From positions 1 to 64,000 of the forward strand of contig JAJEHX010000035.1 in NCBI GenBank assembly GCA_022823465.1: 64,000 bases of DNA, read 5' to 3'. Below the pieces are notes generated by a model, which saw only the letters and a program-made list of their open reading frames with translations, was not told the origin of the DNA and searched no databases. This document shows positions 1-64,000 of the stretch, one piece after another; the stretch's first letter is position 1; each line of letters starts with the position of its first letter. Origin of the DNA: Candidatus Latescibacterota bacterium. GTDB taxonomy: Bacteria > JAAXHH01. Both the position numbers and the translations under genes were made by a program.

Positions 1-417
1 AACGGGACGAGAGCTATAGCCGCATTCAACAGTGCCGGAGGGGAGAATTACACGGGGGCCAAGGTGCCCGTGGAGAATGAGGAAGGTGGAGCGGGCACTC
101 GAGACGGGCACTGGCGCAACTCGGTGATCGGGCCGAATGAACTCATGGATGGGTTCGGCAATCCCGCACAGACCGAACACGACCCACTCAGCCTGATCAC
201 CATTGAATCCATGGCCGATCTCGGATACACTGTCGATGTCACACAGGCCGGTACGTATATGCTGCCGTCAGACGATGAGGAATCGCTGATCGCGAGTCGA
301 TTCCAAAACCAGATACCTCTGAACTGCTTTGCCGCTCGGCGATTCCAGGCCAGGATAATCGAGCGTAACACGACGATTGTCCCGCTGTTCGAACGCAGTG
401 TTAGACCATCAAAGTGA
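1..417 (+). CDS. Leishmanolysin-like peptidase, C-terminal fragment
   Basis: The reading frame is open from the first base, so only the last 138 residues are seen. The segment GHWRNSVIGPNELMDGF followed by PLSLITIESMADLGYTVD matches the end of the catalytic domain of secreted leishmanolysin (M8) proteins: the H of GHW is the third zinc ligand in that family, and the ELM...S..T..S..DLGY pattern is typical of bacterial members. The HExxH active site must lie outside the window. After residue ~100 there is a short unrelated tail rich in R and F. The stop codon overlaps the GTG start of the next gene by four bases, so the two are probably cotranscribed. Function as a surface or secreted metalloprotease is inferred from the family. 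Confidence 0.7.
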   Translation, partial: NGTRAIAAFNSAGGENYTGAKVPVENEEGGAGTRDGHWRNSVIGPNELMDGFGNPAQTEHDPLSLITIESMADLGYTVDVTQAGTYMLPSDDEESLIASRFQNQIPLNCFAARRFQARIIERNTTIVPLFERSVRPSK

Positions 418-1031
418 AACGCGCGGGGATCGAAATGTCCGCGATAGTTCTTATCTTTGGCCTTCTGGCCGTCTGCGCGGTGCTCCAGCATGTTGGTGTA
501 GACAGAACCGCCGGGGAATCGGTTTTGGTCGCGGGCGGGTGCAAGCCGATTTCGGAAAGTTTGTTTGACGCTGCGACACTGTCGGACCGCCCGGGCGAAT
601 ACGGCCTGACGCTTGTGGAGGTAGCTGGTGATTCACCCGAACGTTCCGCGTTGGGTACACTTACCCTGCGACCGCACAAGTCTGAGCTCGACTCGTTGAG
701 AAGTGTCTCTACACCGCTATACGGGTTTTCGGACATCGACCTCCAATCGGTCGGCGCTTACCGCGTCGGGGATCCCGGCAGCGAGGATCCCGACGCGCCC
801 GGCGTGCTCGTGTTGGAAAGCGACCGCGATGGACGGCGCGTCATCATCTTGCGCCTCGGATCGGAAGCAAACCGTCGGGACCGGGTACGCTATGACGGAG
901 CCTACATGGTGCTGGAGGTACAACGGATCGATGAAGACGGTTTTGCCGGAAGCTGGCGGAGTGGATTCCCGATGTCGGGGACTCGGTCGAGGACTCGAGG
1001 GTACTTCTGTGCCATACAAGTCCCCCAATGA
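414..1031 (+). CDS. Hypothetical membrane-anchored or secreted protein
   Basis: Encodes 205 aa. It starts at a GTG that overlaps the preceding stop (GTGA); an ATG seven codons later is an alternative. Residues ~8-24 form one hydrophobic segment, read as an uncleaved signal anchor or signal peptide; the rest is soluble and mostly beta-like, with Cys43 and Cys199 as candidates for a disulfide. I recognise no family. The four-base overlap with the leishmanolysin-like gene suggests translational coupling and a role at the same cellular site. The gene ends 50 bp from a convergent permease gene and no clear terminator separates them. Confidence 0.5.
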   Translation: MKRAGIEMSAIVLIFGLLAVCAVLQHVGVDRTAGESVLVAGGCKPISESLFDAATLSDRPGEYGLTLVEVAGDSPERSALGTLTLRPHKSELDSLRSVSTPLYGFSDIDLQSVGAYRVGDPGSEDPDAPGVLVLESDRDGRRVIILRLGSEANRRDRVRYDGAYMVLEVQRIDEDGFAGSWRSGFPMSGTRSRTRGYFCAIQVPQ

Positions 1032-1081
1032 CTTCTATCGGCCCTACAAACCAGTTCATACGATCCACTCCTGACCATGCC

Positions 1082-1915
1082 TCATCCCCCCGTCAACATC
1101 ACCCCCCCCGCAACCAGCACGAGCCCCGTGATGGTAATCTGCAGGTAACGCTCAGGGATCCTGCGGGACATCCGCACGCCCACGGGCACGCCCAACAGCG
1201 AACCGGCCGCCATGGTCACGGCAATGGCGAGATCCATTTGGCTGCTGCCGGCGTATATGATCGAACTCGTGAGGGTCAGCGTCAGTGCGATGAAGATCGA
1301 CGAGCCCACCGTATCCACGGCGGTCAGGCGGAAAATGATGATCATGAGCGGCACGATGAGTATGCCACTGCCTACCGAGGTGGAGGCGATCAGCCCGCCG
1401 ATGAGCGCGCCCAGTACGGCCACGATGAGGATCCTGGCGCCCGTGACCCGGGCGGGAGTCCGGTCTGCCGCCGCGTGGGAACCCGGACGCATGAACATAT
1501 GCCACAGGATCAGCACGCCCGACAGTATGACGACTACCGCGATAAATTGACGGAGGTTTTCCTGGAGTTCCTGCCAGGCCGGGTCCGCCTCGTCCATTGC
1601 GCCGGCGTAACCCGTAATCCATAGCGCCACGGCCACGGTCGCCGGCACGGCGCCTATGAGAAAGTACGCCGAGGTCCGGAACCGGATAGTGCCCTGCCTG
1701 TAATGGAAGAATACGGCCGGGAGTTTGCAGAGACAGGAATAGAGATGGGCGGTGCCCACCGCTACCGTGGACGGCAACCCGAATCCCAGTGTCAGCACCG
1801 GAAGAATGAGCACTCCGCCGCCGATGCCGGTCATGCCGATGCACGCGCCGATCAGCGCGCCGGCCACGAGTTGTACGACGGTTGTCAGGACACCCACGTC
1901 CATAGATTGCGTCAA
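1082..1915 (-). CDS. TauE/SafE family membrane permease
   Basis: Encodes 277 aa of almost continuous hydrophobic segments (about eight), the usual size for TauE/SafE (DUF81) proteins. Two half-repeats carry the family signature: GMTGIGGGVLILPVL at residues ~28-42 and ASTSVGSGILIVPLM at ~177-191. Family members export or import sulfite, sulfoacetate and other small organosulfur anions across the inner membrane. The substrate cannot be told here, as no sulfur gene lies nearby. It is divergent from the NrtR-like regulator gene with about 100 bp between starts, so that region could serve both. Confidence 0.85.
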   Translation of the reverse strand: MTQSMDVGVLTTVVQLVAGALIGACIGMTGIGGGVLILPVLTLGFGLPSTVAVGTAHLYSCLCKLPAVFFHYRQGTIRFRTSAYFLIGAVPATVAVALWITGYAGAMDEADPAWQELQENLRQFIAVVVILSGVLILWHMFMRPGSHAAADRTPARVTGARILIVAVLGALIGGLIASTSVGSGILIVPLMIIIFRLTAVDTVGSSIFIALTLTLTSSIIYAGSSQMDLAIAVTMAAGSLLGVPVGVRMSRRIPERYLQITITGLVLVAGGVMLTGG

Positions 1916-2015
1916 CGCTCCCTATGCCAGAACGATAACCGGTTCCCGCCCACCGACGCGTCCGCCCATTTTTTTCTTGCCACGAATGCCGGAACGATGC
2001 AAACATGACCTTGCG

Positions 2016-2675
2016 ATGATACCGACCAAACCATACGCGGCCACGGATCTGGGCATCTTCCGGTTTCTCGACGGCAAGCTGCTGGTCTACCTGGTCGAGT
2101 TGAAGATCGAACCCTTCGTGGGCCGATATTCACTGCCCGGTACACTGGTACTTGAAACAGAGGACCTCGAGGCGGCCGTCCGACGCGCCTACCGCGAGGC
2201 GACGGGCCGGGTCGACGCCTACTTCGAGCAGGTATACACCTTTTCCGCCATCGACCGCGATCCCAAAAGACGCACGATCTCGACGGCCTACATGGGGTTT
2301 CCAGGCAGCCCGGACGTCCCCTTTGTGCCCGTGGACAAGTACCGCACGGGGGATTGGTTCTACGTCAACGACACCCCGTCGCTGGCATACGATCACAATG
2401 AGATCCTGAAGGTGTGCACGGAAAGAATCGCGGCGAAACTGAATTACACGAATATCGCCCTGCTGCTGCTTCCCAACGAATTTACCCTGGCGGAACTGCA
2501 GTGCGTATATGAACAGGGGCTCGGCGAAAGGCTGGAAACCCGGAGTTTCAGCGACAAGGTCCTGTCGCTGGACATGATAGAAGCCACCGGCGAAGTACGC
2601 GAGGAAGATAACGCTCCGCCGGTCCCCATCTACCGCGCCGCGCACCGGGAACTGCAGGAAATCCCCTTCATCTGA
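2016..2675 (+). CDS. NrtR-family regulator with degenerate Nudix domain
   Basis: Encodes 219 aa from ATG 2016; an in-frame ATG at 1986 is possible. Residues ~8-140 form a Nudix fold and ~145-195 a winged helix, including LLPNEFTLAELQ and the R-x-F-x-x-K-V-L recognition-helix region, as in NrtR, the NAD-metabolism repressor that binds ADP-ribose. The Nudix box, expected as GX5EX7REUXEEXGU, reads here from G42 to G64 with R-A-Y-R-E-A-T-G replacing R-E-x-x-E-E-x-G, so the metal-binding glutamates are mostly lost. That suggests a ligand sensor and not a hydrolase. No NAD genes adjoin it. It is divergent from the permease and convergent with korB. Confidence 0.72.
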   Translation: MIPTKPYAATDLGIFRFLDGKLLVYLVELKIEPFVGRYSLPGTLVLETEDLEAAVRRAYREATGRVDAYFEQVYTFSAIDRDPKRRTISTAYMGFPGSPDVPFVPVDKYRTGDWFYVNDTPSLAYDHNEILKVCTERIAAKLNYTNIALLLLPNEFTLAELQCVYEQGLGERLETRSFSDKVLSLDMIEATGEVREEDNAPPVPIYRAAHRELQEIPFI

Positions 2676-2712
2676 AAAGCGGATCTACCCCGCGACACGT
2701 CATCTTCATCGT

Positions 2713-3633
2713 CTACATCATGCGCTTGATGATCCGGTCGGACTGATCCCTGGTGATCCCCAGTTCACGGCGGGCTATTGCGCCGCCTTCGTCCAGCACC
2801 GGTTCCTGGTCGCCCAGCGTGGGGGCGTCCTTCTTCTGAAAGAACAGGCCGGTGTAGATCTCATCCCCCCAGATCATGGCCTTTTCGCAGGCCGCCTTCC
2901 AGTCGCCCGGATCGTGGCCTTCGTCCTCCAGCTTCTTGACGCGCTGCTTGAAGAAGGGGTAGTCGTTGTCCTTGTTGAAGGTGACGCAGGGACTGAATAC
3001 GTCGATCAGGGCGAAGCCCCTGTGCTGGACGGCCTGTTCGATGAGCCCGGTCAGGTGGCGGGCATCGCCGCTGAAGGCCCGGGCCACGAAGGTCGCGCCG
3101 TTCATGATCGCCGCCGTGATGGGATTGATCGGCGCTTCCACGCTGCCGAAGGGCGTGCTCTTGGTCCGCATGTCGATGCTACTGGTGGGGGACACCTGTC
3201 CCGTGGTCAATCCATAGATCTGGTTGTCCATGACGATGTAGGTCAGGTCCACGTTCCGCCGTGCCGTGTGGGTAAAGTGATTTCCGCCGATTCCGTATCC
3301 GTCGCCGTCTCCCCCGGTGACGAACACGGTGAGCTCGTGGTTCCCCATCTGCGCGCCCGTGGCCACGGCCAGCGCGCGGCCGTGCAGGGTATGCATGCCG
3401 TAGGAATTGAAGAATCCCGGGAAATTCGAGGAACAGCCGATGCCGCTGATCGTGAGGATCTCGTGGGGCTGGAGTCCGAGGTTGGCGCAGGCCCGCTGCA
3501 GACTGCTCAACACGCCGAAATCGCCGCATCCGGGACACCAGTCCGGATCGACCTTGCCCTTGTAGTCCTTCGCTTTTAAGGGGACTGCCGGTTTTTCCTG
3601 TACTTCGTCACGTGTTAAAGTTTCCACTGACAT
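2713..3633 (-). CDS. korB: 2-oxoacid:ferredoxin oxidoreductase, beta subunit
   Basis: Encodes 306 aa, the normal size for the thiamine-diphosphate subunit of KorAB-type enzymes, which convert 2-oxoglutarate or other 2-oxoacids to acyl-CoA and reduce ferredoxin, or run in reverse in CO2 fixation. CPGCGDFG near residue 33 is the family start motif, and the thiamine diphosphate/Mg site is seen in GGDGDGYGIGGNH followed by MDNQIYGLTTGQ. It lies 12 bp downstream of korA on the same strand and forms a two-gene operon with it. Exact 2-oxoacid preference cannot be read from the sequence. Confidence 0.92.
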   Translation of the reverse strand: MSVETLTRDEVQEKPAVPLKAKDYKGKVDPDWCPGCGDFGVLSSLQRACANLGLQPHEILTISGIGCSSNFPGFFNSYGMHTLHGRALAVATGAQMGNHELTVFVTGGDGDGYGIGGNHFTHTARRNVDLTYIVMDNQIYGLTTGQVSPTSSIDMRTKSTPFGSVEAPINPITAAIMNGATFVARAFSGDARHLTGLIEQAVQHRGFALIDVFSPCVTFNKDNDYPFFKQRVKKLEDEGHDPGDWKAACEKAMIWGDEIYTGLFFQKKDAPTLGDQEPVLDEGGAIARRELGITRDQSDRIIKRMM

Positions 3634-3645
3634 GATGGGGACTCC

Positions 3646-5490
3646 TTAGACGATGACTTCCTGATAGGGCACGTAGATGTCTGTCGTTTCGGCCAGCAAC
3701 TCCCTGACTCCCTCGACGATTTGGTGGGGCATGAAGGGTTCTCCGTCGTATTTGCGGATATGGCCGTCTGCCGTCAACCCGGTCTCGCTGCGCAGATAGC
3801 GATGAAACTGGCCGGAATAGTTGTTTTCCACGATTACGGTCCGCTTCGCGTTCGCAAACACGTCCGCGATAGCTTCCGCGTGAAGCGGGACGATCCATTT
3901 TACGGGCAGGTGATTCACCGCGATGCCTTCTTCGCTCAGCATCTCCACCGCTTCGCTGATCACGCCCCGGGTCGAACCCCATCCGATGAGCGTGACTTCG
4001 GCGTCGGCGGCGCCCGAAAGCTCGGGCGGGTCGATGTGGCCCGCCGCGCCCTTGAACTTCCGTGCCCGCTTTTCCACCATTTTGCGGCGCTTGTGGGGAT
4101 TGGTGAACTCGTCGCTCACCAGGACGCCGTCTTCGTCGTGTTCGTCCGTGGCCACCACGTGGGCGTATCCCTGCACGCCGGGAAGGGCGCGGGGCGATAT
4201 GCCGCTTTCGGTGTTCTCGTACCGCAGGTAACCATTACTCGGCGCTCCGATGAGCCCATGGCCGTTCGCTTCCTGCGAACCCGTCGGTATATCGCTCACG
4301 TCCGTTCGGGATTCGGTAATCACGGCGCCCCGGTCAATGTGCGGTTGCATATCGATGGCGTCCGGGTCGACGCTGAAGGTGCCTTCGGAAATCAGCAGAT
4401 CCGAAATCACGATGCCCGGGCACTGGAAATGATCCACCAGGTTGAACAGTTCGGGCATGGTGTTGAAGGCGTCCAGCGCATCGGTAGGCGCCACGATGAA
4501 CCGCTCGAAATCGACCTGGCTCGCGCCGAGAATCTGCCAGAGATCGCCCTGTTCCGTCTTGGTGGGCACGCCCGTGGACGGCCCCGCCCGCTGCACGTCG
4601 ATGAAGACGACGGGTATCTCCATCATCGCCGCGCTTCCGACCGCCTCGGTCATCAGGGCGAAACCGCCGCCCGACGTCGCGCACATGGACCGGCAACCCG
4701 TGTGGGCGGCGCCGATCGCCATGTTGGCCACGCCGATCTCGTCCTCGACCTGCCGCACCATGATGCCCAGTTCCCGCGCGTTCTTCGCCATCCAGTGGAG
4801 GACGCCCGTGGAGGGGCTCATGGGATAGGCGCAGTAGAATTTGACGCCCGCCGCCGCGCCGCCCATGGCGATCGCATCGTTGCCGTTCCACACCGCCAGC
4901 GGCTTGCCGCCGGAAGGGACGGTAAGGGAAAAGGGCTCGAAGTGCGCCGCGGCGTAGTCGTAACCCGCCCGGGCGACGCCCACGTTCTCGTCGACCACGT
5001 CCTGTCCCTTGCGCTGGAACTGCATGGTGAGGATGTCTTCCAGGATCTGGAAGTCAACGTCGAGGAGGTTCAGGATCGTGCCGAGGGCGACGGTGTTCTG
5101 CACGAGCTTGTTGCGGTTGTTGTCGGTCAGTTCGCCGATGGGTAGTGGACACAGGTGCACGCCGTCTTCAGGACTCCCCGGCGTGATGGTGTCGCTATTG
5201 TAGATGACCCGCGTGCCGGGTCCCATGAGACCCAGGTGGCGGTCCATCGTATCCTGGTTCAGGCAGACCAGCAGGTCGAGCTTGTCGCCATGGTTGTGAA
5301 CCGGTTGATCGCCGATCCTCATCGTGAGGAATATGTGGCCGCCCCGGATGATCGACTGGTAGGCATTGTAGGCGTTGAGGTGCAGGCCGCGGCGGATGAA
5401 GATCCGGGCCAGCACGTTGCCCGGCGTGGCGATCCCCTGGCCCGCTGCGCCGCCTATGGCAATGGCCAGGTCGAATCTGTCTGAACTCAT
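3646..5490 (-). CDS. korA: 2-oxoacid:ferredoxin oxidoreductase, alpha subunit (gamma-alpha fusion)
   Basis: Encodes 614 aa. Residues ~1-190 are the gamma domain (GGAAGQGIATPG, then RGGHIFLTMRIG), fused to the pyrimidine-binding and C-terminal alpha domains (GNDAIAMGGAAAGVKFY, YPMSPSTGVLHW). This is the usual KorA architecture of the two-subunit enzyme. It acts with KorB to form acyl-CoA with ferredoxin as electron partner. Transcription probably starts from the TTGACA/TATTTT promoter near 5600. No ferredoxin gene is next to it. A long open frame on the opposite strand (3721-5145) is a codon-bias shadow. Confidence 0.93.
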   Translation of the reverse strand: MSSDRFDLAIAIGGAAGQGIATPGNVLARIFIRRGLHLNAYNAYQSIIRGGHIFLTMRIGDQPVHNHGDKLDLLVCLNQDTMDRHLGLMGPGTRVIYNSDTITPGSPEDGVHLCPLPIGELTDNNRNKLVQNTVALGTILNLLDVDFQILEDILTMQFQRKGQDVVDENVGVARAGYDYAAAHFEPFSLTVPSGGKPLAVWNGNDAIAMGGAAAGVKFYCAYPMSPSTGVLHWMAKNARELGIMVRQVEDEIGVANMAIGAAHTGCRSMCATSGGGFALMTEAVGSAAMMEIPVVFIDVQRAGPSTGVPTKTEQGDLWQILGASQVDFERFIVAPTDALDAFNTMPELFNLVDHFQCPGIVISDLLISEGTFSVDPDAIDMQPHIDRGAVITESRTDVSDIPTGSQEANGHGLIGAPSNGYLRYENTESGISPRALPGVQGYAHVVATDEHDEDGVLVSDEFTNPHKRRKMVEKRARKFKGAAGHIDPPELSGAADAEVTLIGWGSTRGVISEAVEMLSEEGIAVNHLPVKWIVPLHAEAIADVFANAKRTVIVENNYSGQFHRYLRSETGLTADGHIRKYDGEPFMPHQIVEGVRELLAETTDIYVPYQEVIV

Positions 5491-5584
5491 CGGTTTCTCC
5501 TGTCTGACCGTCGTTTACAACCCGGTTCTGCCGGTCGGGAATGAGCATTTTCGTCAGATGGTGATCGTTGCAGTGGGAACTTAC

Positions 5585-5613
5585 AAAATACACAGCCCGC
5601 CCGGGGATGTCAA
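5585..5613 (-). promoter_or_regulatory. Promoter of korAB
   Basis: On the minus strand a perfect TTGACA (5613-5608) is followed after 17 bp by TATTTT (5590-5585), about 90 bp ahead of korA. Both boxes and the spacing fit a housekeeping sigma-70 promoter. It lies only 24 bp from a promoter-like sequence pointing the other way. Confidence 0.6.
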
Positions 5614-5636
5614 CCATTCTAGTTTGGATTTGATCC

Positions 5637-5665
5637 TTGACGCCGCGACGATAGTGACATACCTT
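5637..5665 (+). promoter_or_regulatory. Candidate promoter of a small RNA
   Basis: TTGACG (5637-5642), 17 bp, then TACCTT (5660-5665). It points rightward toward the imperfect hairpin and terminator at 5666-5800, with no protein frame that has a ribosome site between them. The -10 box is weak, and a start seven bases downstream would trim the outer hairpin by a few bases, so the true start may differ. Confidence 0.35.
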
Positions 5666-5800
5666 GAATGCGAGGGACCAGGAAACGGCTCGCGGTTAGC
5701 GTCGTGCTTCGAGTCGGCATTTGTTAACCGGTTTCCCGTTCTTCGCATTTTACTTTTTTATTTACAAAACCCCGGTTCCGGACCGGGGTTTTGTATTTTT
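5666..5800 (+). ncRNA. Candidate structured small RNA
   Basis: Between korA and the gene at 5962 the plus strand can fold into a long interrupted hairpin. 5666-5675 pairs with 5741-5750 (ten pairs, two G-U), GGAAAC 5681-5686 pairs with GTTTCC 5731-5736, and CGGTTA 5693-5698 pairs with TAACCG 5725-5730, closing a 26-base apical region. A U-rich linker and a 12-bp terminator hairpin follow. Nested helices with asymmetric internal loops, an upstream promoter-like sequence and a dedicated terminator suggest an independent RNA of roughly 130 nt. It does not match SRP, tmRNA, RNase P or a riboswitch that I know, and is too short for usual 6S RNA. Confidence 0.4.
5765..5800 (+). terminator. Intrinsic terminator
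   Basis: CAAAACCCCGGT (5765-5776) and ACCGGGGTTTTG (5782-5793) form a perfect 12-bp stem with a five-base loop, followed by TATTTTT. The T-run is on the plus strand, although no protein gene ends here, which is the main reason to suspect a short RNA gene upstream. On the minus strand the tail is poorer. Confidence 0.8.
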
Positions 5801-5860
5801 GGTCAAACTGCTCCGGCGACAGCCCCGACCTCGGGCTCTTGATGTCCAGGAAAAGACCGG

Positions 5861-5889
5861 TTGACGCTATCGCGATTGCGGGGTAATTA
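5861..5889 (+). promoter_or_regulatory. Promoter of the 5962-7960 gene set
   Basis: TTGACG (5861-5866), 17-bp spacer, TAATTA (5884-5889), about 72 bp ahead of the ATG at 5962, which has a good GGAGG ribosome site. The rest of the 5491-5961 gap holds only the features listed and a small CTCCG/CGGAG hairpin near 5920. Confidence 0.55.
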
Positions 5890-5961
5890 CAATAAACAGC
5901 GTATGAAGCCGACGGGTGAACTCCGACGGAGCATCAGCAGTCGAGTCTTGCAGGAGGTCGC

Positions 5962-6396
5962 ATGACAGGAACTATTGAAGGATGGGTAACTCGCGCCGAA
6001 AAGAAAATCACCTCAGGCGTGGGGGTATCGCTGGAGGACCTCGACGAGTTGAAGACGATGGCGGGCGAACCCCGGCAGCATCTGCTCTACATCTGGGCGA
6101 ACGCGGACCTGATCACGGCCGAGGTGATATCCTGGAACTATTTCGGCCCCTTCGACGGCGAATACCAGTTCGACCCCCGCCACGAATGTCCCTACGGGAA
6201 CGTGAAGGAGGCCATGGCGGACGGCTGGCGGATCATCTCTTTCCCAGCAGTCGAGTATCCCCTGGAAAACAGCCACAACCAGCTGGGCCACGAGTTTGTC
6301 CTGGAGCGTTTCTTCGCTCCGGGGGTCGGCCTGCCTCATACGCCACACGGGGCCAGAAAGCAGGACGCGGGGCAGGGAGCCGAAAATGGCCGATGA
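5962..6396 (+). CDS. Hypothetical protein upstream of dioxygenase
   Basis: Encodes 144 aa with a clear GGAGG site nine bases before ATG. It is soluble, without a signal peptide or membrane segment. Residues ~45-110 contain a compact region with WANADLITAE, FGPFDGEY and a GWRIISFP strand. The last ~20 residues are polar and G/A-rich. I do not recognise a family. Its end overlaps the start of the first dioxygenase by 11 bp, so it is the first gene of a probable three-gene transcript and may have a related role, for example in binding the substrate, but this is inference only. Confidence 0.6.
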   Translation: MTGTIEGWVTRAEKKITSGVGVSLEDLDELKTMAGEPRQHLLYIWANADLITAEVISWNYFGPFDGEYQFDPRHECPYGNVKEAMADGWRIISFPAVEYPLENSHNQLGHEFVLERFFAPGVGLPHTPHGARKQDAGQGAENGR

Positions 6397-7174
6397 CTAC
6401 AGGGCGCTAAAAAAACAGTTCGTAGATACGGGTTACGTCCTGCTCGAAGACTGGTTCGAAGCGGATCTGGTGGATCGGATCAGCGGGGACAGCCTGGCGT
6501 ACAAGGGCATATCCGTATTCGAACGGGAGAGTGTCGGGGATCTGCTCGCCCATCCCCGGGTCGTGGACTTTGTGGCCTATCTGCTCGAATCGCCCGATAT
6601 CGCCATCAGCCCCTTCCGGTTCTGGAACCATCTGACCCCTGGCGGCACGAGCGACGGAGGAGGCTGGCACGTGGACGACACGTGGATGGCGGACCGCCCT
6701 TTGACGGAGCTCCTCTGCATGTACTATCCGCAGGACGTCGCCGAAGACATGGGGCCGACCATGTTGCTGCCCGGCAGCCACCGGAGGCTGTACACGCCGA
6801 GCCAGACCCGCAAACTGGGCTGGATCCGGGGCCAGGAGAAGCTCACGGTCCGAGCAGGTTCGCTGGCCATTACCTACCCTTCCATCCTCCATGCCAGGGC
6901 GGCCCATTTCTCCGAACGGCCGAGATCCATGATCAAGTATGGCTACGAGATCGCGGATGCGCGGTACGGCTACTACGTCACGCGGGAAACCCACGACAAC
7001 CTGGCCCGGTCGGAGATCGGACGCGGACTGGTCCGGTTCGCGGAGATCAAAGACAAGCGGGACGCGGTCTGGAACAGCTACTGGGATTTCCACCAGAGCT
7101 ATACGTTCCAGGATTTCAAGCACCAGATCGGCGTCGTGGGCCGCGCCCTGCGCAAGCACCTCGAACACGAATAG
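6386..7174 (+). CDS. Phytanoyl-CoA dioxygenase (PhyH) family protein
   Basis: Encodes 262 aa. A Fe(II)/2-oxoglutarate-dependent dioxygenase: the facial triad is visible as H95-x-D97 (GGGWHVDDTW) and distal H169, with the 2-oxoglutarate-binding R180 eleven residues later. The ATG at 6386 lies inside the end of the preceding gene, giving an 11-bp overlap and translational coupling. Such enzymes hydroxylate unactivated C-H bonds of small metabolites; the substrate cannot be inferred. A second member of the same family follows after 12 bp. They share the fold but little sequence, so this is not a recent duplication. Confidence 0.88.
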   Translation: MADDYRALKKQFVDTGYVLLEDWFEADLVDRISGDSLAYKGISVFERESVGDLLAHPRVVDFVAYLLESPDIAISPFRFWNHLTPGGTSDGGGWHVDDTWMADRPLTELLCMYYPQDVAEDMGPTMLLPGSHRRLYTPSQTRKLGWIRGQEKLTVRAGSLAITYPSILHARAAHFSERPRSMIKYGYEIADARYGYYVTRETHDNLARSEIGRGLVRFAEIKDKRDAVWNSYWDFHQSYTFQDFKHQIGVVGRALRKHLEHE

Positions 7175-7186
7175 CGGGATTTGCCC

Positions 7187-7960
7187 ATGAACGGCACGGA
7201 AATCGTACGGCGATACGAAGAAGACGGCTATGTCGTCCTGCCCGGAGTCATCGACGGCGGCCTGACCGCCGAAGCCCAGGGGCATGTCGAGTGGATGGGA
7301 CGGAAATATCCCGACGTCCGGCCCGAGCAGTACCATCACCACCTGATCGTGGACGATCCGTTCTGGATCCGCCTCTGCACCGACCCGCGGCTGATCGACG
7401 TCATCGAACCCTTTCTGGGACCCGACATCGCGCTATTCGCGGCCCACTACATCAGCAAGCCCCCAAGGGACGGGCAGCCTGTGCTGTGGCACCAGGACGG
7501 GAACTACTGGCCGCTGGAACCCATGGAGGTCATCACGATCTGGCTGGCCGTGGACGACTCCACCCCGGAGAACGGATGCATGCGGGTCATCCCCGGCAGC
7601 CATCGGGAACAGAAACTGTTCAGGCATCGATCGTCGGAGGGCGAGAACGTACTGCGTTCGGAACTCGACCTGAAGGTGGATGAAACCAGTGCGGCGGACG
7701 TCATCGTGCCGGCGGGCGGCGTATCCCTGCACGATCCCTATCTGATTCACGGGTCGGAGGCCAACCTGTCCGACCGGCGCCGGTGTGGGTTGACCCTCCG
7801 GTACATCCCCACGACCACGCGCATCAAGCGTGAGAACTTCCCCGCCTACCTGTGCCGCGGCAAGGCCGTGGACGGCGTCAACTCCTATCCGCCCCTTCCC
7901 CGGTTCCGGCCCGGCGATCACTATCCCTTCGAAGGGTGCGACCGGCCGCCGTGGATGTGA
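7187..7960 (+). CDS. Phytanoyl-CoA dioxygenase (PhyH) family protein
   Basis: Encodes 257 aa from ATG 7187; a TTG two codons earlier is possible. The iron triad is H102-x-D104 (LWHQDGNYW) with distal H188, and R199 is placed to bind 2-oxoglutarate. GCMRVIPGSH at ~130-139 is the typical strand of the PhyH double-stranded beta helix. It is the third gene of the 5962-7960 set. The final codons (CDRPPWM) are part of a 19-bp sequence repeated twice more after the stop, so the C-terminal end may have been shaped by that duplication. Confidence 0.88.
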   Translation: MNGTEIVRRYEEDGYVVLPGVIDGGLTAEAQGHVEWMGRKYPDVRPEQYHHHLIVDDPFWIRLCTDPRLIDVIEPFLGPDIALFAAHYISKPPRDGQPVLWHQDGNYWPLEPMEVITIWLAVDDSTPENGCMRVIPGSHREQKLFRHRSSEGENVLRSELDLKVDETSAADVIVPAGGVSLHDPYLIHGSEANLSDRRRCGLTLRYIPTTTRIKRENFPAYLCRGKAVDGVNSYPPLPRFRPGDHYPFEGCDRPPWM

Positions 7961-7997
7961 CCGGCCGCCGTGGAATGGACGGCCGCCGTGGAATGGA
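7942..7997. repeat. Tandem repeat, 18-19 bp x 3, over a stop codon
   Basis: Units at 7942-7960, 7961-7979 and 7980-7997 share CCGGCCGCCGTGGA and end in TGTGA or ATGGA. The first contains the stop codon of the dioxygenase gene, the other two are noncoding. The repeat fills the gap before the convergent Mur-ligase-like gene. One of several such post-stop duplications in this window. Confidence 0.9.
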
Positions 7998-8009
7998 CGG
8001 CACGATTCC

Positions 8010-9368
8010 TCAAAGTACCTCCATATCCTTCAATTCCTGCCTGACCGCGTACATGGCGCCTTCGGTGGCGAGGACCCACAGCCGGTCACCCGGAGTGAGC
8101 CGGCGCATGAGATCGTGGAATACGTCGCTGACGTCCGATGCCGCGGCCATCTCTTCGGCGTCCATCTGCTCGTCCATCAGGGCCAGATGCGCACCGCCCG
8201 CGCCGGCCACGTGCAGGGATCTCGACGTGTCCAGCATGCCTTCCAGGTCGGCGTCCACGATCCACGGTCCGTTTGGTCCGTCCTGCACAGCCTCGTCGAG
8301 GAGAAACAGGAAATGACCGCGCCTGCGGTCCAACAGACACGTTCTGAGCGCTTCCTGCAGCGACGTCCTGTTCTTGATGGTCATCAGGCGTGCTTCCCGC
8401 TCATGGATCACCACCCGTTCGTCCCGTCCATCCGTCGCTGTCACCGATTCGAGTCCCTTGCGTATCGTCACGGGACTCAGGCCGAGGGCGACGGCCGCGG
8501 CGGCCGCGGCAACCGCGTTATACACGTTGTGAAGTCCCGTGAGTTGTAGACACACGTCCAGGGGCCCCCGCGGCGTGATGAGACGGAAACGGGATGCTTC
8601 CGTTCCCAGGTCAACGTCGATGGCGTAGATCGCAGGCAACGGCCGTTCCCAACCGCAGCCTTCACAGGCGTAGTCTCCCAGATGGGCCAGACAGGCGATA
8701 CGATAGGCGAGGGCGGCGCCGCACCGTTGGCAGGGCACCTCCGGCGTAGGTGCATGCGCCTGATTCAAACGCTCGTCCTCCACGCCGAAGTAGGTCAGCC
8801 TGGGCGGCACGCCGCGTGTGAAACCGCCGCATACGACAGGATCGTCCGCGTTCACGAGGATGTTGCTTCCCGCGGCCATGGCGCCGAACCAGTCGCACCA
8901 TTTCCCGGCCAGGGCGACGGGATCGGTCCCCTGGCCCAACTCGTCGTCGTAGAGGTTGTTCAGCACGAGTGTCTGTGGACTGCACAGCCTGATCGCCCTG
9001 TCCAGCGTACCGGATTCGAAGCCGAAAATGCCGTAGTCCGCCCGGATCATGCCGCGGCGGTCCGCCGCCTGAACCAGGGTGGAGACTACCTCGTCTATGG
9101 AAGGGGCGATGTCTTCGGGATAAAGCGTGCGGGCATCGGCCTGCCGGAGCATCGCGGCCAGGATGCGGCAAGTCGTGTGCTTGCCGTTCGTACCGGTTAC
9201 ACCGGCGACGCCTTGTCCTAACTGTCTTACGAGGGATCGGGTCAGGCCGGGCCACGCGGCGGCAGTGAGGGTGCCGGGAGGGATGCGTCCGCGAGAGAAA
9301 TCAAACAATTCGGCTGCTCTCGCGACGGATTTGTCAATCGAAAGGGCAGCCGATCTGAGTATACGCAT
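8010..9368 (-). CDS. MurT-like Mur ligase domain protein
   Basis: Encodes 452 aa. The ATP-binding loop TGTNGKHTT (58-66), the NNLYDDELGQ segment (~137-146) and four cysteines C213, C216, C235, C238 forming a zinc ribbon inside the Mur central domain are the hallmarks of MurT, which with the amidotransferase GatD amidates D-Glu of lipid II. The C-terminal DUF1727 region ends near W369-I-V-D-A-D-L-E. Two oddities: the loop has H where T is usual, and the KNPAG motif common in MurT reads KNRTS (332-336). No gatD gene is near. It may have a partner elsewhere or ligate something else. Confidence 0.75.
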   Translation of the reverse strand: MRILRSAALSIDKSVARAAELFDFSRGRIPPGTLTAAAWPGLTRSLVRQLGQGVAGVTGTNGKHTTCRILAAMLRQADARTLYPEDIAPSIDEVVSTLVQAADRRGMIRADYGIFGFESGTLDRAIRLCSPQTLVLNNLYDDELGQGTDPVALAGKWCDWFGAMAAGSNILVNADDPVVCGGFTRGVPPRLTYFGVEDERLNQAHAPTPEVPCQRCGAALAYRIACLAHLGDYACEGCGWERPLPAIYAIDVDLGTEASRFRLITPRGPLDVCLQLTGLHNVYNAVAAAAAAVALGLSPVTIRKGLESVTATDGRDERVVIHEREARLMTIKNRTSLQEALRTCLLDRRRGHFLFLLDEAVQDGPNGPWIVDADLEGMLDTSRSLHVAGAGGAHLALMDEQMDAEEMAAASDVSDVFHDLMRRLTPGDRLWVLATEGAMYAVRQELKDMEVL

Positions 9369-9403
9369 AGGAGGTTGATCGGTACCGGGGAATCAACCCT
9401 TGG

Positions 9404-9811
9404 TCATATCCTGGCGCCGCGCCATTCGTCTCTGTCACCGGAAATATCGACAATGTTGCCATCAGGATCGATGGCCTTGAAGGCGATTTCCGGCGGCGTC
9501 TCGGAGGATATGGCGTCCCGGCCCTTCACGGTCTTCGGCGCTTCCGCCCCCCAGTTCCGCACCCTGTGCCAGGCGGCCTTGAGGTCATCCACCAGTACGC
9601 CGAAGTGGATGTACTCCTCGCCTTCCTCGAGCGTGGGCCGCGACGGATCGTCATGGGGCAGCAGCGTGATGTTGGCGGTGCCGTCGCTGAGATCAACGGC
9701 CTCGCCGTTTCCCCGCCGGCCGATAAAGGTAAAACCGATCACTTCCTCATAAAAGCGCTGTGAGACCGACACGTCTCGACACCGCAGTGCGAGGTGACGC
9801 AGAAAAGCCAT
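9404..9811 (-). CDS. VOC (glyoxalase/bleomycin-resistance) family protein
   Basis: Encodes 135 aa. It begins FLRHLALRCRDVSVSQRFYE, the usual first betaalphabetabetabeta module, and ends with a DPDGNIVDISG strand supplying the last metal-ligand position. VOC proteins are metal-dependent lyases, isomerases, dioxygenases or drug-binding proteins and the sequence alone does not decide between them. It lies 35 bp from the Mur-ligase-like gene on the same strand and could share its transcript. Confidence 0.8.
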   Translation of the reverse strand: MAFLRHLALRCRDVSVSQRFYEEVIGFTFIGRRGNGEAVDLSDGTANITLLPHDDPSRPTLEEGEEYIHFGVLVDDLKAAWHRVRNWGAEAPKTVKGRDAISSETPPEIAFKAIDPDGNIVDISGDRDEWRGARI

Positions 9812-9869
9812 TACGCATCCCTCCGGAGGTTATCGTTCTAACCCGTCCTCGTCTCAAAGAGCCACTGGG

Positions 9870-11294
9870 TTACAGTCTCTTTTCTTTGGCGATCTCCTCG
9901 ATGGCGCCGATGAACTGGTCGGTCTGTGCATCGGTCACCATGATATGCATCGAAGTCCGGTTGGCGTCCCAGTTGATCTCGTCGTGCGTGACGTTCCGGA
10001 TATAGATCCTGTGGCGGTCCCACAGCATGTTGTTGAGATCGCGCGTACCCACGCCCCTGACCTTGAAGGAGACGAGCGCCGCGCTCATGCGGGGATCGGG
10101 CGAACTGTACACGTCCACGCCGTCCATATTGCGCAGCGCGTTGGCCACCCGCACGGCCTGGTAGCGGTTCCGGCTCTCGACGGCGGCCGGGCCGATCATG
10201 TTATGGAAATCCAGCGCCGCGTCGATGGCGACACGGGCCGGGGCGTTGGAGGAACCTCGCAGTTCGAACTTGGAGGCCCCCGCCAGGTATTCGTCATAGT
10301 AAATCTTGGCGAACCCCGTGGGTTCCTGCCCGTACATGGACAGGCCGTTGACCGGTCCGGAGTAGAGCGTCGGCCAGACGCGGTCCAGGATGTCCTCTTT
10401 CACGTAGAAGAAACCCGTGTACATGGAAGCCATCATCCACTTGTGGCACGGACCCGCGTACATGTCGCAACCCAGGTCGTGCATGTCGAGGTCGAGCATG
10501 CCCGGAGGCTGCGCCCCGTCGACCAGGGAAATGATCCCCTTCGACCGGGCCATCTCGCAGATTTCCTTCACGGGAAGGACAAGCCCGTCGCCGTAGTTGA
10601 CGTGGCAGAAGCTGAGCATTTTCGTCCGCGGCGTGATGGCGGCCTCGAAGGCCTTGATCAGCGCGTCGGGACTGTCGGGCGGATGGTACTCCGGTGACGA
10701 CAGGTCGATCATGACGGTCTTCGTCCCCTGGCGGACGGCCCGGAGGTTGATGGGCTGCACCCCGCTGGAGTGATCATGATTGGTCGTGACGATCTCGTCG
10801 CCTGGCTCCATGTCGACGCCGAAAGTGCCGAAGACCATGCCTTCCGTCGTGTTGTTGGTGAAGGCGACTTCATTCGGCTTGCAGCCGATGTACTTGGCCA
10901 TCTTCGCACGCATCTGCTTCCGGAAGTCGCTGTTGTAGACGTAGCTCGTGTAGCTCTTGTAGTCCGAGTTCGCCCCGTTCAGCGCATCGATCTGCGCCCG
11001 GTGCACCGGGGCCGGGGACGGGCCGCGCGTCCCGGTGTTCATGTAGGAAACGCCGTCACGGACGATGAACTGGTCAGACACCCAGTTCCAGTATGCGACG
11101 TCGTCGGGCTCCGGGAGATGGTCTTCGGGCATCGGCGGTTTCGCCCCTGCCTTGCCGGTCATGGACAGCAGGGCCGTACCCGCGGCAAGGCCTCCCGCGA
11201 TCCGCCCGATAAACCCACGCCGCGACAACGCGTTCAGCTTTTCCGGATCCTCGTATTTCGGATCGAAATTCAAACCGGACTCTTCCGTAATCAT
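9870..11294 (-). CDS. Tat-exported class V aminotransferase-like enzyme
   Basis: Encodes 474 aa. A twin-arginine motif SRRGFIG (24-30) followed by a hydrophobic stretch and AGAKP predicts export, already folded, by the Tat system. The body is a class V PLP enzyme of the isopenicillin-N-epimerase/cysteine-desulfurase-like group: D259-G-A-Q binds the pyridine nitrogen and the cofactor lysine is K285 in GPCHKWM. An exported PLP enzyme of this type recurs in Poribacteria/Latescibacteria-like genomes; its substrate is unknown. A promoter is seen 120-150 bp upstream. Confidence 0.85.
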   Translation of the reverse strand: MITEESGLNFDPKYEDPEKLNALSRRGFIGRIAGGLAAGTALLSMTGKAGAKPPMPEDHLPEPDDVAYWNWVSDQFIVRDGVSYMNTGTRGPSPAPVHRAQIDALNGANSDYKSYTSYVYNSDFRKQMRAKMAKYIGCKPNEVAFTNNTTEGMVFGTFGVDMEPGDEIVTTNHDHSSGVQPINLRAVRQGTKTVMIDLSSPEYHPPDSPDALIKAFEAAITPRTKMLSFCHVNYGDGLVLPVKEICEMARSKGIISLVDGAQPPGMLDLDMHDLGCDMYAGPCHKWMMASMYTGFFYVKEDILDRVWPTLYSGPVNGLSMYGQEPTGFAKIYYDEYLAGASKFELRGSSNAPARVAIDAALDFHNMIGPAAVESRNRYQAVRVANALRNMDGVDVYSSPDPRMSAALVSFKVRGVGTRDLNNMLWDRHRIYIRNVTHDEINWDANRTSMHIMVTDAQTDQFIGAIEEIAKEKRL

Positions 11295-11414
11295 GAGGTA
11301 TCTCCTGGCTGATACCGCCGGTACATTCCGACCGCTTAACCGGTGGAAACCACCGCGCCGGACCGTACCAGGGGTCTGGAAAAACTACGAATTGTGTCGA
11401 GAATCTGTAAACAG

Positions 11415-11444
11415 AGTATACATGGCAGCCAAGGGGGTCTTCAA
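11415..11444 (-). promoter_or_regulatory. Promoter of the Tat-exported aminotransferase gene
   Basis: Minus strand TTGAAG (11444-11439), 18-bp spacer, TATACT (11420-11415). The leader to the ATG at 11294 would be about 115 nt. Apart from this and the direct repeat at 11539-11569 I see nothing else in the 336-bp gap 11295-11630. Confidence 0.45.
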
Positions 11445-11538
11445 GTAAAAACTGCATTTGACCGGAATTGCGGACAAAGGTACTGATTTCTGGTTGCGGG
11501 GTGGCTAAAACACCGCTTACTTGATAGTTGTCTATCCG

Positions 11539-11569
11539 ACATCTCTACGTGTGATCGTACATCTCTACG
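11539..11569. repeat. Direct repeat, possible operator
   Basis: ACATCTCTACG occurs at 11539-11549 and again at 11559-11569, centre to centre exactly 20 bp, about two helical turns. That spacing is common for two protomers binding the same face of DNA. It lies about 60-90 bp ahead of the VOC gene at 11631. Confidence 0.4.
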
Positions 11570-11630
11570 CGACGTGCGGTCGTAATTGGAATAGCTGGCA
11601 ATATCCGTTTCACGCGTGATCCCCAACGTC

Positions 11631-11972
11631 ATGAAACTTGGTAGTATCATATTGTTCGTGCGGGATATGAAGACGGTTTCCGCCTTCTACCAGGATATCT
11701 TGGGGCTCAATCCGGCACCGGATCAGGAGTTTTCGGAGAAACGCTTCCTGCGATTCGACACCGGGTCCTGCCAGTTATGTCTGCACAGCGCCGCCAGTCC
11801 GAACGGGGGCCGGCAGAAGATCGGTTTTCACGTAGACAGCGTGCACGCCGTCCACGAAGCGTTGAAATCCCGGGGCATACGCCTGCGCCGGCTGGAGAAT
11901 GAAAGCGGTAAAGCCTGTTTCGACATCTCCGATCCGGAAGGCAACCGCATTCAGTTCTGGGGCGACTACTAG
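11631..11972 (+). CDS. VOC family protein
   Basis: Encodes 113 aa starting MKLGSIILFVRDM; a GTG at 11616 is in frame, and neither has a clear ribosome site. The single VOC module begins with FVRDMKTVSAFYQDILGL and ends DISDPEGNRIQFWGD, whose E is at the usual metal-ligand position. It is probably cotranscribed with the enolase-superfamily gene 46 bp downstream. Metal-dependent chemistry on a small metabolite is likely but unspecified. It shares little sequence with the VOC protein at 9404. Confidence 0.78.
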   Translation: MKLGSIILFVRDMKTVSAFYQDILGLNPAPDQEFSEKRFLRFDTGSCQLCLHSAASPNGGRQKIGFHVDSVHAVHEALKSRGIRLRRLENESGKACFDISDPEGNRIQFWGDY

Positions 11973-12018
11973 GCGCAGGTGGCCGGCGTCCACCGCGGCG
12001 TACAGAAAGGTAACCGAC

Positions 12019-13146
12019 GTGAAAATCGAAGACATCGCCTCCTACTTCATCGGGGGCGGATACGTCATCCGCATCCGGACCGACAGCGGGCTCACCGGAG
12101 TGGGACAGACGGCCTGCTGGGGATATCCGGAAGCCGTGCACCAGATCGTGGAGCGGTTCAAAGACTACCTGGTCGGCCAGGACCCGTTCCGCATCGAGCA
12201 TCACTGGCAGTATCTCTACCGCATGTCGCCCTTCCGGGGAAGCGCCCTGTCCGGCGCGGTCAGCGCCGTAGACATCGCCCTGTGGGACATCAAGGGAAAG
12301 CACTTCGGCGTTCCGGTCTGGGAACTGCTCGGCGGAAACTGCCGGGACCGGGTCAGGCTGCACCTGCTGGGCGGCGGCGGCACCCCGGAGGTCATGTACG
12401 AATCCGCGCGCAACGCGGCGTCGGAGGGCTTCACGGCGCTCAAGTTCGACCCCCTGCCGGGGGGCTACCAGGACATGGCCCTGGACCGGATGATTCGTAC
12501 CGCCCGTGATCTCGTCGCGGCCGCGCGGGACGGCGGCGGACCCGACATGGACCTCATTGTCGAGGTCCACCGCAAGCTGACCCCGCTGACCGCCATGCCC
12601 CTGGCCAATGCCCTGACCGAATTCAACCTTTATTTCATCGAGGATCCCATCCAGATCGACAGCATCATGGCCCAGGGCGAAATCGCCCGGCGGATCGGCA
12701 TCCCCGTCGGCAACGGGGAACGCCTGAACACCATCTGGGAATTCCAGGAACTCCTGGCACACGGCGGACCTCAGTACGTACGGCCGGACGTGGCCCTGGC
12801 GGGCGGCCTGACCCACTGCAAGAAGATCGCCGCCATTGCCGAGGCACACCACTGCGCCGTGGTCACCCACAATTTCCTGACGCCCCTCATCACCGCCGCT
12901 TCCGTTCACCTGGACACCAGCATCCCCAATTTCGTGACGCAGGAGTACAGCATGGGCGACGAATCGGAAACGAGCGCTGTGTACCGGACCAATATACGGC
13001 GGGAAGGCGGCCATATCCCGATTCCCCGGGACCCGGGCCTGGGCGTGGAACTCGACGACGAGCTGCTGGCGGGAGCGGCCTTTACCCCGATGAATACCGC
13101 GAATACGTTGCTCAGATCGGACGGTTCGGTGGCCAACTCGGTATAG
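12019..13146 (+). CDS. Mandelate racemase/muconate lactonizing (enolase superfamily) dehydratase-like enzyme
   Basis: Encodes 375 aa from GTG 12019, chosen because AGAAAGG precedes it and upstream ATGs lie in the VOC gene. An N-terminal capping domain is followed by a TIM barrel with SAVDIALWDIKGK, the metal-ligand strands LIVEVH, YFIEDPI and VGNGERL, and a C-terminal VTHNF histidine. This arrangement (E-x-H on the first metal strand, H near the end) resembles acid-sugar dehydratases such as galactonate or gluconate dehydratase. LKFD replaces the KxK motif of racemases, arguing for dehydratase chemistry. It fits the sugar-acid genes that follow. Confidence 0.85.
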   Translation: MKIEDIASYFIGGGYVIRIRTDSGLTGVGQTACWGYPEAVHQIVERFKDYLVGQDPFRIEHHWQYLYRMSPFRGSALSGAVSAVDIALWDIKGKHFGVPVWELLGGNCRDRVRLHLLGGGGTPEVMYESARNAASEGFTALKFDPLPGGYQDMALDRMIRTARDLVAAARDGGGPDMDLIVEVHRKLTPLTAMPLANALTEFNLYFIEDPIQIDSIMAQGEIARRIGIPVGNGERLNTIWEFQELLAHGGPQYVRPDVALAGGLTHCKKIAAIAEAHHCAVVTHNFLTPLITAASVHLDTSIPNFVTQEYSMGDESETSAVYRTNIRREGGHIPIPRDPGLGVELDDELLAGAAFTPMNTANTLLRSDGSVANSV

Positions 13147-13185
13147 GACTTCGCGCCGCCGCCGGCCGGGGGGATGAGAGGGCAC

Positions 13186-13974
13186 ATGCGCCGATTCAGT
13201 ATACTGCACCCGCTGTGGATGGCCTTCTACGACGGGGCGATTTACGAAGATGTGGCCCGGCACTGGCGCAACCGCACCTTTCTGTACCTCCTCCTGCTGC
13301 TGGCCCTCGTCTGGATTCCCTTCACCATCCAGACGCAGAACGAGGTGGATGAATGGGTCCGGCGGGAAGCGCCTTTCTATATTGACCAGATCCCCGATTT
13401 GAGCCTGGCTGATGGAGAACTGACCGCTTCCTCTACCGCGCCGACGCTACTGCGGGACCGCGATGGGACGGTCCTGGCCGTCATCGACCCCACCGGCCGG
13501 TACACCAGCCTGGACGATACCGAAGCGCCTGTGCTGGTGACGCGGACCCAGATCTTCATCCGGGGAGAAGGCGACCAGGTCGATGTGAGTTCCCTGCCGG
13601 ACGGCCCGCCGGAGACGCTGACCCGGGAAGACCTGTACGTGATCGCCGACTGGACCCGCTCCCTTGTCAACACGCTGCTCTTCCCCGTCCTGCTCGCGCT
13701 GTCCTACGCGTACCGGACGCTGCAGTCGCTGCTCTACGCCTACGTGGCCTCCTTTTTCACGGCCTCTGTTGGTAAAAGCCTGCCGTACCGAACGCTCCTG
13801 AACCTGGCGATAATCGCCATTACGCCGGCCGTCGTGCTGGACACCGTACACGTGCTCATGGAATCGCCCCTGCCGGACTGGTTCTGGTGGCCGGCCTGCG
13901 TAGTGCTCTCCCTGGGGTATCTGAGATTCGGCATCCGGGTCACGCTGGAATCCGAAGGGCAGGCAACGGTTTGA
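13186..13974 (+). CDS. DUF1189-like membrane protein
   Basis: Encodes 262 aa; ATG 13186 is chosen because GAGAGGG lies just upstream (ATG 13174 is the alternative). One hydrophobic segment near residue 30-47, a ~110-residue extracytoplasmic region (residues ~55-155, with EAPVLVTRTQIFIRG), then four closely spaced hydrophobic segments to the end. This one-loop-four layout is that of DUF1189 proteins, whose function is not established. It follows the dehydratase gene by 39 bp. The stop is followed by a purine-rich repeat tract. Confidence 0.65.
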   Translation: MRRFSILHPLWMAFYDGAIYEDVARHWRNRTFLYLLLLLALVWIPFTIQTQNEVDEWVRREAPFYIDQIPDLSLADGELTASSTAPTLLRDRDGTVLAVIDPTGRYTSLDDTEAPVLVTRTQIFIRGEGDQVDVSSLPDGPPETLTREDLYVIADWTRSLVNTLLFPVLLALSYAYRTLQSLLYAYVASFFTASVGKSLPYRTLLNLAIIAITPAVVLDTVHVLMESPLPDWFWWPACVVLSLGYLRFGIRVTLESEGQATV

Positions 13975-14011
13975 AGGAATGGCATGACGGCGTCGCGACA
14001 AGGTTTCGAGC

Positions 14012-14092
14012 GAAGTAGATGCGAGTTCGAGCGGTGTAGATACGAAGTAGATACAAAGTTGAGTGAAGTAGATACAAAGTAGATACAAAAGT
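14012..14092. repeat. GTAGATACAAA-type direct repeats
   Basis: Five imperfect copies of GAAGTAGATACAAAGT-like sequence lie in 80 bp (GTAGATGCGA, GTAGATACGA, GTAGATACAA three times), in part directly abutting. The tract is AT-richer than its surroundings and sits in the 182-bp gap after the DUF1189-like gene, before the ThuA fusion gene. No Rep gene or DnaA box is near, so a replication iteron is unlikely; slippage or an array of protein sites are the alternatives. Confidence 0.8.
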
Positions 14093-14156
14093 ACTGCCAG
14101 ATCGTCCGTGCGATTTTTTGCCGTCTCCTCTTCCACCCGCAGATGAAGGGATTGCC

Positions 14157-15821
14157 GTGAAACGCATACTGTTGTTGATCAACGAACACCGGCCGCCGTT
14201 CAGCCAGTTCGCCGCCATGTTCGAAGGGGTGGTGAAAGGCGCTTCGCAGTTTACGCTGGACGTGACCGATGACCGGAACGCCTTGCGCGACCCGTCGGAT
14301 TACGATGCCGTCGCGCTCTACATCGCTTCCGGAGAACTGAGCCGGGAGCAGGAGCAGGGGATCACCGGTTACGTGCGCAACGGGGGCGGACTGCTGGCCG
14401 TGCACACCGCGAACGCCGGGCTGGCGCAATACGTCGATTATACCGAGATGATCGGCACGGAATTCATCGGCCACGATCCGCTGGGCGACTTTGACGTGGA
14501 AATCGATCCGGCCTTCGACGACATCCTTCCACGGCTCAGTCCGAGTTTCCGCGTGGAAGACGAATGCTACAACATGGACATCAAGACGGAGGCGCCGCTC
14601 CGGTGGTTCCAGCACGGCATTTGGAAACTGGAACGCAAACCCCTGGGCTACGTGCGGAACTATGGGCGGGGACGGTTGTTCTATACCGCCCTCGGCCACG
14701 ATAACCGCACTTTCGTGCATCCCGACTTCCAGGACCAGTTGATCAAGGGACTTCGATACGTGTGCGGGATGACGGACGGATCGCCTGTCCGCATCGGGCT
14801 CGTGGGATACGGTCCGCTTTTCGGAATGGGCAAACACCACAGCGATCAGATCGCCGCGACGCGGGGATTCGAACTGGGAGCCGTCTGCGACCGGGACCCC
14901 GCCCGGCTCGATGCCGCGCGGGAGGAGCAGGGCGACCAGATACCCACGTTCGAGGATGCCGGGGAAATGGCCGGGAGCGGGCTGATCGATCTCGCCATCG
15001 TCATCGTGCCCCACGCCTTCCATGCGCCGGTCGCGAAACCGCTGCTCGAAGCGGGCCTGCACGTGATCACGGAAAAGCCCTTCACGGTCAAGGTGTCCGA
15101 GGCGGACGAACTGATCGCCCTGGCGAAGGAGCGGGACGTCATGATTTCGGTGTACCACAACCGGCACTGGGACCCGGACATCCTGTCCATGAAGGAGATC
15201 GTAGGCCGGGGCGACATCGGGGAGGTGTACTCCATCGAGAGCGCGCTGGTGGGTTACGGCCTGCCGGGCCAGGCGTGGCGTTCCCACAAGCCGGTCTCCG
15301 GCGGGGCGATGTACGACTGGGGCGCCCACAATTTCGAGAAGATCCTGCAGTTGGTGCCGCGGTACGACGGACAGGGCAACCGGATCAACAAGCGGGCGAC
15401 GCTCTACGGAAACTACATGAAGCGGGTCTGGCACAGCAGCACCAACGAGGATTACTGCCGGGCCTACGCCCGTTTCGACTCGGGCGTCGAGGCCCAGTTC
15501 ATCACTTCATCCATCCACGCTTCGCGCAGGCCCATGTGGACCGTCCTGGGTACCGGCGGATCCATCGTCATGGAGGGCGGGGACGGCGCGGCGGCGGTGA
15601 CCATCGCCAGCGCGGACGGCCGCCACCGGATCGTGGACGTGAAACCCTATGACCGGGGACATAACTGGCGGGGTTTTTACAAGAACGTGGCCGATCACCT
15701 GCTCGCCGGCCTGCCCCTGGAGATCACAGGGGAATGGGCAAAGGGACCGATACAGCTGATTGAAGGGTGTGAAACGGCCTCGAGAGAGAACAGGCTTGTT
15801 GAAGTTGAATTCGATTTCTGA
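14157..15821 (+). CDS. ThuA-like domain fused to Gfo/Idh/MocA oxidoreductase
   Basis: Encodes 554 aa from GTG 14157 (AAGGG upstream). Residues 1-205 are a ThuA-like, class I glutamine-amidotransferase-fold domain (VAHTANAG-like VHTANAG at ~82, FYTALGHD at ~175). Residues 210-554 are an NAD(P)-dependent sugar dehydrogenase with the Rossmann loop GLVGYGPLFGMG (214-225), the EKP motif (306-308) and a C-terminal alpha/beta domain. ThuA is needed for trehalose/trehalulose use in rhizobia, and ThuB is a Gfo/Idh/MocA-type dehydrogenase, so the fusion joins two activities of one known pathway type. The substrate is probably an oxidised disaccharide or glycoside, which is inference. Confidence 0.88.
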   Translation: MKRILLLINEHRPPFSQFAAMFEGVVKGASQFTLDVTDDRNALRDPSDYDAVALYIASGELSREQEQGITGYVRNGGGLLAVHTANAGLAQYVDYTEMIGTEFIGHDPLGDFDVEIDPAFDDILPRLSPSFRVEDECYNMDIKTEAPLRWFQHGIWKLERKPLGYVRNYGRGRLFYTALGHDNRTFVHPDFQDQLIKGLRYVCGMTDGSPVRIGLVGYGPLFGMGKHHSDQIAATRGFELGAVCDRDPARLDAAREEQGDQIPTFEDAGEMAGSGLIDLAIVIVPHAFHAPVAKPLLEAGLHVITEKPFTVKVSEADELIALAKERDVMISVYHNRHWDPDILSMKEIVGRGDIGEVYSIESALVGYGLPGQAWRSHKPVSGGAMYDWGAHNFEKILQLVPRYDGQGNRINKRATLYGNYMKRVWHSSTNEDYCRAYARFDSGVEAQFITSSIHASRRPMWTVLGTGGSIVMEGGDGAAAVTIASADGRHRIVDVKPYDRGHNWRGFYKNVADHLLAGLPLEITGEWAKGPIQLIEGCETASRENRLVEVEFDF

Positions 15822-15852
15822 GCATCGCTAACCCAGCAGAGATCCTACCGAC

Positions 15853-16092
15853 ATGACAACAAGAGAGAAACTGGAAGCGGGATTCACCATCCTCGCCATC
15901 CTTGCGCTCTGGCCGGTTATCCTGGGTTGGGAAAACCCGGTTTACCAGGTGGTCCTGGGCGTGATCCTGGTGGTGTTCATCGGGCTCGTCGCGCAGAAGT
16001 TCCGCCGCATCCGGTCCATCTACAACGCCTCCAAAGTGGAAGCGAAGAAGCGCAGGCCGCCTTCCGGAGCGTCGGGCGACCCCTTCGGTTGA
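15853..16092 (+). CDS. Small two-segment membrane protein
   Basis: Encodes 79 aa. Residues ~10-27 and ~31-48 are hydrophobic, followed by a basic cytoplasmic tail (KFRRIRSIYNASKVEAKKRR). No family recognised. It starts 31 bp after the fusion gene on the same strand and probably shares its transcript. Ends about 100 bp from the convergent aldo/keto reductase gene. Confidence 0.6.
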   Translation: MTTREKLEAGFTILAILALWPVILGWENPVYQVVLGVILVVFIGLVAQKFRRIRSIYNASKVEAKKRRPPSGASGDPFG

Positions 16093-16199
16093 CGTTCGGA
16101 TGCGAATCCGGTGTCCGGTCCGTCCGGCCCGGCTGGTTCGGCACGTTATCGGCTTCTGAAATCCAATACCGGTCCGGTGCCGAGGCGCCTCCGCGCCGG

Positions 16200-17180
16200 T
16201 CAGGCGTATTTCCCCGGAAGGTCCGGGGCGGAGACCTCGTCCAGGCGCGCACGGTCCTCCGGTTCGAGAGACCATCCCACCGCGCCGAGGGATTCCTCTA
16301 CCTGCTCGGGGAAATCGGGGCCGATAATCGGCGCCGTCACTTCTTCGTGGTCCAGTATCCAGGCCAGCGCGACCTGCGCCGGCGTCTTCCCGTACTTTTC
16401 CCCCACGTCGATCAGGGTCTGCACGATGCCATCCAGCTTGTCGGTCATGGCCTCGTCGAAGGGATAGAAACTGCGGCTCAGCCCCGGGCGGGGGTTCCTG
16501 CCCCAGGGGCTGTTTTCAGGCGGCCTGGCGCCCCGGCGGAACTGTCCGGTAAGCAGGCCGATGGCGAGCGGGCTGTAACACATGAGGCCCAGACCGTGAT
16601 CTTTGGCCATGGGCATGAGTTCGAGTTCCGTCTCCCAGCGCGCCAGCAGGCTGTAATTGTACTGCAGGCAGGCGAAGGGTTCCAGGTTGCGCCGGTCGCT
16701 GGTCCAGAGGCCTTCCATCACCTTGTATACCGGCCAGTTGCTGCAGCCGATGTACCGGACCTTGCCCTGGCGGACAAGGTCGTCGAAGGTAGACAGGGTT
16801 TCTTCGAGGGGGGTGACTGGATCGAAACTGTGCGCCAGGTAGAGGTCGATGTAGTCGGTCTGCAGCCGTTTCAGGCTCTTTTCCACGCCCTGCATCAAAT
16901 TGAATCTGGAAAGTCCAGTGTAGTTGGGCCCCTGGCCCGCGGTGCCGAATATCTTGGTGCACAGTACGGCGTTCTCGCGCCGGCCCTTGAGCGCTTTGCC
17001 GATGATCCTTTCGGACCTGCCCTCCCCGTAGAATGCGGAATCGATGAAGTTGCATCCCAGGTCGAGGGCCGTCTCGATCACACGAATGCCGGCATGCTCG
17101 TCGACCTCGCCCCGGAAGGCGGTGCCGAGGCAGATCGGCGAGACCTGCAGGCCGGTCTTGCCCAGATAGCGGTATTCCAT
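16200..17180 (-). CDS. Aldo/keto reductase
   Basis: Encodes 326 aa. ATG 17180 is preferred over ATGs at 17186 and 17249 because AAGGA sits seven bases before it. The catalytic tetrad of aldo/keto reductases is visible: D and Y in FIDSAFYGEG, K in CTKIFG and H in LAHSFD; SNWPVYKV and IIGPDFPEQVEESL belong to the barrel and the NADPH-binding end. It is the last gene of a leftward block (22042 to 16200). Role inferred as NADPH-dependent reduction of a sugar carbonyl in that pathway. Confidence 0.9.
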   Translation of the reverse strand: MEYRYLGKTGLQVSPICLGTAFRGEVDEHAGIRVIETALDLGCNFIDSAFYGEGRSERIIGKALKGRRENAVLCTKIFGTAGQGPNYTGLSRFNLMQGVEKSLKRLQTDYIDLYLAHSFDPVTPLEETLSTFDDLVRQGKVRYIGCSNWPVYKVMEGLWTSDRRNLEPFACLQYNYSLLARWETELELMPMAKDHGLGLMCYSPLAIGLLTGQFRRGARPPENSPWGRNPRPGLSRSFYPFDEAMTDKLDGIVQTLIDVGEKYGKTPAQVALAWILDHEEVTAPIIGPDFPEQVEESLGAVGWSLEPEDRARLDEVSAPDLPGKYA

Positions 17181-17277
17181 GCTCATCCTTTCCGTATTGG
17201 TTTGTTCTGAAACGCGCGGGTGGCGCGGCAATTCAAAAGCCGGTTTCAATCTCGACGAATGATCACGAAGGGGTCGC

Positions 17278-18120
17278 TCACGTCCGGGGCACTTCCGCTT
17301 CGGCGAAGGCCTGCTCGAGCGTCAGGTAACACAGGGCGGCTGACTCGAAGGGATCGTATCCCGGGCGCTTCTGCACCATGTGACTGACCTCCGCCGTGAT
17401 GGATCCCTCGTATCCGGCGGCGTGCATGGCGCGCAGGTAGGCGACGAAGTCGAAATCGCCCTCCCCCGGTACGAGAAACTCGAAATCCGGCACGCGGCCG
17501 CGCTGGTCCTTGACGTGGGTATGGACCGTGTAGGGCGCCATGAGCCGGACCGCCTCCTCGATGGACATGCCCAGGACGTCGAAGTGGCTGATGTCGAAAT
17601 TGAGCCCCAGGTAGGGCGAGCCCATGGCCTCCACGAGGTGGACGGACTTCTCCGCGGTGTCCAGGGCGGATCCCACGTGGGCTTCCATCCCGATCACAAC
17701 GTTCCGTGCCGCGGCGTAATCCAACAGTTCCCGTACCCGTTCGAAAATGAAGTCCAGCCTGGGTTCCCAGTCTTCCGGCACGCCGCCCAACACGGTGTCC
17801 AGGGCCGGCGCGCCGAGGCCGTCGCTCCATTCGGCGCACAGGTCGACGGCCCGCTTCAGCACGCGCATGTTCTCGCGGTGCGCGTCGGGGTCCTCGTCGA
17901 GGAGCGAGCGGTGGGCGGCGACGGCGGGCATGGACAGGCCGTATCCTGAACAGAGGTCCCTGATACGGCGCCGTTCTCCGGCGTCCAGCCCGTCCACGGC
18001 CGTCGTATAGTTCGGCAGGACGGTCAGTTCAACCGCGTCGAAGCCCTGTTCGTTGAGAAAAGACAGAGCCTGGTCCACGGGGACCCTGGGCATGCCCCAG
18101 GTCGTATAGCCAATTTGCAT
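17278..18120 (-). CDS. Sugar phosphate isomerase/epimerase (xylose-isomerase-like TIM barrel)
   Basis: Encodes 280 aa starting MQIGYTTWGMPRV. An AP-endonuclease-2/xylose-isomerase fold: metal-ligand positions are seen in VIGMEAHVGS, LGLNFDISHF (D and H), VHTHVKDQRG (H and K) and the late GSITAEVSH (E). Members epimerise or isomerise keto-sugars, inositols and hydroxypyruvate-like compounds. It sits between the aldo/keto reductase and the DapA-family lyase in one leftward block. The exact substrate cannot be read. Confidence 0.88.
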   Translation of the reverse strand: MQIGYTTWGMPRVPVDQALSFLNEQGFDAVELTVLPNYTTAVDGLDAGERRRIRDLCSGYGLSMPAVAAHRSLLDEDPDAHRENMRVLKRAVDLCAEWSDGLGAPALDTVLGGVPEDWEPRLDFIFERVRELLDYAAARNVVIGMEAHVGSALDTAEKSVHLVEAMGSPYLGLNFDISHFDVLGMSIEEAVRLMAPYTVHTHVKDQRGRVPDFEFLVPGEGDFDFVAYLRAMHAAGYEGSITAEVSHMVQKRPGYDPFESAALCYLTLEQAFAEAEVPRT

Positions 18121-18196
18121 GATCGGTTCAGTTATCCATGATCCGGTGGTTTACACACGGAATGAACCGGATGGACCGGGTTCCGGTTCGTCCCAC

Positions 18197-18222
18197 GATC
18201 GGTATCGGCGATCGGTATCGGC
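18197..18222. repeat. Tandem 13-bp duplication after a stop codon
   Basis: GATCGGTATCGGC occurs at 18197-18209 and 18210-18222, directly abutting, starting 12 bp beyond the stop of the leftward DapA-family gene. The 114-bp gap holds nothing else I can name. Confidence 0.85.
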
Positions 18223-18234
18223 GGGCCGGATCCA

Positions 18235-19143
18235 CTACAGCATGCCGCCGTCCACCAGGAACGTCCGAAGCCGCTCCATCTCCTCGTCCGAGAGATCGGG
18301 CAGGGGGCTTCTGCGCCAGCGACCGCAGATCCCGGCCAGTTCAAGGACGGCGTGCTGGGCCGCGTCGCCGCCGGCCGGAAAGGTATTGTACAGGTAATCG
18401 AATAGCGGCATGTCGTAACGGGCGATGACGTCCACGGCCGAGTCGAGGTCCCGTTTTTCGATGGCGGACCAGTAGGCGTGGGCCACGTCGGGCTTGAACT
18501 TGATAAAGGTCGACATGTACCCATCGCAACCGTAGGGCAGCATGTCCATGTGGGTCTGCTTCTGGCCGCCGGCGAAGATCACCCATTGGTCGTGGGCTCT
18601 TGCGCAGGCGCCCCGGGCGAAATCGGGGCCGAAGTCTTCCTTGAAGCCCACGACGCCGGGCACCTCGTCCACGAGCCGTTCGACCGTTTCGAGCGCGCCC
18701 CGGACCCCCACGCTCACCAGCCCGGCGCTCAGGATGAACGCCGGCAGGGACTTCGATACCGCGTCGTAGTACGTCACGAGTCCGTCCACCGTCATCCCCC
18801 GGTCGGGCGGCGCCACGATCACCGCGTCCGCCCCGCAGTCCCGGGCGTACTCCGCGAAGGCGGCGGTCTGCGGCGTGGACCAGAATCCCGCACTCGCGAT
18901 GAACAGCGCCCGCTTGTTCACGATGTCGGCGGTAAAGGCCGTCATCTCGGCCACCTCCGCCTCGGTGAGCAGGGAATAGAGACTGTCCCCCGGGGTGAAC
19001 AGCACCGTTCCCGCGCCGGCTTCGATGCAGAAATCGACGAACCGGCGCAATCCATCGTAATCGACGTCGTCATTTTCGAGAAAGGGGGTGTTGATGGAGG
19101 CGACGGGACCGGTCAGGTGGTGTCTGAAGCGATCGATATCCAT
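18235..19143 (-). CDS. DapA/N-acetylneuraminate lyase family protein
   Basis: Encodes 302 aa, a single class I aldolase barrel. The Schiff-base lysine is K168 in VVGFKEDF. The helper-tyrosine motif (YNxP in most members) is replaced by ILSAGL at 137-142, so the proton relay differs from lysine-biosynthesis DapA. With dehydrogenases and isomerases around it, a retro-aldol or dehydratase step on a keto-deoxy sugar acid is more likely than dihydrodipicolinate synthesis. Its ATG directly abuts the stop of the dehydrogenase gene upstream, so they are coupled. Confidence 0.87.
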   Translation of the reverse strand: MDIDRFRHHLTGPVASINTPFLENDDVDYDGLRRFVDFCIEAGAGTVLFTPGDSLYSLLTEAEVAEMTAFTADIVNKRALFIASAGFWSTPQTAAFAEYARDCGADAVIVAPPDRGMTVDGLVTYYDAVSKSLPAFILSAGLVSVGVRGALETVERLVDEVPGVVGFKEDFGPDFARGACARAHDQWVIFAGGQKQTHMDMLPYGCDGYMSTFIKFKPDVAHAYWSAIEKRDLDSAVDVIARYDMPLFDYLYNTFPAGGDAAQHAVLELAGICGRWRRSPLPDLSDEEMERLRTFLVDGGML

Positions 19144-20244
19144 CTATGCCCGCCCTTCTTCCGACCAGGTGTCGAAAGGGTTGCCGGTTTCGGAAAAGGG
19201 GAAACTCACCCGCGCGCCCGTGATGTGGGAACGGTGCGCGCCCATGGCCATTTCGATATGACGGCGGGCCGTGCGCGCATGGCAAAGTTCGTATTCAGGT
19301 TTCCTGCCCTCGATGAGATCCATCATGGACCGGGCCATGCGGTGGTGGGCGTTGATCCATTTCTGCCCGCCCGATACCCGTTCATGGGCGAGCACTTCCC
19401 AGCGGTCATCGTCGAAGGGCTTCGGGTTCGAATGGGGATGGAAGTAGATATCCGGCCCGTCCTGCGTGGGGCCGGGCAGGACGAGCGTACCGGCGGTCCC
19501 GTGGATGTCGATGCGGTAGGGATTCTCGATGCCGTCGCCCGCGAAGGATTCGAATTCCGCGTTGAACCCGTCGAACTGGTAATGGGCCCACATGCCGTTT
19601 CCCGCGGACGTACCCATGCCGAACAGCCCTTCTTTCCGGTCCGACGGGCGGGCCGGACGGCCGTCCTGGGTGATAATCGCCTGGCACCACGACGGTTCGC
19701 CGAAAAGCTGCCACAGGAAATCGAAGAAGTGGGGATAGAGATCGATGAACCACTGGTCACCCCCGTTCTCGCCGCCGAAACCGTACATGCGGGCCCAGCG
19801 CGGTTCCCCGATCCCGCCCTCCCGGATCATCGGGATGGCCTGGCGCTGGATTTCCGGCCGTCCCCGCCAGGGGTGGGCCATGATCAGCAGGACGCCGGCC
19901 CGGTCGCTGGCTTCCACCATGGTGTCCACTTCGGCCGGAGTGCGCGCCAGCGGCTTTTCCGCGTAGACGTGGACGCCCTCTTCGGCGGCGGCCAGCACCA
20001 TGTCGAGATGGTTGCTCATCTCGTGGGTGGCCAGGACGACGATGTCCAGCTTTTCCTGCTCCAGCATTTCCGAGTACCGGGCGTATCCCTTGTGCGCGCC
20101 CGTGCGTTGTAGCGCAGCCTGCCGTCCCTCCTCGTCCGGATCGGCCAGGGCGGCGATCTCGGTGCCCTCCACGCCTACGAAGGCCTGGTCCAGGGAATGC
20201 CCGTAGTCTCCACAGCCCGTGTGTCCGATGATGCCGATTTTCAA
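19144..20244 (-). CDS. Gfo/Idh/MocA family oxidoreductase
   Basis: Encodes 366 aa from TTG 20244, which gives the family-typical start MKIGIIG and has AGGAG seven bases upstream; an ATG at 20268 lies inside the leader and lacks a site. The N-terminal Rossmann domain ends with the EKP motif (YAEKPLA). The C-terminal domain includes GGENGGDQWFIDLYPHFFDF, with the H of the usual catalytic D/Y-x-x-x-H position. NAD(P)-dependent oxidation of a sugar or cyclitol is likely. It is followed without a gap by the DapA-family gene. Confidence 0.88.
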   Translation of the reverse strand: MKIGIIGHTGCGDYGHSLDQAFVGVEGTEIAALADPDEEGRQAALQRTGAHKGYARYSEMLEQEKLDIVVLATHEMSNHLDMVLAAAEEGVHVYAEKPLARTPAEVDTMVEASDRAGVLLIMAHPWRGRPEIQRQAIPMIREGGIGEPRWARMYGFGGENGGDQWFIDLYPHFFDFLWQLFGEPSWCQAIITQDGRPARPSDRKEGLFGMGTSAGNGMWAHYQFDGFNAEFESFAGDGIENPYRIDIHGTAGTLVLPGPTQDGPDIYFHPHSNPKPFDDDRWEVLAHERVSGGQKWINAHHRMARSMMDLIEGRKPEYELCHARTARRHIEMAMGAHRSHITGARVSFPFSETGNPFDTWSEEGRA

Positions 20245-20277
20245 TGCCGTGCTCCTGTTCCGTTTCATCCCCGTAAA

Positions 20278-20344
20278 GGGAAGGGTCTGCGATCAGACGA
20301 CGACCATGCATAGGGAAAGGTCTGCGATCAGACGACAACCATGC
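20278..20344. repeat. 32-bp direct duplication over a gene's 3' end
   Basis: Positions 20278-20309 and 20313-20344 are 30 of 32 identical. The second copy contains the last codons and stop of the leftward PII-like gene; the first is a copy placed beyond it. A perfect TCTG.CAGA-type palindrome (TCTGCGATCAGA) is inside each copy. Confidence 0.88.
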
Positions 20345-20657
20345 GTTCGGCCTGGATGATAAACACCTGCGCGCCGCCCACCATGGTCGTTACCGCCTCG
20401 CCCAGCCCGAGCGCGTCGAGATGGGTGCCAATCTGCGCGACGTCGATGGCTTCCTCCCGGGCGTGGCAGTGATTTTGGATGAGTTCGAGCACGGGAGGTA
20501 CGCGTTCGTCATCCACCCCGATCAACAGGGTGACGTTGCCGGCGCGCAGGAAACCGCCCGTGCTGCCGATTTCGGTGAACCGGAAATCGTTGTCGATCAG
20601 TGCATCGGAAAGATGCCGGATGTCCCGTTTGTTGACGATTGCGATAAGGAGTTTCAT
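20328..20657 (-). CDS. PII-like cyclic-di-AMP receptor (DarA/PstA family, DUF970)
   Basis: Encodes 109 aa with GGAGG nine bases before ATG. It starts MKLLIAIV, followed by STGGFLRAGNVTLLIGVDDE (residues ~31-50), the T-x-G-G-F-L-R-A-G-N loop that binds c-di-AMP in Gram-positive DarA/PstA, and ends with VGGAQVFII, the conserved final strand. Members are small trimers that sense c-di-AMP but whose targets are unknown. The position between a class III aminotransferase and sugar dehydrogenase genes may indicate what it regulates. No diadenylate cyclase gene is in the window. Confidence 0.88.
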   Translation of the reverse strand: MKLLIAIVNKRDIRHLSDALIDNDFRFTEIGSTGGFLRAGNVTLLIGVDDERVPPVLELIQNHCHAREEAIDVAQIGTHLDALGLGEAVTTMVGGAQVFIIQAERMVVV

Positions 20658-20695
20658 GGCGCGCCTCCTGGTCCCTGTGTCCTCCACAGTCCTTT

Positions 20696-22042
20696 TCACG
20701 CCGTAACCGATTCGATGGCGTCTCCGGCTACGTTGATCATCCGGTCCAACTCTGCGGCGGTGACGACAAAGGGGGGAGCGAAGTTGACGCTGTCTCCCCG
20801 GCAACGGGTATAGACGCCGTTTTCGAGCATCTTCTTCACGATGCGTCCGCCGATTTTCAACGCCGGATCGTAGGGTCTCCGTGATGCAGGATCTTCAACC
20901 ACCTCCACGGCGGCCATAAGTCCGATGCCGCGGATGTCGCCCACGTGCGGCAGCGTCCGCAATGTCCGCAGGCCGTCAATCAGCTTTTCGCCCATGACCC
21001 TGCATCGTTCAATGAGGCCTTCCTTTTCCAGGATTTCCAGATTGGCCAGCCCGACGGCGCAGCAGGTCGGGTGTCCCGAGTACGTGAAGGAATGGTTCCA
21101 TTTCCGGTCCCCGGGAGCGTGCTGGATGCAGTCGTGTATCTCGTCAGATACGATGATGCCCCCGAGGGGCACGTACCCGCTGGTGACGCCTTTGGCGAAG
21201 GTGATGATGTCCGGCACGACGTCCCAGTGGGACACGCCGAACCAGTGGCCGATGCGGCCGAAGCCGGTGATCACTTCATCGGCGATCAGGAGCACATCGT
21301 ATTTCGTGCAGATTTCCCGGATCCTGGGCCAGTAATCCTCAGGCGGCACGATGACGCCCGCGGCGCCCTGTACGGGTTCGCCGATGAAGGCGGCCACCGT
21401 GTCGGGACCTTCCCGCAGGATCGCTTCCTCGAGCGCCCGGGCGGCCGCCTCGCCGCATCCCACGCCGGAATCCGCCGGCCTGTAGTGATAGGGATAGGGC
21501 GCGTCGATGTGGACGTAACCCGGAAGGCTTGACCCGAAGTCCGCCCAGTAGGCCTCCAGGCCGGTGGCGTTCATGGCGCCTATGGTCACGCCGTGGTAGG
21601 CGTGTTTCCTGGAAATGACCTTGGTCTTGTCCGGCCGGTCGGCCCGTTGCCAGAAGTACCGTGCCGTCTTGATCGCGCTGTCGTTGGAGACGGCCCCGCC
21701 GGAGGTAAAGAACGTATAGTTCAGCGGTCCCGGCGCGAGTTCCCTCAGGCGGTTCGCCAGGCGGACGGCCGGGACATTCGTCGCCCCCGCGTAGCAGGAA
21801 AAGAACCCGAGTTCGACGATCTGGTCCGCGGCGGCCTCGGCCAGTTCGCGCCGCCCGTGGCCGACGTTCACGTTCCAGAGGCTCGAGAGCCCGTCGATGT
21901 AGTCCTTGCCCTCCATATCGGTGAGCGTGGACCCCTCGGTGCGGACGCAGATCAAGGGATCGTCATGCTCGCCGCTGTGCTGCAGCGGGTGGATCAGGTA
22001 TGCGTCGTCCCTCAGCAGTTGGTCACGGTCGCCGTAGGTCAT
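20696..22042 (-). CDS. Class III aminotransferase
   Basis: Encodes 448 aa. The PLP lysine is in TFAKGVTSGYVPLG; LLIADEVITGFGRIGHWFG carries the D that binds the pyridine nitrogen, and FFTSGGAVSNDSAIK is the phosphate-binding segment. Its start resembles omega-amino acid:pyruvate aminotransferases, acting on beta-alanine, taurine or putrescine-like amines. It is the first gene of the leftward block 22042-16200 and lies 38 bp from the PII-like gene. Amine substrate is not determined. Confidence 0.9.
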   Translation of the reverse strand: MTYGDRDQLLRDDAYLIHPLQHSGEHDDPLICVRTEGSTLTDMEGKDYIDGLSSLWNVNVGHGRRELAEAAADQIVELGFFSCYAGATNVPAVRLANRLRELAPGPLNYTFFTSGGAVSNDSAIKTARYFWQRADRPDKTKVISRKHAYHGVTIGAMNATGLEAYWADFGSSLPGYVHIDAPYPYHYRPADSGVGCGEAAARALEEAILREGPDTVAAFIGEPVQGAAGVIVPPEDYWPRIREICTKYDVLLIADEVITGFGRIGHWFGVSHWDVVPDIITFAKGVTSGYVPLGGIIVSDEIHDCIQHAPGDRKWNHSFTYSGHPTCCAVGLANLEILEKEGLIERCRVMGEKLIDGLRTLRTLPHVGDIRGIGLMAAVEVVEDPASRRPYDPALKIGGRIVKKMLENGVYTRCRGDSVNFAPPFVVTAAELDRMINVAGDAIESVTA

Positions 22043-22092
22043 CGCGTGGTACTTTCTGTTGTCTATGGGTCGGGAAGGTCGTTAATGGAAAA

Positions 22093-22121
22093 TTGACAGA
22101 GTGCCGGACACCTGTTATGGT
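22093..22121 (+). promoter_or_regulatory. Promoter of the polysaccharide deacetylase gene
   Basis: Perfect TTGACA (22093-22098), 17 bp, TATGGT (22116-22121). The -10 box is flanked by an inverted repeat, GTGCCGG (22101-22107) and CCGGCAC (22138-22144), which could be an operator or a leader hairpin. Confidence 0.55.
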
Positions 22122-22172
22122 ATATTATATGGAGAGCCCGGCACACAATCAAGATGAATGAGAGGGAGGTTC

Positions 22173-22976
22173 ATGCCCGGCAAGCACCCCCATTCCTGGC
22201 GGGATGGATACGAAGGCGCCGTGTCGCTGACCTTTGACGACGGTATGCAGTCCCAGTTGGACCGGGCCCTGCCGATCCTGGCCGAAAACGGTCTCAGCGC
22301 CACGTTCTACGTCAATCCCCGGGGGCCGGACTGGCGCGGCCTTCTGGCGCCGTGGAGGTCCGTCGCGGAGGCCGGTCACGAAGTGGGCAATCATACCGTC
22401 AATCACCCCTGCTCCTGCGCGTTCAAGGAAGTCCGCGCCGACTGTCTGGAGACCATGACCCTCGACGACATGGATTGGGAGATCGGGGAAGGCAGGCGAC
22501 GGATAACCGAAGCCATACCGGAACAGGCGGATTTCACCTTCTGCTATCCCTGCTACCATGCCCACGTGGGCGAAGGGCCGGGCCGCCAGAGCTACGTACC
22601 GGTCGTGGCCCGCCACCATATCGCCGGCCGGGGCAAGGGGGACTTCGCCAATCATCCCCTGACCGCCGATCTCCACCACCTCTATTCCTTCCCCGTGGAG
22701 CGTCTCGCCTGCTCCGAGATGATCGGCCTGGTCGAGGAAGCCGTTAGCCAGGGACGGTGGGCCGTGTTGACCTTTCACGGCATCGCGGACGGGCATCTTG
22801 CCGTGACGGAAACCGATTTCGGCGGACTCTGCGCCTGGCTCGGGGAACATCGCGACCGCATCTGGACCGCGCCGGTCGTCGCCGTCGCGAAGGCGATCCG
22901 CACCTGGCGTTCCGCCGGATCGAACCGGTCCGACGATGCCGCGGCGAGCGTCCGGACCGCCTGGAACGAACCGTGA
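22173..22976 (+). CDS. Polysaccharide deacetylase (NodB-like, CE4) family protein
   Basis: Encodes 267 aa; ATG 22173 follows GGGAGG. The NodB fold is shown by LTFDDG (D22 catalytic base, D23 metal ligand) and HEVGNHTVNHP with H74 and H78 as metal ligands. A late LTFHGI supplies the catalytic histidine. No signal peptide or membrane segment is visible, so it is probably cytoplasmic, acting on a small N-acetylated or formylated sugar and not on the wall. miaA begins at or just after its stop. Confidence 0.87.
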   Translation: MPGKHPHSWRDGYEGAVSLTFDDGMQSQLDRALPILAENGLSATFYVNPRGPDWRGLLAPWRSVAEAGHEVGNHTVNHPCSCAFKEVRADCLETMTLDDMDWEIGEGRRRITEAIPEQADFTFCYPCYHAHVGEGPGRQSYVPVVARHHIAGRGKGDFANHPLTADLHHLYSFPVERLACSEMIGLVEEAVSQGRWAVLTFHGIADGHLAVTETDFGGLCAWLGEHRDRIWTAPVVAVAKAIRTWRSAGSNRSDDAAASVRTAWNEP

Positions 22977-23005
22977 CCGCCCGGCCCGCCCGGACCGCTT
23001 GTCCC

Positions 23006-23956
23006 ATGCACTCCGATTCCTTCGATACCCGCCCCATACCGGCTCTCGTGGGTCCGACCGGCGTCGGGAAGACCGCCGTGGGTGTCGCGCTGGGCCGGCG
23101 TTTCGGCGCGGAAATCGTCTCGGCGGATTCCCGCCAGATATATCGGTACATGGATATCGGCACGGCCAAGCCCACGGCGGCTGAACAGGCCGCGGCGCCC
23201 CATCACCTCATCGACATCGTCGATCCGGACGTGCGATTCAGCGCCGGCGAATACGGCCGCCGGGCAGGAGAAGCGATCCGTGAACTCGCCCGGCGCGATG
23301 TGCCCGCCCTCATTGTCGGCGGCGCGGGATTGTACATAAGGGCCCTTGCCGGCGGCCTCTTCGACGCGCCGGAGATCCCGCGGGAACTCAGAGAACGGCT
23401 GGCGGCCGGATACGGGGAACAAACCACGGCCATACTGCATGGGCGGCTGGGCCAAATCGATCCCACATCTGCCGCGCGCATAAATGCGAACGACCGGCAA
23501 CGGATCGAAAGGGCATTGGAAGTCTACGACGCGACGGGCGCGACCCTGACGTCCTGGTTCGACAGGCCCGCTCAGTCCCGTCGCCTCAGGATACGTCTGA
23601 TCGGACTGCGACGGGAACGCACGGCCCTGTACGCGAGGATCGACAACCGGGTCGATCGGATGATGGCGTCGGGTTTCGAGGAGGAGGTCCGCGACCTGAT
23701 GGATCGGGGATATGGCGCCGGTACCCATGGCCTGTCGACGTTCGGCTACGCGGAAATGCTCAGATGCATCCGCGGCGAACTGGCTGAAGACGCCGCCGTT
23801 TCGATCATCCGGCAACGGTCGAGGCAGTACGCAAAGCGCCAGTTGACCTGGTTCAGGCAGACCCCGGACGTCCTATGGATCTCCGTCGCCGAAGGGGAAG
23901 GCCCCGAAGACATCTGCGAGAAGATGCTTGAAGCGTGTCCACGCTTGCTACTTTAG
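23006..23956 (+). CDS. miaA: tRNA dimethylallyltransferase
   Basis: Encodes 316 aa. It transfers a dimethylallyl group to N6 of A37 in tRNAs reading UNN codons. The P-loop GPTGVGKT, the SADSRQIY segment (catalytic D and substrate R), DIGTAKPT, GGAGLYIRAL and the C-terminal RQYAKRQLTWFR are all family motifs. ATG 23006 gives the usual N terminus; a GTG at 22973 overlapping the previous stop as GTGA is the alternative and would add 11 residues. Its end overlaps the convergent protease gene by 9 bp. The usual partner hfq is absent. Confidence 0.94.
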   Translation: MHSDSFDTRPIPALVGPTGVGKTAVGVALGRRFGAEIVSADSRQIYRYMDIGTAKPTAAEQAAAPHHLIDIVDPDVRFSAGEYGRRAGEAIRELARRDVPALIVGGAGLYIRALAGGLFDAPEIPRELRERLAAGYGEQTTAILHGRLGQIDPTSAARINANDRQRIERALEVYDATGATLTSWFDRPAQSRRLRIRLIGLRRERTALYARIDNRVDRMMASGFEEEVRDLMDRGYGAGTHGLSTFGYAEMLRCIRGELAEDAAVSIIRQRSRQYAKRQLTWFRQTPDVLWISVAEGEGPEDICEKMLEACPRLLL

Positions 23957-25786
23957 CAACAGCAGCTTCCGGGTCACTCCGCCCCCGTCGTCCAATCCAC
24001 CAGTCGTCATCCGGCAGAAATAGACTCCGCTGGCCACTTGGCCGCCCGCATCGTCCCTGCCGTCCCACGTGGTGGTAAACGTGCCTTGCGCATGGGCGCC
24101 GTCCACCAGGGTGCGGACCTTCCGGCCCAGTACATTGTACAGGACGAGGGACACTTCCCCCGCCCGGCCGACTTCGTACCGGACGGTGGCGGGTCCGCTG
24201 CTCATGTGAACGGGGTTGGGAAACGTGCTAAGGGACGCCGCAATGGGGCGGCCGCGCCCTGTGAGGCCGGGATCGAAGGTCGCCGAATACGCGTACTCGA
24301 AACCGTCGCCGGAGCGCTCGAGGGATGCTACCACGAGCATAAGGGTTTCGTATCGCGTCCAGTCGGGTACTTCGATGGTGACGCTTCCCCTGGTCGCGGG
24401 GACCGTCATGACCGTGTCTGCTGCGCCGCTGCCCGCCACGGAAACTCCCCACTCCCCGGTTATGCCCGTGAACTCGATGCGCAGCCCTCCGTGAAGGGAG
24501 GAATCGGGGACGAAACGTATATAGTTTGCCGCGAGGTGGGCCGGATAACGGGCGGCGGGGATCTGGGGACCGTCGAACCGGTAGGAGGCCGAGTCGTGCT
24601 GGAGAACGGGTTCGTGCAGGGCGCTCAGTTCGACCAGAGGATAGAGGGCGCCCTCTTCATAGAACCGGTCCGGATTGGCCCGGCTCTCTGTAAAGACGTT
24701 CCAACTGGAAAATTCCTGGAAGGCGGACGCCAGATCGCTGCCGACGCTGCGCAACCCCTCGTCGATGGCGGCAAGCGCCCGGCTGGTCACGGATCTTTCC
24801 CAGATTTCTCGAATCAGGTCCCTGCCGTGCCGCTTCTCCAGGAACAGCGGCCAGAGCACCCCCGCGTATTCATGCTCCCCGTCCGAGGTATCCAGCGCAA
24901 TCCATGGCTCCGTCAGGAAACCGCTGAACGACGGCAGGTAGGTCAGGTAGTCGTTGACCTCGTCATAGACCTGTTCTTCGATCCACACGGCGCTTTGCTC
25001 CAGCCAGAAGGCTTCTTCCCCGGCGTCGTAGCCAAACTGCACGGCGTGGAAGTACTCGTGGGCGATCGTAATCTTCAGTAAATCCAGCGCTTTTTCCGGC
25101 GTCCTCCGGGACTCGACGAAATCGTTTTCCACGACGATATACGAAGGAAGCGCCGCGCCGTCCGTGACCGCTTCGGGGCGGGAATAACCACTGAACTGAC
25201 TTGGAAGATCGGTAATATAGACGTCGTATAGTCCGTCTCCGCCGTCGTCCGAATCCATCGCCTCGTACCGATCGTGATACTGATAGTCCACGGGCGGCGG
25301 ACGGTAACCCAGTTCTTCCACGATTACGCGGCGGGATTCTTCCAGGAAGGTCGCGCAATGCCGGACGTATTCGGGAACGGCGCCGTCGCCCGCGTCGTCC
25401 AGTTCCGGCCAGCCCGCGCCGGGCCGGTCTTCCGTCGTGGTGACGTACCAGATCTTGAAATGTCCGCCGGGGCTGATGTAGTACTCTGGCTCGGCCGTGT
25501 AGGAATGGCCCAGGTCGTTCGTACGATTCCCTTCACCGGGCACGGTGGGCCGGCCCAGCGTCATCTGGTCGGGACGGTGGGGCCTGGCGGAAAGCGAGAG
25601 CCCGCCCGCCTGGGGTTGGGCAAATGGATGGGCCTGCAGCGTGCCGCATCGTTGGGTAGGGGCAGGCGGTGCCTGGGCGAAAACGCCGGAGTGGATGATC
25701 GTTCCGACGCTAAAGGTCAGGAATAGACGCTTGAAGAACGGGAAGGTTGGATAACTGCGATCCATGACGTTCGACCGGGACGTCAT
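23948..25786 (-). CDS. Secreted zinc metalloprotease with C-terminal FlgD/type-IX-like sorting domain
   Basis: Encodes about 612 aa if started at ATG 25786; ATGs at 25852 and 25765 are alternatives. A signal peptide (FPFFKRLFLTFSVG...VFAQA) precedes a protease domain with HEYFH (HExxH) and a downstream E in FWLEQSAVWIEE, resembling the MXAN_6640-type family. The last ~85 residues, with STFPNPV, LYNVLGRKVRTL, WDGRDDAGGQVASGVYF and RKLLLLK, form the Ig-like FlgD/type A sorting domain of FCB bacteria. It is probably surface-displayed or released. It is convergent with miaA, overlapping by 9 bp. Confidence 0.82.
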   Translation of the reverse strand: MTSRSNVMDRSYPTFPFFKRLFLTFSVGTIIHSGVFAQAPPAPTQRCGTLQAHPFAQPQAGGLSLSARPHRPDQMTLGRPTVPGEGNRTNDLGHSYTAEPEYYISPGGHFKIWYVTTTEDRPGAGWPELDDAGDGAVPEYVRHCATFLEESRRVIVEELGYRPPPVDYQYHDRYEAMDSDDGGDGLYDVYITDLPSQFSGYSRPEAVTDGAALPSYIVVENDFVESRRTPEKALDLLKITIAHEYFHAVQFGYDAGEEAFWLEQSAVWIEEQVYDEVNDYLTYLPSFSGFLTEPWIALDTSDGEHEYAGVLWPLFLEKRHGRDLIREIWERSVTSRALAAIDEGLRSVGSDLASAFQEFSSWNVFTESRANPDRFYEEGALYPLVELSALHEPVLQHDSASYRFDGPQIPAARYPAHLAANYIRFVPDSSLHGGLRIEFTGITGEWGVSVAGSGAADTVMTVPATRGSVTIEVPDWTRYETLMLVVASLERSGDGFEYAYSATFDPGLTGRGRPIAASLSTFPNPVHMSSGPATVRYEVGRAGEVSLVLYNVLGRKVRTLVDGAHAQGTFTTTWDGRDDAGGQVASGVYFCRMTTGGLDDGGGVTRKLLLLK

Positions 25787-25880
25787 GGTCCGCCGACCAC
25801 CCGAAGGACGGGATGACACATAGCGCCTTAATGCACCACAAAAAGCGATCATGCGCGGAAGGACCGAATCGTCCGGGTGA

Positions 25881-26669
25881 TCAGCTTCCGGTCGCCTCCT
25901 CGCGCAGGTGTTTGGGCGGAATGGGGAAGCGTTCCGCATAGTGGGACAGGTCCTTGCCCGCGATCAGGTCTTCCAGGATATCTTCGTTCTTGTCCCAGTG
26001 CTGATCGTTGGGGTGGACGTCCAGCGCGATGCGCCCCTCGCTGTCGATCAGGTAGGTGACGGGGATCCCGTAGCGTTGGTTGGTCTTGGCCCGGAACTGG
26101 CGCTCCCAGTAGCCGCGAAAGTCGAAAAGGGAGGTCTTGCTGGTCATGTAGTATTCGATGACTTGCTCGTTCCGCGCCGCGATCCCGGCCATTTTCTCCG
26201 GATCGTTCTTTTCTGCCTCATCGGCGGGACGTACCAGGTTCTTATTCAGAAGGCCCTCTTTATAGCTTTCCAGGCCGGGACCGAATCCCTCCGCGAATTC
26301 CTTCGGGTCGAGGGGTTGCTCGTCTTTGTAGAATTTGTTCACGCCGACAAACAGAAAGTCGATCTGTCCCTCGTACTTGTTCGCGATGTTCATCAGGGAT
26401 TCCGCGTCCCTGATGCAGGGCGGGCACCACCAGGCCCAGAAGTTCACGAACAGGGGCCGGCCGCGGTAGTCTTCGAGGGATACCTTCGTTCCATCCATGG
26501 CATATACCTCGAAATTTGGCGCCGTCTGGCCAATCTCCGTGCCGATCGTCGTCTCAGGCTCGGTTTCTTCGTTTCCGCCGGGCGTCCCGCTGCATGCGAT
26601 TCCGGTCATTCCGGCAAGCAGGCCCGCCATCAATAGCGTTTGTACCGTTTCTGTCCATAAGCGCCGCAT
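25881..26669 (-). CDS. TlpA-like thioredoxin-fold lipoprotein
   Basis: Encodes 262 aa. A lipobox (TGIAC, Cys26) ends the signal peptide, then a redoxin domain with W81-C82-P-P-C85, GRPLFVNFWAW and a cis-proline-type GIPVTYLID. A ~75-residue insertion between the C-x-x-C helix and the next strand (residues ~105-190) makes it longer than ordinary TlpA. It is expected to be an anchored periplasmic thiol-disulfide reductant. It has its own promoter with a palindrome in the spacer, which suggests regulation. Confidence 0.87.
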   Translation of the reverse strand: MRRLWTETVQTLLMAGLLAGMTGIACSGTPGGNEETEPETTIGTEIGQTAPNFEVYAMDGTKVSLEDYRGRPLFVNFWAWWCPPCIRDAESLMNIANKYEGQIDFLFVGVNKFYKDEQPLDPKEFAEGFGPGLESYKEGLLNKNLVRPADEAEKNDPEKMAGIAARNEQVIEYYMTSKTSLFDFRGYWERQFRAKTNQRYGIPVTYLIDSEGRIALDVHPNDQHWDKNEDILEDLIAGKDLSHYAERFPIPPKHLREEATGS

Positions 26670-26740
26670 ACGTTACCTCACTTTGGGATCAAGCAGGCAG
26701 AAGGCTGTTGGGATATCCGGGATGTTGATGATTCGAACGT

Positions 26741-26769
26741 AACTTCGGTAAGTTTACCGGAATTGTCAA
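26741..26769 (-). promoter_or_regulatory. Promoter with palindromic operator, tlpA-like gene
   Basis: Minus-strand TTGACA (26769-26764), 17-bp spacer, GAAGTT (26746-26741). The spacer is almost filled by a 14-bp palindrome CGGTAAGTTTACCG (26746-26759). A repressor bound there would block polymerase; alternatively an activator of the MerR type, which binds between -35 and -10, though the spacing is normal. Confidence 0.4.
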
Positions 26770-26794
26770 CAACTATTTTGAACGGCGCGGAAGG

Positions 26795-27481
26795 TCACAG
26801 GCCGCCCAGCGCCTTTTCGAATGCGCCAACCGCCTCGGGTATGTCCGGCTGGGACAGCACGGCCGAGATCGCGGCGACGCCGTGTGCCCCCGCTTCAAGA
26901 CACTGTTCCGCGCGCCCGGGGGTCACCCCGCCCAGGGCAAACACGGGAATCGTCACCGCGCTGACCGTTTCCGCCAGGGCCCGCGGCCCCTGGGCCGGAC
27001 CGTAGGAAGCCTTGGAGGGCGTGTCGTATACCGGGCCGAAGGTGATGAAGTCGACCCCGTCCGCTTCCGCCTCCAATGCTGCTTTTACGCTGTGCGTCGA
27101 ACGGGCGATCAGGGCGCCCGCCGGAAGATGGTCGCGCAACGTGCGTACCGTACCGGCCGGGCTGGCCATGCGGGTCCCGCAAGCTTCGCTGGCCATGGGG
27201 GCCATGCGGACCGGCTTATCCCCTTCGGGCAGATGAATACCCTGTGCGCCGCATGAGAGGGCGACCTCCAGGTTGCTGTTGACCATCACCAGGGTGCGGT
27301 ATTCGCCGAGCTCCTCCTGGACCTCCCTGGTCAACGCCAGCAGGGCGGATGTATCCAGGTCCTTTTCCCTGATTTGGACCGCGCGGACACCGGCGCGGCA
27401 GGCCTGACGCAGCGTCGAGGCGAGCGTTCGTCCTCCGCACCGGGTTCGATCGCTGATCAGATAGAACCTGAAGGCTGTCAT
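26795..27481 (-). CDS. thiE: Thiamine phosphate synthase (ThiE/TenI family)
   Basis: Encodes 228 aa. ThiE joins the pyrimidine and thiazole phosphates to thiamine phosphate. Motifs: VQIREKDLD, MVNSNLEVAL, FGPVYDTPSKASYGPA and FALGGVTPG, the last the phosphate-binding loop. It is the last gene of the thiO-thiS-thiG-thiE operon, starting 7 bp after thiG. TenI paralogues look alike, but the operon context favours the synthase or a thiazole tautomerase in thiazole formation. thiC and thiD are not in the window. Confidence 0.88.
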   Translation of the reverse strand: MTAFRFYLISDRTRCGGRTLASTLRQACRAGVRAVQIREKDLDTSALLALTREVQEELGEYRTLVMVNSNLEVALSCGAQGIHLPEGDKPVRMAPMASEACGTRMASPAGTVRTLRDHLPAGALIARSTHSVKAALEAEADGVDFITFGPVYDTPSKASYGPAQGPRALAETVSAVTIPVFALGGVTPGRAEQCLEAGAHGVAAISAVLSQPDIPEAVGAFEKALGGL

Positions 27482-27488
27482 TGGCTAA

Positions 27489-28268
27489 TCAGGAGGACGA
27501 ATGTATCACGCCACTCAGGGGACTGGAAGCGGACGCATAGGCCTTCATAGGAATCCGGCCCGCTTCACAGGCAAGGCGTCCGGCTTCTACCGCTTTGCGC
27601 ATGGCGACGGCCATTTTTACCGGATCCTTCGCTCCGGCCACGCCGGTATTCATCAATATGCCGTCGCAGCCCAGTTCCATGGCGACGGATGCGTCGGATG
27701 CCGTCCCGACTCCCGCGTCGACGATCACGGGAACCTGGCTGTTCTCGACGATGATGGCGATGTTGTGCGGGTTGCGTATGCCCAGCCCGGAACCGATGGG
27801 CGCGGCGAGGGGCATGACCGCGACGCACCCGGCCTCTTCGAGTTTCTTGCAGACGATGGGATCATCAATGGTATAGGGCATGACATTGAAGCCCCGGTCT
27901 ACCAGGATGCGCGCGGCTTCCAGCGTGGCCTCATTGTCGGGAAACAGGGTCTTTTCGTCTCCGATGACTTCGAGCTTTACCGTCTCGGTGCCCAGGGCCT
28001 CCCGCGCCAGTTCGCAGGTCAGCACGGCGTCGTTCGCCGTATAGCATCCGGCCGTGTTGGGCAGAAGTTCGTACCGGTCGCGGTCGATGTAGTCGAGCAG
28101 CGATTTTCCCGAGGGATCATCCAGATCGATCCGGCGAATGGCCACGGTGACCATGCCCGTGCCGCTCGCATCGAAGGACTCGCGCATCAGTTCGAAGCTT
28201 TCGTATTTGCCCGTACCCAGTATCAGCCGGGATGCCAACTCCACTCCGCCTATTTTCAGGGCGCCCAT
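27489..28268 (-). CDS. thiG: Thiazole synthase
   Basis: Encodes 259 aa from ATG 28268, which has AAAGGAG nine bases upstream; a GTG two codons earlier is too close to it. ThiG condenses deoxyxylulose phosphate, dehydroglycine and ThiS-thiocarboxylate to the thiazole. [10 protein letters not shown], the AIRRI strand, [19 protein letters not shown] and GIRNPHNI are characteristic. Glycine imine should come from ThiO, encoded two genes upstream, and not from the radical enzyme ThiH. A 220-bp spacer with tandem repeats separates it from thiS. Confidence 0.95.
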
Positions 28269-28367
28269 GATCACTTGCTCCTTTGCCTGTTCTGTCCAGG
28301 GTCGCAGTGCGTATCAGATTGCATGCTTCATTAACGACATTGTTTCACTATAGACATTGTTCATCGT

Positions 28368-28441
28368 AGACCGGCTCGGCCGCGATAGATCGGCTCCGCC
28401 GCGAAAGACCGGCTCCGCCGCGAAAGACCGTCTCCGCCGCG
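28368..28441. repeat. Tandem repeat, 19 bp x 4, between thiS and thiG
   Basis: Units start at 28368, 28387, 28406 and 28425 and share AGAYCGGCTCCGCCGCGAA with few changes. It lies in the 220-bp gap inside the thi operon, about 50 bp beyond the thiS stop, and so would be transcribed. A further GC-rich hairpin (GGGGTTCCCC, 28443-28452) follows. There are no spacers between units, so it is not a CRISPR array. Confidence 0.92.
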
Positions 28442-28488
28442 CGGGGTTCCCCGGGGGACGGCTTCGTTGATCACCCGCCCGCTGGCGC

Positions 28489-28689
28489 TCATCCGCCCGC
28501 TACCGCGCGAATCACCTCGACCACGTCATCGTCGCAGAGTGTGGTCTTCCCGTGTTCCTTCCTCGGGACAACCGCTCCGTTCAGCGCGACGGCGGTCCCT
28601 TCGGATGGCACGCCCAGATCCTCCAGCAAGGCGGTGATGCTCGTGTCGCGGTGCAGTTTGCGGGATGTTCCGTTAACGGTTACGGTCAT
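28489..28689 (-). CDS. thiS: Sulfur carrier protein ThiS
   Basis: Encodes 66 aa, a ubiquitin-like fold starting MTVTVNGTSRKL and ending in the essential ...AVAGG, whose terminal Gly becomes the thiocarboxylate giving sulfur to the thiazole. Its ATG overlaps the thiO stop (TAATG), so translation is coupled. thiF, which activates ThiS, is not in the window. Confidence 0.93.
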   Translation of the reverse strand: MTVTVNGTSRKLHRDTSITALLEDLGVPSEGTAVALNGAVVPRKEHGKTTLCDDDVVEVIRAVAGG

Positions 28690-29828
28690 TAGTTTGCCTC
28701 TTCCGGTTCAATCGGGTAAAACCGATCGGGCAGAAATGGTTGCATGATGGCAGGGACCCTGTCGTTAAGGATCGCTTCGGCGATCAGGTCTCCGGTCAGC
28801 GGCGCCAGCAATATGCCGTTCCGCCCGTGTCCGGAGGCCGCGAACAGGCCGGGCGTCCCCGTGGCCCCGAGCACGGGCCATCCGTCCCGCGCCACCGGCC
28901 GCAGTCCCGACCAGGTGGATTCCAGCGGGCAGGATGCCAGGCCGGGCGCAAGACCGAGCGCTCCCCGGAACAACTGCAGGACGCCGCCCAGGGTGACTTC
29001 GTCCCGAAATCCGGCTTCTTCTATGGTGGCGCCGACGATCAGCCGCCCGTCCGAACGGGGAACCAGGTAGACTTCATGGGTAAAGATCGTATGCCTGAAC
29101 GGCGGAACCGCGCCGGTCCGCAGCGCGAGTATCTGGCCGCGCACTGGACGGACGGGGACTTGATGCGCGGGCGAAACGCCATCGAGATAGCGCGACCGGC
29201 AGCCCATGGCGATCACCACCTTCGGCGCGTTCCAGAGGCCGTCCGTCGTATCTACCCCGGTAACGCGGGGACCGTCCAGCACGATGCTCCGTACGGTGAC
29301 GCCTTCCCGGACTTTTCCGCCATGCAGGCGCACCGACTTCGCCAGGGCCGTCACGACGTCCCGGTTTTCTACCTGGTGATCGTCCGGGTAGCGCAGGGCC
29401 ATGCGGACCTGGTTCGAAAGATCCGGCTCGAGGCGCCTCGCCTCCCGGACGGTGAGCCGCTCAACGGGTACGCCCTCCCGGCGATGCCGTTCATATCGGG
29501 TCTCCAGCTTGGCCTGTCTCCTGTCGCTCAACGCCGGATAGATCATCCCGGTCGCATTGTAATCGATCGGGCAGCCGGTTTCTTCCTTTAGCGTTTCGAT
29601 GAAACCGGCGTAGCGCTCCAGCCCGGTCCTGCACAGGATGAAATAAGGATCGGGCTCATCAAATTCGCAGTGGGGCGCCAGCATGCCCGCGGCGGCCCAG
29701 GACGCCCCTCGGCCGGTCCGGTGCTGCTCGAGTACCGTAACGGCACAGCCGGCAAGACACAGCTTTCTCGCCACGGCCAGGCCGATGATCCCGCCGCCGA
29801 TGACCACGATGTCCGATCGCTGCGCCAC
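28689..29828 (-). CDS. thiO: Glycine oxidase ThiO
   Basis: Encodes 379 aa from GTG 29828. The longest open frame starts at ATG 29888, but that codon lies in the anti-terminator of the TPP riboswitch, and the terminator hairpin would fall inside the gene, so the later GTG after the terminator is chosen. FAD-binding GGGIIGLAVARKL at the start, GASWAAAGMLAP and the C-terminal SGHGRNGILLAP are typical of the DAO/ThiO family. It oxidises glycine to the imine for ThiG using oxygen, so the organism probably meets oxygen. Confidence 0.92.
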   Translation of the reverse strand: MAQRSDIVVIGGGIIGLAVARKLCLAGCAVTVLEQHRTGRGASWAAAGMLAPHCEFDEPDPYFILCRTGLERYAGFIETLKEETGCPIDYNATGMIYPALSDRRQAKLETRYERHRREGVPVERLTVREARRLEPDLSNQVRMALRYPDDHQVENRDVVTALAKSVRLHGGKVREGVTVRSIVLDGPRVTGVDTTDGLWNAPKVVIAMGCRSRYLDGVSPAHQVPVRPVRGQILALRTGAVPPFRHTIFTHEVYLVPRSDGRLIVGATIEEAGFRDEVTLGGVLQLFRGALGLAPGLASCPLESTWSGLRPVARDGWPVLGATGTPGLFAASGHGRNGILLAPLTGDLIAEAILNDRVPAIMQPFLPDRFYPIEPEEAN

Positions 29829-29853
29829 GGGACCCCGCCACTTCCTCACCGGC

Positions 29854-29884
29854 AAACAAAAGGCCGCTTCTTTTCGAAACGGCC
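29854..29884 (-). terminator. Riboswitch-controlled terminator
   Basis: In RNA sense GGCCGTTTC (29884-29876), loop GAAAA, GAAGCGGCC (29870-29862), then TTTTGTTTG. Nine pairs, one G-U. Its 5' arm is also needed by the anti-terminator pairing GAAACGGC (29899-29892) with GCCGTTTC (29883-29876). Confidence 0.85.
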
Positions 29885-29892
29885 GCATTCAG

Positions 29893-29972
29893 CCGTTTCC
29901 CTACGCTGGTATAACCCAGGTCAGGTTCAAAGGGTCGTGATTCTCAGGCTCGCGAAGAGCCGCCCCTAACGG
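29893..29972 (-). promoter_or_regulatory. TPP riboswitch (THI box) aptamer
   Basis: On the minus strand the conserved TPP elements appear in order: TTAGGGG, CTGAGA, ACCCTTTGAACCTGA and ACCAGCGTAGGGA. P1 is closed by CCGTT (29972-29968) pairing with AACGG (29897-29893). The 3' strand of P1 overlaps the 5' arm of the anti-terminator, so TPP binding should free the terminator and switch off thiO-thiS-thiG-thiE. Confidence 0.96.
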
Positions 29973-29980
29973 TACTAAAG

Positions 29981-30009
29981 AGTCTAAGGAAACCGGACGG
30001 CCGTGTCAA
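29981..30009 (-). promoter_or_regulatory. Promoter of the thi operon
   Basis: Minus-strand TTGACA (30009-30004), 17 bp, TAGACT (29986-29981). A start about seven bases later would place the TPP aptamer at the very 5' end of the transcript, as expected. Confidence 0.7.
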
Positions 30010-30056
30010 CGAAATCTTCCCTGCACGTAAGCCGGCAGCCCAGGCAGACCGGACAG

Positions 30057-32240
30057 TCAGATCATCCCGGCGTACCGGCGCACCAGCCATTCTGCCGCGA
30101 GCAGGCCAACGAGCAGCATCATCACGGCGGGATGGTCCCATAGGGTGGAGGTGCGCGCCTCCTGCACGATTATTTCATCCAGGTCGACCTCATCGGCCAG
30201 GCGTTCAGTTTCTGATGGGAGGTAGAATTTCCCACCCGTCATTTCGGCCAGTTGGACGAGTAGCGTCCGGTTCATGCGCGTTCTTTCGAATTCGGCGCCG
30301 GCCTCGCCCACGACGAATCCCCCCCTGTCCGCGCCCATCGGCAGGCCATTCAGCGCGGCGGTTGCTTCAAAGGAGTACGCACCCGCGGGCAGAAACTGAA
30401 GGCGTCCCGCGTATCGTCCCTGTCCCGTCGAAGAGAGATCCAGTTGGCGCGCTTCCGCGCCTTCCTGTTCAGATCGAACCGTGACGGACAGGTCGGCCTG
30501 TTCGACCGGACGGTAGTTTTCATCGTAGATCTGTCCGTCGAAGCGAATCGTTTCACCGCCCCGGTACTGAAGCTTGTCCGATGCGACCCGGATCCTGCGG
30601 CTGGCCTCCCGCACGGTGATCCACCTGACGGCATTGTTCCAGAACCTCTCGTACGCCGCGTTGGTGCCGCCGCTTCCCCACATCATGAGGTCCCAGCGCC
30701 ACAGCCCCTGGGCGGCAATACCAAGCACTCTGCCCTGACCGTAGCGGTGCTCGGCGATGACCGGGGCATCCCCGTTTTCGGTTCGCCAGGTCGGATTCCC
30801 GGCAAGCACCGTTGCACCGGGTTTCGCGCGTTCGACCTGGTTCATTCCGGGCAGGGGCGGCAGTTCGGTCCAGCGCCGTTTCGATTCGGAAGGATCGTCG
30901 TCCAGACGGGTGATCGGATGCGCTGTGCCGTCCGCCGTCAGGACCGGGACGAAGGTCTTCCCGGTCATGCCTCTTGCCGTCGAAGCGATGCCAAAGGGCA
31001 TCATGTTCCCGACGGGCGTTCCGGCGTAACCACCCATTTCAAAGCTGTGCGGACCGCCGAAGGCGATCAGGCCACCGCCCCTTTCCTCGACAAAGGACAC
31101 AAGGAAGTGCGCCCATGGCCGGATGCGCTCGTAGTTCACGCTGCCCAGTATTACGAGGTCGTAAGAAAACCATTCCGCCCGTGAAGCGGGCATCGGTTCG
31201 GGATAGGTTGCGCCGTCGGGCCGGAACACGATGCTTGTCACTTCCAGGCTGGCGTCCTTTTCCAACGTGCGTCTCAGGAATCCCATATCGGCCCGGGGAG
31301 TGCCCTCGACGTACAGAACGCGCAACCCGGATTTCAATACCTTGATCGTAAAGACGCGGCGGTTGTTTCTCGCCGTGATCTCGCCATCCAGCTCGGGAAC
31401 GTCGACCTGGTATCGATGTAGACCGACCGTCTCGGGCACGACATGGAAAACCACGGTCCGGCCCCCTTCCTGACCGTCCAGCGCGACTTCCTCGCTCTGC
31501 AGGATCCGGCCCTCTTCCCGCAGCGTCACGGGCACGCGCACCCGGCCGTATCCTCGTCCGCTGACGACGACTTCGACGGGTACGTTGCTTCCGGCGTACA
31601 CCACTTCATTGGCTGTTAAATGGGAAACGCTGATATCCCTCACGCCCAGCGTATCGCCGATCCCCACCGTGTACAGTGGCAGATCGAGATCCTCGGCGGC
31701 GCGGAGGGGATCGCGTCCGACAGTGAAGTTTCCATCGGAGACCAGGATGGCGGCGGAGAAACGGCCAGCCCGAGCACCATCTTTGAGAAAGGACAGCGCG
31801 GCGCCGATATCGGTGCCTGTACCGTCGGTCGACAGGGAATCGGCTCCACCGTCGGGCAACGGGGACAGGTCCTCAGCGAACCGGTAGCCGTGGACCCGGT
31901 AGCGGGTTTCTATGGCATTCAGCGCGTCACTGGACAGGACGGCGGCCAGGATTTCGTCCCGTCTGCCCAGGCGGTCCGACAGTCCCATGCTCGCCGAGTT
32001 GTCGACAAGTACGGCCACGCTAGGGGTTTCGGTTCTTTCCAGCAGCATGCGCGACGCGGGTTCGCTGAGTAACGCCAGCAGCACGGCGGCGGCGGCGATC
32101 CGCAGACCGACGAGCCCCCAGGCAACGGTCGGCGATACCAGGGTGAAGAGCCGCCGGGAAATCCCGTATATCAGGATACAGGCGAGGAGAAAAGCGACGA
32201 GGAGCCAGGTGAGGGAATCCGCTTGGAAATCCAGGGACAT
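30057..32240 (-). CDS. VWA-domain membrane protein (BatA/glutamine-amidotransferase-like type)
   Basis: Encodes 727 aa. Two hydrophobic segments (10-28, 41-60) are followed by a von Willebrand A domain with the metal site D80-x-S82-x-S84 (VDNSASM), TDIGA and LVSDGNF. A region with beta strands follows, then a class-I-glutamine-amidotransferase-like stretch (ILGSVNYERIRPW, RGGGLIAFGGPHSF, without a nucleophile Cys), a further beta region and one C-terminal membrane helix (~705-722). This layout is common in FCB/PVC genomes near MoxR/Bat genes, which are absent here. Function is unknown; a surface or periplasmic interaction role is inferred. Confidence 0.8.
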   Translation of the reverse strand: MSLDFQADSLTWLLVAFLLACILIYGISRRLFTLVSPTVAWGLVGLRIAAAAVLLALLSEPASRMLLERTETPSVAVLVDNSASMGLSDRLGRRDEILAAVLSSDALNAIETRYRVHGYRFAEDLSPLPDGGADSLSTDGTGTDIGAALSFLKDGARAGRFSAAILVSDGNFTVGRDPLRAAEDLDLPLYTVGIGDTLGVRDISVSHLTANEVVYAGSNVPVEVVVSGRGYGRVRVPVTLREEGRILQSEEVALDGQEGGRTVVFHVVPETVGLHRYQVDVPELDGEITARNNRRVFTIKVLKSGLRVLYVEGTPRADMGFLRRTLEKDASLEVTSIVFRPDGATYPEPMPASRAEWFSYDLVILGSVNYERIRPWAHFLVSFVEERGGGLIAFGGPHSFEMGGYAGTPVGNMMPFGIASTARGMTGKTFVPVLTADGTAHPITRLDDDPSESKRRWTELPPLPGMNQVERAKPGATVLAGNPTWRTENGDAPVIAEHRYGQGRVLGIAAQGLWRWDLMMWGSGGTNAAYERFWNNAVRWITVREASRRIRVASDKLQYRGGETIRFDGQIYDENYRPVEQADLSVTVRSEQEGAEARQLDLSSTGQGRYAGRLQFLPAGAYSFEATAALNGLPMGADRGGFVVGEAGAEFERTRMNRTLLVQLAEMTGGKFYLPSETERLADEVDLDEIIVQEARTSTLWDHPAVMMLLVGLLAAEWLVRRYAGMI

Positions 32241-32268
32241 GCAGGGTTCCGGTGGCTAGTCCGGCTGT

Positions 32269-32298
32269 CCGGGCCGGGCCTGGTCCAGCCCGGCCCGG
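32269..32298. repeat. Perfect inverted repeat
   Basis: CCGGGCCGGGC (32269-32279), eight-base loop, GCCCGGCCCGG (32288-32298). It sits between the tolC-like gene and the VWA gene, both leftward, without a T-run, so it may be a weak terminator, RNA-stability hairpin or operator. CCTGGTCCAGC from its right side recurs at 32403-32413. The rest of the 211-bp gap has only a weak TATAAG box (32344-32339, minus). Confidence 0.75.
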
Positions 32299-32451
32299 TA
32301 AATTCGACGAACCGGACAGAATCGGTTGACATCCCCTTCTTATAGCTTTCGCGTACGCAATTCAAGCATTAAAACATGGCATCCACACCACTTTGCGGCC
32401 AGCCTGGTCCAGCTCGGCCGACCCGTTCCACCTGTGATGTCGACGAGCGGG

Positions 32452-33819
32452 TCAGTTCTGCTTTCCCAGGGCGCCGTCCAGCGTAGCCTGGGCGATCAGG
32501 TAGTCGTACTGCGCGCCGGCCAGGTCGGATTTTGCCCGCGCCAGGGCTTCCTGCGCCGTAAAGACGTCCAGCAGCGTGCCGGAACCCACCCGGTATCGTT
32601 CCTCCGCAAGCCGGAGACTCTCCTCCGCCGCGACGATGTTGTCGTTGCTGAGCGCAATGACTTCCCGGGCCGTATCGAGGTCGAGCAGCGTGCGCCTGAT
32701 CGTCAGCGACGTGGCCCTGCGGGTTTGGCGCAGCGTTTCCTCCGCGATCAGTTGCTGCGTCTGCGCCTGCGATATTTCGGCATAGGTCTGCGTACCATTC
32801 AGAATCGGCATGCTGAGATTCAGATTGAAGGACAGTCGCCAGTTCTTGTCATAGGTGCCGTAGACGTCCTGGAAACGGACGCCCGACCGGCTGTACCCTA
32901 CGGAACCGGAAACCGTCGGCCAGAGTCCGCCTCTGGCCATCTTTGTCTGAATCAGCGCGGAACGGATGCCGCCCTCGTCCCGCTGGATGGCGGGATTTGT
33001 CAGCTCGGCCAGCCGAAGCGCGTCCTGTAAGCCCATGGGCGCCGTCGTTTCGAGCGAACCGCCTTCCAGGGGATCAGCGATCCGGAATGCCTGGCCGGAA
33101 CCGATGCCCATGACGTTGGCCAGTTCGGCCCGGGCCTGCAAGACCGCCTTCTCCTGGTTATGCAGGTTTATGCGCACGCCGCCAAGTTGGGCCCTGGTCT
33201 GCAGCACGTCCACGCGGGCCACGGAACCGATCTCGTACATACTCTGGGTCCGCCGCAACTGTTCCTCGTTCAGGCGAACCTGTTCTTCCGTCACTTCTTT
33301 GAGTCGCATGGCGCGCAGCAGGTTGTAATACCGGGTCTTCACATCCACAGTGACCTGGTTCTCGGTAGTTACCTGGTCCAGTTTGCCGTTGTCTACCAGC
33401 TGACGGTCACGGCGGATCGTGTTCCAGTTCCTGCCGCCATTGTACAGATTCATGCGCAGGAAGACATTGTTGCTATAGTTGGTCCGGGTGCTGCCTGGCG
33501 CTTCGCGGAGCACGACGCCCTCGACGATGACCGGGGTATCGCCTGAAGTCGTCCGGTTCGCGTTCACTACGTTAGCGGTCAGCTGGGGCATGACACCGGT
33601 ATAAGAACCGAGGACGGCGGCCTGCCGGACCTCCACCTGTTTTCGGGCGATCTCGATCTGGGGATTGTTCTCCAGCGCGATCTGGATACACCTGTCCAGG
33701 GTGTACAGCACGCCCTGGACAGGATCGGATCCGGCGTTCTGCCCGTGCGCCCTCTCCACCGGGCACAACAGGCCAGATACGATCAGGACGGCCCCGCAGA
33801 TCGTATTCCGCGTCATCAT
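32452..33819 (-). CDS. TolC-family outer membrane channel
   Basis: Encodes 455 aa with AAGGAG eight bases before the first of two ATGs. A signal peptide (CGAVLIVSGLLCPVERAHG) precedes two alpha-helical/beta repeats typical of outer-membrane efflux proteins: YTLDRCIQIALENNPQIEIA at the start of the first and LQDALRLAELTNPAIQ at the second, with long coiled-coil helices between. It would form a trimeric channel for type I secretion or RND/ABC efflux. No pump or adaptor gene is adjacent. A GTTTAACTTCG motif shared with the sigma-factor gene lies 18 bp upstream. Confidence 0.9.
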   Translation of the reverse strand: MMTRNTICGAVLIVSGLLCPVERAHGQNAGSDPVQGVLYTLDRCIQIALENNPQIEIARKQVEVRQAAVLGSYTGVMPQLTANVVNANRTTSGDTPVIVEGVVLREAPGSTRTNYSNNVFLRMNLYNGGRNWNTIRRDRQLVDNGKLDQVTTENQVTVDVKTRYYNLLRAMRLKEVTEEQVRLNEEQLRRTQSMYEIGSVARVDVLQTRAQLGGVRINLHNQEKAVLQARAELANVMGIGSGQAFRIADPLEGGSLETTAPMGLQDALRLAELTNPAIQRDEGGIRSALIQTKMARGGLWPTVSGSVGYSRSGVRFQDVYGTYDKNWRLSFNLNLSMPILNGTQTYAEISQAQTQQLIAEETLRQTRRATSLTIRRTLLDLDTAREVIALSNDNIVAAEESLRLAEERYRVGSGTLLDVFTAQEALARAKSDLAGAQYDYLIAQATLDGALGKQN

Positions 33820-33836
33820 TGCTCTTCTCCTTGTTT

Positions 33837-33847
33837 CGAAGTTAAAC
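33837..33847 (-). promoter_or_regulatory. Shared upstream motif GTTTAACTTCG (copy 1)
   Basis: Minus-strand GTTTAACTTCG, 18-28 bp before the tolC-like start. The identical 11-mer occurs before the ECF sigma gene at 36348-36358. Possible common regulator site or initial transcribed sequence. Otherwise the 162-bp gap 33820-33981 shows nothing. Confidence 0.35.
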
Positions 33848-33981
33848 GTAAGACCCTTTCAAGTATTAGACGGATTTACAACGGAAATCCCGCGCAACAG
33901 ATCGATTTATCTGTTAGACCTCAAACAGAAGGGAAGGTTTCCGAATAACTGAGAAAGCGGGAAGAGGGCGGGTAACGCCCG

Positions 33982-35127
33982 TCACACGCGGCGTCGCCAG
34001 AGTATCCACAGGCCGACTGCAAGAATACCCACGCCCGCACCTATCCACGAAGAATAACCTGTGGGAGAGGGGGATGCCGTGACCGCCGGCTTGATCGTGC
34101 AGAGCGAGGTGAGCAGTTCGACGGATTCACTGACGGCCACGTCGCCGATCACGGTGAAGAGCTTTCCGTCGTAGTTGCGACGCAGAATGGAATAAGGGCC
34201 GCGCTCCCACACGCGCACGTCGCCGTGCAATTCGGGCGTACCCCGGGGAGACCTGTGCGTATGAGACGTTTCGGAAGAAGCGATCCGCTGGAAGAGCGAG
34301 ATGCGCGAAAGGCCGTCGCTGTACATGAAATGCACCATCGGCTGGCCGTGGTGCTGAATGACGCGGCGCTGCTGCAGGGTGAATCCCGGAGGAATGTAGA
34401 CCGGGGCGTTCAACCTGAAATCCGCCTCCCGCTGCACTTCGCTGATGGAACCGCAGGCAATGACCTGGTTGATTTCGACGGACTTGCCCGTCCATTCCTC
34501 CGTGGCGAAGGTATCCGGCGGGATGAGCGGATCTTTTTCGAATTCCGTCAGGAAAAGTTCCTCGACGAGCACGCCGGCTTCGTTGCGTTCCTCCGTTCGC
34601 ATCACCAGGCCCGTCTCCTCGTCGATCCATACCGTCCTGGTCATTCTCCCGGGATGGCGGGGCTTGAAAGCCAGGACGGCCACCGGGCGGTCAAGATGCA
34701 GGTCGGTACCCGTGATCTCGAGTTCGTAGTTGGTCTGAAGCAGATCGAGGCTGCTGAACTCCAGGTTCAGGTCGAGCACGTTGGAGTTCGACTGGCGGCG
34801 ATGCGAATAGAAGAGCGAGTCCCCCGTGGCCTTCCGGCGGTATATGTCGTCGTCCACGCGGATGATGACCTCGCGGATCCGGCCTTCCGAATCGGGGATG
34901 TCGATGCGGTCCCGGTCGGGACGCTGATGGGTTATTTTCTGGACGTAGCGGGTGGTGTCCCCTTCTACGTTGAACCGCTGCTTCGTCATGGTGGCGCGGT
35001 AGCTCACCCGGTCCGGGGCTTCCATGATCTTCTGGTAGGTAACATCCGGATCGACGGCGCGGACGGGGGAAGGACTCGCGAGGCAGGCCGTCGCGACTAG
35101 GCACAGGAATACAGGTCGAGACCACAT
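33982..35127 (-). CDS. RseB/MucB-like sigma-regulatory periplasmic protein
   Basis: Encodes 381 aa. A signal peptide (FLCLVATACLASPSPVRA) is followed by a LolA/RseB-like beta half-barrel (residues ~25-215, with TYQKIMEAPDRVSYRATM and RTVWIDEETGLVMRTEE), then a smaller C-terminal domain that includes YIPPGFTLQQRRV, and one membrane helix at the very end with RRR outside it. In E. coli RseB binds the anti-sigma factor and senses mislocalised lipids or lipopolysaccharide. The C-terminal anchor is unusual. It directly follows the anti-sigma gene (10-bp gap). Confidence 0.82.
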   Translation of the reverse strand: MWSRPVFLCLVATACLASPSPVRAVDPDVTYQKIMEAPDRVSYRATMTKQRFNVEGDTTRYVQKITHQRPDRDRIDIPDSEGRIREVIIRVDDDIYRRKATGDSLFYSHRRQSNSNVLDLNLEFSSLDLLQTNYELEITGTDLHLDRPVAVLAFKPRHPGRMTRTVWIDEETGLVMRTEERNEAGVLVEELFLTEFEKDPLIPPDTFATEEWTGKSVEINQVIACGSISEVQREADFRLNAPVYIPPGFTLQQRRVIQHHGQPMVHFMYSDGLSRISLFQRIASSETSHTHRSPRGTPELHGDVRVWERGPYSILRRNYDGKLFTVIGDVAVSESVELLTSLCTIKPAVTASPSPTGYSSWIGAGVGILAVGLWILWRRRV

Positions 35128-35137
35128 CTCGTATCGC

Positions 35138-35629
35138 CTATTCCTTGTAGTTGACCATGACGGAACCCAGGGTGCCGCTGGTGAACACGCTCTGATCCTC
35201 CATGAGGGCGTGTTCCTGCAGGATAAAGAACATATCGTCGTTTGAAAGGGTTCGCTGGACGTCCGGCGCCTCGACCGGCCTTATAGACTCCCAGATCAGG
35301 CCGCCGGCCGCCAGTAGCAGCGTGGCCGCCACCGCGATGTATTGCCGGGGCTGCTTTCGATGGGCCGAATCCTTTCTCTTCAGGCCCGGCACCATGTGGG
35401 CATGGGTCGTGCCCTCCAGAATCGCCGTCTGCACTTCCGCCACCGCGAGCGCCGCAGGCTTCCCGCTGCGGCAACAGCGCAGCATGCCCCGGACGGACTG
35501 CAGTCCGCGCAGCTCCCGGGCACAGTACGGACAGGATTCGATGTGCCGCGCGATTTCGGCGACTTCTTCGTTGCCGCACATGCGCTCCAGGTAGCGTGTA
35601 AGCCTCTTTTTTACATGGGTGCAGTTCAT
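35138..35629 (-). CDS. Zinc-finger anti-sigma factor (zf-HC2 type)
   Basis: Encodes 163 aa. The N-terminal anti-sigma domain has C3 and the H29-x3-C33-x2-C36 zinc motif (ARHIESCPYC). Residues ~97-113 are a single membrane helix, leaving a ~50-residue periplasmic tail. It should hold the ECF sigma factor at the membrane and release it on an envelope signal, perhaps relayed by the RseB-like protein encoded downstream. It starts 9 bp after the sigma gene. Confidence 0.87.
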   Translation of the reverse strand: MNCTHVKKRLTRYLERMCGNEEVAEIARHIESCPYCARELRGLQSVRGMLRCCRSGKPAALAVAEVQTAILEGTTHAHMVPGLKRKDSAHRKQPRQYIAVAATLLLAAGGLIWESIRPVEAPDVQRTLSNDDMFFILQEHALMEDQSVFTSGTLGSVMVNYKE

Positions 35630-35638
35630 GGTTTGTTC

Positions 35639-36310
35639 CTAAAGATCCAGCAGGTATCCGGTCAATCGTTTGGACAGCACGCGCTTCAACTTGAGCCGTC
35701 CGTGATGCAGCCGGGACATCACCGTGCCTTCGGGACACTGAAGGATTTCCGCGATCTCCTTATGCGAGAGGCCCTCCAGGTCGAACAGCACGACAACGGT
35801 CCTGTGCCGCTCCGACAGGGTGTCCAGCGCGGACATGATGGACCGCCTCAATTCGTCGTTCTCGAGCACTTCGTGCGGGTTTTTTTCGGAAGAAGGGAGA
35901 TTGGCGACCAGAAACTGCTGCCCGGTGCTGCCGTTCCGCGTGCCGTAGTCCGAAAAGGAGAACATGCGGCGACGGGCTTCCCGCTTGCGATAGTTGATGC
36001 ACTTGTTGATCAGAATCCGGTAGAGCCAGGTCGAAAACCTGTACTGCGTGTTGAACCGTTCCAGCGTTCGAAACACTTCGAAGAACGCGTCCTGAACGAG
36101 ATCGCGCGCGTCATCGTGGCTCGCGAGCATCTGGTACGCCACGGAATACGCTTTCTCGCTGTAGCGCCTCGTCATTTCGTCGAAGGCCCGGCCGTCTCCC
36201 GCTTTGGCCCGTTCCATCAACCCGCGTTCTTCCTCGCGCCGATCTTCGCCGGCGCCGCGCGCAGCCGTTTTCGGCACCTCTACCGAATGCACTTGGTTCA
36301 CGGCGTTCAT
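35639..36310 (-). CDS. ECF RNA polymerase sigma factor
   Basis: Encodes 223 aa from ATG 36310, which has AGGAGG upstream (spacing about 11); ATG 36343 has none. Region 2 is seen in DARDLVQDAFFEVFRTLERF and FSTWLYRILINKCINY, region 4 in LSERHRTVVVLFDLEGLSHKEIAEIL and GTVMSRLHHGRLKLK. Being followed by a zinc anti-sigma and an RseB-like protein, it resembles RpoE-type envelope-stress systems. The 11-mer GTTTAACTTCG upstream is shared with the tolC-like gene, hinting at a regulon member. Confidence 0.92.
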   Translation of the reverse strand: MNAVNQVHSVEVPKTAARGAGEDRREEERGLMERAKAGDGRAFDEMTRRYSEKAYSVAYQMLASHDDARDLVQDAFFEVFRTLERFNTQYRFSTWLYRILINKCINYRKREARRRMFSFSDYGTRNGSTGQQFLVANLPSSEKNPHEVLENDELRRSIMSALDTLSERHRTVVVLFDLEGLSHKEIAEILQCPEGTVMSRLHHGRLKLKRVLSKRLTGYLLDL

Positions 36311-36347
36311 TCGGTTACAGTCCCTCCTGATCCTTTCCACCATATCC

Positions 36348-36358
36348 CGAAGTTAAAC
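36348..36358 (-). promoter_or_regulatory. Shared upstream motif GTTTAACTTCG (copy 2)
   Basis: Minus-strand GTTTAACTTCG, about 40 bp before the sigma-factor ATG; identical to 33837-33847. GTATAC lies just upstream of it (minus strand, 36365-36360). No good -35/-10 pair with the housekeeping pattern is evident. Confidence 0.35.
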
Positions 36359-36428
36359 CCGTATACATCTTAACGACCTTTATCTTCACAATTCAGGTGG
36401 AGAAATGACCTGAAAACCGTTTCGAAGA

Positions 36429-37394
36429 CTACGTCAGGCTGATTTCATTGGATTTTCGATACATTTCGAGCGCCTTGTCGATCTGTCTGTCTTTATCGTA
36501 GATCAAACCGAGATACCGGTATGCCTGGCCATTGTCCGGTTCATGACGAAGCAAGGTTTCGAAGTGCTCGATCGCTTCCTCGTGTCTCTCGACGTGGCAG
36601 TACGCCTTGCCGAGTTCGAGGTGTACCTCGGGCTTCGTCCGGTCCGTTTCGAGCGCGCGCGTGAGCATCCTGATCGCGGCGTCGTAGGATCCAATGGTGA
36701 TGTAGAGGACGCCGAGGTGGTAACAGGCCTCGAAGGAAGGCGGTTCGAATTCCAGGGCGCGGAGCAGGTCCGCCTTGGCCTCCTCGTACTGTCCCGTCGC
36801 GGCGAACAGCACCGCCCGGTTGACCAGCGTGTCCATATGGCCGGGATCGTTCTGCAGCGCGCGGTTGTATTGCTTCAGAGCGGTTTCCCGGTCTCCTGTA
36901 CAAAAGAACATCTTGCCCAGGTTGCCTATGGCGGTGGTGTGCCCGGGATGCTGTTCGAGTACACGCCTGTACTGCTGAATCGCCTGTTCGAATTTGCCTT
37001 TGTCCGCGAGGATTTCCGCCCTGGACAGCATGGCGGAGGGGTCCTTGCGCATTTCATCGACCGGCCTGCTTGCCTGGACGGCCGGCTCCTCCTGAATAGG
37101 CGAAGCAGGACCCGGCGACTGTTGCGCAACGGTGTTCTTCAGCGTGCCGAAGGGGGTAAAATGCGGTACATCCCGGTCGCCGAGCGGCATATCCACGTTG
37201 GAGTTCAGATCGCGGGCCATGCGTGCTTTCCTGCTCTTCACGTTGAATGAGCCGAAATCGCGCAACATGACCCGTTCGTCCCGGGACAAGGCCTCGGTGA
37301 CTTCAGATAGGAACTCGTTCAGCACGGCGGAAACCCTGCGCCTGGACATCTGGGTTTTGGATGCCGCTTCTCTTGCCAACGCTTCTCTGTTCAT
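36429..37394 (-). CDS. HU/IHF-like DNA-binding domain fused to TPR repeats
   Basis: Encodes 321 aa from ATG 37394; the longer open frame upstream has no support. Residues 1-87 match the HU/IHF family: helical dimerisation start (NREALAREAASKTQ), V43-M-L-R-D-F-G-S-F-N-V strand, arm region with R and P, and the closing PHFTPFGTLKN like the P-x-F-x-P-x-x-x-L-K end of HU. A P/Q-rich linker (88-118) leads to about six TPR units (120-318), e.g. GKFEQAIQQYRRVLEQHPGH. The design suggests a nucleoid protein that recruits partners. It precedes the ECF sigma gene by 118 bp. A perfect TTGACA lies 33-50 bp before its ATG. Confidence 0.85.
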   Translation of the reverse strand: MNREALAREAASKTQMSRRRVSAVLNEFLSEVTEALSRDERVMLRDFGSFNVKSRKARMARDLNSNVDMPLGDRDVPHFTPFGTLKNTVAQQSPGPASPIQEEPAVQASRPVDEMRKDPSAMLSRAEILADKGKFEQAIQQYRRVLEQHPGHTTAIGNLGKMFFCTGDRETALKQYNRALQNDPGHMDTLVNRAVLFAATGQYEEAKADLLRALEFEPPSFEACYHLGVLYITIGSYDAAIRMLTRALETDRTKPEVHLELGKAYCHVERHEEAIEHFETLLRHEPDNGQAYRYLGLIYDKDRQIDKALEMYRKSNEISLT

Positions 37395-37494
37395 GATGTT
37401 ACGGAAAATCTGCCGGTTACAACCATATGTCAAGCAAGAATGAACGGGTTGTGCAATTACGGCTATGTCTGCGCGGGCGATACAAGCACTGGCG

Positions 37495-38418
37495 TTACGT
37501 CGAAGAACGCGCGTCCGACTCCGCCAGGTAGGCCCGGTAGAGGGCTTCGATTTCCCCATGATCGAGCACGTCGTCAAGGACCAGGAATCCGTAACGGAGA
37601 TGAAGACTGTCCGAAGCGTCGAGAATCAGGTCTTCCTCCATGAGCGGTCCCGTGCCGAGCAGGTTGCGGCGGGTGAACCAGTGTACCGGGTGGCGAAGGT
37701 TTCGCGGGTGGTCCATCATGACGACCATGCCTCCACCCGCGCCCGTCGCGGCGACCCACCGGTCCCGCGTCCGCATGATGGATTCATGCCCGCTGCGGCC
37801 GCTGCCGCTCGTATGAAACGCATCGGCAAACGGCGGCCCCATCCGCAGGACCATTCCACTGTACCGCGCGGCACGGGAGGCGCCTAGCGTGACTGCGCCC
37901 GCGATGGGTGTGATGACGGAGTCGATGAGCCAGAGGCAGCCCCGGACACCGGCCGTCTCAAGGAATTCGAATCGACGTCTTTCCGTGATTACCGGGTGGT
38001 CTCCGCGGTCCAGCCAGGTGAGTCTTTCTTCAATGGCGGCGCCGTTTTCCAGATCCGATACCGAGGTGAATGCATCGTGGCGCTGTATGCCGTGGTTGTC
38101 CGGGACGGGTACGTACTTTCCTTGTTCGGGCAGGTACCAGGAACCACCCCAGAAGTTCGTGTCGTTGACGTGCACCCAGCCGAAAAACAACCCCGTGTGC
38201 CAGGTGTGGTCGTCGGGACGGTATTCGCTGATCAGGCTGCCGGAGGGCGTGTAAACCGGGTGAAAACAAGGTTTGGGCGATTCGTCCCTCGGCAGCTGGC
38301 CGGTCGCGGCGTTGTACCGGCCCAGCAACTGGCGTTCCGCGTAGACTTCGAAGCCTTTCCCTTCGTTGACTTCGAGGCGAAGATGGCTTAGGTTTCTTTC
38401 GAATGCGTCTCTGCTCAT
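37495..38418 (-). CDS. DUF6807 (PmoA-like) family protein
   Basis: Encodes 307 aa from ATG 38418. Features of the family are YTPSGSLISEYRPDDHTWHTGLFFGW near residue 55-80, NFWGGSWY, and repeated antiparallel strands, giving an all-beta protein without signal peptide. DUF6807 proteins are frequent in planctomycetes, Poribacteria and Bacteroidota beside sugar and TonB genes; the H-T-W-H element could bind metal or sugar. The biochemical role is unknown. It is divergent from the TonB receptor gene with 62 bp between starts, so the two may share a control region. Confidence 0.75.
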   Translation of the reverse strand: MSRDAFERNLSHLRLEVNEGKGFEVYAERQLLGRYNAATGQLPRDESPKPCFHPVYTPSGSLISEYRPDDHTWHTGLFFGWVHVNDTNFWGGSWYLPEQGKYVPVPDNHGIQRHDAFTSVSDLENGAAIEERLTWLDRGDHPVITERRRFEFLETAGVRGCLWLIDSVITPIAGAVTLGASRAARYSGMVLRMGPPFADAFHTSGSGRSGHESIMRTRDRWVAATGAGGGMVVMMDHPRNLRHPVHWFTRRNLLGTGPLMEEDLILDASDSLHLRYGFLVLDDVLDHGEIEALYRAYLAESDARSST

Positions 38419-38480
38419 GGCTGGTCCCGTTACGTGGTATATTCGAATCGACGAACCTGATGCAGGTCCGATCGGCAACT

Positions 38481-40712
38481 ATGAAGTTCAGCGCGGTACT
38501 GTTTTCCCTGCTGTTGATCCCCGCCTCGGCGCAGGCGGCCACAATAAGCGGATTCATTACGGATCGTTCAAGCGGCGAATTCCTGCTTTCCGCGAATGTG
38601 ATTCTGAGCGGCACGTCCCTCGGCGCGTTGAGCAACGAAAACGGCTACTATGCGATTACCGGGATACCCTCGGGTTCCTACGTGCTCGTCGTGTCCTACG
38701 TCGGATACGAGACCTACCGGGACACGCTGAGTCTGGGCGCCGAAGCCTATCTTCGCAGGGACGTGGAACTCGTACCGACTGTACTGGTCGGCGAGGCGGC
38801 CGTGGTAGAGGCGGATAGAAACCGGGACGAACGGCTTGCGCAACCGGGTTTCGTCGCCCTTCAGGCCGCGGTGCTGAAGGAACTGCCCGCCATCGGAGAA
38901 ACCGACCTGTTGCGCAGCCTTCAGCTGCTTCCGGGCATCCAGGCATCCTCGGACATCAGCAGCGGCCTGTACGTGCGGGGCGGCGGCCCCGACCAGACCC
39001 AGATCCTGCTCGACCAGATCCCCCTATACAACCCCTCCCACGCATTTGGCTTCTTTTCCATTTTCAATCCGGAAGCCATCAAGGACCTGCGGCTGCACAA
39101 GAGCGCCTATCCCGCCCCATACGGCGGGAACCTCGGCGCGGTGCTCGACGTGACGAACCGCGACGGAAACCGCAACGAACTCGGCGGTTCGGGCGGGGTC
39201 AGCCTCATATCGATGCGTACCATGCTTGAAGGCCCCCTGGGAAACGGGTCCTTCATGGTCTCGGGAAGGCGGACGTACCTGGAACCGATCCTGGCCTACA
39301 TCCGAACCCGCGTAGAGGATATTCCCGGATACTATTTCTATGATATGAACGCGAAAATCAACCAGAATCTGTCCTACTCCGACAATCTGGTGCTGAGCGG
39401 ATATTTCGGCCGGGACGACCTCAACCTCGAAACGGGCGAGGACAACTTCTTCAACGTGCGCTGGGGGAACTCGGCCGTGACCGGCAAGTGGACGCACCTG
39501 TTCTCGCCGACGCTCTTCGGCAATTTCGTCGTATCGGGCAGCGACTACGCGAGCCGGCTTTCGGCCGATTTCGACGGAACGGAGGTGCTGTCCAGGAACA
39601 GCATTCGAGACATCAGCGTCAAGGGCGATCTGGATTACGTCGCCGATGGCGAACACGCGATAAAGGGCGGATTCCGCGCAACGCGATACCGCTTCAGATT
39701 CAAGAGAAGCTTCAACCAGGATGACCAGCTCGACCTCAGACTGAGGCCCTACGTGATTTCGGCATATGCCCAGGACCAGTGGCAGGCATGGCCTTCGACT
39801 TCGATTCGTCTGGGCCTGCGCGCGAACTACTACAGCGAACGGGAAAAGATCGACCTGGAACCACGGATCTCCTTCAGCCACAGGCTCTCTGACGGATTGC
39901 GGCTGAAGGCGGGCGGCGGGCGGTACCACCAGTACCTGCAACTGATTACGACAGAGGGGTTCAGCGGAGGCGATTTCTGGGTGCCGCTCGACGGCAGCGT
40001 GACCCCTGGACAGGCCTGGCATTTCGTCCTGGGTACAAGCTGGGATCCGTCGCCGGGCTACCGGCTCTCGCTCGAATCCTACTACCAGAGGCTGGGCAAC
40101 CTGGTGGTCGTCGACAACACGCGGGCGGTAGGCAGCGATGAAACCCGGTCGGAGGACGTGTTCATCACGGGGGGCCGGGGCTACGCCACGGGCATGGAGG
40201 CGTTCGTGGAGCGTTTGTCGGGCAGACTGACCGGTTGGATCGGCTATACGCTCGGCTGGACGCGCCGGCGATTCCCGGAACTGAACCAGGGGGCCTGGTA
40301 TCCTCCGAAGTACGACCGCCGCCACGATCTCGTGGTTTCGGCGAACTACCGGACAGGCCGCTGGTCATTCGGCTGCAACGTAATCTTCGCTACCGGACAG
40401 GCCTTCACGCCCGCCTCCGCCCGGTACGAGCTGCGGGAATCGGCGCGAACCGGCGCGCGGGAGGACTATTTCCTGCCCACCGGCCGCAATACCGCGCGCC
40501 TGCTCCCATACCACAGGATGGACCTGAGCGTCAAGCAGGATTTCCGCTTTTTCGGCAGAAACCTGCAGTGGTATCTGCAGGTGTTTAACGCCTACAATCA
40601 TCGGAACGAGTGGTTTGTCCAGTATGACACGGAGGATGACCGGATTACCACCGCGGAAGTGGTGAAGATGCTGCCTATCGTGCCCACGATCGGGCTGAAC
40701 TACGATTTTTGA
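38481..40712 (+). CDS. TonB-dependent outer membrane receptor
   Basis: Encodes 743 aa. A signal peptide (FSAVLFSLLLIPASAQA) is followed by a carboxypeptidase-regulatory-like domain (~21-105: ISGFITDRSSGEFLLSANV, ITGIPSGSYVLVVSYVGY), a plug (~130-235: TDLLRSLQLLPGIQ, GLYVRGGGPDQTQILLDQ) and a 22-strand-type barrel ending in NYDF with the terminal aromatic. It imports a bulky nutrient using TonB energy. A DUF4249-like lipoprotein gene starts two bases after its stop, resembling SusC/SusD-like pairing. The ligand is not known. Confidence 0.92.
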   Translation: MKFSAVLFSLLLIPASAQAATISGFITDRSSGEFLLSANVILSGTSLGALSNENGYYAITGIPSGSYVLVVSYVGYETYRDTLSLGAEAYLRRDVELVPTVLVGEAAVVEADRNRDERLAQPGFVALQAAVLKELPAIGETDLLRSLQLLPGIQASSDISSGLYVRGGGPDQTQILLDQIPLYNPSHAFGFFSIFNPEAIKDLRLHKSAYPAPYGGNLGAVLDVTNRDGNRNELGGSGGVSLISMRTMLEGPLGNGSFMVSGRRTYLEPILAYIRTRVEDIPGYYFYDMNAKINQNLSYSDNLVLSGYFGRDDLNLETGEDNFFNVRWGNSAVTGKWTHLFSPTLFGNFVVSGSDYASRLSADFDGTEVLSRNSIRDISVKGDLDYVADGEHAIKGGFRATRYRFRFKRSFNQDDQLDLRLRPYVISAYAQDQWQAWPSTSIRLGLRANYYSEREKIDLEPRISFSHRLSDGLRLKAGGGRYHQYLQLITTEGFSGGDFWVPLDGSVTPGQAWHFVLGTSWDPSPGYRLSLESYYQRLGNLVVVDNTRAVGSDETRSEDVFITGGRGYATGMEAFVERLSGRLTGWIGYTLGWTRRRFPELNQGAWYPPKYDRRHDLVVSANYRTGRWSFGCNVIFATGQAFTPASARYELRESARTGAREDYFLPTGRNTARLLPYHRMDLSVKQDFRFFGRNLQWYLQVFNAYNHRNEWFVQYDTEDDRITTAEVVKMLPIVPTIGLNYDF

Positions 40713-40714
40713 CC

Positions 40715-40759
40715 ATGAACGACAGGACCATGAACGACAAGATCATGAACGACGAGTTG
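40715..40759. repeat. 15-bp tandem repeat at a gene start
   Basis: ATGAACGAC begins units at 40715, 40730 and 40745, each 15 bp, each offering a start codon and coding MND-x-x. Being a multiple of three, changes in copy number would keep frame but change the N-terminal length. Confidence 0.9.
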
Positions 40760-41650
40760 AATGACAAGAAGGGGAACACCCGCCTCATCCCGCTGGCTTT
40801 AGCGGTCGCCATACTGGCCGGTCTCGCCACCCATCCGGGTTGTTCCTCAGAACGGGATCCCGCGACGCTCTTCGGCCCGGCCGAGCGCGTAACCATCGTC
40901 GTGGACGCCGTACTGTACGTCGATCGTACCCTGCCGGAGATCATCGTCACCAGGACCCGCGCCGCGAATATCGCCTTCGCCGAAGAAGCTGCCGCGGTGA
41001 ACGATGCCGAAGTCACCGTGCTCCAAGGGCTTGCGGAGTACCGGTACGAAAGCGTCGGTCACCTGGGCCGATATCTTCCGCCGCCGGGATCGCCGAAAGT
41101 ACGGCCCAACACGGAATACCGGATTCGCGTCCGCGCCCTGGACAGGGAGGTTAGCGGCGTCACAGTAACGCCAGGGCGCATTTCACTCGATGAGATCGCC
41201 ATCGTCGAAGAGACGTCCATGGAAGTCATCAGACGCTTCGAGCCCGAATCCACCCGACGGAACCAGGTGGTGTACAGGGAGGGGCTCATCGAGATCCGGT
41301 TCGATCCCCTCGACGTGGAGGCGTACCAGGTAGTGGTGCTGGAAGGCGATCAGGACGACGAGGGCGGATCGCCCCCGCTGGAAGCGCGAGACGGCCGCCT
41401 GCTGCTGCCCTGGTTTGCCATTGGCTCCTCCGGAGAACACCAGGTCGAGGTATATGCCCTCGACCGGAACCTCTTCGATTTCCTTCGAAGCGTGGAGGCG
41501 TCGGGACAGAACGCCTTCGGGTTCGGCAGCCTGGCGGGCGATACCTTCGAACGCCCGGTTTTCAATCTCGACGGCGGAATCGGCGTATTCGGTTCGGCCT
41601 CCGTGGATACGTTCGGTTTCGTCGTCCTTCCGGAAGACCGAAGCGGCTAA
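40715..41650 (+). CDS. DUF4249-like lipoprotein paired with TonB receptor
   Basis: Encodes 311 aa. A short polar start (MNDRTMNDKIMNDELNDKK, made by a 15-bp repeat) precedes a signal peptide (LIPLALAVAILAGLATHPGC), with Cys as the probable lipid site although H at -3 is unusual. The rest is beta-rich with VTIVVDAVLYVDRTLPEIIVTRT, the N-terminal region common to DUF4249 proteins coded beside TonB receptors in FCB bacteria. It is probably an outer-membrane partner in substrate capture. The true start could be ATG 40715, 40730 or 40745. Confidence 0.78.
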   Translation: MNDRTMNDKIMNDELNDKKGNTRLIPLALAVAILAGLATHPGCSSERDPATLFGPAERVTIVVDAVLYVDRTLPEIIVTRTRAANIAFAEEAAAVNDAEVTVLQGLAEYRYESVGHLGRYLPPPGSPKVRPNTEYRIRVRALDREVSGVTVTPGRISLDEIAIVEETSMEVIRRFEPESTRRNQVVYREGLIEIRFDPLDVEAYQVVVLEGDQDDEGGSPPLEARDGRLLLPWFAIGSSGEHQVEVYALDRNLFDFLRSVEASGQNAFGFGSLAGDTFERPVFNLDGGIGVFGSASVDTFGFVVLPEDRSG

Positions 41651-41684
41651 GCGCGCGGTTCGGACTTCCGGCTGGACCGTTGTT

Positions 41685-41713
41685 TTGACAACGCTTTATT
41701 CTGCGCCTATCTT
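41685..41713 (+). promoter_or_regulatory. Promoter of the dinG-nth gene run
   Basis: Perfect TTGACA (41685-41690), 17 bp, TATCTT (41708-41713), 55 bp ahead of the dinG ATG. Likely to serve the rightward run to nth. Confidence 0.6.
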
Positions 41714-41767
41714 CTGGATGCGCAATACTATCCGGTCCGCCGGCATTACCGTGAATCGTGTGGCTTC

Positions 41768-44659
41768 ATGTCCCTTCGCTCATCAAACTCCGTTCCCACC
41801 CTCGACGCTTCGTCCTTTCCACGTTCTTTTTTCGCGATCCAACCCGAAACGCATGCCGGACCGGACCCCGATACGTTTGCCGTGGTGCCCGTACTGCGGG
41901 GCGAAGTCCAGGAAGCAAAGGCCGGCCTCGATCTGGCAGGGATTCGGGACCTGGTCCGGTCCCGTGCGGACGGCACCTTTTTCGCGGTCTATGGCCCGCG
42001 CGACGACCTTGCCGAGCAGCTCTGGGCCACACAACTCTGGCAGATCGCGGCCGGGATCGAATCGTTCCTGCTGGACGTACGCCTGCTCGCGCGGATCCTT
42101 CTGCCCGGACTGAGCGACTACGAACTGGATACGGTCGCGAAACGCGTCGTCCCGGCGTTTTCACAGGGCCGGGACGCGGGCGGCGCGGGGCCTGCGACGG
42201 CGCAGGTCTGCCTGGCGCTTCTCGATGCCCTTGCGAACCTGGACCCGGACACGTTGTCGACGCTTGTCCGGCTGTCGGAGGGCGGGGGGACTGGAATAGA
42301 GCGGGTATTCGCCGAGATCGGGCTGTCGCCGGCGGCGATGCAGCGGTCCGCATGGCCCGCATGGCCCGTACGGCCCGCGCCCTCCGGGCAGTCCGACCGG
42401 CGGGCACAGGACAGCCACCTTAACGCGTCCTTCGAACCCGGGTCGCATACCATCGGGGACGCGGTATGCGACCCGGGTGAAGATTTCGATCATCCGAACC
42501 TGCTCGATCCGGCCGAGCTGGCCAGCCTGTTCGATTCCGGCGGGCGCTTTGAAAGCCGCATGGCGGATTACGAGCAACGGCCGCAACAGGCGTCCATGGC
42601 CCGGGGGGTAGTCCAGGCGTTCAACGACGGCGAAGTTCTGCTTGTCGAAGCAGGCACGGGCACGGGAAAATCGCTCGCCTACCTGGCGCCGGCCCTGCTG
42701 TGGGCCGTGCGGAACGATCTGCGCGTGATCGTATCCACCAACACGAGGAATCTCCAGGAACAGTTGTTTTACAAGGACCTGCCGTTCCTGCTGGAAAACC
42801 TTGGGCTGCCCTTCAGCGCCACCCTGCTCAAGGGCCGGTCGAACTACCTGTGCCTGGACCGCTGGCGCCAGGTCACCCGGCGGCCCGAGGATCATCTGAC
42901 CCCGGAAGAACGGGAGGCCGCGATCCCCCTGGTGGTCTGGGCGCGGGAAACGAATACGGGGGACCTTGCCGAACACGCGGGATTCAACACGGGAGCGAAC
43001 CGCGGATTGTGGGAGAAAATCAACGGGGAAGGCAGCGCCTGTCCCCGGTGCGTCTTCAAGGAGGAGTGCTTCGTAAACCGGGTGAGGGCGGCCGCGCTAT
43101 CGTCCCATGTCGTCATTGTCAACCATGCGCTCCTGTTTTCCGATCTGGAGGCAGATCACGCCGTGCTGTCCAGGTACAACCATCTTATTATCGACGAAGC
43201 CCACAACCTGGAACGGGCGGCCGTGCAACACCTGACCCTGGAAGTCGGGGGCTGGCGCATGCGCAATACGCTGCGCAGGCTGTACTCCGCCGAACTCGGC
43301 GGCACCGGATTGCTGGCCGGACTGGACAGGCTGGCCAGCCGAGCCGCGGACAACCAGGAATGGAAGACCACGCTGGCTTCCGGCACCCGCATGGCCATCG
43401 ACCGGCTTCTTGAGGTGAACGGGGATATCGAGGCGTTCTTCCGTGTTGCCGGTGAAGCGGCGCAGGACCAATCCTCCGGCCGGCCGGGCCTGAAGGCCAA
43501 GCTCAGGTACCGGTCCGACGACGACTGCGCCAGGATCCTCAGGTCATCTGCGCCGGACCTCATCGGCAGCTGCGCGAGACTGCGCGAGGCCCTCGGTATC
43601 CTGCACGAGACGCTGGGAAGCGTCCCCGATTCCTGGCTCGAGGACCGCGAAACCCGCATGGATGCGATTCAGGCCGCCATGGATTTCTGCCGGGAAACGG
43701 AAGAGCGCCTTTTTCTGCTCACCGAAGCGGAGGACGCGGACCGGGTCTACTGGGTGGAAGCCTCGCGCAGTGATGCCCTGTCCTGCGTCCTGACGGGCGC
43801 TCCGCTCAGCGTGGCGGACCGGCTGCACGACGATCTCTTCAGCCAGATGCGAACCGTCGTGCTCACGTCCGCGACGCTGGCGGTCGGCGAGCGGTTCGAC
43901 TATCATATCGGAAGACTGGGGCTCGACCGGATCCCGGAAGGACGCATGCAGGTCCAGGGTATCGGTTCGCCCTTCGACTACGAGGACCAGGTATTGATCG
44001 GCGTACCCTCGACCTTTCCATCTCCCCGTTCCGGAGCTTTTCAGGGGGCGATCAGCCGGCTCATCCTGGACCTGGTCGTCGCCACAAGGCGCAGTACGCT
44101 GGTCCTGTTCACCTCCTACAGCCAGCTGAACAGAACCTTCCAGGACATCGAATCGCCCCTGGCGGAGCACGGAGTCGTCGTATTGGCGCAGGGGGCATCG
44201 GGACCGCGGACCACCTTGCTGGACCGTTTCAGACGGACCGACGCCGCCGTACTGCTGGGCACCGACAGCTTCTGGGAAGGGGTCGATGTGCCCGGCAAGG
44301 CGCTCGAAGTGGTCATATTGGTCAAACTGCCCTTCGCCGTACCGACCGAACCGCTGGTACAGGCCCGGGCGGAGCGGCTGGAAGAAGCCGGCCGCAACAG
44401 TTTTCTGGAATACCAGGTGCCGGAGGCGGTCATCAGGTTCAGGCAGGGCTTCGGTCGGCTGATCCGGTCGACCCGTGACTATGGGGTCGTTACGATACTG
44501 GACCAGCGTGTGATCAGCACGGCATACGGACACGAGTTTCTGCATGCCCTACCCGCGAGATCGGAGATCTTCCCCGATGCCGACGCGCTGGTGGAAGGGG
44601 TGTCCTACTGGTTCCGGGCACGGGATAAACGGAAGACCGGCGGGCATCCCGCCCTATGA
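41768..44659 (+). CDS. dinG: DinG-family ATP-dependent helicase
   Basis: Encodes 963 aa. Residues ~40-190 look like an eroded DnaQ-type exonuclease or adaptor region (LLDVRLLARILLPG, DYELDTVAKR) without a full set of acidic residues. A low-complexity linker (~193-240) follows. The helicase has motif Q (YEQRPQQASMA), Walker A AGTGTGKS (295-302), four Fe-S cysteines (362, 425, 428, 434), the DEAH box (476-479) and motif VI QGFGRLIRS. This XPD-like 5'-3' helicase unwinds R-loops and D-loops. A 9-bp x 3 repeat (42350-42376) codes AWPAWPVRP in the linker. Confidence 0.9.
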   Translation: MSLRSSNSVPTLDASSFPRSFFAIQPETHAGPDPDTFAVVPVLRGEVQEAKAGLDLAGIRDLVRSRADGTFFAVYGPRDDLAEQLWATQLWQIAAGIESFLLDVRLLARILLPGLSDYELDTVAKRVVPAFSQGRDAGGAGPATAQVCLALLDALANLDPDTLSTLVRLSEGGGTGIERVFAEIGLSPAAMQRSAWPAWPVRPAPSGQSDRRAQDSHLNASFEPGSHTIGDAVCDPGEDFDHPNLLDPAELASLFDSGGRFESRMADYEQRPQQASMARGVVQAFNDGEVLLVEAGTGTGKSLAYLAPALLWAVRNDLRVIVSTNTRNLQEQLFYKDLPFLLENLGLPFSATLLKGRSNYLCLDRWRQVTRRPEDHLTPEEREAAIPLVVWARETNTGDLAEHAGFNTGANRGLWEKINGEGSACPRCVFKEECFVNRVRAAALSSHVVIVNHALLFSDLEADHAVLSRYNHLIIDEAHNLERAAVQHLTLEVGGWRMRNTLRRLYSAELGGTGLLAGLDRLASRAADNQEWKTTLASGTRMAIDRLLEVNGDIEAFFRVAGEAAQDQSSGRPGLKAKLRYRSDDDCARILRSSAPDLIGSCARLREALGILHETLGSVPDSWLEDRETRMDAIQAAMDFCRETEERLFLLTEAEDADRVYWVEASRSDALSCVLTGAPLSVADRLHDDLFSQMRTVVLTSATLAVGERFDYHIGRLGLDRIPEGRMQVQGIGSPFDYEDQVLIGVPSTFPSPRSGAFQGAISRLILDLVVATRRSTLVLFTSYSQLNRTFQDIESPLAEHGVVVLAQGASGPRTTLLDRFRRTDAAVLLGTDSFWEGVDVPGKALEVVILVKLPFAVPTEPLVQARAERLEEAGRNSFLEYQVPEAVIRFRQGFGRLIRSTRDYGVVTILDQRVISTAYGHEFLHALPARSEIFPDADALVEGVSYWFRARDKRKTGGHPAL

Positions 44660-44682
44660 AGACCGGCGGAAATCCGCCCTGT
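44632..44682. repeat. 26-bp tandem duplication over the dinG stop
   Basis: 44632-44657 and 44658-44682 share GAAGACCGGCGG and TCC-GCCCT with few changes. The dinG stop codon (44657-44659) lies at the junction, so the second copy is noncoding. Same pattern as at 7942 and 20278. Confidence 0.85.
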
Positions 44683-44743
44683 CATGATCGATGATCTTTG
44701 ATTCACGGGAAGGCGATATTTGGATCAGAGGAATGCACAGTCC

Positions 44744-45610
44744 ATGTCGGTGATCGGCTCCGTTGCCGCCTTTGGCCGGATGATCAAGCTCTCGCACAGC
44801 GTCTTCGCCCTGCCCTTCGCGCTGGCCGGCGCCGCGCTGGCCGCCAGGAGCGACGGGATCGAATGGCAGCAGGTGGCCTGGATCGTCATCGCCATGGTGT
44901 CCGCGCGAAGCGCGGCCATGGGATTCAACCGGCTCGCCGACCGGGAGATGGACGCAAAGAATCCCCGCACGAGGGACCGCGCGCTGCCGAGGGGGTGGAT
45001 CACGCCCCGCGCCGTCGCCGTCATCGTGGCGGCCTGCTGCGCGCTCTTCGTCTTTTCCGCCTACCAGCTCAATCCCCTGTGCCTGATGCTGTCGCCCCTC
45101 GCCTTGCTGGTGATCCTGTCGTACTCCTTTTTCAAGCGATTCACCTGGGCCACCCACCTGGTCCTGGGCCTTGCCCTCGGCATTGCGCCCGTGGGGGCGT
45201 GGATCGCCGTGACCGGCACCTTCGACGCGGCGCCGCTCTGGCTCTCCGCGGCCGTGTTGACCTGGGTGGCGGGATTTGATATTATATACGCCTGCCAGGA
45301 CTATGCATTCGACGTGTCGCATGGCGTGCATTCGATACCCCGGCGCCTGGGGGTCCGGTCTGCACTGCTGGCGTCCCGCCTGCTCCACGGGGCCACCGTC
45401 CTGGCCCTGCTGGCCGTCTACCAGGTTTTCGAACTGCATACGCTTTATCTTTGCGGCACGGCCCTGGTCGCTGTGATCCTGGTATACGAACATCTGCTCG
45501 TCAAAGCGGACGACCTTTCGAAAATCGATGCCGCATTCTTCAATGCGAACGGTCTCGTCAGCGTCGTCTATTTCGCGTTTGTGCTGGGCGATATCCTGTG
45601 GCCGATATGA
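44744..45610 (+). CDS. UbiA-type prenyltransferase, MqnP-like
   Basis: Encodes 288 aa from ATG 44744; TTG 44720 with GGAAGG upstream is a credible alternative adding eight residues. Eight to nine membrane segments and the two Mg-diphosphate motifs NRLADREMDAKNPRTR (62-77) and DIIYACQDYAFD are present. IKLSHSVFALPFAL and the HSIPRRLG end of motif 2 place it in the 'other UbiA' clade that includes MqnP of the futalosine menaquinone pathway, not aerobic ubiquinone UbiA. It is coupled to ubiE and ubiX, supporting menaquinone synthesis. Confidence 0.85.
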   Translation: MSVIGSVAAFGRMIKLSHSVFALPFALAGAALAARSDGIEWQQVAWIVIAMVSARSAAMGFNRLADREMDAKNPRTRDRALPRGWITPRAVAVIVAACCALFVFSAYQLNPLCLMLSPLALLVILSYSFFKRFTWATHLVLGLALGIAPVGAWIAVTGTFDAAPLWLSAAVLTWVAGFDIIYACQDYAFDVSHGVHSIPRRLGVRSALLASRLLHGATVLALLAVYQVFELHTLYLCGTALVAVILVYEHLLVKADDLSKIDAAFFNANGLVSVVYFAFVLGDILWPI

Positions 45611-46356
45611 GTCCCGCAGACGATAAGTCCCGGCGCATCCGCCACATGTTCGATCGCATCGGGCACAGGTACGACCTGCTCAACCATCTGCTGAGCGGAT
45701 ACAGCGATATTCTGTGGCGCCGGTCGGCCCTTCGCGCACTGAACCCGTCCGCGGGCGACCTGCTGCTCGACGTGGGCATCGGCACCGGCGACCTGGCGCT
45801 GGAAGCGATGAAAGGCAAGCAGAAGCCGGCGCTGATCATCGGGGTGGACGTGGCCCGGGAGATGATGCGGATCGGCCGGAAGAAAACGAAAGATCCCGCG
45901 TACCGCATGGATCATGCGGACCGCGCGAACCGCGCAGGCCGCGCCATACGATTCGTCGGCGGCCGCGCGGAATCGCTTCCCTTTCGGTCCGGGATATTCG
46001 ACGGGGTCATGGTGGCCTTCGGCGTACGGAATTTCACCGACAGAGCCGCCGGACTGCAAAGCATGTGGCGCGTACTGAAACCCGGAGGCAGGCTGGTGGT
46101 GCTGGAACTTTCCCTTCCCCGGTATCCGTTGGTACGCGCATTATACCGTTTCTACGCCGTGTACGTGATGCCGTGGATCGGCGGCCTGATCTCGGGCGAC
46201 GCGGACGCCTACCGGTACCTTCAGCGCTCGGTTGCGGCGTTCCCGGAGCGCGAGCGCTTCCGATCGCTCATGGAAGGCGCCGGATTCGCGGATACGGGCT
46301 GGCGCGATCTTTCTCTGGGCGTGGCCACCGTTTACTGGGGAGACAAGCGGTCATGA
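45607..46356 (+). CDS. ubiE: Demethylmenaquinone/2-polyprenyl methyltransferase
   Basis: Encodes 249 aa; the ATG overlaps the prenyltransferase stop (ATGA). The SAM site is LLDVGIGTGDLAL; family blocks FDRIGHRYDLLNHLLS, FGVRNFTDR and LKPGGRLVVLELSLP are clear. It methylates the last quinone intermediate, here probably demethylmenaquinone (MenG role). The segment MDHADRANRAGRA (about residue 101-113) is an insertion coded by a 9-bp repeat (45916-45942) just before FVGGRAESLPF, and is absent from typical members. Confidence 0.92.
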   Translation: MSPADDKSRRIRHMFDRIGHRYDLLNHLLSGYSDILWRRSALRALNPSAGDLLLDVGIGTGDLALEAMKGKQKPALIIGVDVAREMMRIGRKKTKDPAYRMDHADRANRAGRAIRFVGGRAESLPFRSGIFDGVMVAFGVRNFTDRAAGLQSMWRVLKPGGRLVVLELSLPRYPLVRALYRFYAVYVMPWIGGLISGDADAYRYLQRSVAAFPERERFRSLMEGAGFADTGWRDLSLGVATVYWGDKRS

Positions 46357-46976
46357 AACATGTCATCGTCGCCGTCACGGGCGCAAGCGGCGGACTGTAC
46401 GCCCTGCGGCTTCTGCGCGCGCTCTTGGCCGGCGGTCACCGGGTAAGCGTCGTGCTGTCCGGTTTCGGCCGGTACGTACTCAGAGAAGAGACCGGCCTGG
46501 GAACGGGCGACGACCTGCGGGACGGGCTGGCCGGCCTCTATGGAGATCAGGTGAGGAAGGGGACGCTCACGGAATACAAGCTCGGCGACCTGGCGGCTTC
46601 GATCGCCAGCGGGTCCGTGCGCACAGACGGAATGGTCGTCATACCCTGTTCGATGAAAACGCTGTCCGCCATCGCCCACGGCACGTCCTCCTCCCTGATT
46701 GAAAGGGCTGCGGACGTCACGCTCAAGGAGGGCCGTCCCCTCATACTGGTGCCCAGGGAAACGCCGTTGAACATCATCCACCTGCGTAACCTGCTCGCCG
46801 CCGCCGAGGCCGGGGCCCGTATCGTGCCGGCCATGCCGGCCTTCTACCAGAAGCCGTCCTCCTTCGACGACCTGGCCGATTTCATCGCGGGCCGGGTGCT
46901 GAACCTGCTCGGCATCGAACAAAGCCTCTTTACGCCCTGGGACGGGCAATCCCGCGAAATGGAGTCAGGCGAATGA
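46353..46976 (+). CDS. ubiX: Flavin prenyltransferase (UbiX/MqnM-like)
   Basis: Encodes 207 aa; the ATG overlaps the ubiE stop (ATGA). FMN-binding start VAVTGASGGLYALRLL, CSMKTLSAIAHG, then LVPRETPLN and PAMPAFYQKP are UbiX signatures. It makes prenylated FMN for a UbiD-type decarboxylase; in the futalosine route that partner is MqnL. No ubiD/mqnL gene is in the window. Translationally coupled on both sides. Confidence 0.93.
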   Translation: MKHVIVAVTGASGGLYALRLLRALLAGGHRVSVVLSGFGRYVLREETGLGTGDDLRDGLAGLYGDQVRKGTLTEYKLGDLAASIASGSVRTDGMVVIPCSMKTLSAIAHGTSSSLIERAADVTLKEGRPLILVPRETPLNIIHLRNLLAAAEAGARIVPAMPAFYQKPSSFDDLADFIAGRVLNLLGIEQSLFTPWDGQSREMESGE

Positions 46977-47632
46977 AAGACCGGGATATCCACGAAGTGA
47001 TTTCCATCCTGGAAGACGAGACTTCAAAGTGGACCGAAACGGCGTTGACGGCAGTGGCCGAACAGACCCGGCGCGATCCTTTTCGCATACTGATCGGCAC
47101 CGTGCTCAGTCTCAGGACGAAGGACGAGACCACCGCGGCGGCCTGCGAGCGGCTCTTCGCGCTGGCCGAAGAACCGGAGGCCATGGCGGCCCTGCCCGAG
47201 GAATCCGTGGACCGTGCCATCTATCCCGTGGGATTTCATGCCACGAAGGCGCGCAACATCCTGGAAATCTGCCGGATCCTCGTGAATGAATACCAAGGTA
47301 TCGTACCCGACGATATCGACACGCTGATCACGCTGCCCGGCGTGGGCAGGAAGACCGCCAACCTCGTGGTCACGATCGGCTACGGCAAACCCGGCATCTG
47401 CGTCGACGTCCACGTGCACCGCATCTCCAACCGCTGGGGATACATCGCCACCAAAAACCCGGACCGGTCGGAATTCGCGTTAAGAGAGAAGTTGCCTTCG
47501 GAATACTGGATCCGGTATAATGATCTGCTTGTCATGTATGGACAGAACCTGTGCAAGCCCGTTTCGCCCTTCTGCAGCCGCTGTCGCCTGTCATCCTTCT
47601 GCGACCGGGTCGACGTGGGGAAACATCGATGA
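46973..47632 (+). CDS. nth: Endonuclease III
   Basis: Encodes 219 aa, a DNA glycosylase/AP lyase for oxidised pyrimidines. The helix-hairpin-helix LPGVGRKTANLV has the catalytic K127, the catalytic aspartate is D145 (VDVHVHR) and the iron-sulfur cluster is C194-x6-C201-x2-C204-x5-C210. Its ATG overlaps the ubiX stop, so it is the fourth gene of an ATGA-linked chain. Grouping with quinone genes is probably by chance or a shared link to oxidative conditions. Confidence 0.95.
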   Translation: MKDRDIHEVISILEDETSKWTETALTAVAEQTRRDPFRILIGTVLSLRTKDETTAAACERLFALAEEPEAMAALPEESVDRAIYPVGFHATKARNILEICRILVNEYQGIVPDDIDTLITLPGVGRKTANLVVTIGYGKPGICVDVHVHRISNRWGYIATKNPDRSEFALREKLPSEYWIRYNDLLVMYGQNLCKPVSPFCSRCRLSSFCDRVDVGKHR

Positions 47633-47674
47633 CGGCGGAAACCGCGTATCTGGTTACAGGGAGGAGACGTATTA

Positions 47675-48643
47675 ATGGAAGAAGTATTGAATACACCCAG
47701 GGGGCTCGGCCGGGCGCCCCATATCATCGCGGCCCTGTCCGTACCGGTTGACGAAGCGGGCGAGATAGATTTCGAGGTCTTTGCCCGGGACCTGGAAAGA
47801 ACCACGGGGTACGGAATAGAGCCCGCGGTGCTCATGGATACGTACCAGATCAACCACTGCACGCCGGATCAACAGGTCAGGGGGCTGGAAATCGCCCGGG
47901 AAGTCATGGACGGGCGGACGTTTACGGCAGGCGTGTATGTCGAGGACGAAATCAGCGGGGACGGCATCGAGGACATCATCCGCGCGTACCGGAGCAAAAT
48001 CGAGCAACTGGAGCAGCGGTACGGCGCCAGTCCGATCGTATTTCAGACCGAACGGCTGAAAGACGCGGACGCCGCCACCGTAGTTCGCGTTTACGAGGGA
48101 CTGGCCGAGGCCTCGCGAGGCGGACTAAAGGCCTTCGAGCTCAGCCCGGTGTTCGCGCCGAACGGCTGGATGTTTCCAGATGACGCGCTGGTCGAAATCC
48201 TGACCGGGGACAAGTGGGCGGGCGCGAAACACTCGTCCCTCGATCCGTCCATGGAATGGGTGCTGCTCCGGAAGATCCATCGAATCGGAAAGAAGCTGTA
48301 TACGGGGAACGACTACGATTTCGCCTCTATGATCTTCAATGGAAGCGACGCGCTGCTGGGTATCGCGACCTTCATGCCCGATAAGTTCAGGGAACTCGCG
48401 GATGCCTTGAGGGACGGCGATCTTGCGCGGTACCTCGACCTGGGGAGCAGGATGGAATTCCTGGGGCGTGTGGCGTTCCAGCCGCCCGTGCCGGCCTACA
48501 AGCACAGTGCGGCCATGGTGAAAAAGATGCGCGGCTGGTACCCTACGGATTACGTACTGCCCGATAATCCCCTGCGACGGGACGAGGCGCACCGGGAAGC
48601 GCTGCGAAAGGCCCTCGAAAACCTGGCCATTTCCTGCGGCTGA
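47675..48643 (+). CDS. DapA-family (dihydrodipicolinate synthase/lyase-like) protein
   Basis: Encodes 322 aa with GGGAGGAG before ATG. A TIM-barrel lyase with the probable Schiff-base lysine in WAGAKHSSLDP, and GNDYDFASMIFNGSDALLG near the family's G-x-D region. It is quite distant from the DapA-family protein at 18235 and longer. The usual T-T and YNxP motifs are not evident, so lysine synthesis is unlikely; a sugar-acid aldolase or dehydratase is a guess. Placed after nth without obvious partners. Confidence 0.75.
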   Translation: MEEVLNTPRGLGRAPHIIAALSVPVDEAGEIDFEVFARDLERTTGYGIEPAVLMDTYQINHCTPDQQVRGLEIAREVMDGRTFTAGVYVEDEISGDGIEDIIRAYRSKIEQLEQRYGASPIVFQTERLKDADAATVVRVYEGLAEASRGGLKAFELSPVFAPNGWMFPDDALVEILTGDKWAGAKHSSLDPSMEWVLLRKIHRIGKKLYTGNDYDFASMIFNGSDALLGIATFMPDKFRELADALRDGDLARYLDLGSRMEFLGRVAFQPPVPAYKHSAAMVKKMRGWYPTDYVLPDNPLRRDEAHREALRKALENLAISCG

Positions 48644-48652
48644 GCGGCCGAG

Positions 48653-49576
48653 TCAGCGCCGGGTGTACCGGGCCAGGAGACTGGATATTTCCCGGGTCAG
48701 TTCGCTGGTCTTGTCATCGTCCTGCGAAAGCGCGCTCTCGAGGGCGTCCGCCAGGTCGGCTATCTCATCGCAAAAAGCCTTGTGCTCCTTGGCATGTCGT
48801 GTAATGGCGGCGCGCAGGTCCGCGAGGATTTCCACCGCCCTCAGATTGGCATCGTCGGGACTCACCTCGGTTGCCGCCTGGTCCGTTTCCTGGGATGCGG
48901 CCTGATCCTCTTCCTGAATCGGCGTTTCAGCGCCGGCGTTGTGTTGCAGCAGCGTTTCATCGGTCTGTGCGGCTTCGTCGACCTGTTCCGCCTGACCGCC
49001 TTCCTGGAGCTGCCCGGCAGCCTGCGATTTCTCCTCGTCTTCCTGTGCTTTTAGGTCCATGGTCTCGTATGCGGCCTCCGGCGCCGTCGTGTCTTTCTGT
49101 GTCTCCTCGGGCACGTTCGCGGTCTCCGGGACTGCCACATCCTCCCGCGCGTCCACGTCCATGAGTTCGTTCGCGGCCTCCGGCGTCGCCATGTCGTCCC
49201 ACGCTTCCGCGTTTTCGTCGTCGGTCCCGGACGCTTCCTCTGCGATATTACCGGTTTCACCTTCTCCGGCGGCGCCCGTCTCATCCCATCCGTTTACGGC
49301 TTCCGTTTCGGCGGCAGTCGCCGAAGAAGGCTCGAAATCGTCCGGCGCCCGGCCGTACTTCCGGCGCGGTGTGCCGTTGGTGTCCGGATTCGACGGCGCC
49401 GGTCCACCGGTCCCGGGATGCATGAAAAGATCGATGGATTCCCTGGACACGAAATACCTGCCGTCCTCCATGTAGTATTCCAGTTTGCCATCTTCGCACA
49501 TTCTCGTGACCTGGATGGGCAACCTCTTCATCATATCCGCGGTTTCCAGCAAGGTCATCCACTGCGTTTCCGCCAT
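48653..49576 (-). CDS. HTH_17/MerR-like DNA-binding protein with long acidic tail
   Basis: Encodes 307 aa. Residues ~7-52 form an excisionase-type helix-turn-helix with wing (LLETADMMKRLPIQVTRMCE, then GRYFVSRESIDLFM). Residues ~60-240 are a highly acidic, A/E/D/T-rich disordered region with a two-fold repeat (PEAANELMDVDARED and PEAAYETMDLKAQED). Residues ~245-305 form a predicted helical coiled coil with one Cys. This layout (small DNA-binding head, acidic spacer, coiled coil) suggests a dimeric scaffold or chromosome-associated protein. I know no described family. Confidence 0.6.
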   Translation of the reverse strand: MAETQWMTLLETADMMKRLPIQVTRMCEDGKLEYYMEDGRYFVSRESIDLFMHPGTGGPAPSNPDTNGTPRRKYGRAPDDFEPSSATAAETEAVNGWDETGAAGEGETGNIAEEASGTDDENAEAWDDMATPEAANELMDVDAREDVAVPETANVPEETQKDTTAPEAAYETMDLKAQEDEEKSQAAGQLQEGGQAEQVDEAAQTDETLLQHNAGAETPIQEEDQAASQETDQAATEVSPDDANLRAVEILADLRAAITRHAKEHKAFCDEIADLADALESALSQDDDKTSELTREISSLLARYTRR

Positions 49577-49655
49577 CTTCTCCTCCTGCGCTCTTGCGTT
49601 CTCTGTCTGTACGCCCGCGTTCCGACCGGCCTCGGTCCGGATTGTCCGTCCCGGC

Positions 49656-49937
49656 TTAGAAAAACTCTCCGGCTACCTGCTTTCCGTCTATTCGCAACTG
49701 CAATCTAATGCTCAACAACGCTTTTGCAAATACTTCCACGCGATGCACGTCGGCGCCGACCTGCAGATTCGTGCTCAAGATGCGCGTTTTTCGCAAGGAT
49801 ACGCGGCGAATGCTCCGGTCTCTGCAGACCCCGTCGACGTACAGGCGGGCGTCCTGGGTCCAGGTGCTGAATACCCGGATCTCATGGCCTTTGAATTCCG
49901 TCCTGCACGCAACGCCGTCCGGGTTCGCCTTGTTCAT
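49656..49937 (-). CDS. Small hypothetical protein coupled to DUF2851 gene
   Basis: Encodes 93 aa. Its ATG overlaps the DUF2851 stop as ATGA, which is the main reason to accept it. The sequence alternates short beta strands (EIRVFSTWTQDARLYVDG, RTRILSTNLQ-like, LQLRIDGKQVAGEFF), compatible with a small beta sandwich, without signal peptide. No family recognised; it may be a partner of the DUF2851 protein. Confidence 0.6.
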   Translation of the reverse strand: MNKANPDGVACRTEFKGHEIRVFSTWTQDARLYVDGVCRDRSIRRVSLRKTRILSTNLQVGADVHRVEVFAKALLSIRLQLRIDGKQVAGEFF

Positions 49938-51379
49938 TTGACTCCGCGCGTCTGGTTTGCCGACCCGTTCATCACGCATTGGCCGCAGGCCTTGTTCCGG
50001 CAGGTCTCCCGGTCAATTTGCAGCATGCCCTGTTGCAGAATGGCCCGGTCGATGGTTGCCTTCTTTTCCGGCGTATCGTGAAAAAGCAGGTTCGTCATCG
50101 ACTGGATCACGCTGTTGCTGGCCTGCCTGCCGTATCCGGTGTACATTTCCCGGACAAGCCGCATCCGGTCCGACCGGCTGTCCCGGTCGGCGAGGGCGTA
50201 GACGAACGGAAGGATCACGTCGACCATCATGCCCCGCTGACGGTCACGGCCGATCAGGGCCCGTCGGGCGGTTCGCGATGGTTCTCCGAAGACGGTATGC
50301 TTCAACCAGTAGTCGCCGGGCAGCGGGCTGGTCATCTCTTCAAGCTGACGCGCAATCTGCCGCAGCAACGCTACCGGCCCTCTTTCGGCGCCGGCATTCA
50401 TCGGGCCGGCGATAAGCGTGTCCAGGCCATCCCGCAGGCCCGCCGCGATAAAGTAACTCATGGCGGCAAGCCGCACCGTAGGGAAGTTAAGCGGTCTCAA
50501 CCTGAAAAACAACCAGTCATGTTCCTCCATGGACCGGACGGGTACGGATCGCCTGAAGGCTTCCCAGCGTGCTTCGATTTCGCTGACGTAGGGGTCGTTC
50601 GGGACTTCCCCGCTGTATGCGAGCCGCTGGGAAGGCAACAGCCCCGCCACCCCGAACAGCAGGGCCTGCAGATCGACGATCCTATGACCGCCGCCCGTGC
50701 CGACCAGGGTACGGATCATCGCCAGGGGCAGGCGGCGGGCGAGCGTCTGGCAGGCATCGGTGTTCTTTACGTAACCCGCGGCCCGCATGGCAGATTCATA
50801 GAGTGCCTGTTCCGCCGAAACCTGTTTCATCCTTCGCGATATGGCCGCGGCTTTCTGCCGGAACCTGTCGGATCCCTTGCGGTCGAGCAAGGCATGTACG
50901 CGCTCGACAGGCAGGCGCTTCATCAGGCTTTGGCAGGGGTAACCGGCGGGCGCCGGAACCTCCAGTCTCCGCCGGTACTGTTTGCGTATCCGGTCCAGGC
51001 CATGCTGAAGGTGCTCGGACAACACCAGCGTGGGGACGTACTGCCCGTTCTCCTTCCGGACGACCGGTATCTTCTCGTCGTGCCACATGACGACGTGAAG
51101 CACCACGTTGTTGTACAGTGGGTCCCGGGTATGGCCGTGCCGTTGCCAGTCGGCGGGTCTGACATGGATTTCCACGTCGCCTCGCAGGCGTTTCCCGGGT
51201 CCGAAGGACAAAACCGCCTGGAGGAAGTCCGGGCCGCTGTCGGGATTCAGTGTGCCGGGATGATACAGTCTGAGCGTCCTGCCGTCGGTCAAACGCAGCC
51301 TGCCCGACCGCGGCAGTCCCTCCTGCCAGAAGCGCCAGATGAGCGCTTCCGCGATATCCGAATCCGCAATTTGAAGCAT
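49934..51379 (-). CDS. DUF2851 family protein
   Basis: Encodes 481 aa. The N-terminal block RLYHPGTLNPDSGPDFLQA, then LRGDVEIHVRPADWQRHGH and YNNVVLHVVMWHD match DUF2851, where the clustered E/H/D/K residues resemble a PD-(D/E)xK-like or metal site. The C terminus has C-x4-C-x2-C (CRNKACGQC) as in other members. The family is found mainly in Bacteroidota/FCB bacteria and its function is unknown. A small gene overlaps its stop. Upstream faces the plsC promoter region. Confidence 0.82.
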   Translation of the reverse strand: MLQIADSDIAEALIWRFWQEGLPRSGRLRLTDGRTLRLYHPGTLNPDSGPDFLQAVLSFGPGKRLRGDVEIHVRPADWQRHGHTRDPLYNNVVLHVVMWHDEKIPVVRKENGQYVPTLVLSEHLQHGLDRIRKQYRRRLEVPAPAGYPCQSLMKRLPVERVHALLDRKGSDRFRQKAAAISRRMKQVSAEQALYESAMRAAGYVKNTDACQTLARRLPLAMIRTLVGTGGGHRIVDLQALLFGVAGLLPSQRLAYSGEVPNDPYVSEIEARWEAFRRSVPVRSMEEHDWLFFRLRPLNFPTVRLAAMSYFIAAGLRDGLDTLIAGPMNAGAERGPVALLRQIARQLEEMTSPLPGDYWLKHTVFGEPSRTARRALIGRDRQRGMMVDVILPFVYALADRDSRSDRMRLVREMYTGYGRQASNSVIQSMTNLLFHDTPEKKATIDRAILQQGMLQIDRETCRNKACGQCVMNGSANQTRGVK

Positions 51380-51540
51380 GTCACGTTTAAAAACCGTTCG
51401 TTCAGGCCGAGTCTATGTCCGAATTGGTCGGAAGACAACTCGTGATCTCGAATGACGCAGGCGCCGCGGCCGTTTTTCCGTCACCGGACATGGTCGTCGG
51501 ACAGGGTAGAAATGACGCTGGTGTTTTTTCGCGATTGGGT

Positions 51541-51546
51541 TATAAT
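51541..51546 (+). promoter_or_regulatory. Consensus -10 box of the plsC promoter
   Basis: A perfect TATAAT at 51541-51546 follows an AT-richer stretch; the -35 (CTGGTG, 17 bp upstream) is poor, so it may need an activator. Leader to plsC about 50 nt. The 225-bp gap 51380-51604 shows nothing else. Confidence 0.45.
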
Positions 51547-51604
51547 CGGATGTAAACCGGAGAGGTGCCCACGTTAATCTGAATCTCACGAGTCGGGTGC
51601 TCGC

Positions 51605-52324
51605 GTGTCTGTAGTCTATTCCATCCTCCAGATCATCAGTGTGGCGGTCTTCACGCTAGCCTTCGGCGTGACGGCCATGGTGCTGTCTCCATTCAATCCC
51701 TCCGGCAGGCTGGTCCACTGGTTCGCCCGCTGGTGGGCGCGTACCCTGCTATGGGTGGCCCGCGTGCCGGTCCGCCTCGATGGGCTGGATCACATCCCCC
51801 GGGGAGAACCCTGCGTGCTGGTCGCCAATCATGCCAGCGCGGCGGACATACCCATCCTGTTCGGTTTTCTGCCCATACAGTTCAGGATCATCGCCAAGGA
51901 TTCCCTGTTCCACATTCCGGTCCTGGGATGGTGCATGCGGCTGGCCGGGTACATCAGCATCAACCGCACGAATCCGAAGAAAGCCATGCGGAGTCTGCGG
52001 AAAGCCGCACGGCAGATCAGGGAGGGGTATCCCGCCGTGGTCTTCCCGGAAGGCACGAGATCGAGGACCGGCGAACTGCAGCCCTTCAAGGCCGGCGCCT
52101 TTCTCCTCGCGATAGAATCGGGCGTGCCCGTCGTGCCGGTGGGGATATCCGGCAGCTTTGACATCCTCGTTCGCGGCAGCATGAAAATACGGCCGGACGC
52201 ACGGGTCGCCGTGCGCATCGGCGCGCCTATTGAAACCAACGGGTACACCACGAAGGACCGGCGCGGACTGGCCGAAAAGGCGCGGATAGCCGTTGAGGAC
52301 TGCCTGCGGCGGGATGGGCGGTAG
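51605..52324 (+). CDS. plsC: 1-acyl-sn-glycerol-3-phosphate acyltransferase
   Basis: Encodes 239 aa from GTG 51605. It acylates lysophosphatidate to phosphatidate at the inner membrane. The active-site motif NHASAAD (H-x4-D), the substrate motif FPEGTRS and VPVGISG are all present, after an N-terminal membrane helix. It is followed two bases later by a HAD phosphatase gene, which may or may not be functionally linked. Confidence 0.92.
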   Translation: MSVVYSILQIISVAVFTLAFGVTAMVLSPFNPSGRLVHWFARWWARTLLWVARVPVRLDGLDHIPRGEPCVLVANHASAADIPILFGFLPIQFRIIAKDSLFHIPVLGWCMRLAGYISINRTNPKKAMRSLRKAARQIREGYPAVVFPEGTRSRTGELQPFKAGAFLLAIESGVPVVPVGISGSFDILVRGSMKIRPDARVAVRIGAPIETNGYTTKDRRGLAEKARIAVEDCLRRDGR

Positions 52325-52326
52325 GG

Positions 52327-53028
52327 ATGGCACGCCCCGTCGGCTCGATTTTCGAAGTGGGGACCGCGGTTCTTTTTGACCTCGACAACACCCTGATCGA
52401 CCGCGACCGGGCGCGCGACAGGTTCTTCTCGTTTATGTTGAATACCTGTTTTCCGCGCCTGGCGCCAGAAGACGCCGTGTGGAAGGACCACATAGAGACG
52501 CTGCGCGTGTTGGACCAGGGGGGCCGCGGTAGCAAGACGGCGATCTACGAACACTTGTTCAGCGATATTCCGGGCATGTCGCCGGAATCGTTCGTGGAAC
52601 TCATGCGCGGCAAGCTGGCGGCATACGCATCCTGGTCGGACGGCGCCGAGCCCCTGTTGCAGTGCCTTCGTGCGAGGCGCCATCCCATGGCCCTGGTCAC
52701 CAATGGCTCGAAATCCCAGCGACAGAAGATCGACGCCGTAGGAGCGTCGGGGTATTTCGACGCGGTGCTGATTTCTGAAGAAGTGGGAGCCGCCAAGCCG
52801 GATCCCGTTATATTCCGGCAGGCGATGTCCCTGCTGAACGCCGCGCCGGAACGGTCCGTTTTTATCGGGGACAGCCTGGAGCACGATATGGCCGGCGCCC
52901 AGGCCGCCGGAATGATGACGGTGCATGTCAATCGGACTGGAGCGTTTGATGTGGAGGAATCCCCGTGCGACCTGGTCGTCTCTGACTTGAGGGAGCTGTC
53001 GGTCCTGGTCATTGGTCTTGAAGTCTGA
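52327..53028 (+). CDS. HAD-family phosphatase
   Basis: Encodes 233 aa. HAD motif I is FDLDNTLIDRD (nucleophile and acid aspartates), motif II LVTNGS, motif III K in GAAKPDP and motif IV FIGDSLEHDMAGA. An alpha-helical C1 cap lies between I and II. Members dephosphorylate sugars, nucleotides or phosphoglycolate; the substrate cannot be read. Cotranscribed with plsC (2-bp gap). Two copies of TAACGGCGG follow the stop. Confidence 0.9.
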   Translation: MARPVGSIFEVGTAVLFDLDNTLIDRDRARDRFFSFMLNTCFPRLAPEDAVWKDHIETLRVLDQGGRGSKTAIYEHLFSDIPGMSPESFVELMRGKLAAYASWSDGAEPLLQCLRARRHPMALVTNGSKSQRQKIDAVGASGYFDAVLISEEVGAAKPDPVIFRQAMSLLNAAPERSVFIGDSLEHDMAGAQAAGMMTVHVNRTGAFDVEESPCDLVVSDLRELSVLVIGLEV

Positions 53029-53140
53029 CTCTCGGCATAACGGCGGTTATCCGTCTGCCGGCCTAACGGCGGGAAGGGTGCAGGGCTTTGCCTGCTGATC
53101 GAAGGAGAACAATCACTATCAACCCTGGAGGATCTGTGCC

Positions 53141-53680
53141 ATGAACCGACGTTTCATCACGTGGATTCCGAGTGTGTACATCGCCATTTTCGCCCTGGGG
53201 TGTACCGAAAGCGTCCCCCCAGCCGAGGAGGCATCTCCTGCCACGGACGGGGCCACGACCGAGGGCGTGACGGGAGACAACCTGCTGTCGGAACACATGG
53301 CCGCGGAAGCCATGCTGACGGCGCACTTCGTGGCCGCCGCGGTTAAGGCCGGCATGAGTACAGAAGAGATAAACGGCGTGCTGACCTCGGTCGCCGACGG
53401 ATCTGCCATCAGTGAATTCTGGGTGAGCGACGCGAACGGCGCGGTGGCCTACACGAATATCCCCGGGGTGGAATTCACCTTTCCCACCGACCCGGAAGCC
53501 GATTCCCAGGCGGCGCCTTTCGCGGTGCTGCTGTCCGGAGATCAGGGTATCGTCGACCAGGAATTCATGCCCCGCACACTTGACGGGATGGTCTTCAAGT
53601 ACGTAGCCGCGGCGGGGGTGGACCAGGCGCGTATCGTGCAGGTAGGCGTGGCGGCGCAGATGGAGTCCGAAGCGCCCTGA
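53141..53680 (+). CDS. Lipoprotein with Cache-like sensor domain
   Basis: Encodes 179 aa; GGAGG lies ten bases before ATG. A signal peptide ends in the lipobox FALGC (Cys21), followed by an acidic linker, helices (~50-85) and a domain starting AISEFWVSDANGAVAYTN and ending AARIVQVG-like (~95-175), which resembles a single Cache/PAS-like ligand-binding fold. No transmitter domain is attached, so it may bind a ligand for another protein. An 11-bp tandem repeat follows the stop. Confidence 0.6.
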   Translation: MNRRFITWIPSVYIAIFALGCTESVPPAEEASPATDGATTEGVTGDNLLSEHMAAEAMLTAHFVAAAVKAGMSTEEINGVLTSVADGSAISEFWVSDANGAVAYTNIPGVEFTFPTDPEADSQAAPFAVLLSGDQGIVDQEFMPRTLDGMVFKYVAAAGVDQARIVQVGVAAQMESEAP

Positions 53681-53690
53681 TCATCCGGCG

Positions 53691-53712
53691 CGCGGGATTG
53701 CCGCGGGATTGC
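53691..53712. repeat. 11-bp tandem duplication after a stop codon
   Basis: CGCGGGATTGC at 53691-53701 and 53702-53712, directly abutting, ten bases beyond the lipoprotein stop. Confidence 0.8.
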
Positions 53713-53766
53713 CCGAGATCGAATTCATGCCGGCCGGATTATCCAACCGGGAAAACGAAGCCATTG

Positions 53767-55701
53767 ATGCACACCATCACCGCCCGCATCCATTACGAAA
53801 TCACGCCTGCCTGGGCGATTCTCGAACGGAAGCTCATCGACACGATAGACGAGGCGGTCCATCCCTATATCGAGAAATACACCCGTTCGGACGGGTCGCT
53901 GATCTGGGCGGACACCTGGTCGGGCAGCCGGGACGGGATGGATGATTTCTACGAGGCCTTCACCAATTTCGCCCAGTTCTACAGCCTGGGCGGCGGCGAT
54001 CATCTGCTGAAGGCGGCCGACCGGCACTGGGACGCGATCACCCGGCAATTGATGCCCTTCGGCCGGATCTACCGGGAGTATGAACGGGGATACGACCAGT
54101 TTCACCAGAGCGAGAGTTACATCTATTTCTATCATCTCTGTCTTGCCGATCCCGCCAATCCCAAGCTGAACGACCGCGCCCGGCGATTCGCCGGCTTCTA
54201 CCTGAACGAATTCCCCGACGCGCCGAACTACGATCCGGTGCATCGCATCATCCGGGCACCCCACAACGGCAGCGGCGGACCCGCCTGGGGGATGAGCGAG
54301 GATGACAGCCGGCTGACGTACAATCCCGGCTCCGGCGGCATGCGGGTGTACGGCCTGCCGCTGAGCGATGTCCCGGGGATTACGCACGTGGACGATCTCC
54401 AGGACCCCGCGAAGGCGCGGGCCATGGGCAGGGCGATGGCCGAGCGGTTCCGCGAGGGCGACGTGGGGAACAATCTGAATGTCAACGGACTCATCATGAA
54501 CGCCTATTTGATGACCGGCGACGAAAAGTACCGGGACTGGCTGCTGGAGTATACCGGGGCCTGGCTGGACCGCGCCCGGGAAAACGGCGGGCTCATGCCG
54601 GACAACGTGGGGTTGGACGGACGCGTGGGGGCCCTGCATAAAGGGAAATGGTACGGCGGCCTCTACGGCTGGACCTGGCCCCACGGGTTCTACAACCTGG
54701 GTTTCGCCGCCATTACCGCGGCCAACAATGCCTACCTGCTCTCCGGGGACACGGACTGGTTCGATCTGCCGCGGGGCATGATCGACCGCGTGCTGGAGGA
54801 GGGAATCGACGCGGATTTCGACGAAATGGCGGCCCAGATCAGCATACGGGATCACTACATCGGCGTCGACCGCAGCCTCGGTCCGGACCGGCGGACCTTC
54901 CTAACGCCGTACCGCTACGGCGACCAGGGCTGGATGGACTACCAACCCATGCCCGTGACCTATCCCCTGAACGTGTGGAACGTGTCAGAGGCCGACGAGG
55001 ACCGGGCGCGCATGGATTACCTGCGCGAACGCAGCGGCTATGACTGGTCGGCCGTCGTGCCCTTCAGGGACAAGGGCGACATGCATCACGACGAGCCCTG
55101 GCTGCTCTACCTGCGGGGAGAGAATCCGGACTACCCGGAACGGATGCTGGGGGCCGCTCACGCCCAGGTCTGCCACCGGCTGGCGCAGATCCGCGCCGAC
55201 GATTCGGACCTGGAAGCCGGACCGGGCATTCATTTGTGGCAGCAGGTACAACCCGTGACCACCGAGGCGCTCGTGCAGCTCACCATGGGATGTCCCCAGG
55301 TCATCTACTACGGCGGCATTCCCAACGCCCGCCTACGCTACTACGACGCCGACGGCAAGCGTCCGGGACTACCGGCCGACACGGCCGCCCTCGTCGACCG
55401 GATCGAACCGTCCCGCGTGGGCGTGCACCTGGTCAACCTGCACCATGCGGAAACGAGGCGGGTCATCCTGCAGGCCGGCGCCCTGGCCGAGCACGCTTTC
55501 CGCGGCGTCTCCTACGATACGACCGACACGTCCTATCCCGGCGCCACGGGCGCCTACGCCGCGCCGCAAGCCGTGATGCGTATCGAGTCCACGCCGGTCG
55601 ATGATGCCCGCCTGCGCGTGGTGCTGCCGCCGGCTACCCGGATCCACCTGGACCTGGAGATGGCCCGGTACGTCAAGCCGCCGCGGTACGTATCCGCCTG
55701 A
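53767..55701 (+). CDS. Large uncharacterised protein, probable alpha-toroid glycoside-processing type
   Basis: Encodes 644 aa from ATG 53767, no signal peptide. Repeated amphipathic helices with aromatic- and glycine-rich loops (SLIWADTWSG, GYDQFHQSESYIYFYH, GKWYGGLYGWTWPHGFYNLG) over residues 1-420 resemble six-hairpin glycosidases or lyases; the last ~200 residues look like a beta-sandwich accessory domain. No exact family or catalytic pair can be named. It is convergent with a GH5-like gene, consistent with carbohydrate breakdown. The lack of a secretion signal suggests an intracellular substrate. Confidence 0.65.
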   Translation: MHTITARIHYEITPAWAILERKLIDTIDEAVHPYIEKYTRSDGSLIWADTWSGSRDGMDDFYEAFTNFAQFYSLGGGDHLLKAADRHWDAITRQLMPFGRIYREYERGYDQFHQSESYIYFYHLCLADPANPKLNDRARRFAGFYLNEFPDAPNYDPVHRIIRAPHNGSGGPAWGMSEDDSRLTYNPGSGGMRVYGLPLSDVPGITHVDDLQDPAKARAMGRAMAERFREGDVGNNLNVNGLIMNAYLMTGDEKYRDWLLEYTGAWLDRARENGGLMPDNVGLDGRVGALHKGKWYGGLYGWTWPHGFYNLGFAAITAANNAYLLSGDTDWFDLPRGMIDRVLEEGIDADFDEMAAQISIRDHYIGVDRSLGPDRRTFLTPYRYGDQGWMDYQPMPVTYPLNVWNVSEADEDRARMDYLRERSGYDWSAVVPFRDKGDMHHDEPWLLYLRGENPDYPERMLGAAHAQVCHRLAQIRADDSDLEAGPGIHLWQQVQPVTTEALVQLTMGCPQVIYYGGIPNARLRYYDADGKRPGLPADTAALVDRIEPSRVGVHLVNLHHAETRRVILQAGALAEHAFRGVSYDTTDTSYPGATGAYAAPQAVMRIESTPVDDARLRVVLPPATRIHLDLEMARYVKPPRYVSA

Positions 55702-55764
55702 CCGTCCAGGATTGGTATATTCGATGAAGGGGTGCGGCAACGCGCCGCGCGGATGAATCGACGC

Positions 55765-56757
55765 TCAGCCGGTGAAATCGAATTGCCGGATGAGGTCCGG
55801 CTCCGCCGGATCGAGCGGGGTTCCGTCGGGATGCATCATGTCGTGCTGCCAGACCGGCGGGGTGGGATCGCCCTTTTTGGATTCCCATGCCAGGTAGGTC
55901 TGCGTCCGCCCCGCTACGAGTCCCCAGTTGTACCACCCTATCCCGTGTTCGGCGAACACGGGCAGCATCTCCGCGAAGGTATTGCCGTGATGCCTCCGCA
56001 GCCATTCGGTGCAGATCACCGGCCGGCCGTGGGCATTGCACCGGGCGAGGCTGGGTCCGATCTTTTCAGCCGACTCGTAGTAGTGGAAGGTGATGATGTC
56101 GGACAGTTCGAACAGGAGCGCGGAAAGGTCGTCTTCGAAGGCGTTCCAGGTCCACGGCCCCGTGGTGAGGGGTTGCATGGGACAGGCGGCACGCGCCCAG
56201 GCGAAGGTATCCTCGACGAGCGGCTGGCTCCGAAGGTCGTCGTCCGGTTCGTTGTACAGGTCCCAGGCCAGCACGCGCGGGTCCGACCCGAAGCTGCCGA
56301 CGATATCCTTCACGTAGCGCTCCAGGCCCGGCCAGGCAGCCCGGTCGGCAAGGCGTTCGAAACCGGGACTCGGCACCCACTGGCTGTTGTGCACACCGGG
56401 CACCGGTCCGTCCTGCGCACCCAGGTAGGGGTCGCGCCCGCCGAAGAAGCAATCGCAGAAGAGGATGACCATGGTACTGATGCCATGCCGAGACGCGATG
56501 GCCAGGAACCGGTCGATCCGCTCCTTCAAGCCCGCCGGGTCGTCTTCCCAGACCAGGTACTGCACGAAGATGCGCACGCTGTTGTACCCCGCTTCGGCCG
56601 CCCATCCCAGCTCCTGGTCGATGGTCTCGGGGTCGAAGGTTGGCGCCTGCCACATTTCAGTCATGTTCACGGCCGTACGAGGCAGGTAATTGCAGCCGCG
56701 TATGACGCCCGCGTCGCGGTACCATGCGTGGGCTTTTTCAGGGGTCCATCTGTTCAT
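55765..56757 (-). CDS. Glycoside hydrolase family 5-like enzyme
   Basis: Encodes 330 aa. A TIM barrel with the acid/base glutamate in DLYNEPDD and the nucleophile glutamate in VICTEWLRR at the ends of strands 4 and 7, and ITFHYYES carrying the conserved H/Y. This is the clan A pattern of cellulases and mannanases. GYNSVRIFVQY is the usual strand 2-3 region. There is no signal peptide, so it is probably cytoplasmic. It begins 15 bp after rdgB on the same strand and is the last gene of that leftward run. Confidence 0.87.
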   Translation of the reverse strand: MNRWTPEKAHAWYRDAGVIRGCNYLPRTAVNMTEMWQAPTFDPETIDQELGWAAEAGYNSVRIFVQYLVWEDDPAGLKERIDRFLAIASRHGISTMVILFCDCFFGGRDPYLGAQDGPVPGVHNSQWVPSPGFERLADRAAWPGLERYVKDIVGSFGSDPRVLAWDLYNEPDDDLRSQPLVEDTFAWARAACPMQPLTTGPWTWNAFEDDLSALLFELSDIITFHYYESAEKIGPSLARCNAHGRPVICTEWLRRHHGNTFAEMLPVFAEHGIGWYNWGLVAGRTQTYLAWESKKGDPTPPVWQHDMMHPDGTPLDPAEPDLIRQFDFTG

Positions 56758-56772
56758 GGGTTCCTCGTCGGT

Positions 56773-57369
56773 TCATCCCGGCGTATCTGGTAACGCCCGG
56801 AGTACTTCGGCTATCCGGCGAAGCGCCTTCGCCCGGTGACTGATCCGGTTTTTTACGGACGCGTCCAGTTCTCCGAAGGTGTTTTCATAGCCCGCGGGAA
56901 CGAAGAGCGGGTCGTAGCCGAATCCCGATTCCCCGCGGGGTTCCTGAAGAATCCGCCCTTCGCAGGCGCCTTCCTCGGTCCACGTGCGCCCATCGGGCGC
57001 GGCGATCGCCATGACACAGCGAAACCGGGCGGTGCGATCGGCGTCGGAGATCCCGTCCAGGGCGTCGAGCAAACGAAGGAGGTTCTCCCGGTCGGTGGCA
57101 TCCGATCCCGCGTATCTTGCCGAACGGACGCCGGGCGCCCCGTCCAGGGCGTCCACTTCGAGACCCGAGTCGTCCGCCAGCGCCGTCCTTCCCGTATATC
57201 GCGCGACGGCCCGCGCCTTGATGAGGGCGTTCTCCTCGAAGGTCCGGCCTGTTTCTTCCGGTTCGGGGCAGCCGGGAAAAGACGCGGCCGGCCGGATCCG
57301 CACGCCTGGCAGCAGCGCCTTGATCTCGGCTATTTTACCCGGATTGCGTGTGGCCAGGACAATGGACAT
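56773..57369 (-). CDS. rdgB: XTP/dITP pyrophosphatase
   Basis: Encodes 198 aa. It hydrolyses dITP, XTP and related noncanonical purines. SIVLATRNPGKIAEIK, the Mg site ALADDSGLEVDALDGAPGV, GFGYDPLFVP and SHRAKALR are all conserved. It lies 9 bp after rph; the rph-rdgB pair is common in bacteria. Confidence 0.95.
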   Translation of the reverse strand: MSIVLATRNPGKIAEIKALLPGVRIRPAASFPGCPEPEETGRTFEENALIKARAVARYTGRTALADDSGLEVDALDGAPGVRSARYAGSDATDRENLLRLLDALDGISDADRTARFRCVMAIAAPDGRTWTEEGACEGRILQEPRGESGFGYDPLFVPAGYENTFGELDASVKNRISHRAKALRRIAEVLRALPDTPG

Positions 57370-57378
57370 GGTCGTGAC

Positions 57379-58110
57379 CTAGCCCTGTTTCAGCGCCCTG
57401 TTCTGCAGATCGATCAACTGGTTTATGCCCCGTTTGCCCAGGTCGAGCATGGTAGACAGTTGATCCGTGGAAAAGGGGTGGTGTTCGGCGGTACCCTGGA
57501 TTTCGACCAGGTCGCCGCCGCCCGTCATGACGAGATTCATGTCGACGTCCGCCGTGGAATCCTCACTGTAGCAGAGATCAAGCATGGGCACGCCTCCGAT
57601 GACCCCCACGCTGATGGCGGCTACCGCGTCCCGGATGGGGTTCCTGTCGAGCAGCCCCCGGCCGGACAGCCACGTTACCGCGTCGCACAGCGCCACGAAA
57701 CTGCCCGTGATCGACGCGGTACGCGTGCCGCCGTCGGCTTCGATGACGTCGCAGTCGATGAGGATGGACCGTTCCCCCAGGCTTTCCAGGTCGAAGACGG
57801 CGCGGAGCGACCGCCCGATGAGCCGCTGGATTTCCTGCGTTCGCCCGGAGACGCCGCCGCGCCGGCCGTCACGGGATACCCGCGTGTTGGTACTGCGCGG
57901 CAGCATGCCGTATTCCGCCGTCACCCAACCCTTGCCGCTCCCCTTCAGAAAAGGCGGTACGCCCTCGTCCACGCTCGCCGAACAGAGCACGGTCGTGCCG
58001 CCCACGACGATCAACACGGATCCTTCCGCGTGCCTAAGGTAATTGCGCCGGATCTCGACGGGACGCAACTGGCCGTTCTCCCGGCCATCGATCCTGGACA
58101 CAGGTGCCAC
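57379..58110 (-). CDS. rph: Ribonuclease PH
   Basis: Encodes 243 aa. A phosphorolytic 3' exoribonuclease that trims tRNA ends. Conserved blocks: YAEGSVLI-like [62 protein letters not shown] and [13 protein letters not shown] with catalytic aspartates. First of the rph-rdgB pair, 57 bp after the ptsN-like gene. Confidence 0.96.
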
Positions 58111-58167
58111 TGCTTCATCCTTTGCTTGACGCGTGAAATTGCAGACGATCCCGGGTCCGGGACCTCT

Positions 58168-58629
58168 TTACATGTTCTCTTCTTCTTCGGCTATGAGTGC
58201 CAGGGCCTCGCGGGGGTCTTCCGTGGCGATCAGCCGTTTACGCAGGTTGTCATGCCTCAACAGGCGGGAAATGTGCGCGAGCGCCCGGATGTGGGGACCG
58301 GAGACGTTCAGAGGGGAGACGAGCAGGAAGAAGAGATAGACAGGCTGTTCGTCGAGGGACTGGAAATCGACGCCTTCCTTCTTGATCCCGAGCACCCCGA
58401 CCAGCTTATCCACGGCCTTGCACTTGCCGTGGGGAATGGCGACCCCCTTGCCGATCCCGGTGCTCATGATCTTCTCGCGTTCCAGGACGGCCTGGAGTAC
58501 TTCCCGGTTGTCACTGATCCTTCCGGACTCCGTCAGCGCCGCCGCCAGTTCCTCGATCACTTCCTGTTTTTGCGTGGCCTTGAGGTTGACCAGGATAGCG
58601 TTTTCATCCAACAATTCTGTCAAGCTCAT
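58168..58629 (-). CDS. ptsN: PTS EIIA-type (PtsN-like) protein
   Basis: Encodes 153 aa, one EIIA fructose/nitrogen-type domain. The phosphoryl-accepting histidine is in GVAIPHGKC; LLDENAILVNLKATQKQEVI at the start and FFLLVSPLNV are typical. PtsN-like proteins report the PEP/pyruvate or nitrogen state to other proteins and do not transport sugar. No EI, HPr or rpoN gene is in the window. It leads the leftward run ptsN, rph, rdgB, GH5. Confidence 0.88.
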   Translation of the reverse strand: MSLTELLDENAILVNLKATQKQEVIEELAAALTESGRISDNREVLQAVLEREKIMSTGIGKGVAIPHGKCKAVDKLVGVLGIKKEGVDFQSLDEQPVYLFFLLVSPLNVSGPHIRALAHISRLLRHDNLRKRLIATEDPREALALIAEEEENM

Positions 58630-58761
58630 GCAATGCTCCTGTATCCCGATCCTGCCCGGTATCCGAATTCAGTTAAAAACCTGTGTGATTCTATGAATCC
58701 ACCCGGGAAATGTCAACAACGATTTGGACGGTGGTCCCGGCCGGCCGGTGGCGGACAATAG

Positions 58762-58797
58762 AAAAGCCGTCTGACGAGTTGCCATCAGACGGCTTTT
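58762..58797 (-). terminator. Intrinsic terminator of the DUF4398-like gene
   Basis: In minus-strand sense AAAAGCCGTCTGA (58797-58785), ten-base loop, TCAGACGGCTTTT (58774-58762), then CTATTG. A perfect 13-bp stem, 35 bp after the gene's stop. Symmetric enough to work both ways. Confidence 0.85.
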
Positions 58798-58831
58798 AGA
58801 TATCTTCATTTCGCTGTCGGACGCAACCCGG

Positions 58832-59374
58832 TCAGCCGCCGGCCCGTTCCGCGAAACCATCGGCAGCCATGTTGGCCGACTCGAGCAGCATTTTGATGTC
58901 GTGCCACTTCTCGGCCGCCTTAAGGTCGTTCAACTGCACCGTTAGCGAGTCGGCGAATGCCGAGGCTTCCTGGGCAAGCGTGCGGGCGGCGCTGCCGCGG
59001 CCCTGCTCGATACTGCCTGAAATCTCACTCCAGCGTTCGAGGAAAGCCGGCAGGGCTTCGTCGACCTCGCGCTTGGTCAGCTCCTTCTGGACCAGCATCT
59101 CCTGATTGGCCGTCTCGACGAGCGCTATGGTATTCTCGGCGGCGGCTTTCGCGTCGCCGTAGTCCCCGGCAGTCATGTGACCCCGGGCTGTTTCGAGTTC
59201 GGCGGCTGCGGCTTCGTATTCGGCCGGGGCGTACTTGTCGACCTCGGCATCCATCGCATCGGAAACAGCCTGTTCTGCCGCGGACATGGCCTCATCGGGC
59301 GGTCCCGCGCATGCGGCGACCATCAAAAGGCATGAGACGATGCTCAGACAACTCAGGGCGGCCTGCTTGGACAT
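58832..59374 (-). CDS. DUF4398-like helical lipoprotein
   Basis: Encodes 180 aa with a strong AGGAGG site. A signal peptide ends in the lipobox VAAC (Cys22). The mature part is almost all amphipathic helix, including YAPAEYEAAAAELETARGHM and GDYGDAKAAAENTIAL, the DUF4398 pattern that precedes OmpA domains in other proteins; no OmpA domain follows here. It is probably a periplasmic-side coiled-coil anchor. A single-gene transcript, closed by the terminator at 58762. Confidence 0.75.
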   Translation of the reverse strand: MSKQAALSCLSIVSCLLMVAACAGPPDEAMSAAEQAVSDAMDAEVDKYAPAEYEAAAAELETARGHMTAGDYGDAKAAAENTIALVETANQEMLVQKELTKREVDEALPAFLERWSEISGSIEQGRGSAARTLAQEASAFADSLTVQLNDLKAAEKWHDIKMLLESANMAADGFAERAGG

Positions 59375-59607
59375 GATAAAACCTCCTGAAAAATCGGAAA
59401 ATGACGAGTTCAGTTCGTTTAAATCTGTACCGTATCAAAGGAAGGCGATTTTCTAGCAATGTATACCAGATATAATAGAGTGGTTCGAACGGGTGTCCAG
59501 TAAAAAACGAGTCTGACAAAAATCCCGGTCGGCGAGGGTGATACGGCCGGAAGAAGAATCGCGCTGGAGTTGTCTCGCGGCGAGGGTGCCCGGGACTTTG
59601 ATTCCGC

Positions 59608-59636
59608 TTGACATTCCGGCGTCCCCGCTTTACTGT
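59608..59636 (+). promoter_or_regulatory. Promoter of purC-mfd
   Basis: Perfect TTGACA (59608-59613), 17 bp, TACTGT (59631-59636), giving a leader of about 80 nt to purC. In the 347-bp gap 59375-59721 I see only this and, on the minus strand, AT-rich boxes near 59470 (TATACA) that may serve the lipoprotein gene. No PurR-like palindrome or purine riboswitch was found. Confidence 0.6.
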
Positions 59637-59721
59637 GAAGGACTCGAATCGGGAGCGGTTCAGCCGTCACGGCCGTACCGTACCACAGCCCGGCCAGTCA
59701 CCGAAAGGACCACCGCGACGC

Positions 59722-60681
59722 ATGGTCTCTGAAGACGTCCTCAGGAAGCAGTTGGATTACGTTCTGCATGATACCAGCTTCGACCTGGGCGAGAAGTACG
59801 AGGGCAAGGTCAGGGACAACTACCGGCTCAACGGGAAGCGGATCATCGTGACCACCGATCGCATTTCCGCCTTCGACCGGGTGCTGTGCGCGCTGCCCTT
59901 CAAGGGCCAGGTCGTCAACCAGACCGCGGCTTTCTGGTTCGACCGGACCCGCCATATCATCGACAATCACCTCATCGACGTCCCCGATCCGAACGTGCTT
60001 CTCGCCAGGCAGTGCAGAATGATACCGGTCGAAATGGTCGTCCGGGGTTACCTGACCGGCGTGACCACGACGTCGGCCTGGTACCACTATGAACGCGGGC
60101 ATCGCGAGTTCTGCGGCCATGTGCTGCCGGAAGGCATGATAAAAAACCAGGCATTCGACCGGCCCATCATCACCCCGTCGACCAAGCCGGAGCAGGGCAG
60201 CCACGACGAGTCCGTCTCCGCGGACGAGATACTGCGAAGCGGCCTGGTGGAAGAAGGGGTGTACCGCGAGATGGAAAGGGCTGCCCTGGCCCTCTTCGAG
60301 TTCGGAACCGAACTGGCGGCCGCACAGAACCTCATCCTGGTAGATACCAAGTATGAATTCGGAATCGTCGACGACCGTGTCGTGCTGATCGACGAGATCC
60401 ATACGCCCGACTCCTCCAGGTTCTGGATCAGAAACACATACGAGGATCGTTTCGGGCGTGGTGAGGAACCGGACAAGCTGGACAAGGAATATGTTCGTGA
60501 ATGGCTTGCGGACCGCGGCTTTCGCGGAGAAGGCCCCATTCCGGATATCCCGGACGACGTCAGGATCGAAGCCGCGCGCCGTTACATTACAGCCTACGAG
60601 ATGATCACCGCCCGGTCTTTCGAAGCCCGGAACGAGGACGTGTTGCAGCGGATCACCCACCGGCTGCGGAACCCCATGTAG
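59722..60681 (+). CDS. purC: SAICAR synthetase
   Basis: Encodes 319 aa from ATG 59722. It joins aspartate to CAIR in purine synthesis. GKVRDNYRLNGKRIIVTTDRISAFD-type nucleotide-binding start, VVRGYLTG, the SAICAR motif ITPSTKPEQGSHDE, and VDTKYEFG with IDEIHTPDSSRFW are present. Length fits the long (eukaryote-like/FCB) form. The mfd gene starts 15 bp downstream and probably shares its transcript. Confidence 0.94.
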   Translation: MVSEDVLRKQLDYVLHDTSFDLGEKYEGKVRDNYRLNGKRIIVTTDRISAFDRVLCALPFKGQVVNQTAAFWFDRTRHIIDNHLIDVPDPNVLLARQCRMIPVEMVVRGYLTGVTTTSAWYHYERGHREFCGHVLPEGMIKNQAFDRPIITPSTKPEQGSHDESVSADEILRSGLVEEGVYREMERAALALFEFGTELAAAQNLILVDTKYEFGIVDDRVVLIDEIHTPDSSRFWIRNTYEDRFGRGEEPDKLDKEYVREWLADRGFRGEGPIPDIPDDVRIEAARRYITAYEMITARSFEARNEDVLQRITHRLRNPM

Positions 60682-60696
60682 CCGAACCGCTCTCGT

Positions 60697-63600
60697 ATGC
60701 GCCTGCCAAACCTCCTGGACATCTCTGAAGCATCCCCCGTCGTAAAGCGTTATCTCGCGTTGACCGCCGATGCCGTCTGTTCCGCGCGGGTGGCGGGACT
60801 TGCCGGTTCGTCGCGGTCCCTGCTGCTCGCGCACGCGCACCGGAAGCGGGGCGGCGCGACGCTGGTTATCGTGGAGGACACGGCCACCGCCGAGGAGATG
60901 TTCGAGGATGTTTCCAGTCTGCTGGATCCCGCGGGCGTGGCGTTGTTTCCTCCCTGGGAAGTGCTGCCCTACGACCAGGTGTCTCCGCCCGGCGACTTGT
61001 CGGGGCGGCGCCTGGACGCCCTGCACGGCCTGATGAAGAACAGGCCGCTGTTCGTCGTGGCGACGGTCAGGGCCGTCATGCAGCGCACCATGCCTCCGGC
61101 CGTACTCCAGGGCGCCGTTCTGCAGGTCTCCTCAGGCTCGGTCATTTCCCTGCGCGAACTCACCGAGCGGTCCGACCGGCTGGGCTACGAACGGACGGAC
61201 ATGGTTCAGGCGCCGGGCCACTACAGCGTGCGGGGCGGCATTGTGGACGTCTATCCCCACGGGTTGGACCAGCCGTGCAGAATCGAGTTCTTCGGCGACG
61301 AAGTGGAATCCATCCGGCTTTTTGATATCTACTCCCAGCGGTCGTCGGAGCAGATCCGCGAACTGACGGTGCTCCCGAACAGGGAAATGATCGACGATCC
61401 CGAAAAGCGCGACGAAGTCGTCCGGCGGGTCGGCCGGTCGGGCGAATCGCTGTCGATCGATGCGTCCGAGCTGATTTCTCACATCGAGGACGGCGGCCTG
61501 TTCGAAGGAAGCGAACGCTACCTGCCCTGGTTCCATCCCTCCGCTGCCACCGTCATGAATTACCTGCCGGACAACACGCTGATCGTCCGGTGCGAACCCG
61601 ATGAACTGGCGCGGGAAGCGGAATCGTTCGCCGAGGAATACGAAAACACCCACCATCGCAGAACGGAGGCTGGGGACCTGGTACCCGGGCCCGGCGAAGC
61701 GATCGCGGGCTGGCGCGACATAACGGCGGAGTCTGCATACTACGGCACGATGGACATGGTGCGCGGCGCGCGGGCGGCCGATGGGTGGCTCGCCATGGGA
61801 ACCGAGGCATCCGGCGTATACCAGGGCGCGATGGACGTACTGAAGTCCCGCCTGGAGGAATGGAAAGCGGACGAGGCCCGGATCGTGGTGGTTTGCGATA
61901 ACGAAGGGCAGGCGGAAAGACTACAGGAGATCCTGGGCACGGACGCTGAGGAGATCGAAATGGCGGTCGGCGCGATGCACGCCGGGTTCATTCTGCCCGA
62001 CCTTCCCCTGGTCGTGCTGACCGACGCGGAGATCTTCAACCGGTACCGGCGACGCCGGAGGAAGGCCTTCAAGGAAGGCGTGGTGATCGAGGATTTCACC
62101 AGCCTGAAGGAAGGAGACTACGTCGTCCATATCGACCACGGCATCGGCCGGTACGTGGGATTGAAGCGCATTGCCGTGGACGACAGGGAGCGGGACTGCC
62201 TGACGCTGATCTACGCCGGAGACGACCGGGTATTCATCCCCATCGAGCAGTTGCACCGGGTGCAGAAGTACATCGGTTCCGATGGCGAAGTGCCCGCGTT
62301 GTCGAAGTTGGGCGGAAGGGCCTGGGAGCAGGCCAAGAAGCGCACGCGAAAGGCCGTCCGGGATATTGCCGAGGACCTCGTCAAACTCTATGCGGCCCGG
62401 CAGGCCAGTCCGGGATTCGCGTTCTCGGTCGACTCCCCCTGGCAGCGGGAAATGGAAGATTCCTTCATCTACGAGGATACGCCGGACCAGGAGCAGGCTT
62501 CCTCGGACGTGAAATCGGACATGGAAAAAGCGGTACCCATGGACCGGCTGATCTGCGGAGACGTCGGGTACGGGAAGACGGAAGTGGCGATTCGCGCCGC
62601 TTTCAAGGCGGTGCTGGACGGGAAACAGGTGGCGATACTGGCTCCGACCACCATCCTGGTGCAACAGCACATGACCACCTTCTCCGAGCGGCTCGCGGAC
62701 TACCCCGTAGACATCCGCATGCTGAGCCGCTTCGTCCCGCCCCGTGAGCAGAAAGCCGTCGTCGCCGGCCTTCAGAGCGGCGAGGTGGATATCGTCATAG
62801 GCACGCACCGTCTCATATCCGGCGACATCGAATTTCACGACATGGGCCTGCTCGTGGTCGATGAAGAGCAGCGATTCGGCGTCGCCCACAAGGAACGGCT
62901 CAAGCAGTTGAAGACCACCGTGGACGTCATGACCATGACCGCGACGCCCATTCCGCGGACGCTTCACATGTCCCTGGTCTCCGCGCGGGACATGTCCCTC
63001 ATCACCACGCCGCCCAGGGACCGGCTGCCGGTGCATACCGAGGTAGTGCGTTTCAACGAGGAAGTGATCTGCGAGGCGATCAGGCGGGAGGTGGACCGTG
63101 GGGGGCAGGTCTTTTTCGTCCATAACCGGGTACAGTCCATCGAGGCGGTCGCCGAATTCCTGCGGCGCCTCCTGCCCCAGGTCTCTTTCGTCGTGGGCCA
63201 CGGGCAGATGCAGGAGCGGGAGCTGGAACGGGTGATGGTCGATTTCCTGGATCACAAGTACGACTGCCTCGTGTCCACGATGATCATCGAATCCGGGCTG
63301 GACATCCCCAACGTGAACACCATCCTGGTCAATCGCGCGGACCGTTTCGGGCTCGCCCAGCTGTATCAGCTCCGGGGCCGCGTGGGCAGGTCCAATCACC
63401 GGGCCTACGCGTACCTGATGGTCCCCGCCGCCGGTACGGTTACCCCCGACGCCCGCAAGCGGCTGGCCGTGATCTCGGAGTATACAGCGCTCGGATCGGG
63501 GTTCCATATCGCCATGCGGGACCTGGAGATCCGGGGCGCCGGCAACCTGCTGGGTACGGAGCAGCACGGTTTCATATCCGCCATAGGATTCGATCTGTAC

Positions 63601-64000
63601 TGCCGGCTGTTGAAGGAGGCGATGCAGGATCTGAAGGGCGAGACGCGCGAACAGACCGACGAGGCCGATATCGACCTGCGGGTGGGCGCTTTCATCCCCG
63701 ACGACTATATCGCGGACCGAAAGCTCAAGGTCGGTTTCTACCAGCGGCTTTCGCGGGTGGAAGACGAACAGGACATCATCTCGTTGCGCGAGGAGATGAA
63801 GGACCGGTTCGGCCGGCTACCCGATCCGGTGCACATTCTTTTCGACCTGGTTTCTATTCGGCGGATCGCGGCTGAAATCGGATTGAAGCAACTCATGGTC
63901 CGCGGGAATCAAATGACCGTGACCTACCGGAACGGTCTCTATCCATCGAAGGACAGGATCGCGCGCGTAACGGACGATCCCGCGCTGGACATCGAGTTTC
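60697..64000 (+). CDS. mfd: Transcription-repair coupling factor, 3' end outside window
   Basis: About 1,101 codons are visible from ATG 60697 and the frame is still open at the edge, close to full length for Mfd (about 1,150). The UvrB-like module (FPPWEVLPYDQVSPP), the RNA-polymerase-interacting domain with YVVHIDHGIGRYVG (near residue 475), Walker A GDVGYGKTE (near 620), DEEQ (near 722), TATPIPRTLHMSL and QLRGRVGRS are in order. It displaces stalled polymerase and recruits UvrA. The C-terminal UvrA-regulating domain is cut off. Confidence 0.95.
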   Translation, partial: MRLPNLLDISEASPVVKRYLALTADAVCSARVAGLAGSSRSLLLAHAHRKRGGATLVIVEDTATAEEMFEDVSSLLDPAGVALFPPWEVLPYDQVSPPGDLSGRRLDALHGLMKNRPLFVVATVRAVMQRTMPPAVLQGAVLQVSSGSVISLRELTERSDRLGYERTDMVQAPGHYSVRGGIVDVYPHGLDQPCRIEFFGDEVESIRLFDIYSQRSSEQIRELTVLPNREMIDDPEKRDEVVRRVGRSGESLSIDASELISHIEDGGLFEGSERYLPWFHPSAATVMNYLPDNTLIVRCEPDELAREAESFAEEYENTHHRRTEAGDLVPGPGEAIAGWRDITAESAYYGTMDMVRGARAADGWLAMGTEASGVYQGAMDVLKSRLEEWKADEARIVVVCDNEGQAERLQEILGTDAEEIEMAVGAMHAGFILPDLPLVVLTDAEIFNRYRRRRRKAFKEGVVIEDFTSLKEGDYVVHIDHGIGRYVGLKRIAVDDRERDCLTLIYAGDDRVFIPIEQLHRVQKYIGSDGEVPALSKLGGRAWEQAKKRTRKAVRDIAEDLVKLYAARQASPGFAFSVDSPWQREMEDSFIYEDTPDQEQASSDVKSDMEKAVPMDRLICGDVGYGKTEVAIRAAFKAVLDGKQVAILAPTTILVQQHMTTFSERLADYPVDIRMLSRFVPPREQKAVVAGLQSGEVDIVIGTHRLISGDIEFHDMGLLVVDEEQRFGVAHKERLKQLKTTVDVMTMTATPIPRTLHMSLVSARDMSLITTPPRDRLPVHTEVVRFNEEVICEAIRREVDRGGQVFFVHNRVQSIEAVAEFLRRLLPQVSFVVGHGQMQERELERVMVDFLDHKYDCLVSTMIIESGLDIPNVNTILVNRADRFGLAQLYQLRGRVGRSNHRAYAYLMVPAAGTVTPDARKRLAVISEYTALGSGFHIAMRDLEIRGAGNLLGTEQHGFISAIGFDLYCRLLKEAMQDLKGETREQTDEADIDLRVGAFIPDDYIADRKLKVGFYQRLSRVEDEQDIISLREEMKDRFGRLPDPVHILFDLVSIRRIAAEIGLKQLMVRGNQMTVTYRNGLYPSKDRIARVTDDPALDIEF

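What the first reader, a model, noticed from the sequence alone, without database searches (positions are those of the whole stretch)
8010..9368. MurT-like ligase without GatD and with altered motifs
The zinc ribbon and DUF1727 region mark this as MurT-like, but MurT works only with GatD, which is normally adjacent. Here neither neighbour is GatD, the P-loop has H in place of T, and KNPAG reads KNRTS. The organism also looks double-membraned. It may be a paralogue that ligates or amidates something other than lipid II.
Basis: partly seen in the sequence, partly recalled or inferred. Interest (0 to 1): 0.5.

Follow-up and report, generated by a model that had tools for sequence, protein, structure and literature searches.

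The report
MurT relic without its catalytic residues
In a group of uncultured two-membraned bacteria, a two-protein enzyme that normally adds an amide to the cell wall seems to have lost its active sites and then one partner gene, yet the remaining protein is still preserved by selection, so it probably does another, non-catalytic job.

Summary
The ORF is real, on the minus strand (8010-9368, 452 aa), and is a MurT by descent: in an 88-sequence tree the 15 full-length MurTs of its phylum group together (100/100), and it is the only MurT_C hit in its genome. GatD was found in 0 of 12 genomes of its genus but next to murT in the 4 other phylum genomes held (frameshifted in one). In two of these gatD lies between murT and the same Phyh gene, so deletion in place is likely.

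In 73 of 73 outside relatives the catalytic residues are canonical; G014, in the same phylum, keeps them. The other 14 phylum sequences have lost Glu108 (now Gly), Asn85 and most of the gate loop, and the three GatDs among them have Gly for the nucleophile Cys94. The genus also lost Thr60 and gatD. Nucleotide contacts, zinc ribbon and fold remain. dN/dS in the genus is 0.18, near the true MurE (0.17).

Best reading: a maintained pseudo-ligase, probably nucleotide-binding, no longer amidating lipid II. Its present job is inferred, not shown.

The parts
8010..9368 (-). murT-derived gene, 452 aa, proposed pseudo-ligase
9177..9179 (-). codon 64, His in place of Thr60 (Mg2+ ligand; T60A inactive in S. 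aureus MurT, PMC6113224)
9102..9104 (-). codon 89, Pro in place of Asn85 (predicted acceptor contact; N85A inactive in S. pneumoniae, PMC6085368)
9021..9023 (-). codon 116, Gly in place of Glu108/110 (Mg2+ ligand; E108A inactive, PMC6113224)
8922..8948 (-). residues 141-149, degenerate gate loop (RDQLDRYGE in nearly all relatives)
8655..8732 (-). Cys4 zinc ribbon, C213 C216 C235 C238, retained
8367..8375 (-). residues 332-334 KNR (KNP in 73 of 73 outside relatives)
8271..8273 (-). codon 366, Asn in place of Asp349, the proposed third member of GatD's catalytic triad; N, D or G in the genus
8160..8213 (-). residues 386-403, 18-residue block invariant in 11 of 11 genus sequences
7961..8009 (.). 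49-bp gap between the Phyh and murT stop codons, where gatD sits in G013 and G014
7181..7960 (+). phytanoyl-CoA-dioxygenase-like (Phyh) gene, named by recall, that anchors the synteny; convergent with murT

Best explanation
This gene descends from an ordinary murT-gatD pair of the phylum. In every full-length phylum sequence held except G014's, MurT has lost Glu108, Asn85 and most of the gate loop, and where GatD survives its nucleophile is Gly (shown by sequence; placing these losses on one branch is parsimony). In addition gatD is frameshifted in G013, has lost its catalytic His in G012 and was not found in the genus, where MurT has also lost Thr60 and lets Asp349 vary (shown). The remaining MurT therefore very probably cannot form the acyl-phosphate and does not amidate lipid II (inferred from published mutants of S. 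aureus and S. pneumoniae). It is nevertheless held by purifying selection (shown), with its nucleotide contacts, zinc ribbon and fold intact (shown by sequence and by a predicted model). I propose a non-catalytic, probably nucleotide-binding protein with a structural or regulatory role, possibly still at the cell wall; that role is inference only.
For: Catalytic residues: T60, E108, D112, E113, D349 and P323 are canonical in 73 of 73 outside relatives; in 15 full-length phylum sequences E108 is Gly in 14 and T60 is H, Y or C in 12. Of 73 columns conserved in at least 97% of the outside set, G014 keeps 71, G013 52, G012 46, G015 46; 34 are kept by all 11 genus sequences, 31 are changed in all 11 and 8 are mixed. 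Kept in 15 of 15: K59, N132, N273, R304, K321, N322; N270 in 14 of 15. GatD: profile hits in 4 of 16 phylum genomes, 0 of 12 in the genus; Cys94 is C in 71 of 72 outside GatDs (1 gap) but Gly in G012, G013 and G015; C94G is a published dead mutant (PMC3266927 passages). Deletion in place: 24-108 bp between the aligned ends of murT and Phyh in 12 of 12 genus genomes, with gatD between them in G013 and G014. Selection: median dN/dS 0.177 over 36 pairs of 9 genomes, against MurE 0.167 over 10 pairs of 5. Fold: pLDDT 83.1, pTM 0.88, best Z 34.4 to S. pyogenes MurT. Peptidoglycan genes murC, D, E, F, mpl and ftsW are present.
Against: No biochemistry exists here. One acidic residue remains at the D112 position (Glu118), and His64 could conceivably bind metal. 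22 of 31 replaced columns are invariant for the new residue (71%), about the rate for all columns (298 of 451, 66%), so this shows constraint on the protein, not special constraint on those sites. dN/dS of murT (0.177) is higher than in all five neighbouring genes that gave 36 pairs (0.052-0.168), so constraint is somewhat weaker. Retained contacts do not prove nucleotide binding. The G013 frameshift rests on one metagenome assembly.
Confidence: 0.68

Rival explanations
1. Re-targeted active ligase: the protein keeps ATP chemistry with different metal ligands (Glu118, His64) and joins or amidates another acceptor without GatD.
For: P-loop Lys, adenine contacts, Arg304 and Lys321 kept; purifying selection like MurE; new residues such as Gly116 and Pro89 held constant through synonymous changes.
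Against: Both Mg2+ ligands (T60, E108) and acceptor residues N85 and E113 are lost; single mutants of T60, E108 and N85 and a replacement of D112 and E113 by serines abolish activity in the studied enzymes (PMC6113224, PMC6085368). I noticed no substitute catalytic motif, but did not search for one systematically.
Confidence: 0.2
2. Decaying pseudogene on its way out, following GatD.
For: dN/dS above all five well-sampled neighbours; long branches of 0.86 and 0.82; gatD itself decayed or vanished.
Against: Open and full length in 11 of 12 genus genomes; in G009 the match is cut by the contig end. dN/dS 0.10-0.24 in all 36 pairs; 34 of 73 near-invariant columns kept by all 11.
Confidence: 0.07
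3. It still amidates lipid II, using free ammonia or another glutaminase.
For: Ammonia can replace glutamine in some amidotransferases (general knowledge, not tested); peptidoglycan synthesis genes are present.
Against: Mg2+ ligands, acceptor Asn and most of the gate loop lost; the only GATase_3 hits are HisH and PurQ.
Confidence: 0.05

Closest known systems
MurT of the lipid II isoglutaminyl synthase GatD/MurT (S. aureus, S. pneumoniae, S. pyogenes)
   Same: Domain order, Cys4 zinc ribbon, fold (Z 34.4 to 9sqj), common descent through a clade that includes G014's canonical pair
   Different: No GatD found; T60, N85, E108, E113, most of the gate loop and the GatD-triad Asp349 lost
GatD of the related genomes G012, G013, G015
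   Same: Ancestral partner gene, next to murT
   Different: Nucleophile Cys94 is Gly in all three, His189 is Gln in G012, reading frame shifted in G013; not found in this genus
Archaeal MurT-like of Methanopyrales and Methanobacteriales
   Same: Reported in species that have no GatD (PMC11915815, passages seen)
   Different: Reported to branch basal to MurT; here the loss happened inside a lineage with a canonical MurT. Archaeal sequences were not compared here
PAP11/MurE-like subunit of the plastid RNA polymerase
   Same: A Mur-ligase fold in a non-cell-wall complex (8r6s, 9epc, 8xzv among the matches; 9epc)
   Different: A MurE relative in plants, not MurT; its loss of catalysis is recalled, not read

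Membership tests
MurT (by descent and architecture) | Mur ligase middle domain plus MurT_C domain | tested here: met
   41.3 bits (cut-off 24) and 25.3 bits (cut-off 25)
MurT (by descent and architecture) | Cys4 zinc-ribbon insertion | tested here: met
   C213, C216, C235, C238 invariant in the 11 phylum sequences aligned
MurT (by descent and architecture) | Branches with canonical MurTs | tested here: met
   Groups with G014's canonical MurT, 100/100 support; the tree held no MurC-F outgroup, so the root was not tested
MurT (by descent and architecture) | NCBIfam equivalog cut-off | tested here: inconclusive
   127.5 bits against 800, but canonical G014 (256.8) and the Chloroflexi L046 (240.8) also fall far short
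Lipid II isoglutaminyl synthase (functional GatD/MurT) | GTNGKT P-loop with both Mg2+ ligands T60 and E108 | tested here: not met
   H64 and G116; T60 and E108 in 73 of 73 outside relatives
Lipid II isoglutaminyl synthase (functional GatD/MurT) | Acceptor-site residues N85, D112, E113 | tested here: not met
   P89, E118, S119, (E118 is still acidic)
Lipid II isoglutaminyl synthase (functional GatD/MurT) | Asp349 completing the GatD triad | tested here: not met
   N366 here; in the genus N 8, D 2, G 1 of 11
Lipid II isoglutaminyl synthase (functional GatD/MurT) | GatD partner encoded in the genome | tested here: not met
   Profile hits in 0 of 12 genus genomes; GATase_3 hits of G000 are HisH and PurQ
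Lipid II isoglutaminyl synthase (functional GatD/MurT) | Amidates lipid II | not testable with these tools
   Needs an enzyme assay or muropeptide analysis
Archaeal MurT-like | Branches basal to MurT | not tested
   No archaeal MurT-like sequence was fetched; the report was seen in passages only

The most novel reading that the evidence does not exclude
A MurT-family pseudoenzyme: a two-protein cell-wall amidotransferase in which both active sites died, by parsimony on one branch, while both proteins persisted, after which the glutaminase was dropped and the ligase was kept as a nucleotide-binding, non-catalytic sensor or scaffold of the envelope in a diderm lineage. I found no earlier report of a bacterial one in the listings.
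Probability: 0.5. Interest if true: 0.65.

Novelty: new variant of a known kind. Interest (0 to 1): 0.5.

Why it matters
GatD/MurT is reported essential in S. aureus and S. pneumoniae (abstracts of PMC3266927 and PMC6085368) and is described as a catalytic pair. Here the held genomes look like stages of a dismantling: G014 intact; G015, G012 and G013 with altered active sites but both genes or a broken gatD; then the genus with MurT alone. The ligase appears to outlive its chemistry, which suggests that MurT has, or can acquire, a function separate from amidation, and these natural variants would let that be tested. It also warns that a murT hit by itself should not be annotated as peptidoglycan amidation.

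Tried and rejected
Paralogue: rejected, since only one MurT_C hit exists in the genome and one match per genome in 16 of 16 phylum genomes. A hidden gatD: not found by two GatD searches (which covered 10 genus genomes, G014, G015 and four outsiders, all 16 held genomes of the phylum) nor by tblastn of five GatD queries on the loci around murT in 12 of 12 genus genomes, where the best hit had E 0.008 and looked like chance. Single assembly error: rejected because the same state recurs in separate genomes. NCBIfam cut-offs as a test of function: uninformative, because canonical MurT and GatD also fall below them.

Literature. The listings (25 of 43 papers listed; 10 of 24; 10 of 48; 1 of 1; 12 of 4,232; no paper) showed no title or abstract reporting a catalytically dead or GatD-less bacterial MurT; only open-licence PMC papers are held, and unlisted papers were not seen. 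(plastid PAP11) was seen as a listing only. PMC3266927, PMC3267633, PMC6085368, PMC11915815 and PMC12993501 were seen as passages, PMC6113224 as passages and one section. PMC3267633 says the murT-gatD syntenic block is widespread among bacteria but not a universal feature. PMC12993501, on sponge Latescibacterota, holds none of the three record names that I looked for.

Limits of the counts. G009's MurT is a 118-residue fragment and was left out of residue counts and the tree. The dN/dS comparison used 9 of 12 genus genomes (5 for MurE); two neighbours gave one pair each, and the MurD gene had no partner and gave none; MurC, MurF and Mpl were not compared. In one search the column first taken for N85 was one place off; one search has the right one (Pro89). 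A simple motif search missed the Cys or His in some outside GatDs and was replaced by a profile alignment. In one search GatD was sought within the fetched flank of at most about 4 kb, so 'near' does not always mean adjacent. The model used 46 sequences; no coordinate file was seen in the script folder, so pocket geometry was not examined. In the tree, the pairing of G013 with the genus has weak support (90/41), and G012 groups with G015 rather than with its own family (98/82), so the order of later losses is unsure.

Full report
WHAT WAS CHECKED. The gene is real and lies on the minus strand, 8010-9368, 452 aa. It matches Mur_ligase_M and, just over the cut-off, MurT_C; its best solved relatives are the MurTs of S. 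pneumoniae, S. pyogenes and S. aureus. The genome, 3.86 Mb in 55 contigs and 98% complete, has a single MurT_C hit.

THE ORGANISM. The held genomes of its phylum number 16: twelve of one genus, two others of the same family and two of the same order. BamA is found in 6 of 6 genomes tested (over the cut-off in 5) and LpxC in 4 of 6, both over the cut-off in this genome; G014 and G015, 83-85% complete, gave no LpxC. So this organism is double-membraned by gene content. Peptidoglycan synthesis looks ordinary: MurC, MurD, MurE, the recycling ligase Mpl and FtsW are over their cut-offs; MurF is split over a contig end and its larger piece scores 287.8 bits against 288.6.

NO GATD. The two GATase_3 hits of the genome are HisH and PurQ. 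A GatD profile finds nothing in 12 of 12 genus genomes and hits in the 4 other phylum members, in two pieces in G013. In 12 of 12 genus genomes the aligned ends of murT and of the same Phyh gene lie 24-108 bp apart. In G013 and in G014 gatD sits between those two genes; in G012 and G015 gatD is next to murT but the Phyh gene was not seen in the stretch held. The simplest account is deletion in place. Outside the phylum a GatD frame was found within the fetched flank in 72 of 73 loci; the exception is a contig that ends 236 bp after murT.

THE CATALYTIC RESIDUES. The S. aureus and S. pneumoniae work names the residues and reports that T60A, E108A, N85A, a change of K59 to Ala and a change of D112 and E113 to Ser abolish activity, and that D349N severely reduces it (PMC6113224, PMC6085368). 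In 73 outside relatives T60, E108, D112, E113, D349 and P323 are all canonical, and so is N85. In the 15 full-length phylum sequences only G014 keeps the full set. Glu108 is Gly in the other 14. Thr60 is His in 10 and Tyr in 1 of the genus, Cys in G013, Thr in G012, G014 and G015. Asn85 is Pro throughout the genus and Ala or Gly in G012, G013 and G015. Asp349, which is proposed to complete GatD's triad, is N, D or G in the genus but D in the other four. By contrast K59, N132, N273, R304, K321 and N322 are kept in 15 of 15 and N270 in 14 of 15. So nucleotide contacts survive while metal, acceptor, gate and GatD-triad positions are lost.

THE ORDER OF EVENTS. The 88-sequence tree puts the 15 phylum sequences on one side of a branch (100/100), G014 apart from the other 14 (100/100, branch 0.86), and the genus on a second long branch (0.82); the root was not tested. 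The three GatDs of G012, G013 and G015 all have Gly for Cys94, the same change that was used to inactivate S. aureus GatD (PMC3266927). Parsimony puts this and the loss of Glu108 on the 0.86 branch. G012's GatD has also lost its His, G013's is frameshifted, unless that is an assembly error, and the genus has no gene. GatD of G013 (downstream piece), G014 and G015 is 60-67% identical between pairs, against 43-52% for their MurTs, which suggests that GatD was held for some time after its nucleophile was gone, or lost it late. G012 does not fit this: its GatD is 47-51% identical to the others and its MurT 42-57%.

SELECTION. Median dN/dS of murT in the genus is 0.177 (36 pairs of 9 genomes, range 0.10-0.24), close to the true MurE (0.167, 10 pairs of 5 genomes). 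It is above all five neighbours with 36 pairs: a membrane protein 0.168, Phyh 0.118, aminotransferase 0.085, VOC 0.062 and enolase-like 0.052; two further neighbours gave one pair each, 0.071 and 0.194 (gene names by recall). An earlier count on 11 sequences gave 0.176 over 55 pairs. Of 31 columns changed away from the family consensus in the whole genus, 22 are fixed for the new residue and 17 of these show synonymous codon turnover; but 298 of all 451 columns are invariant too, so these sites are no more fixed than average. The gene is maintained, somewhat less strictly than its neighbours.

STRUCTURE. The model (pLDDT 83.1, pTM 0.88) matches MurT chains best: Z 34.4 to S. pyogenes MurT with AMPPNP and 33.7 to S. 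pneumoniae. A fold match shows no function. Among the lower matches is the MurE-like subunit of the plastid RNA polymerase, a precedent for a Mur-ligase fold outside the cell wall.

INTERPRETATION. By descent and architecture this is a MurT; by the tested residues and the missing partner it is not a lipid II isoglutaminyl synthase. I judge a maintained pseudo-ligase most likely, a re-targeted ligase possible, and decay or ammonia-driven amidation unlikely. Its actual role is unknown; nucleotide binding and a structural or regulatory role are inference. A published survey finds bacterial MurT only in Bacillota, Actinomycetota, Caldisericum exile and one Chloroflexota species, and reports archaeal MurT-like proteins in species without GatD (PMC11915815 passages). 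GatD-less relatives have thus been reported, but I saw no report of a bacterial one in the listings, which showed only part of the matching papers.

Noticed in passing
L027 7117-9348 (G014): A murT-gatD pair with canonical active-site residues in a member of this phylum, outside the groups in which a recent survey (PMC11915815, passages) found bacterial MurT.
   Followed up: partly
window 8160-8213 (minus): Residues 386-403 are invariant in 11 of 11 genus sequences; the end of the block is poorly modelled (pLDDT under 50 at 399-409). It may mark a new function.
   Followed up: no
L025 3596-4397 (G013): gatD is split by a shift of reading frame in this single metagenome assembly; a real lesion and an assembly error cannot be told apart here.
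   Followed up: partly
window 7944-7998: A unit of 18-19 bases occurs three times in a row across the end of the Phyh gene and the short gap to murT (read by eye).
   Followed up: no
L106, L068, L072, L116: Records titled Bifidobacterium breve, Chlamydiae, Burkholderiales and Amnibacterium carry MurTs that branch among Solirubrobacterales or other Thermoleophilia and Actinobacteria; probably misbinned or misnamed.
   Followed up: no
window 9404-11294 (minus): A VOC-family gene (35 bp upstream of murT) and an aminotransferase-like gene, both named by recall, lie in the same direction; an operon is possible.
   Followed up: no
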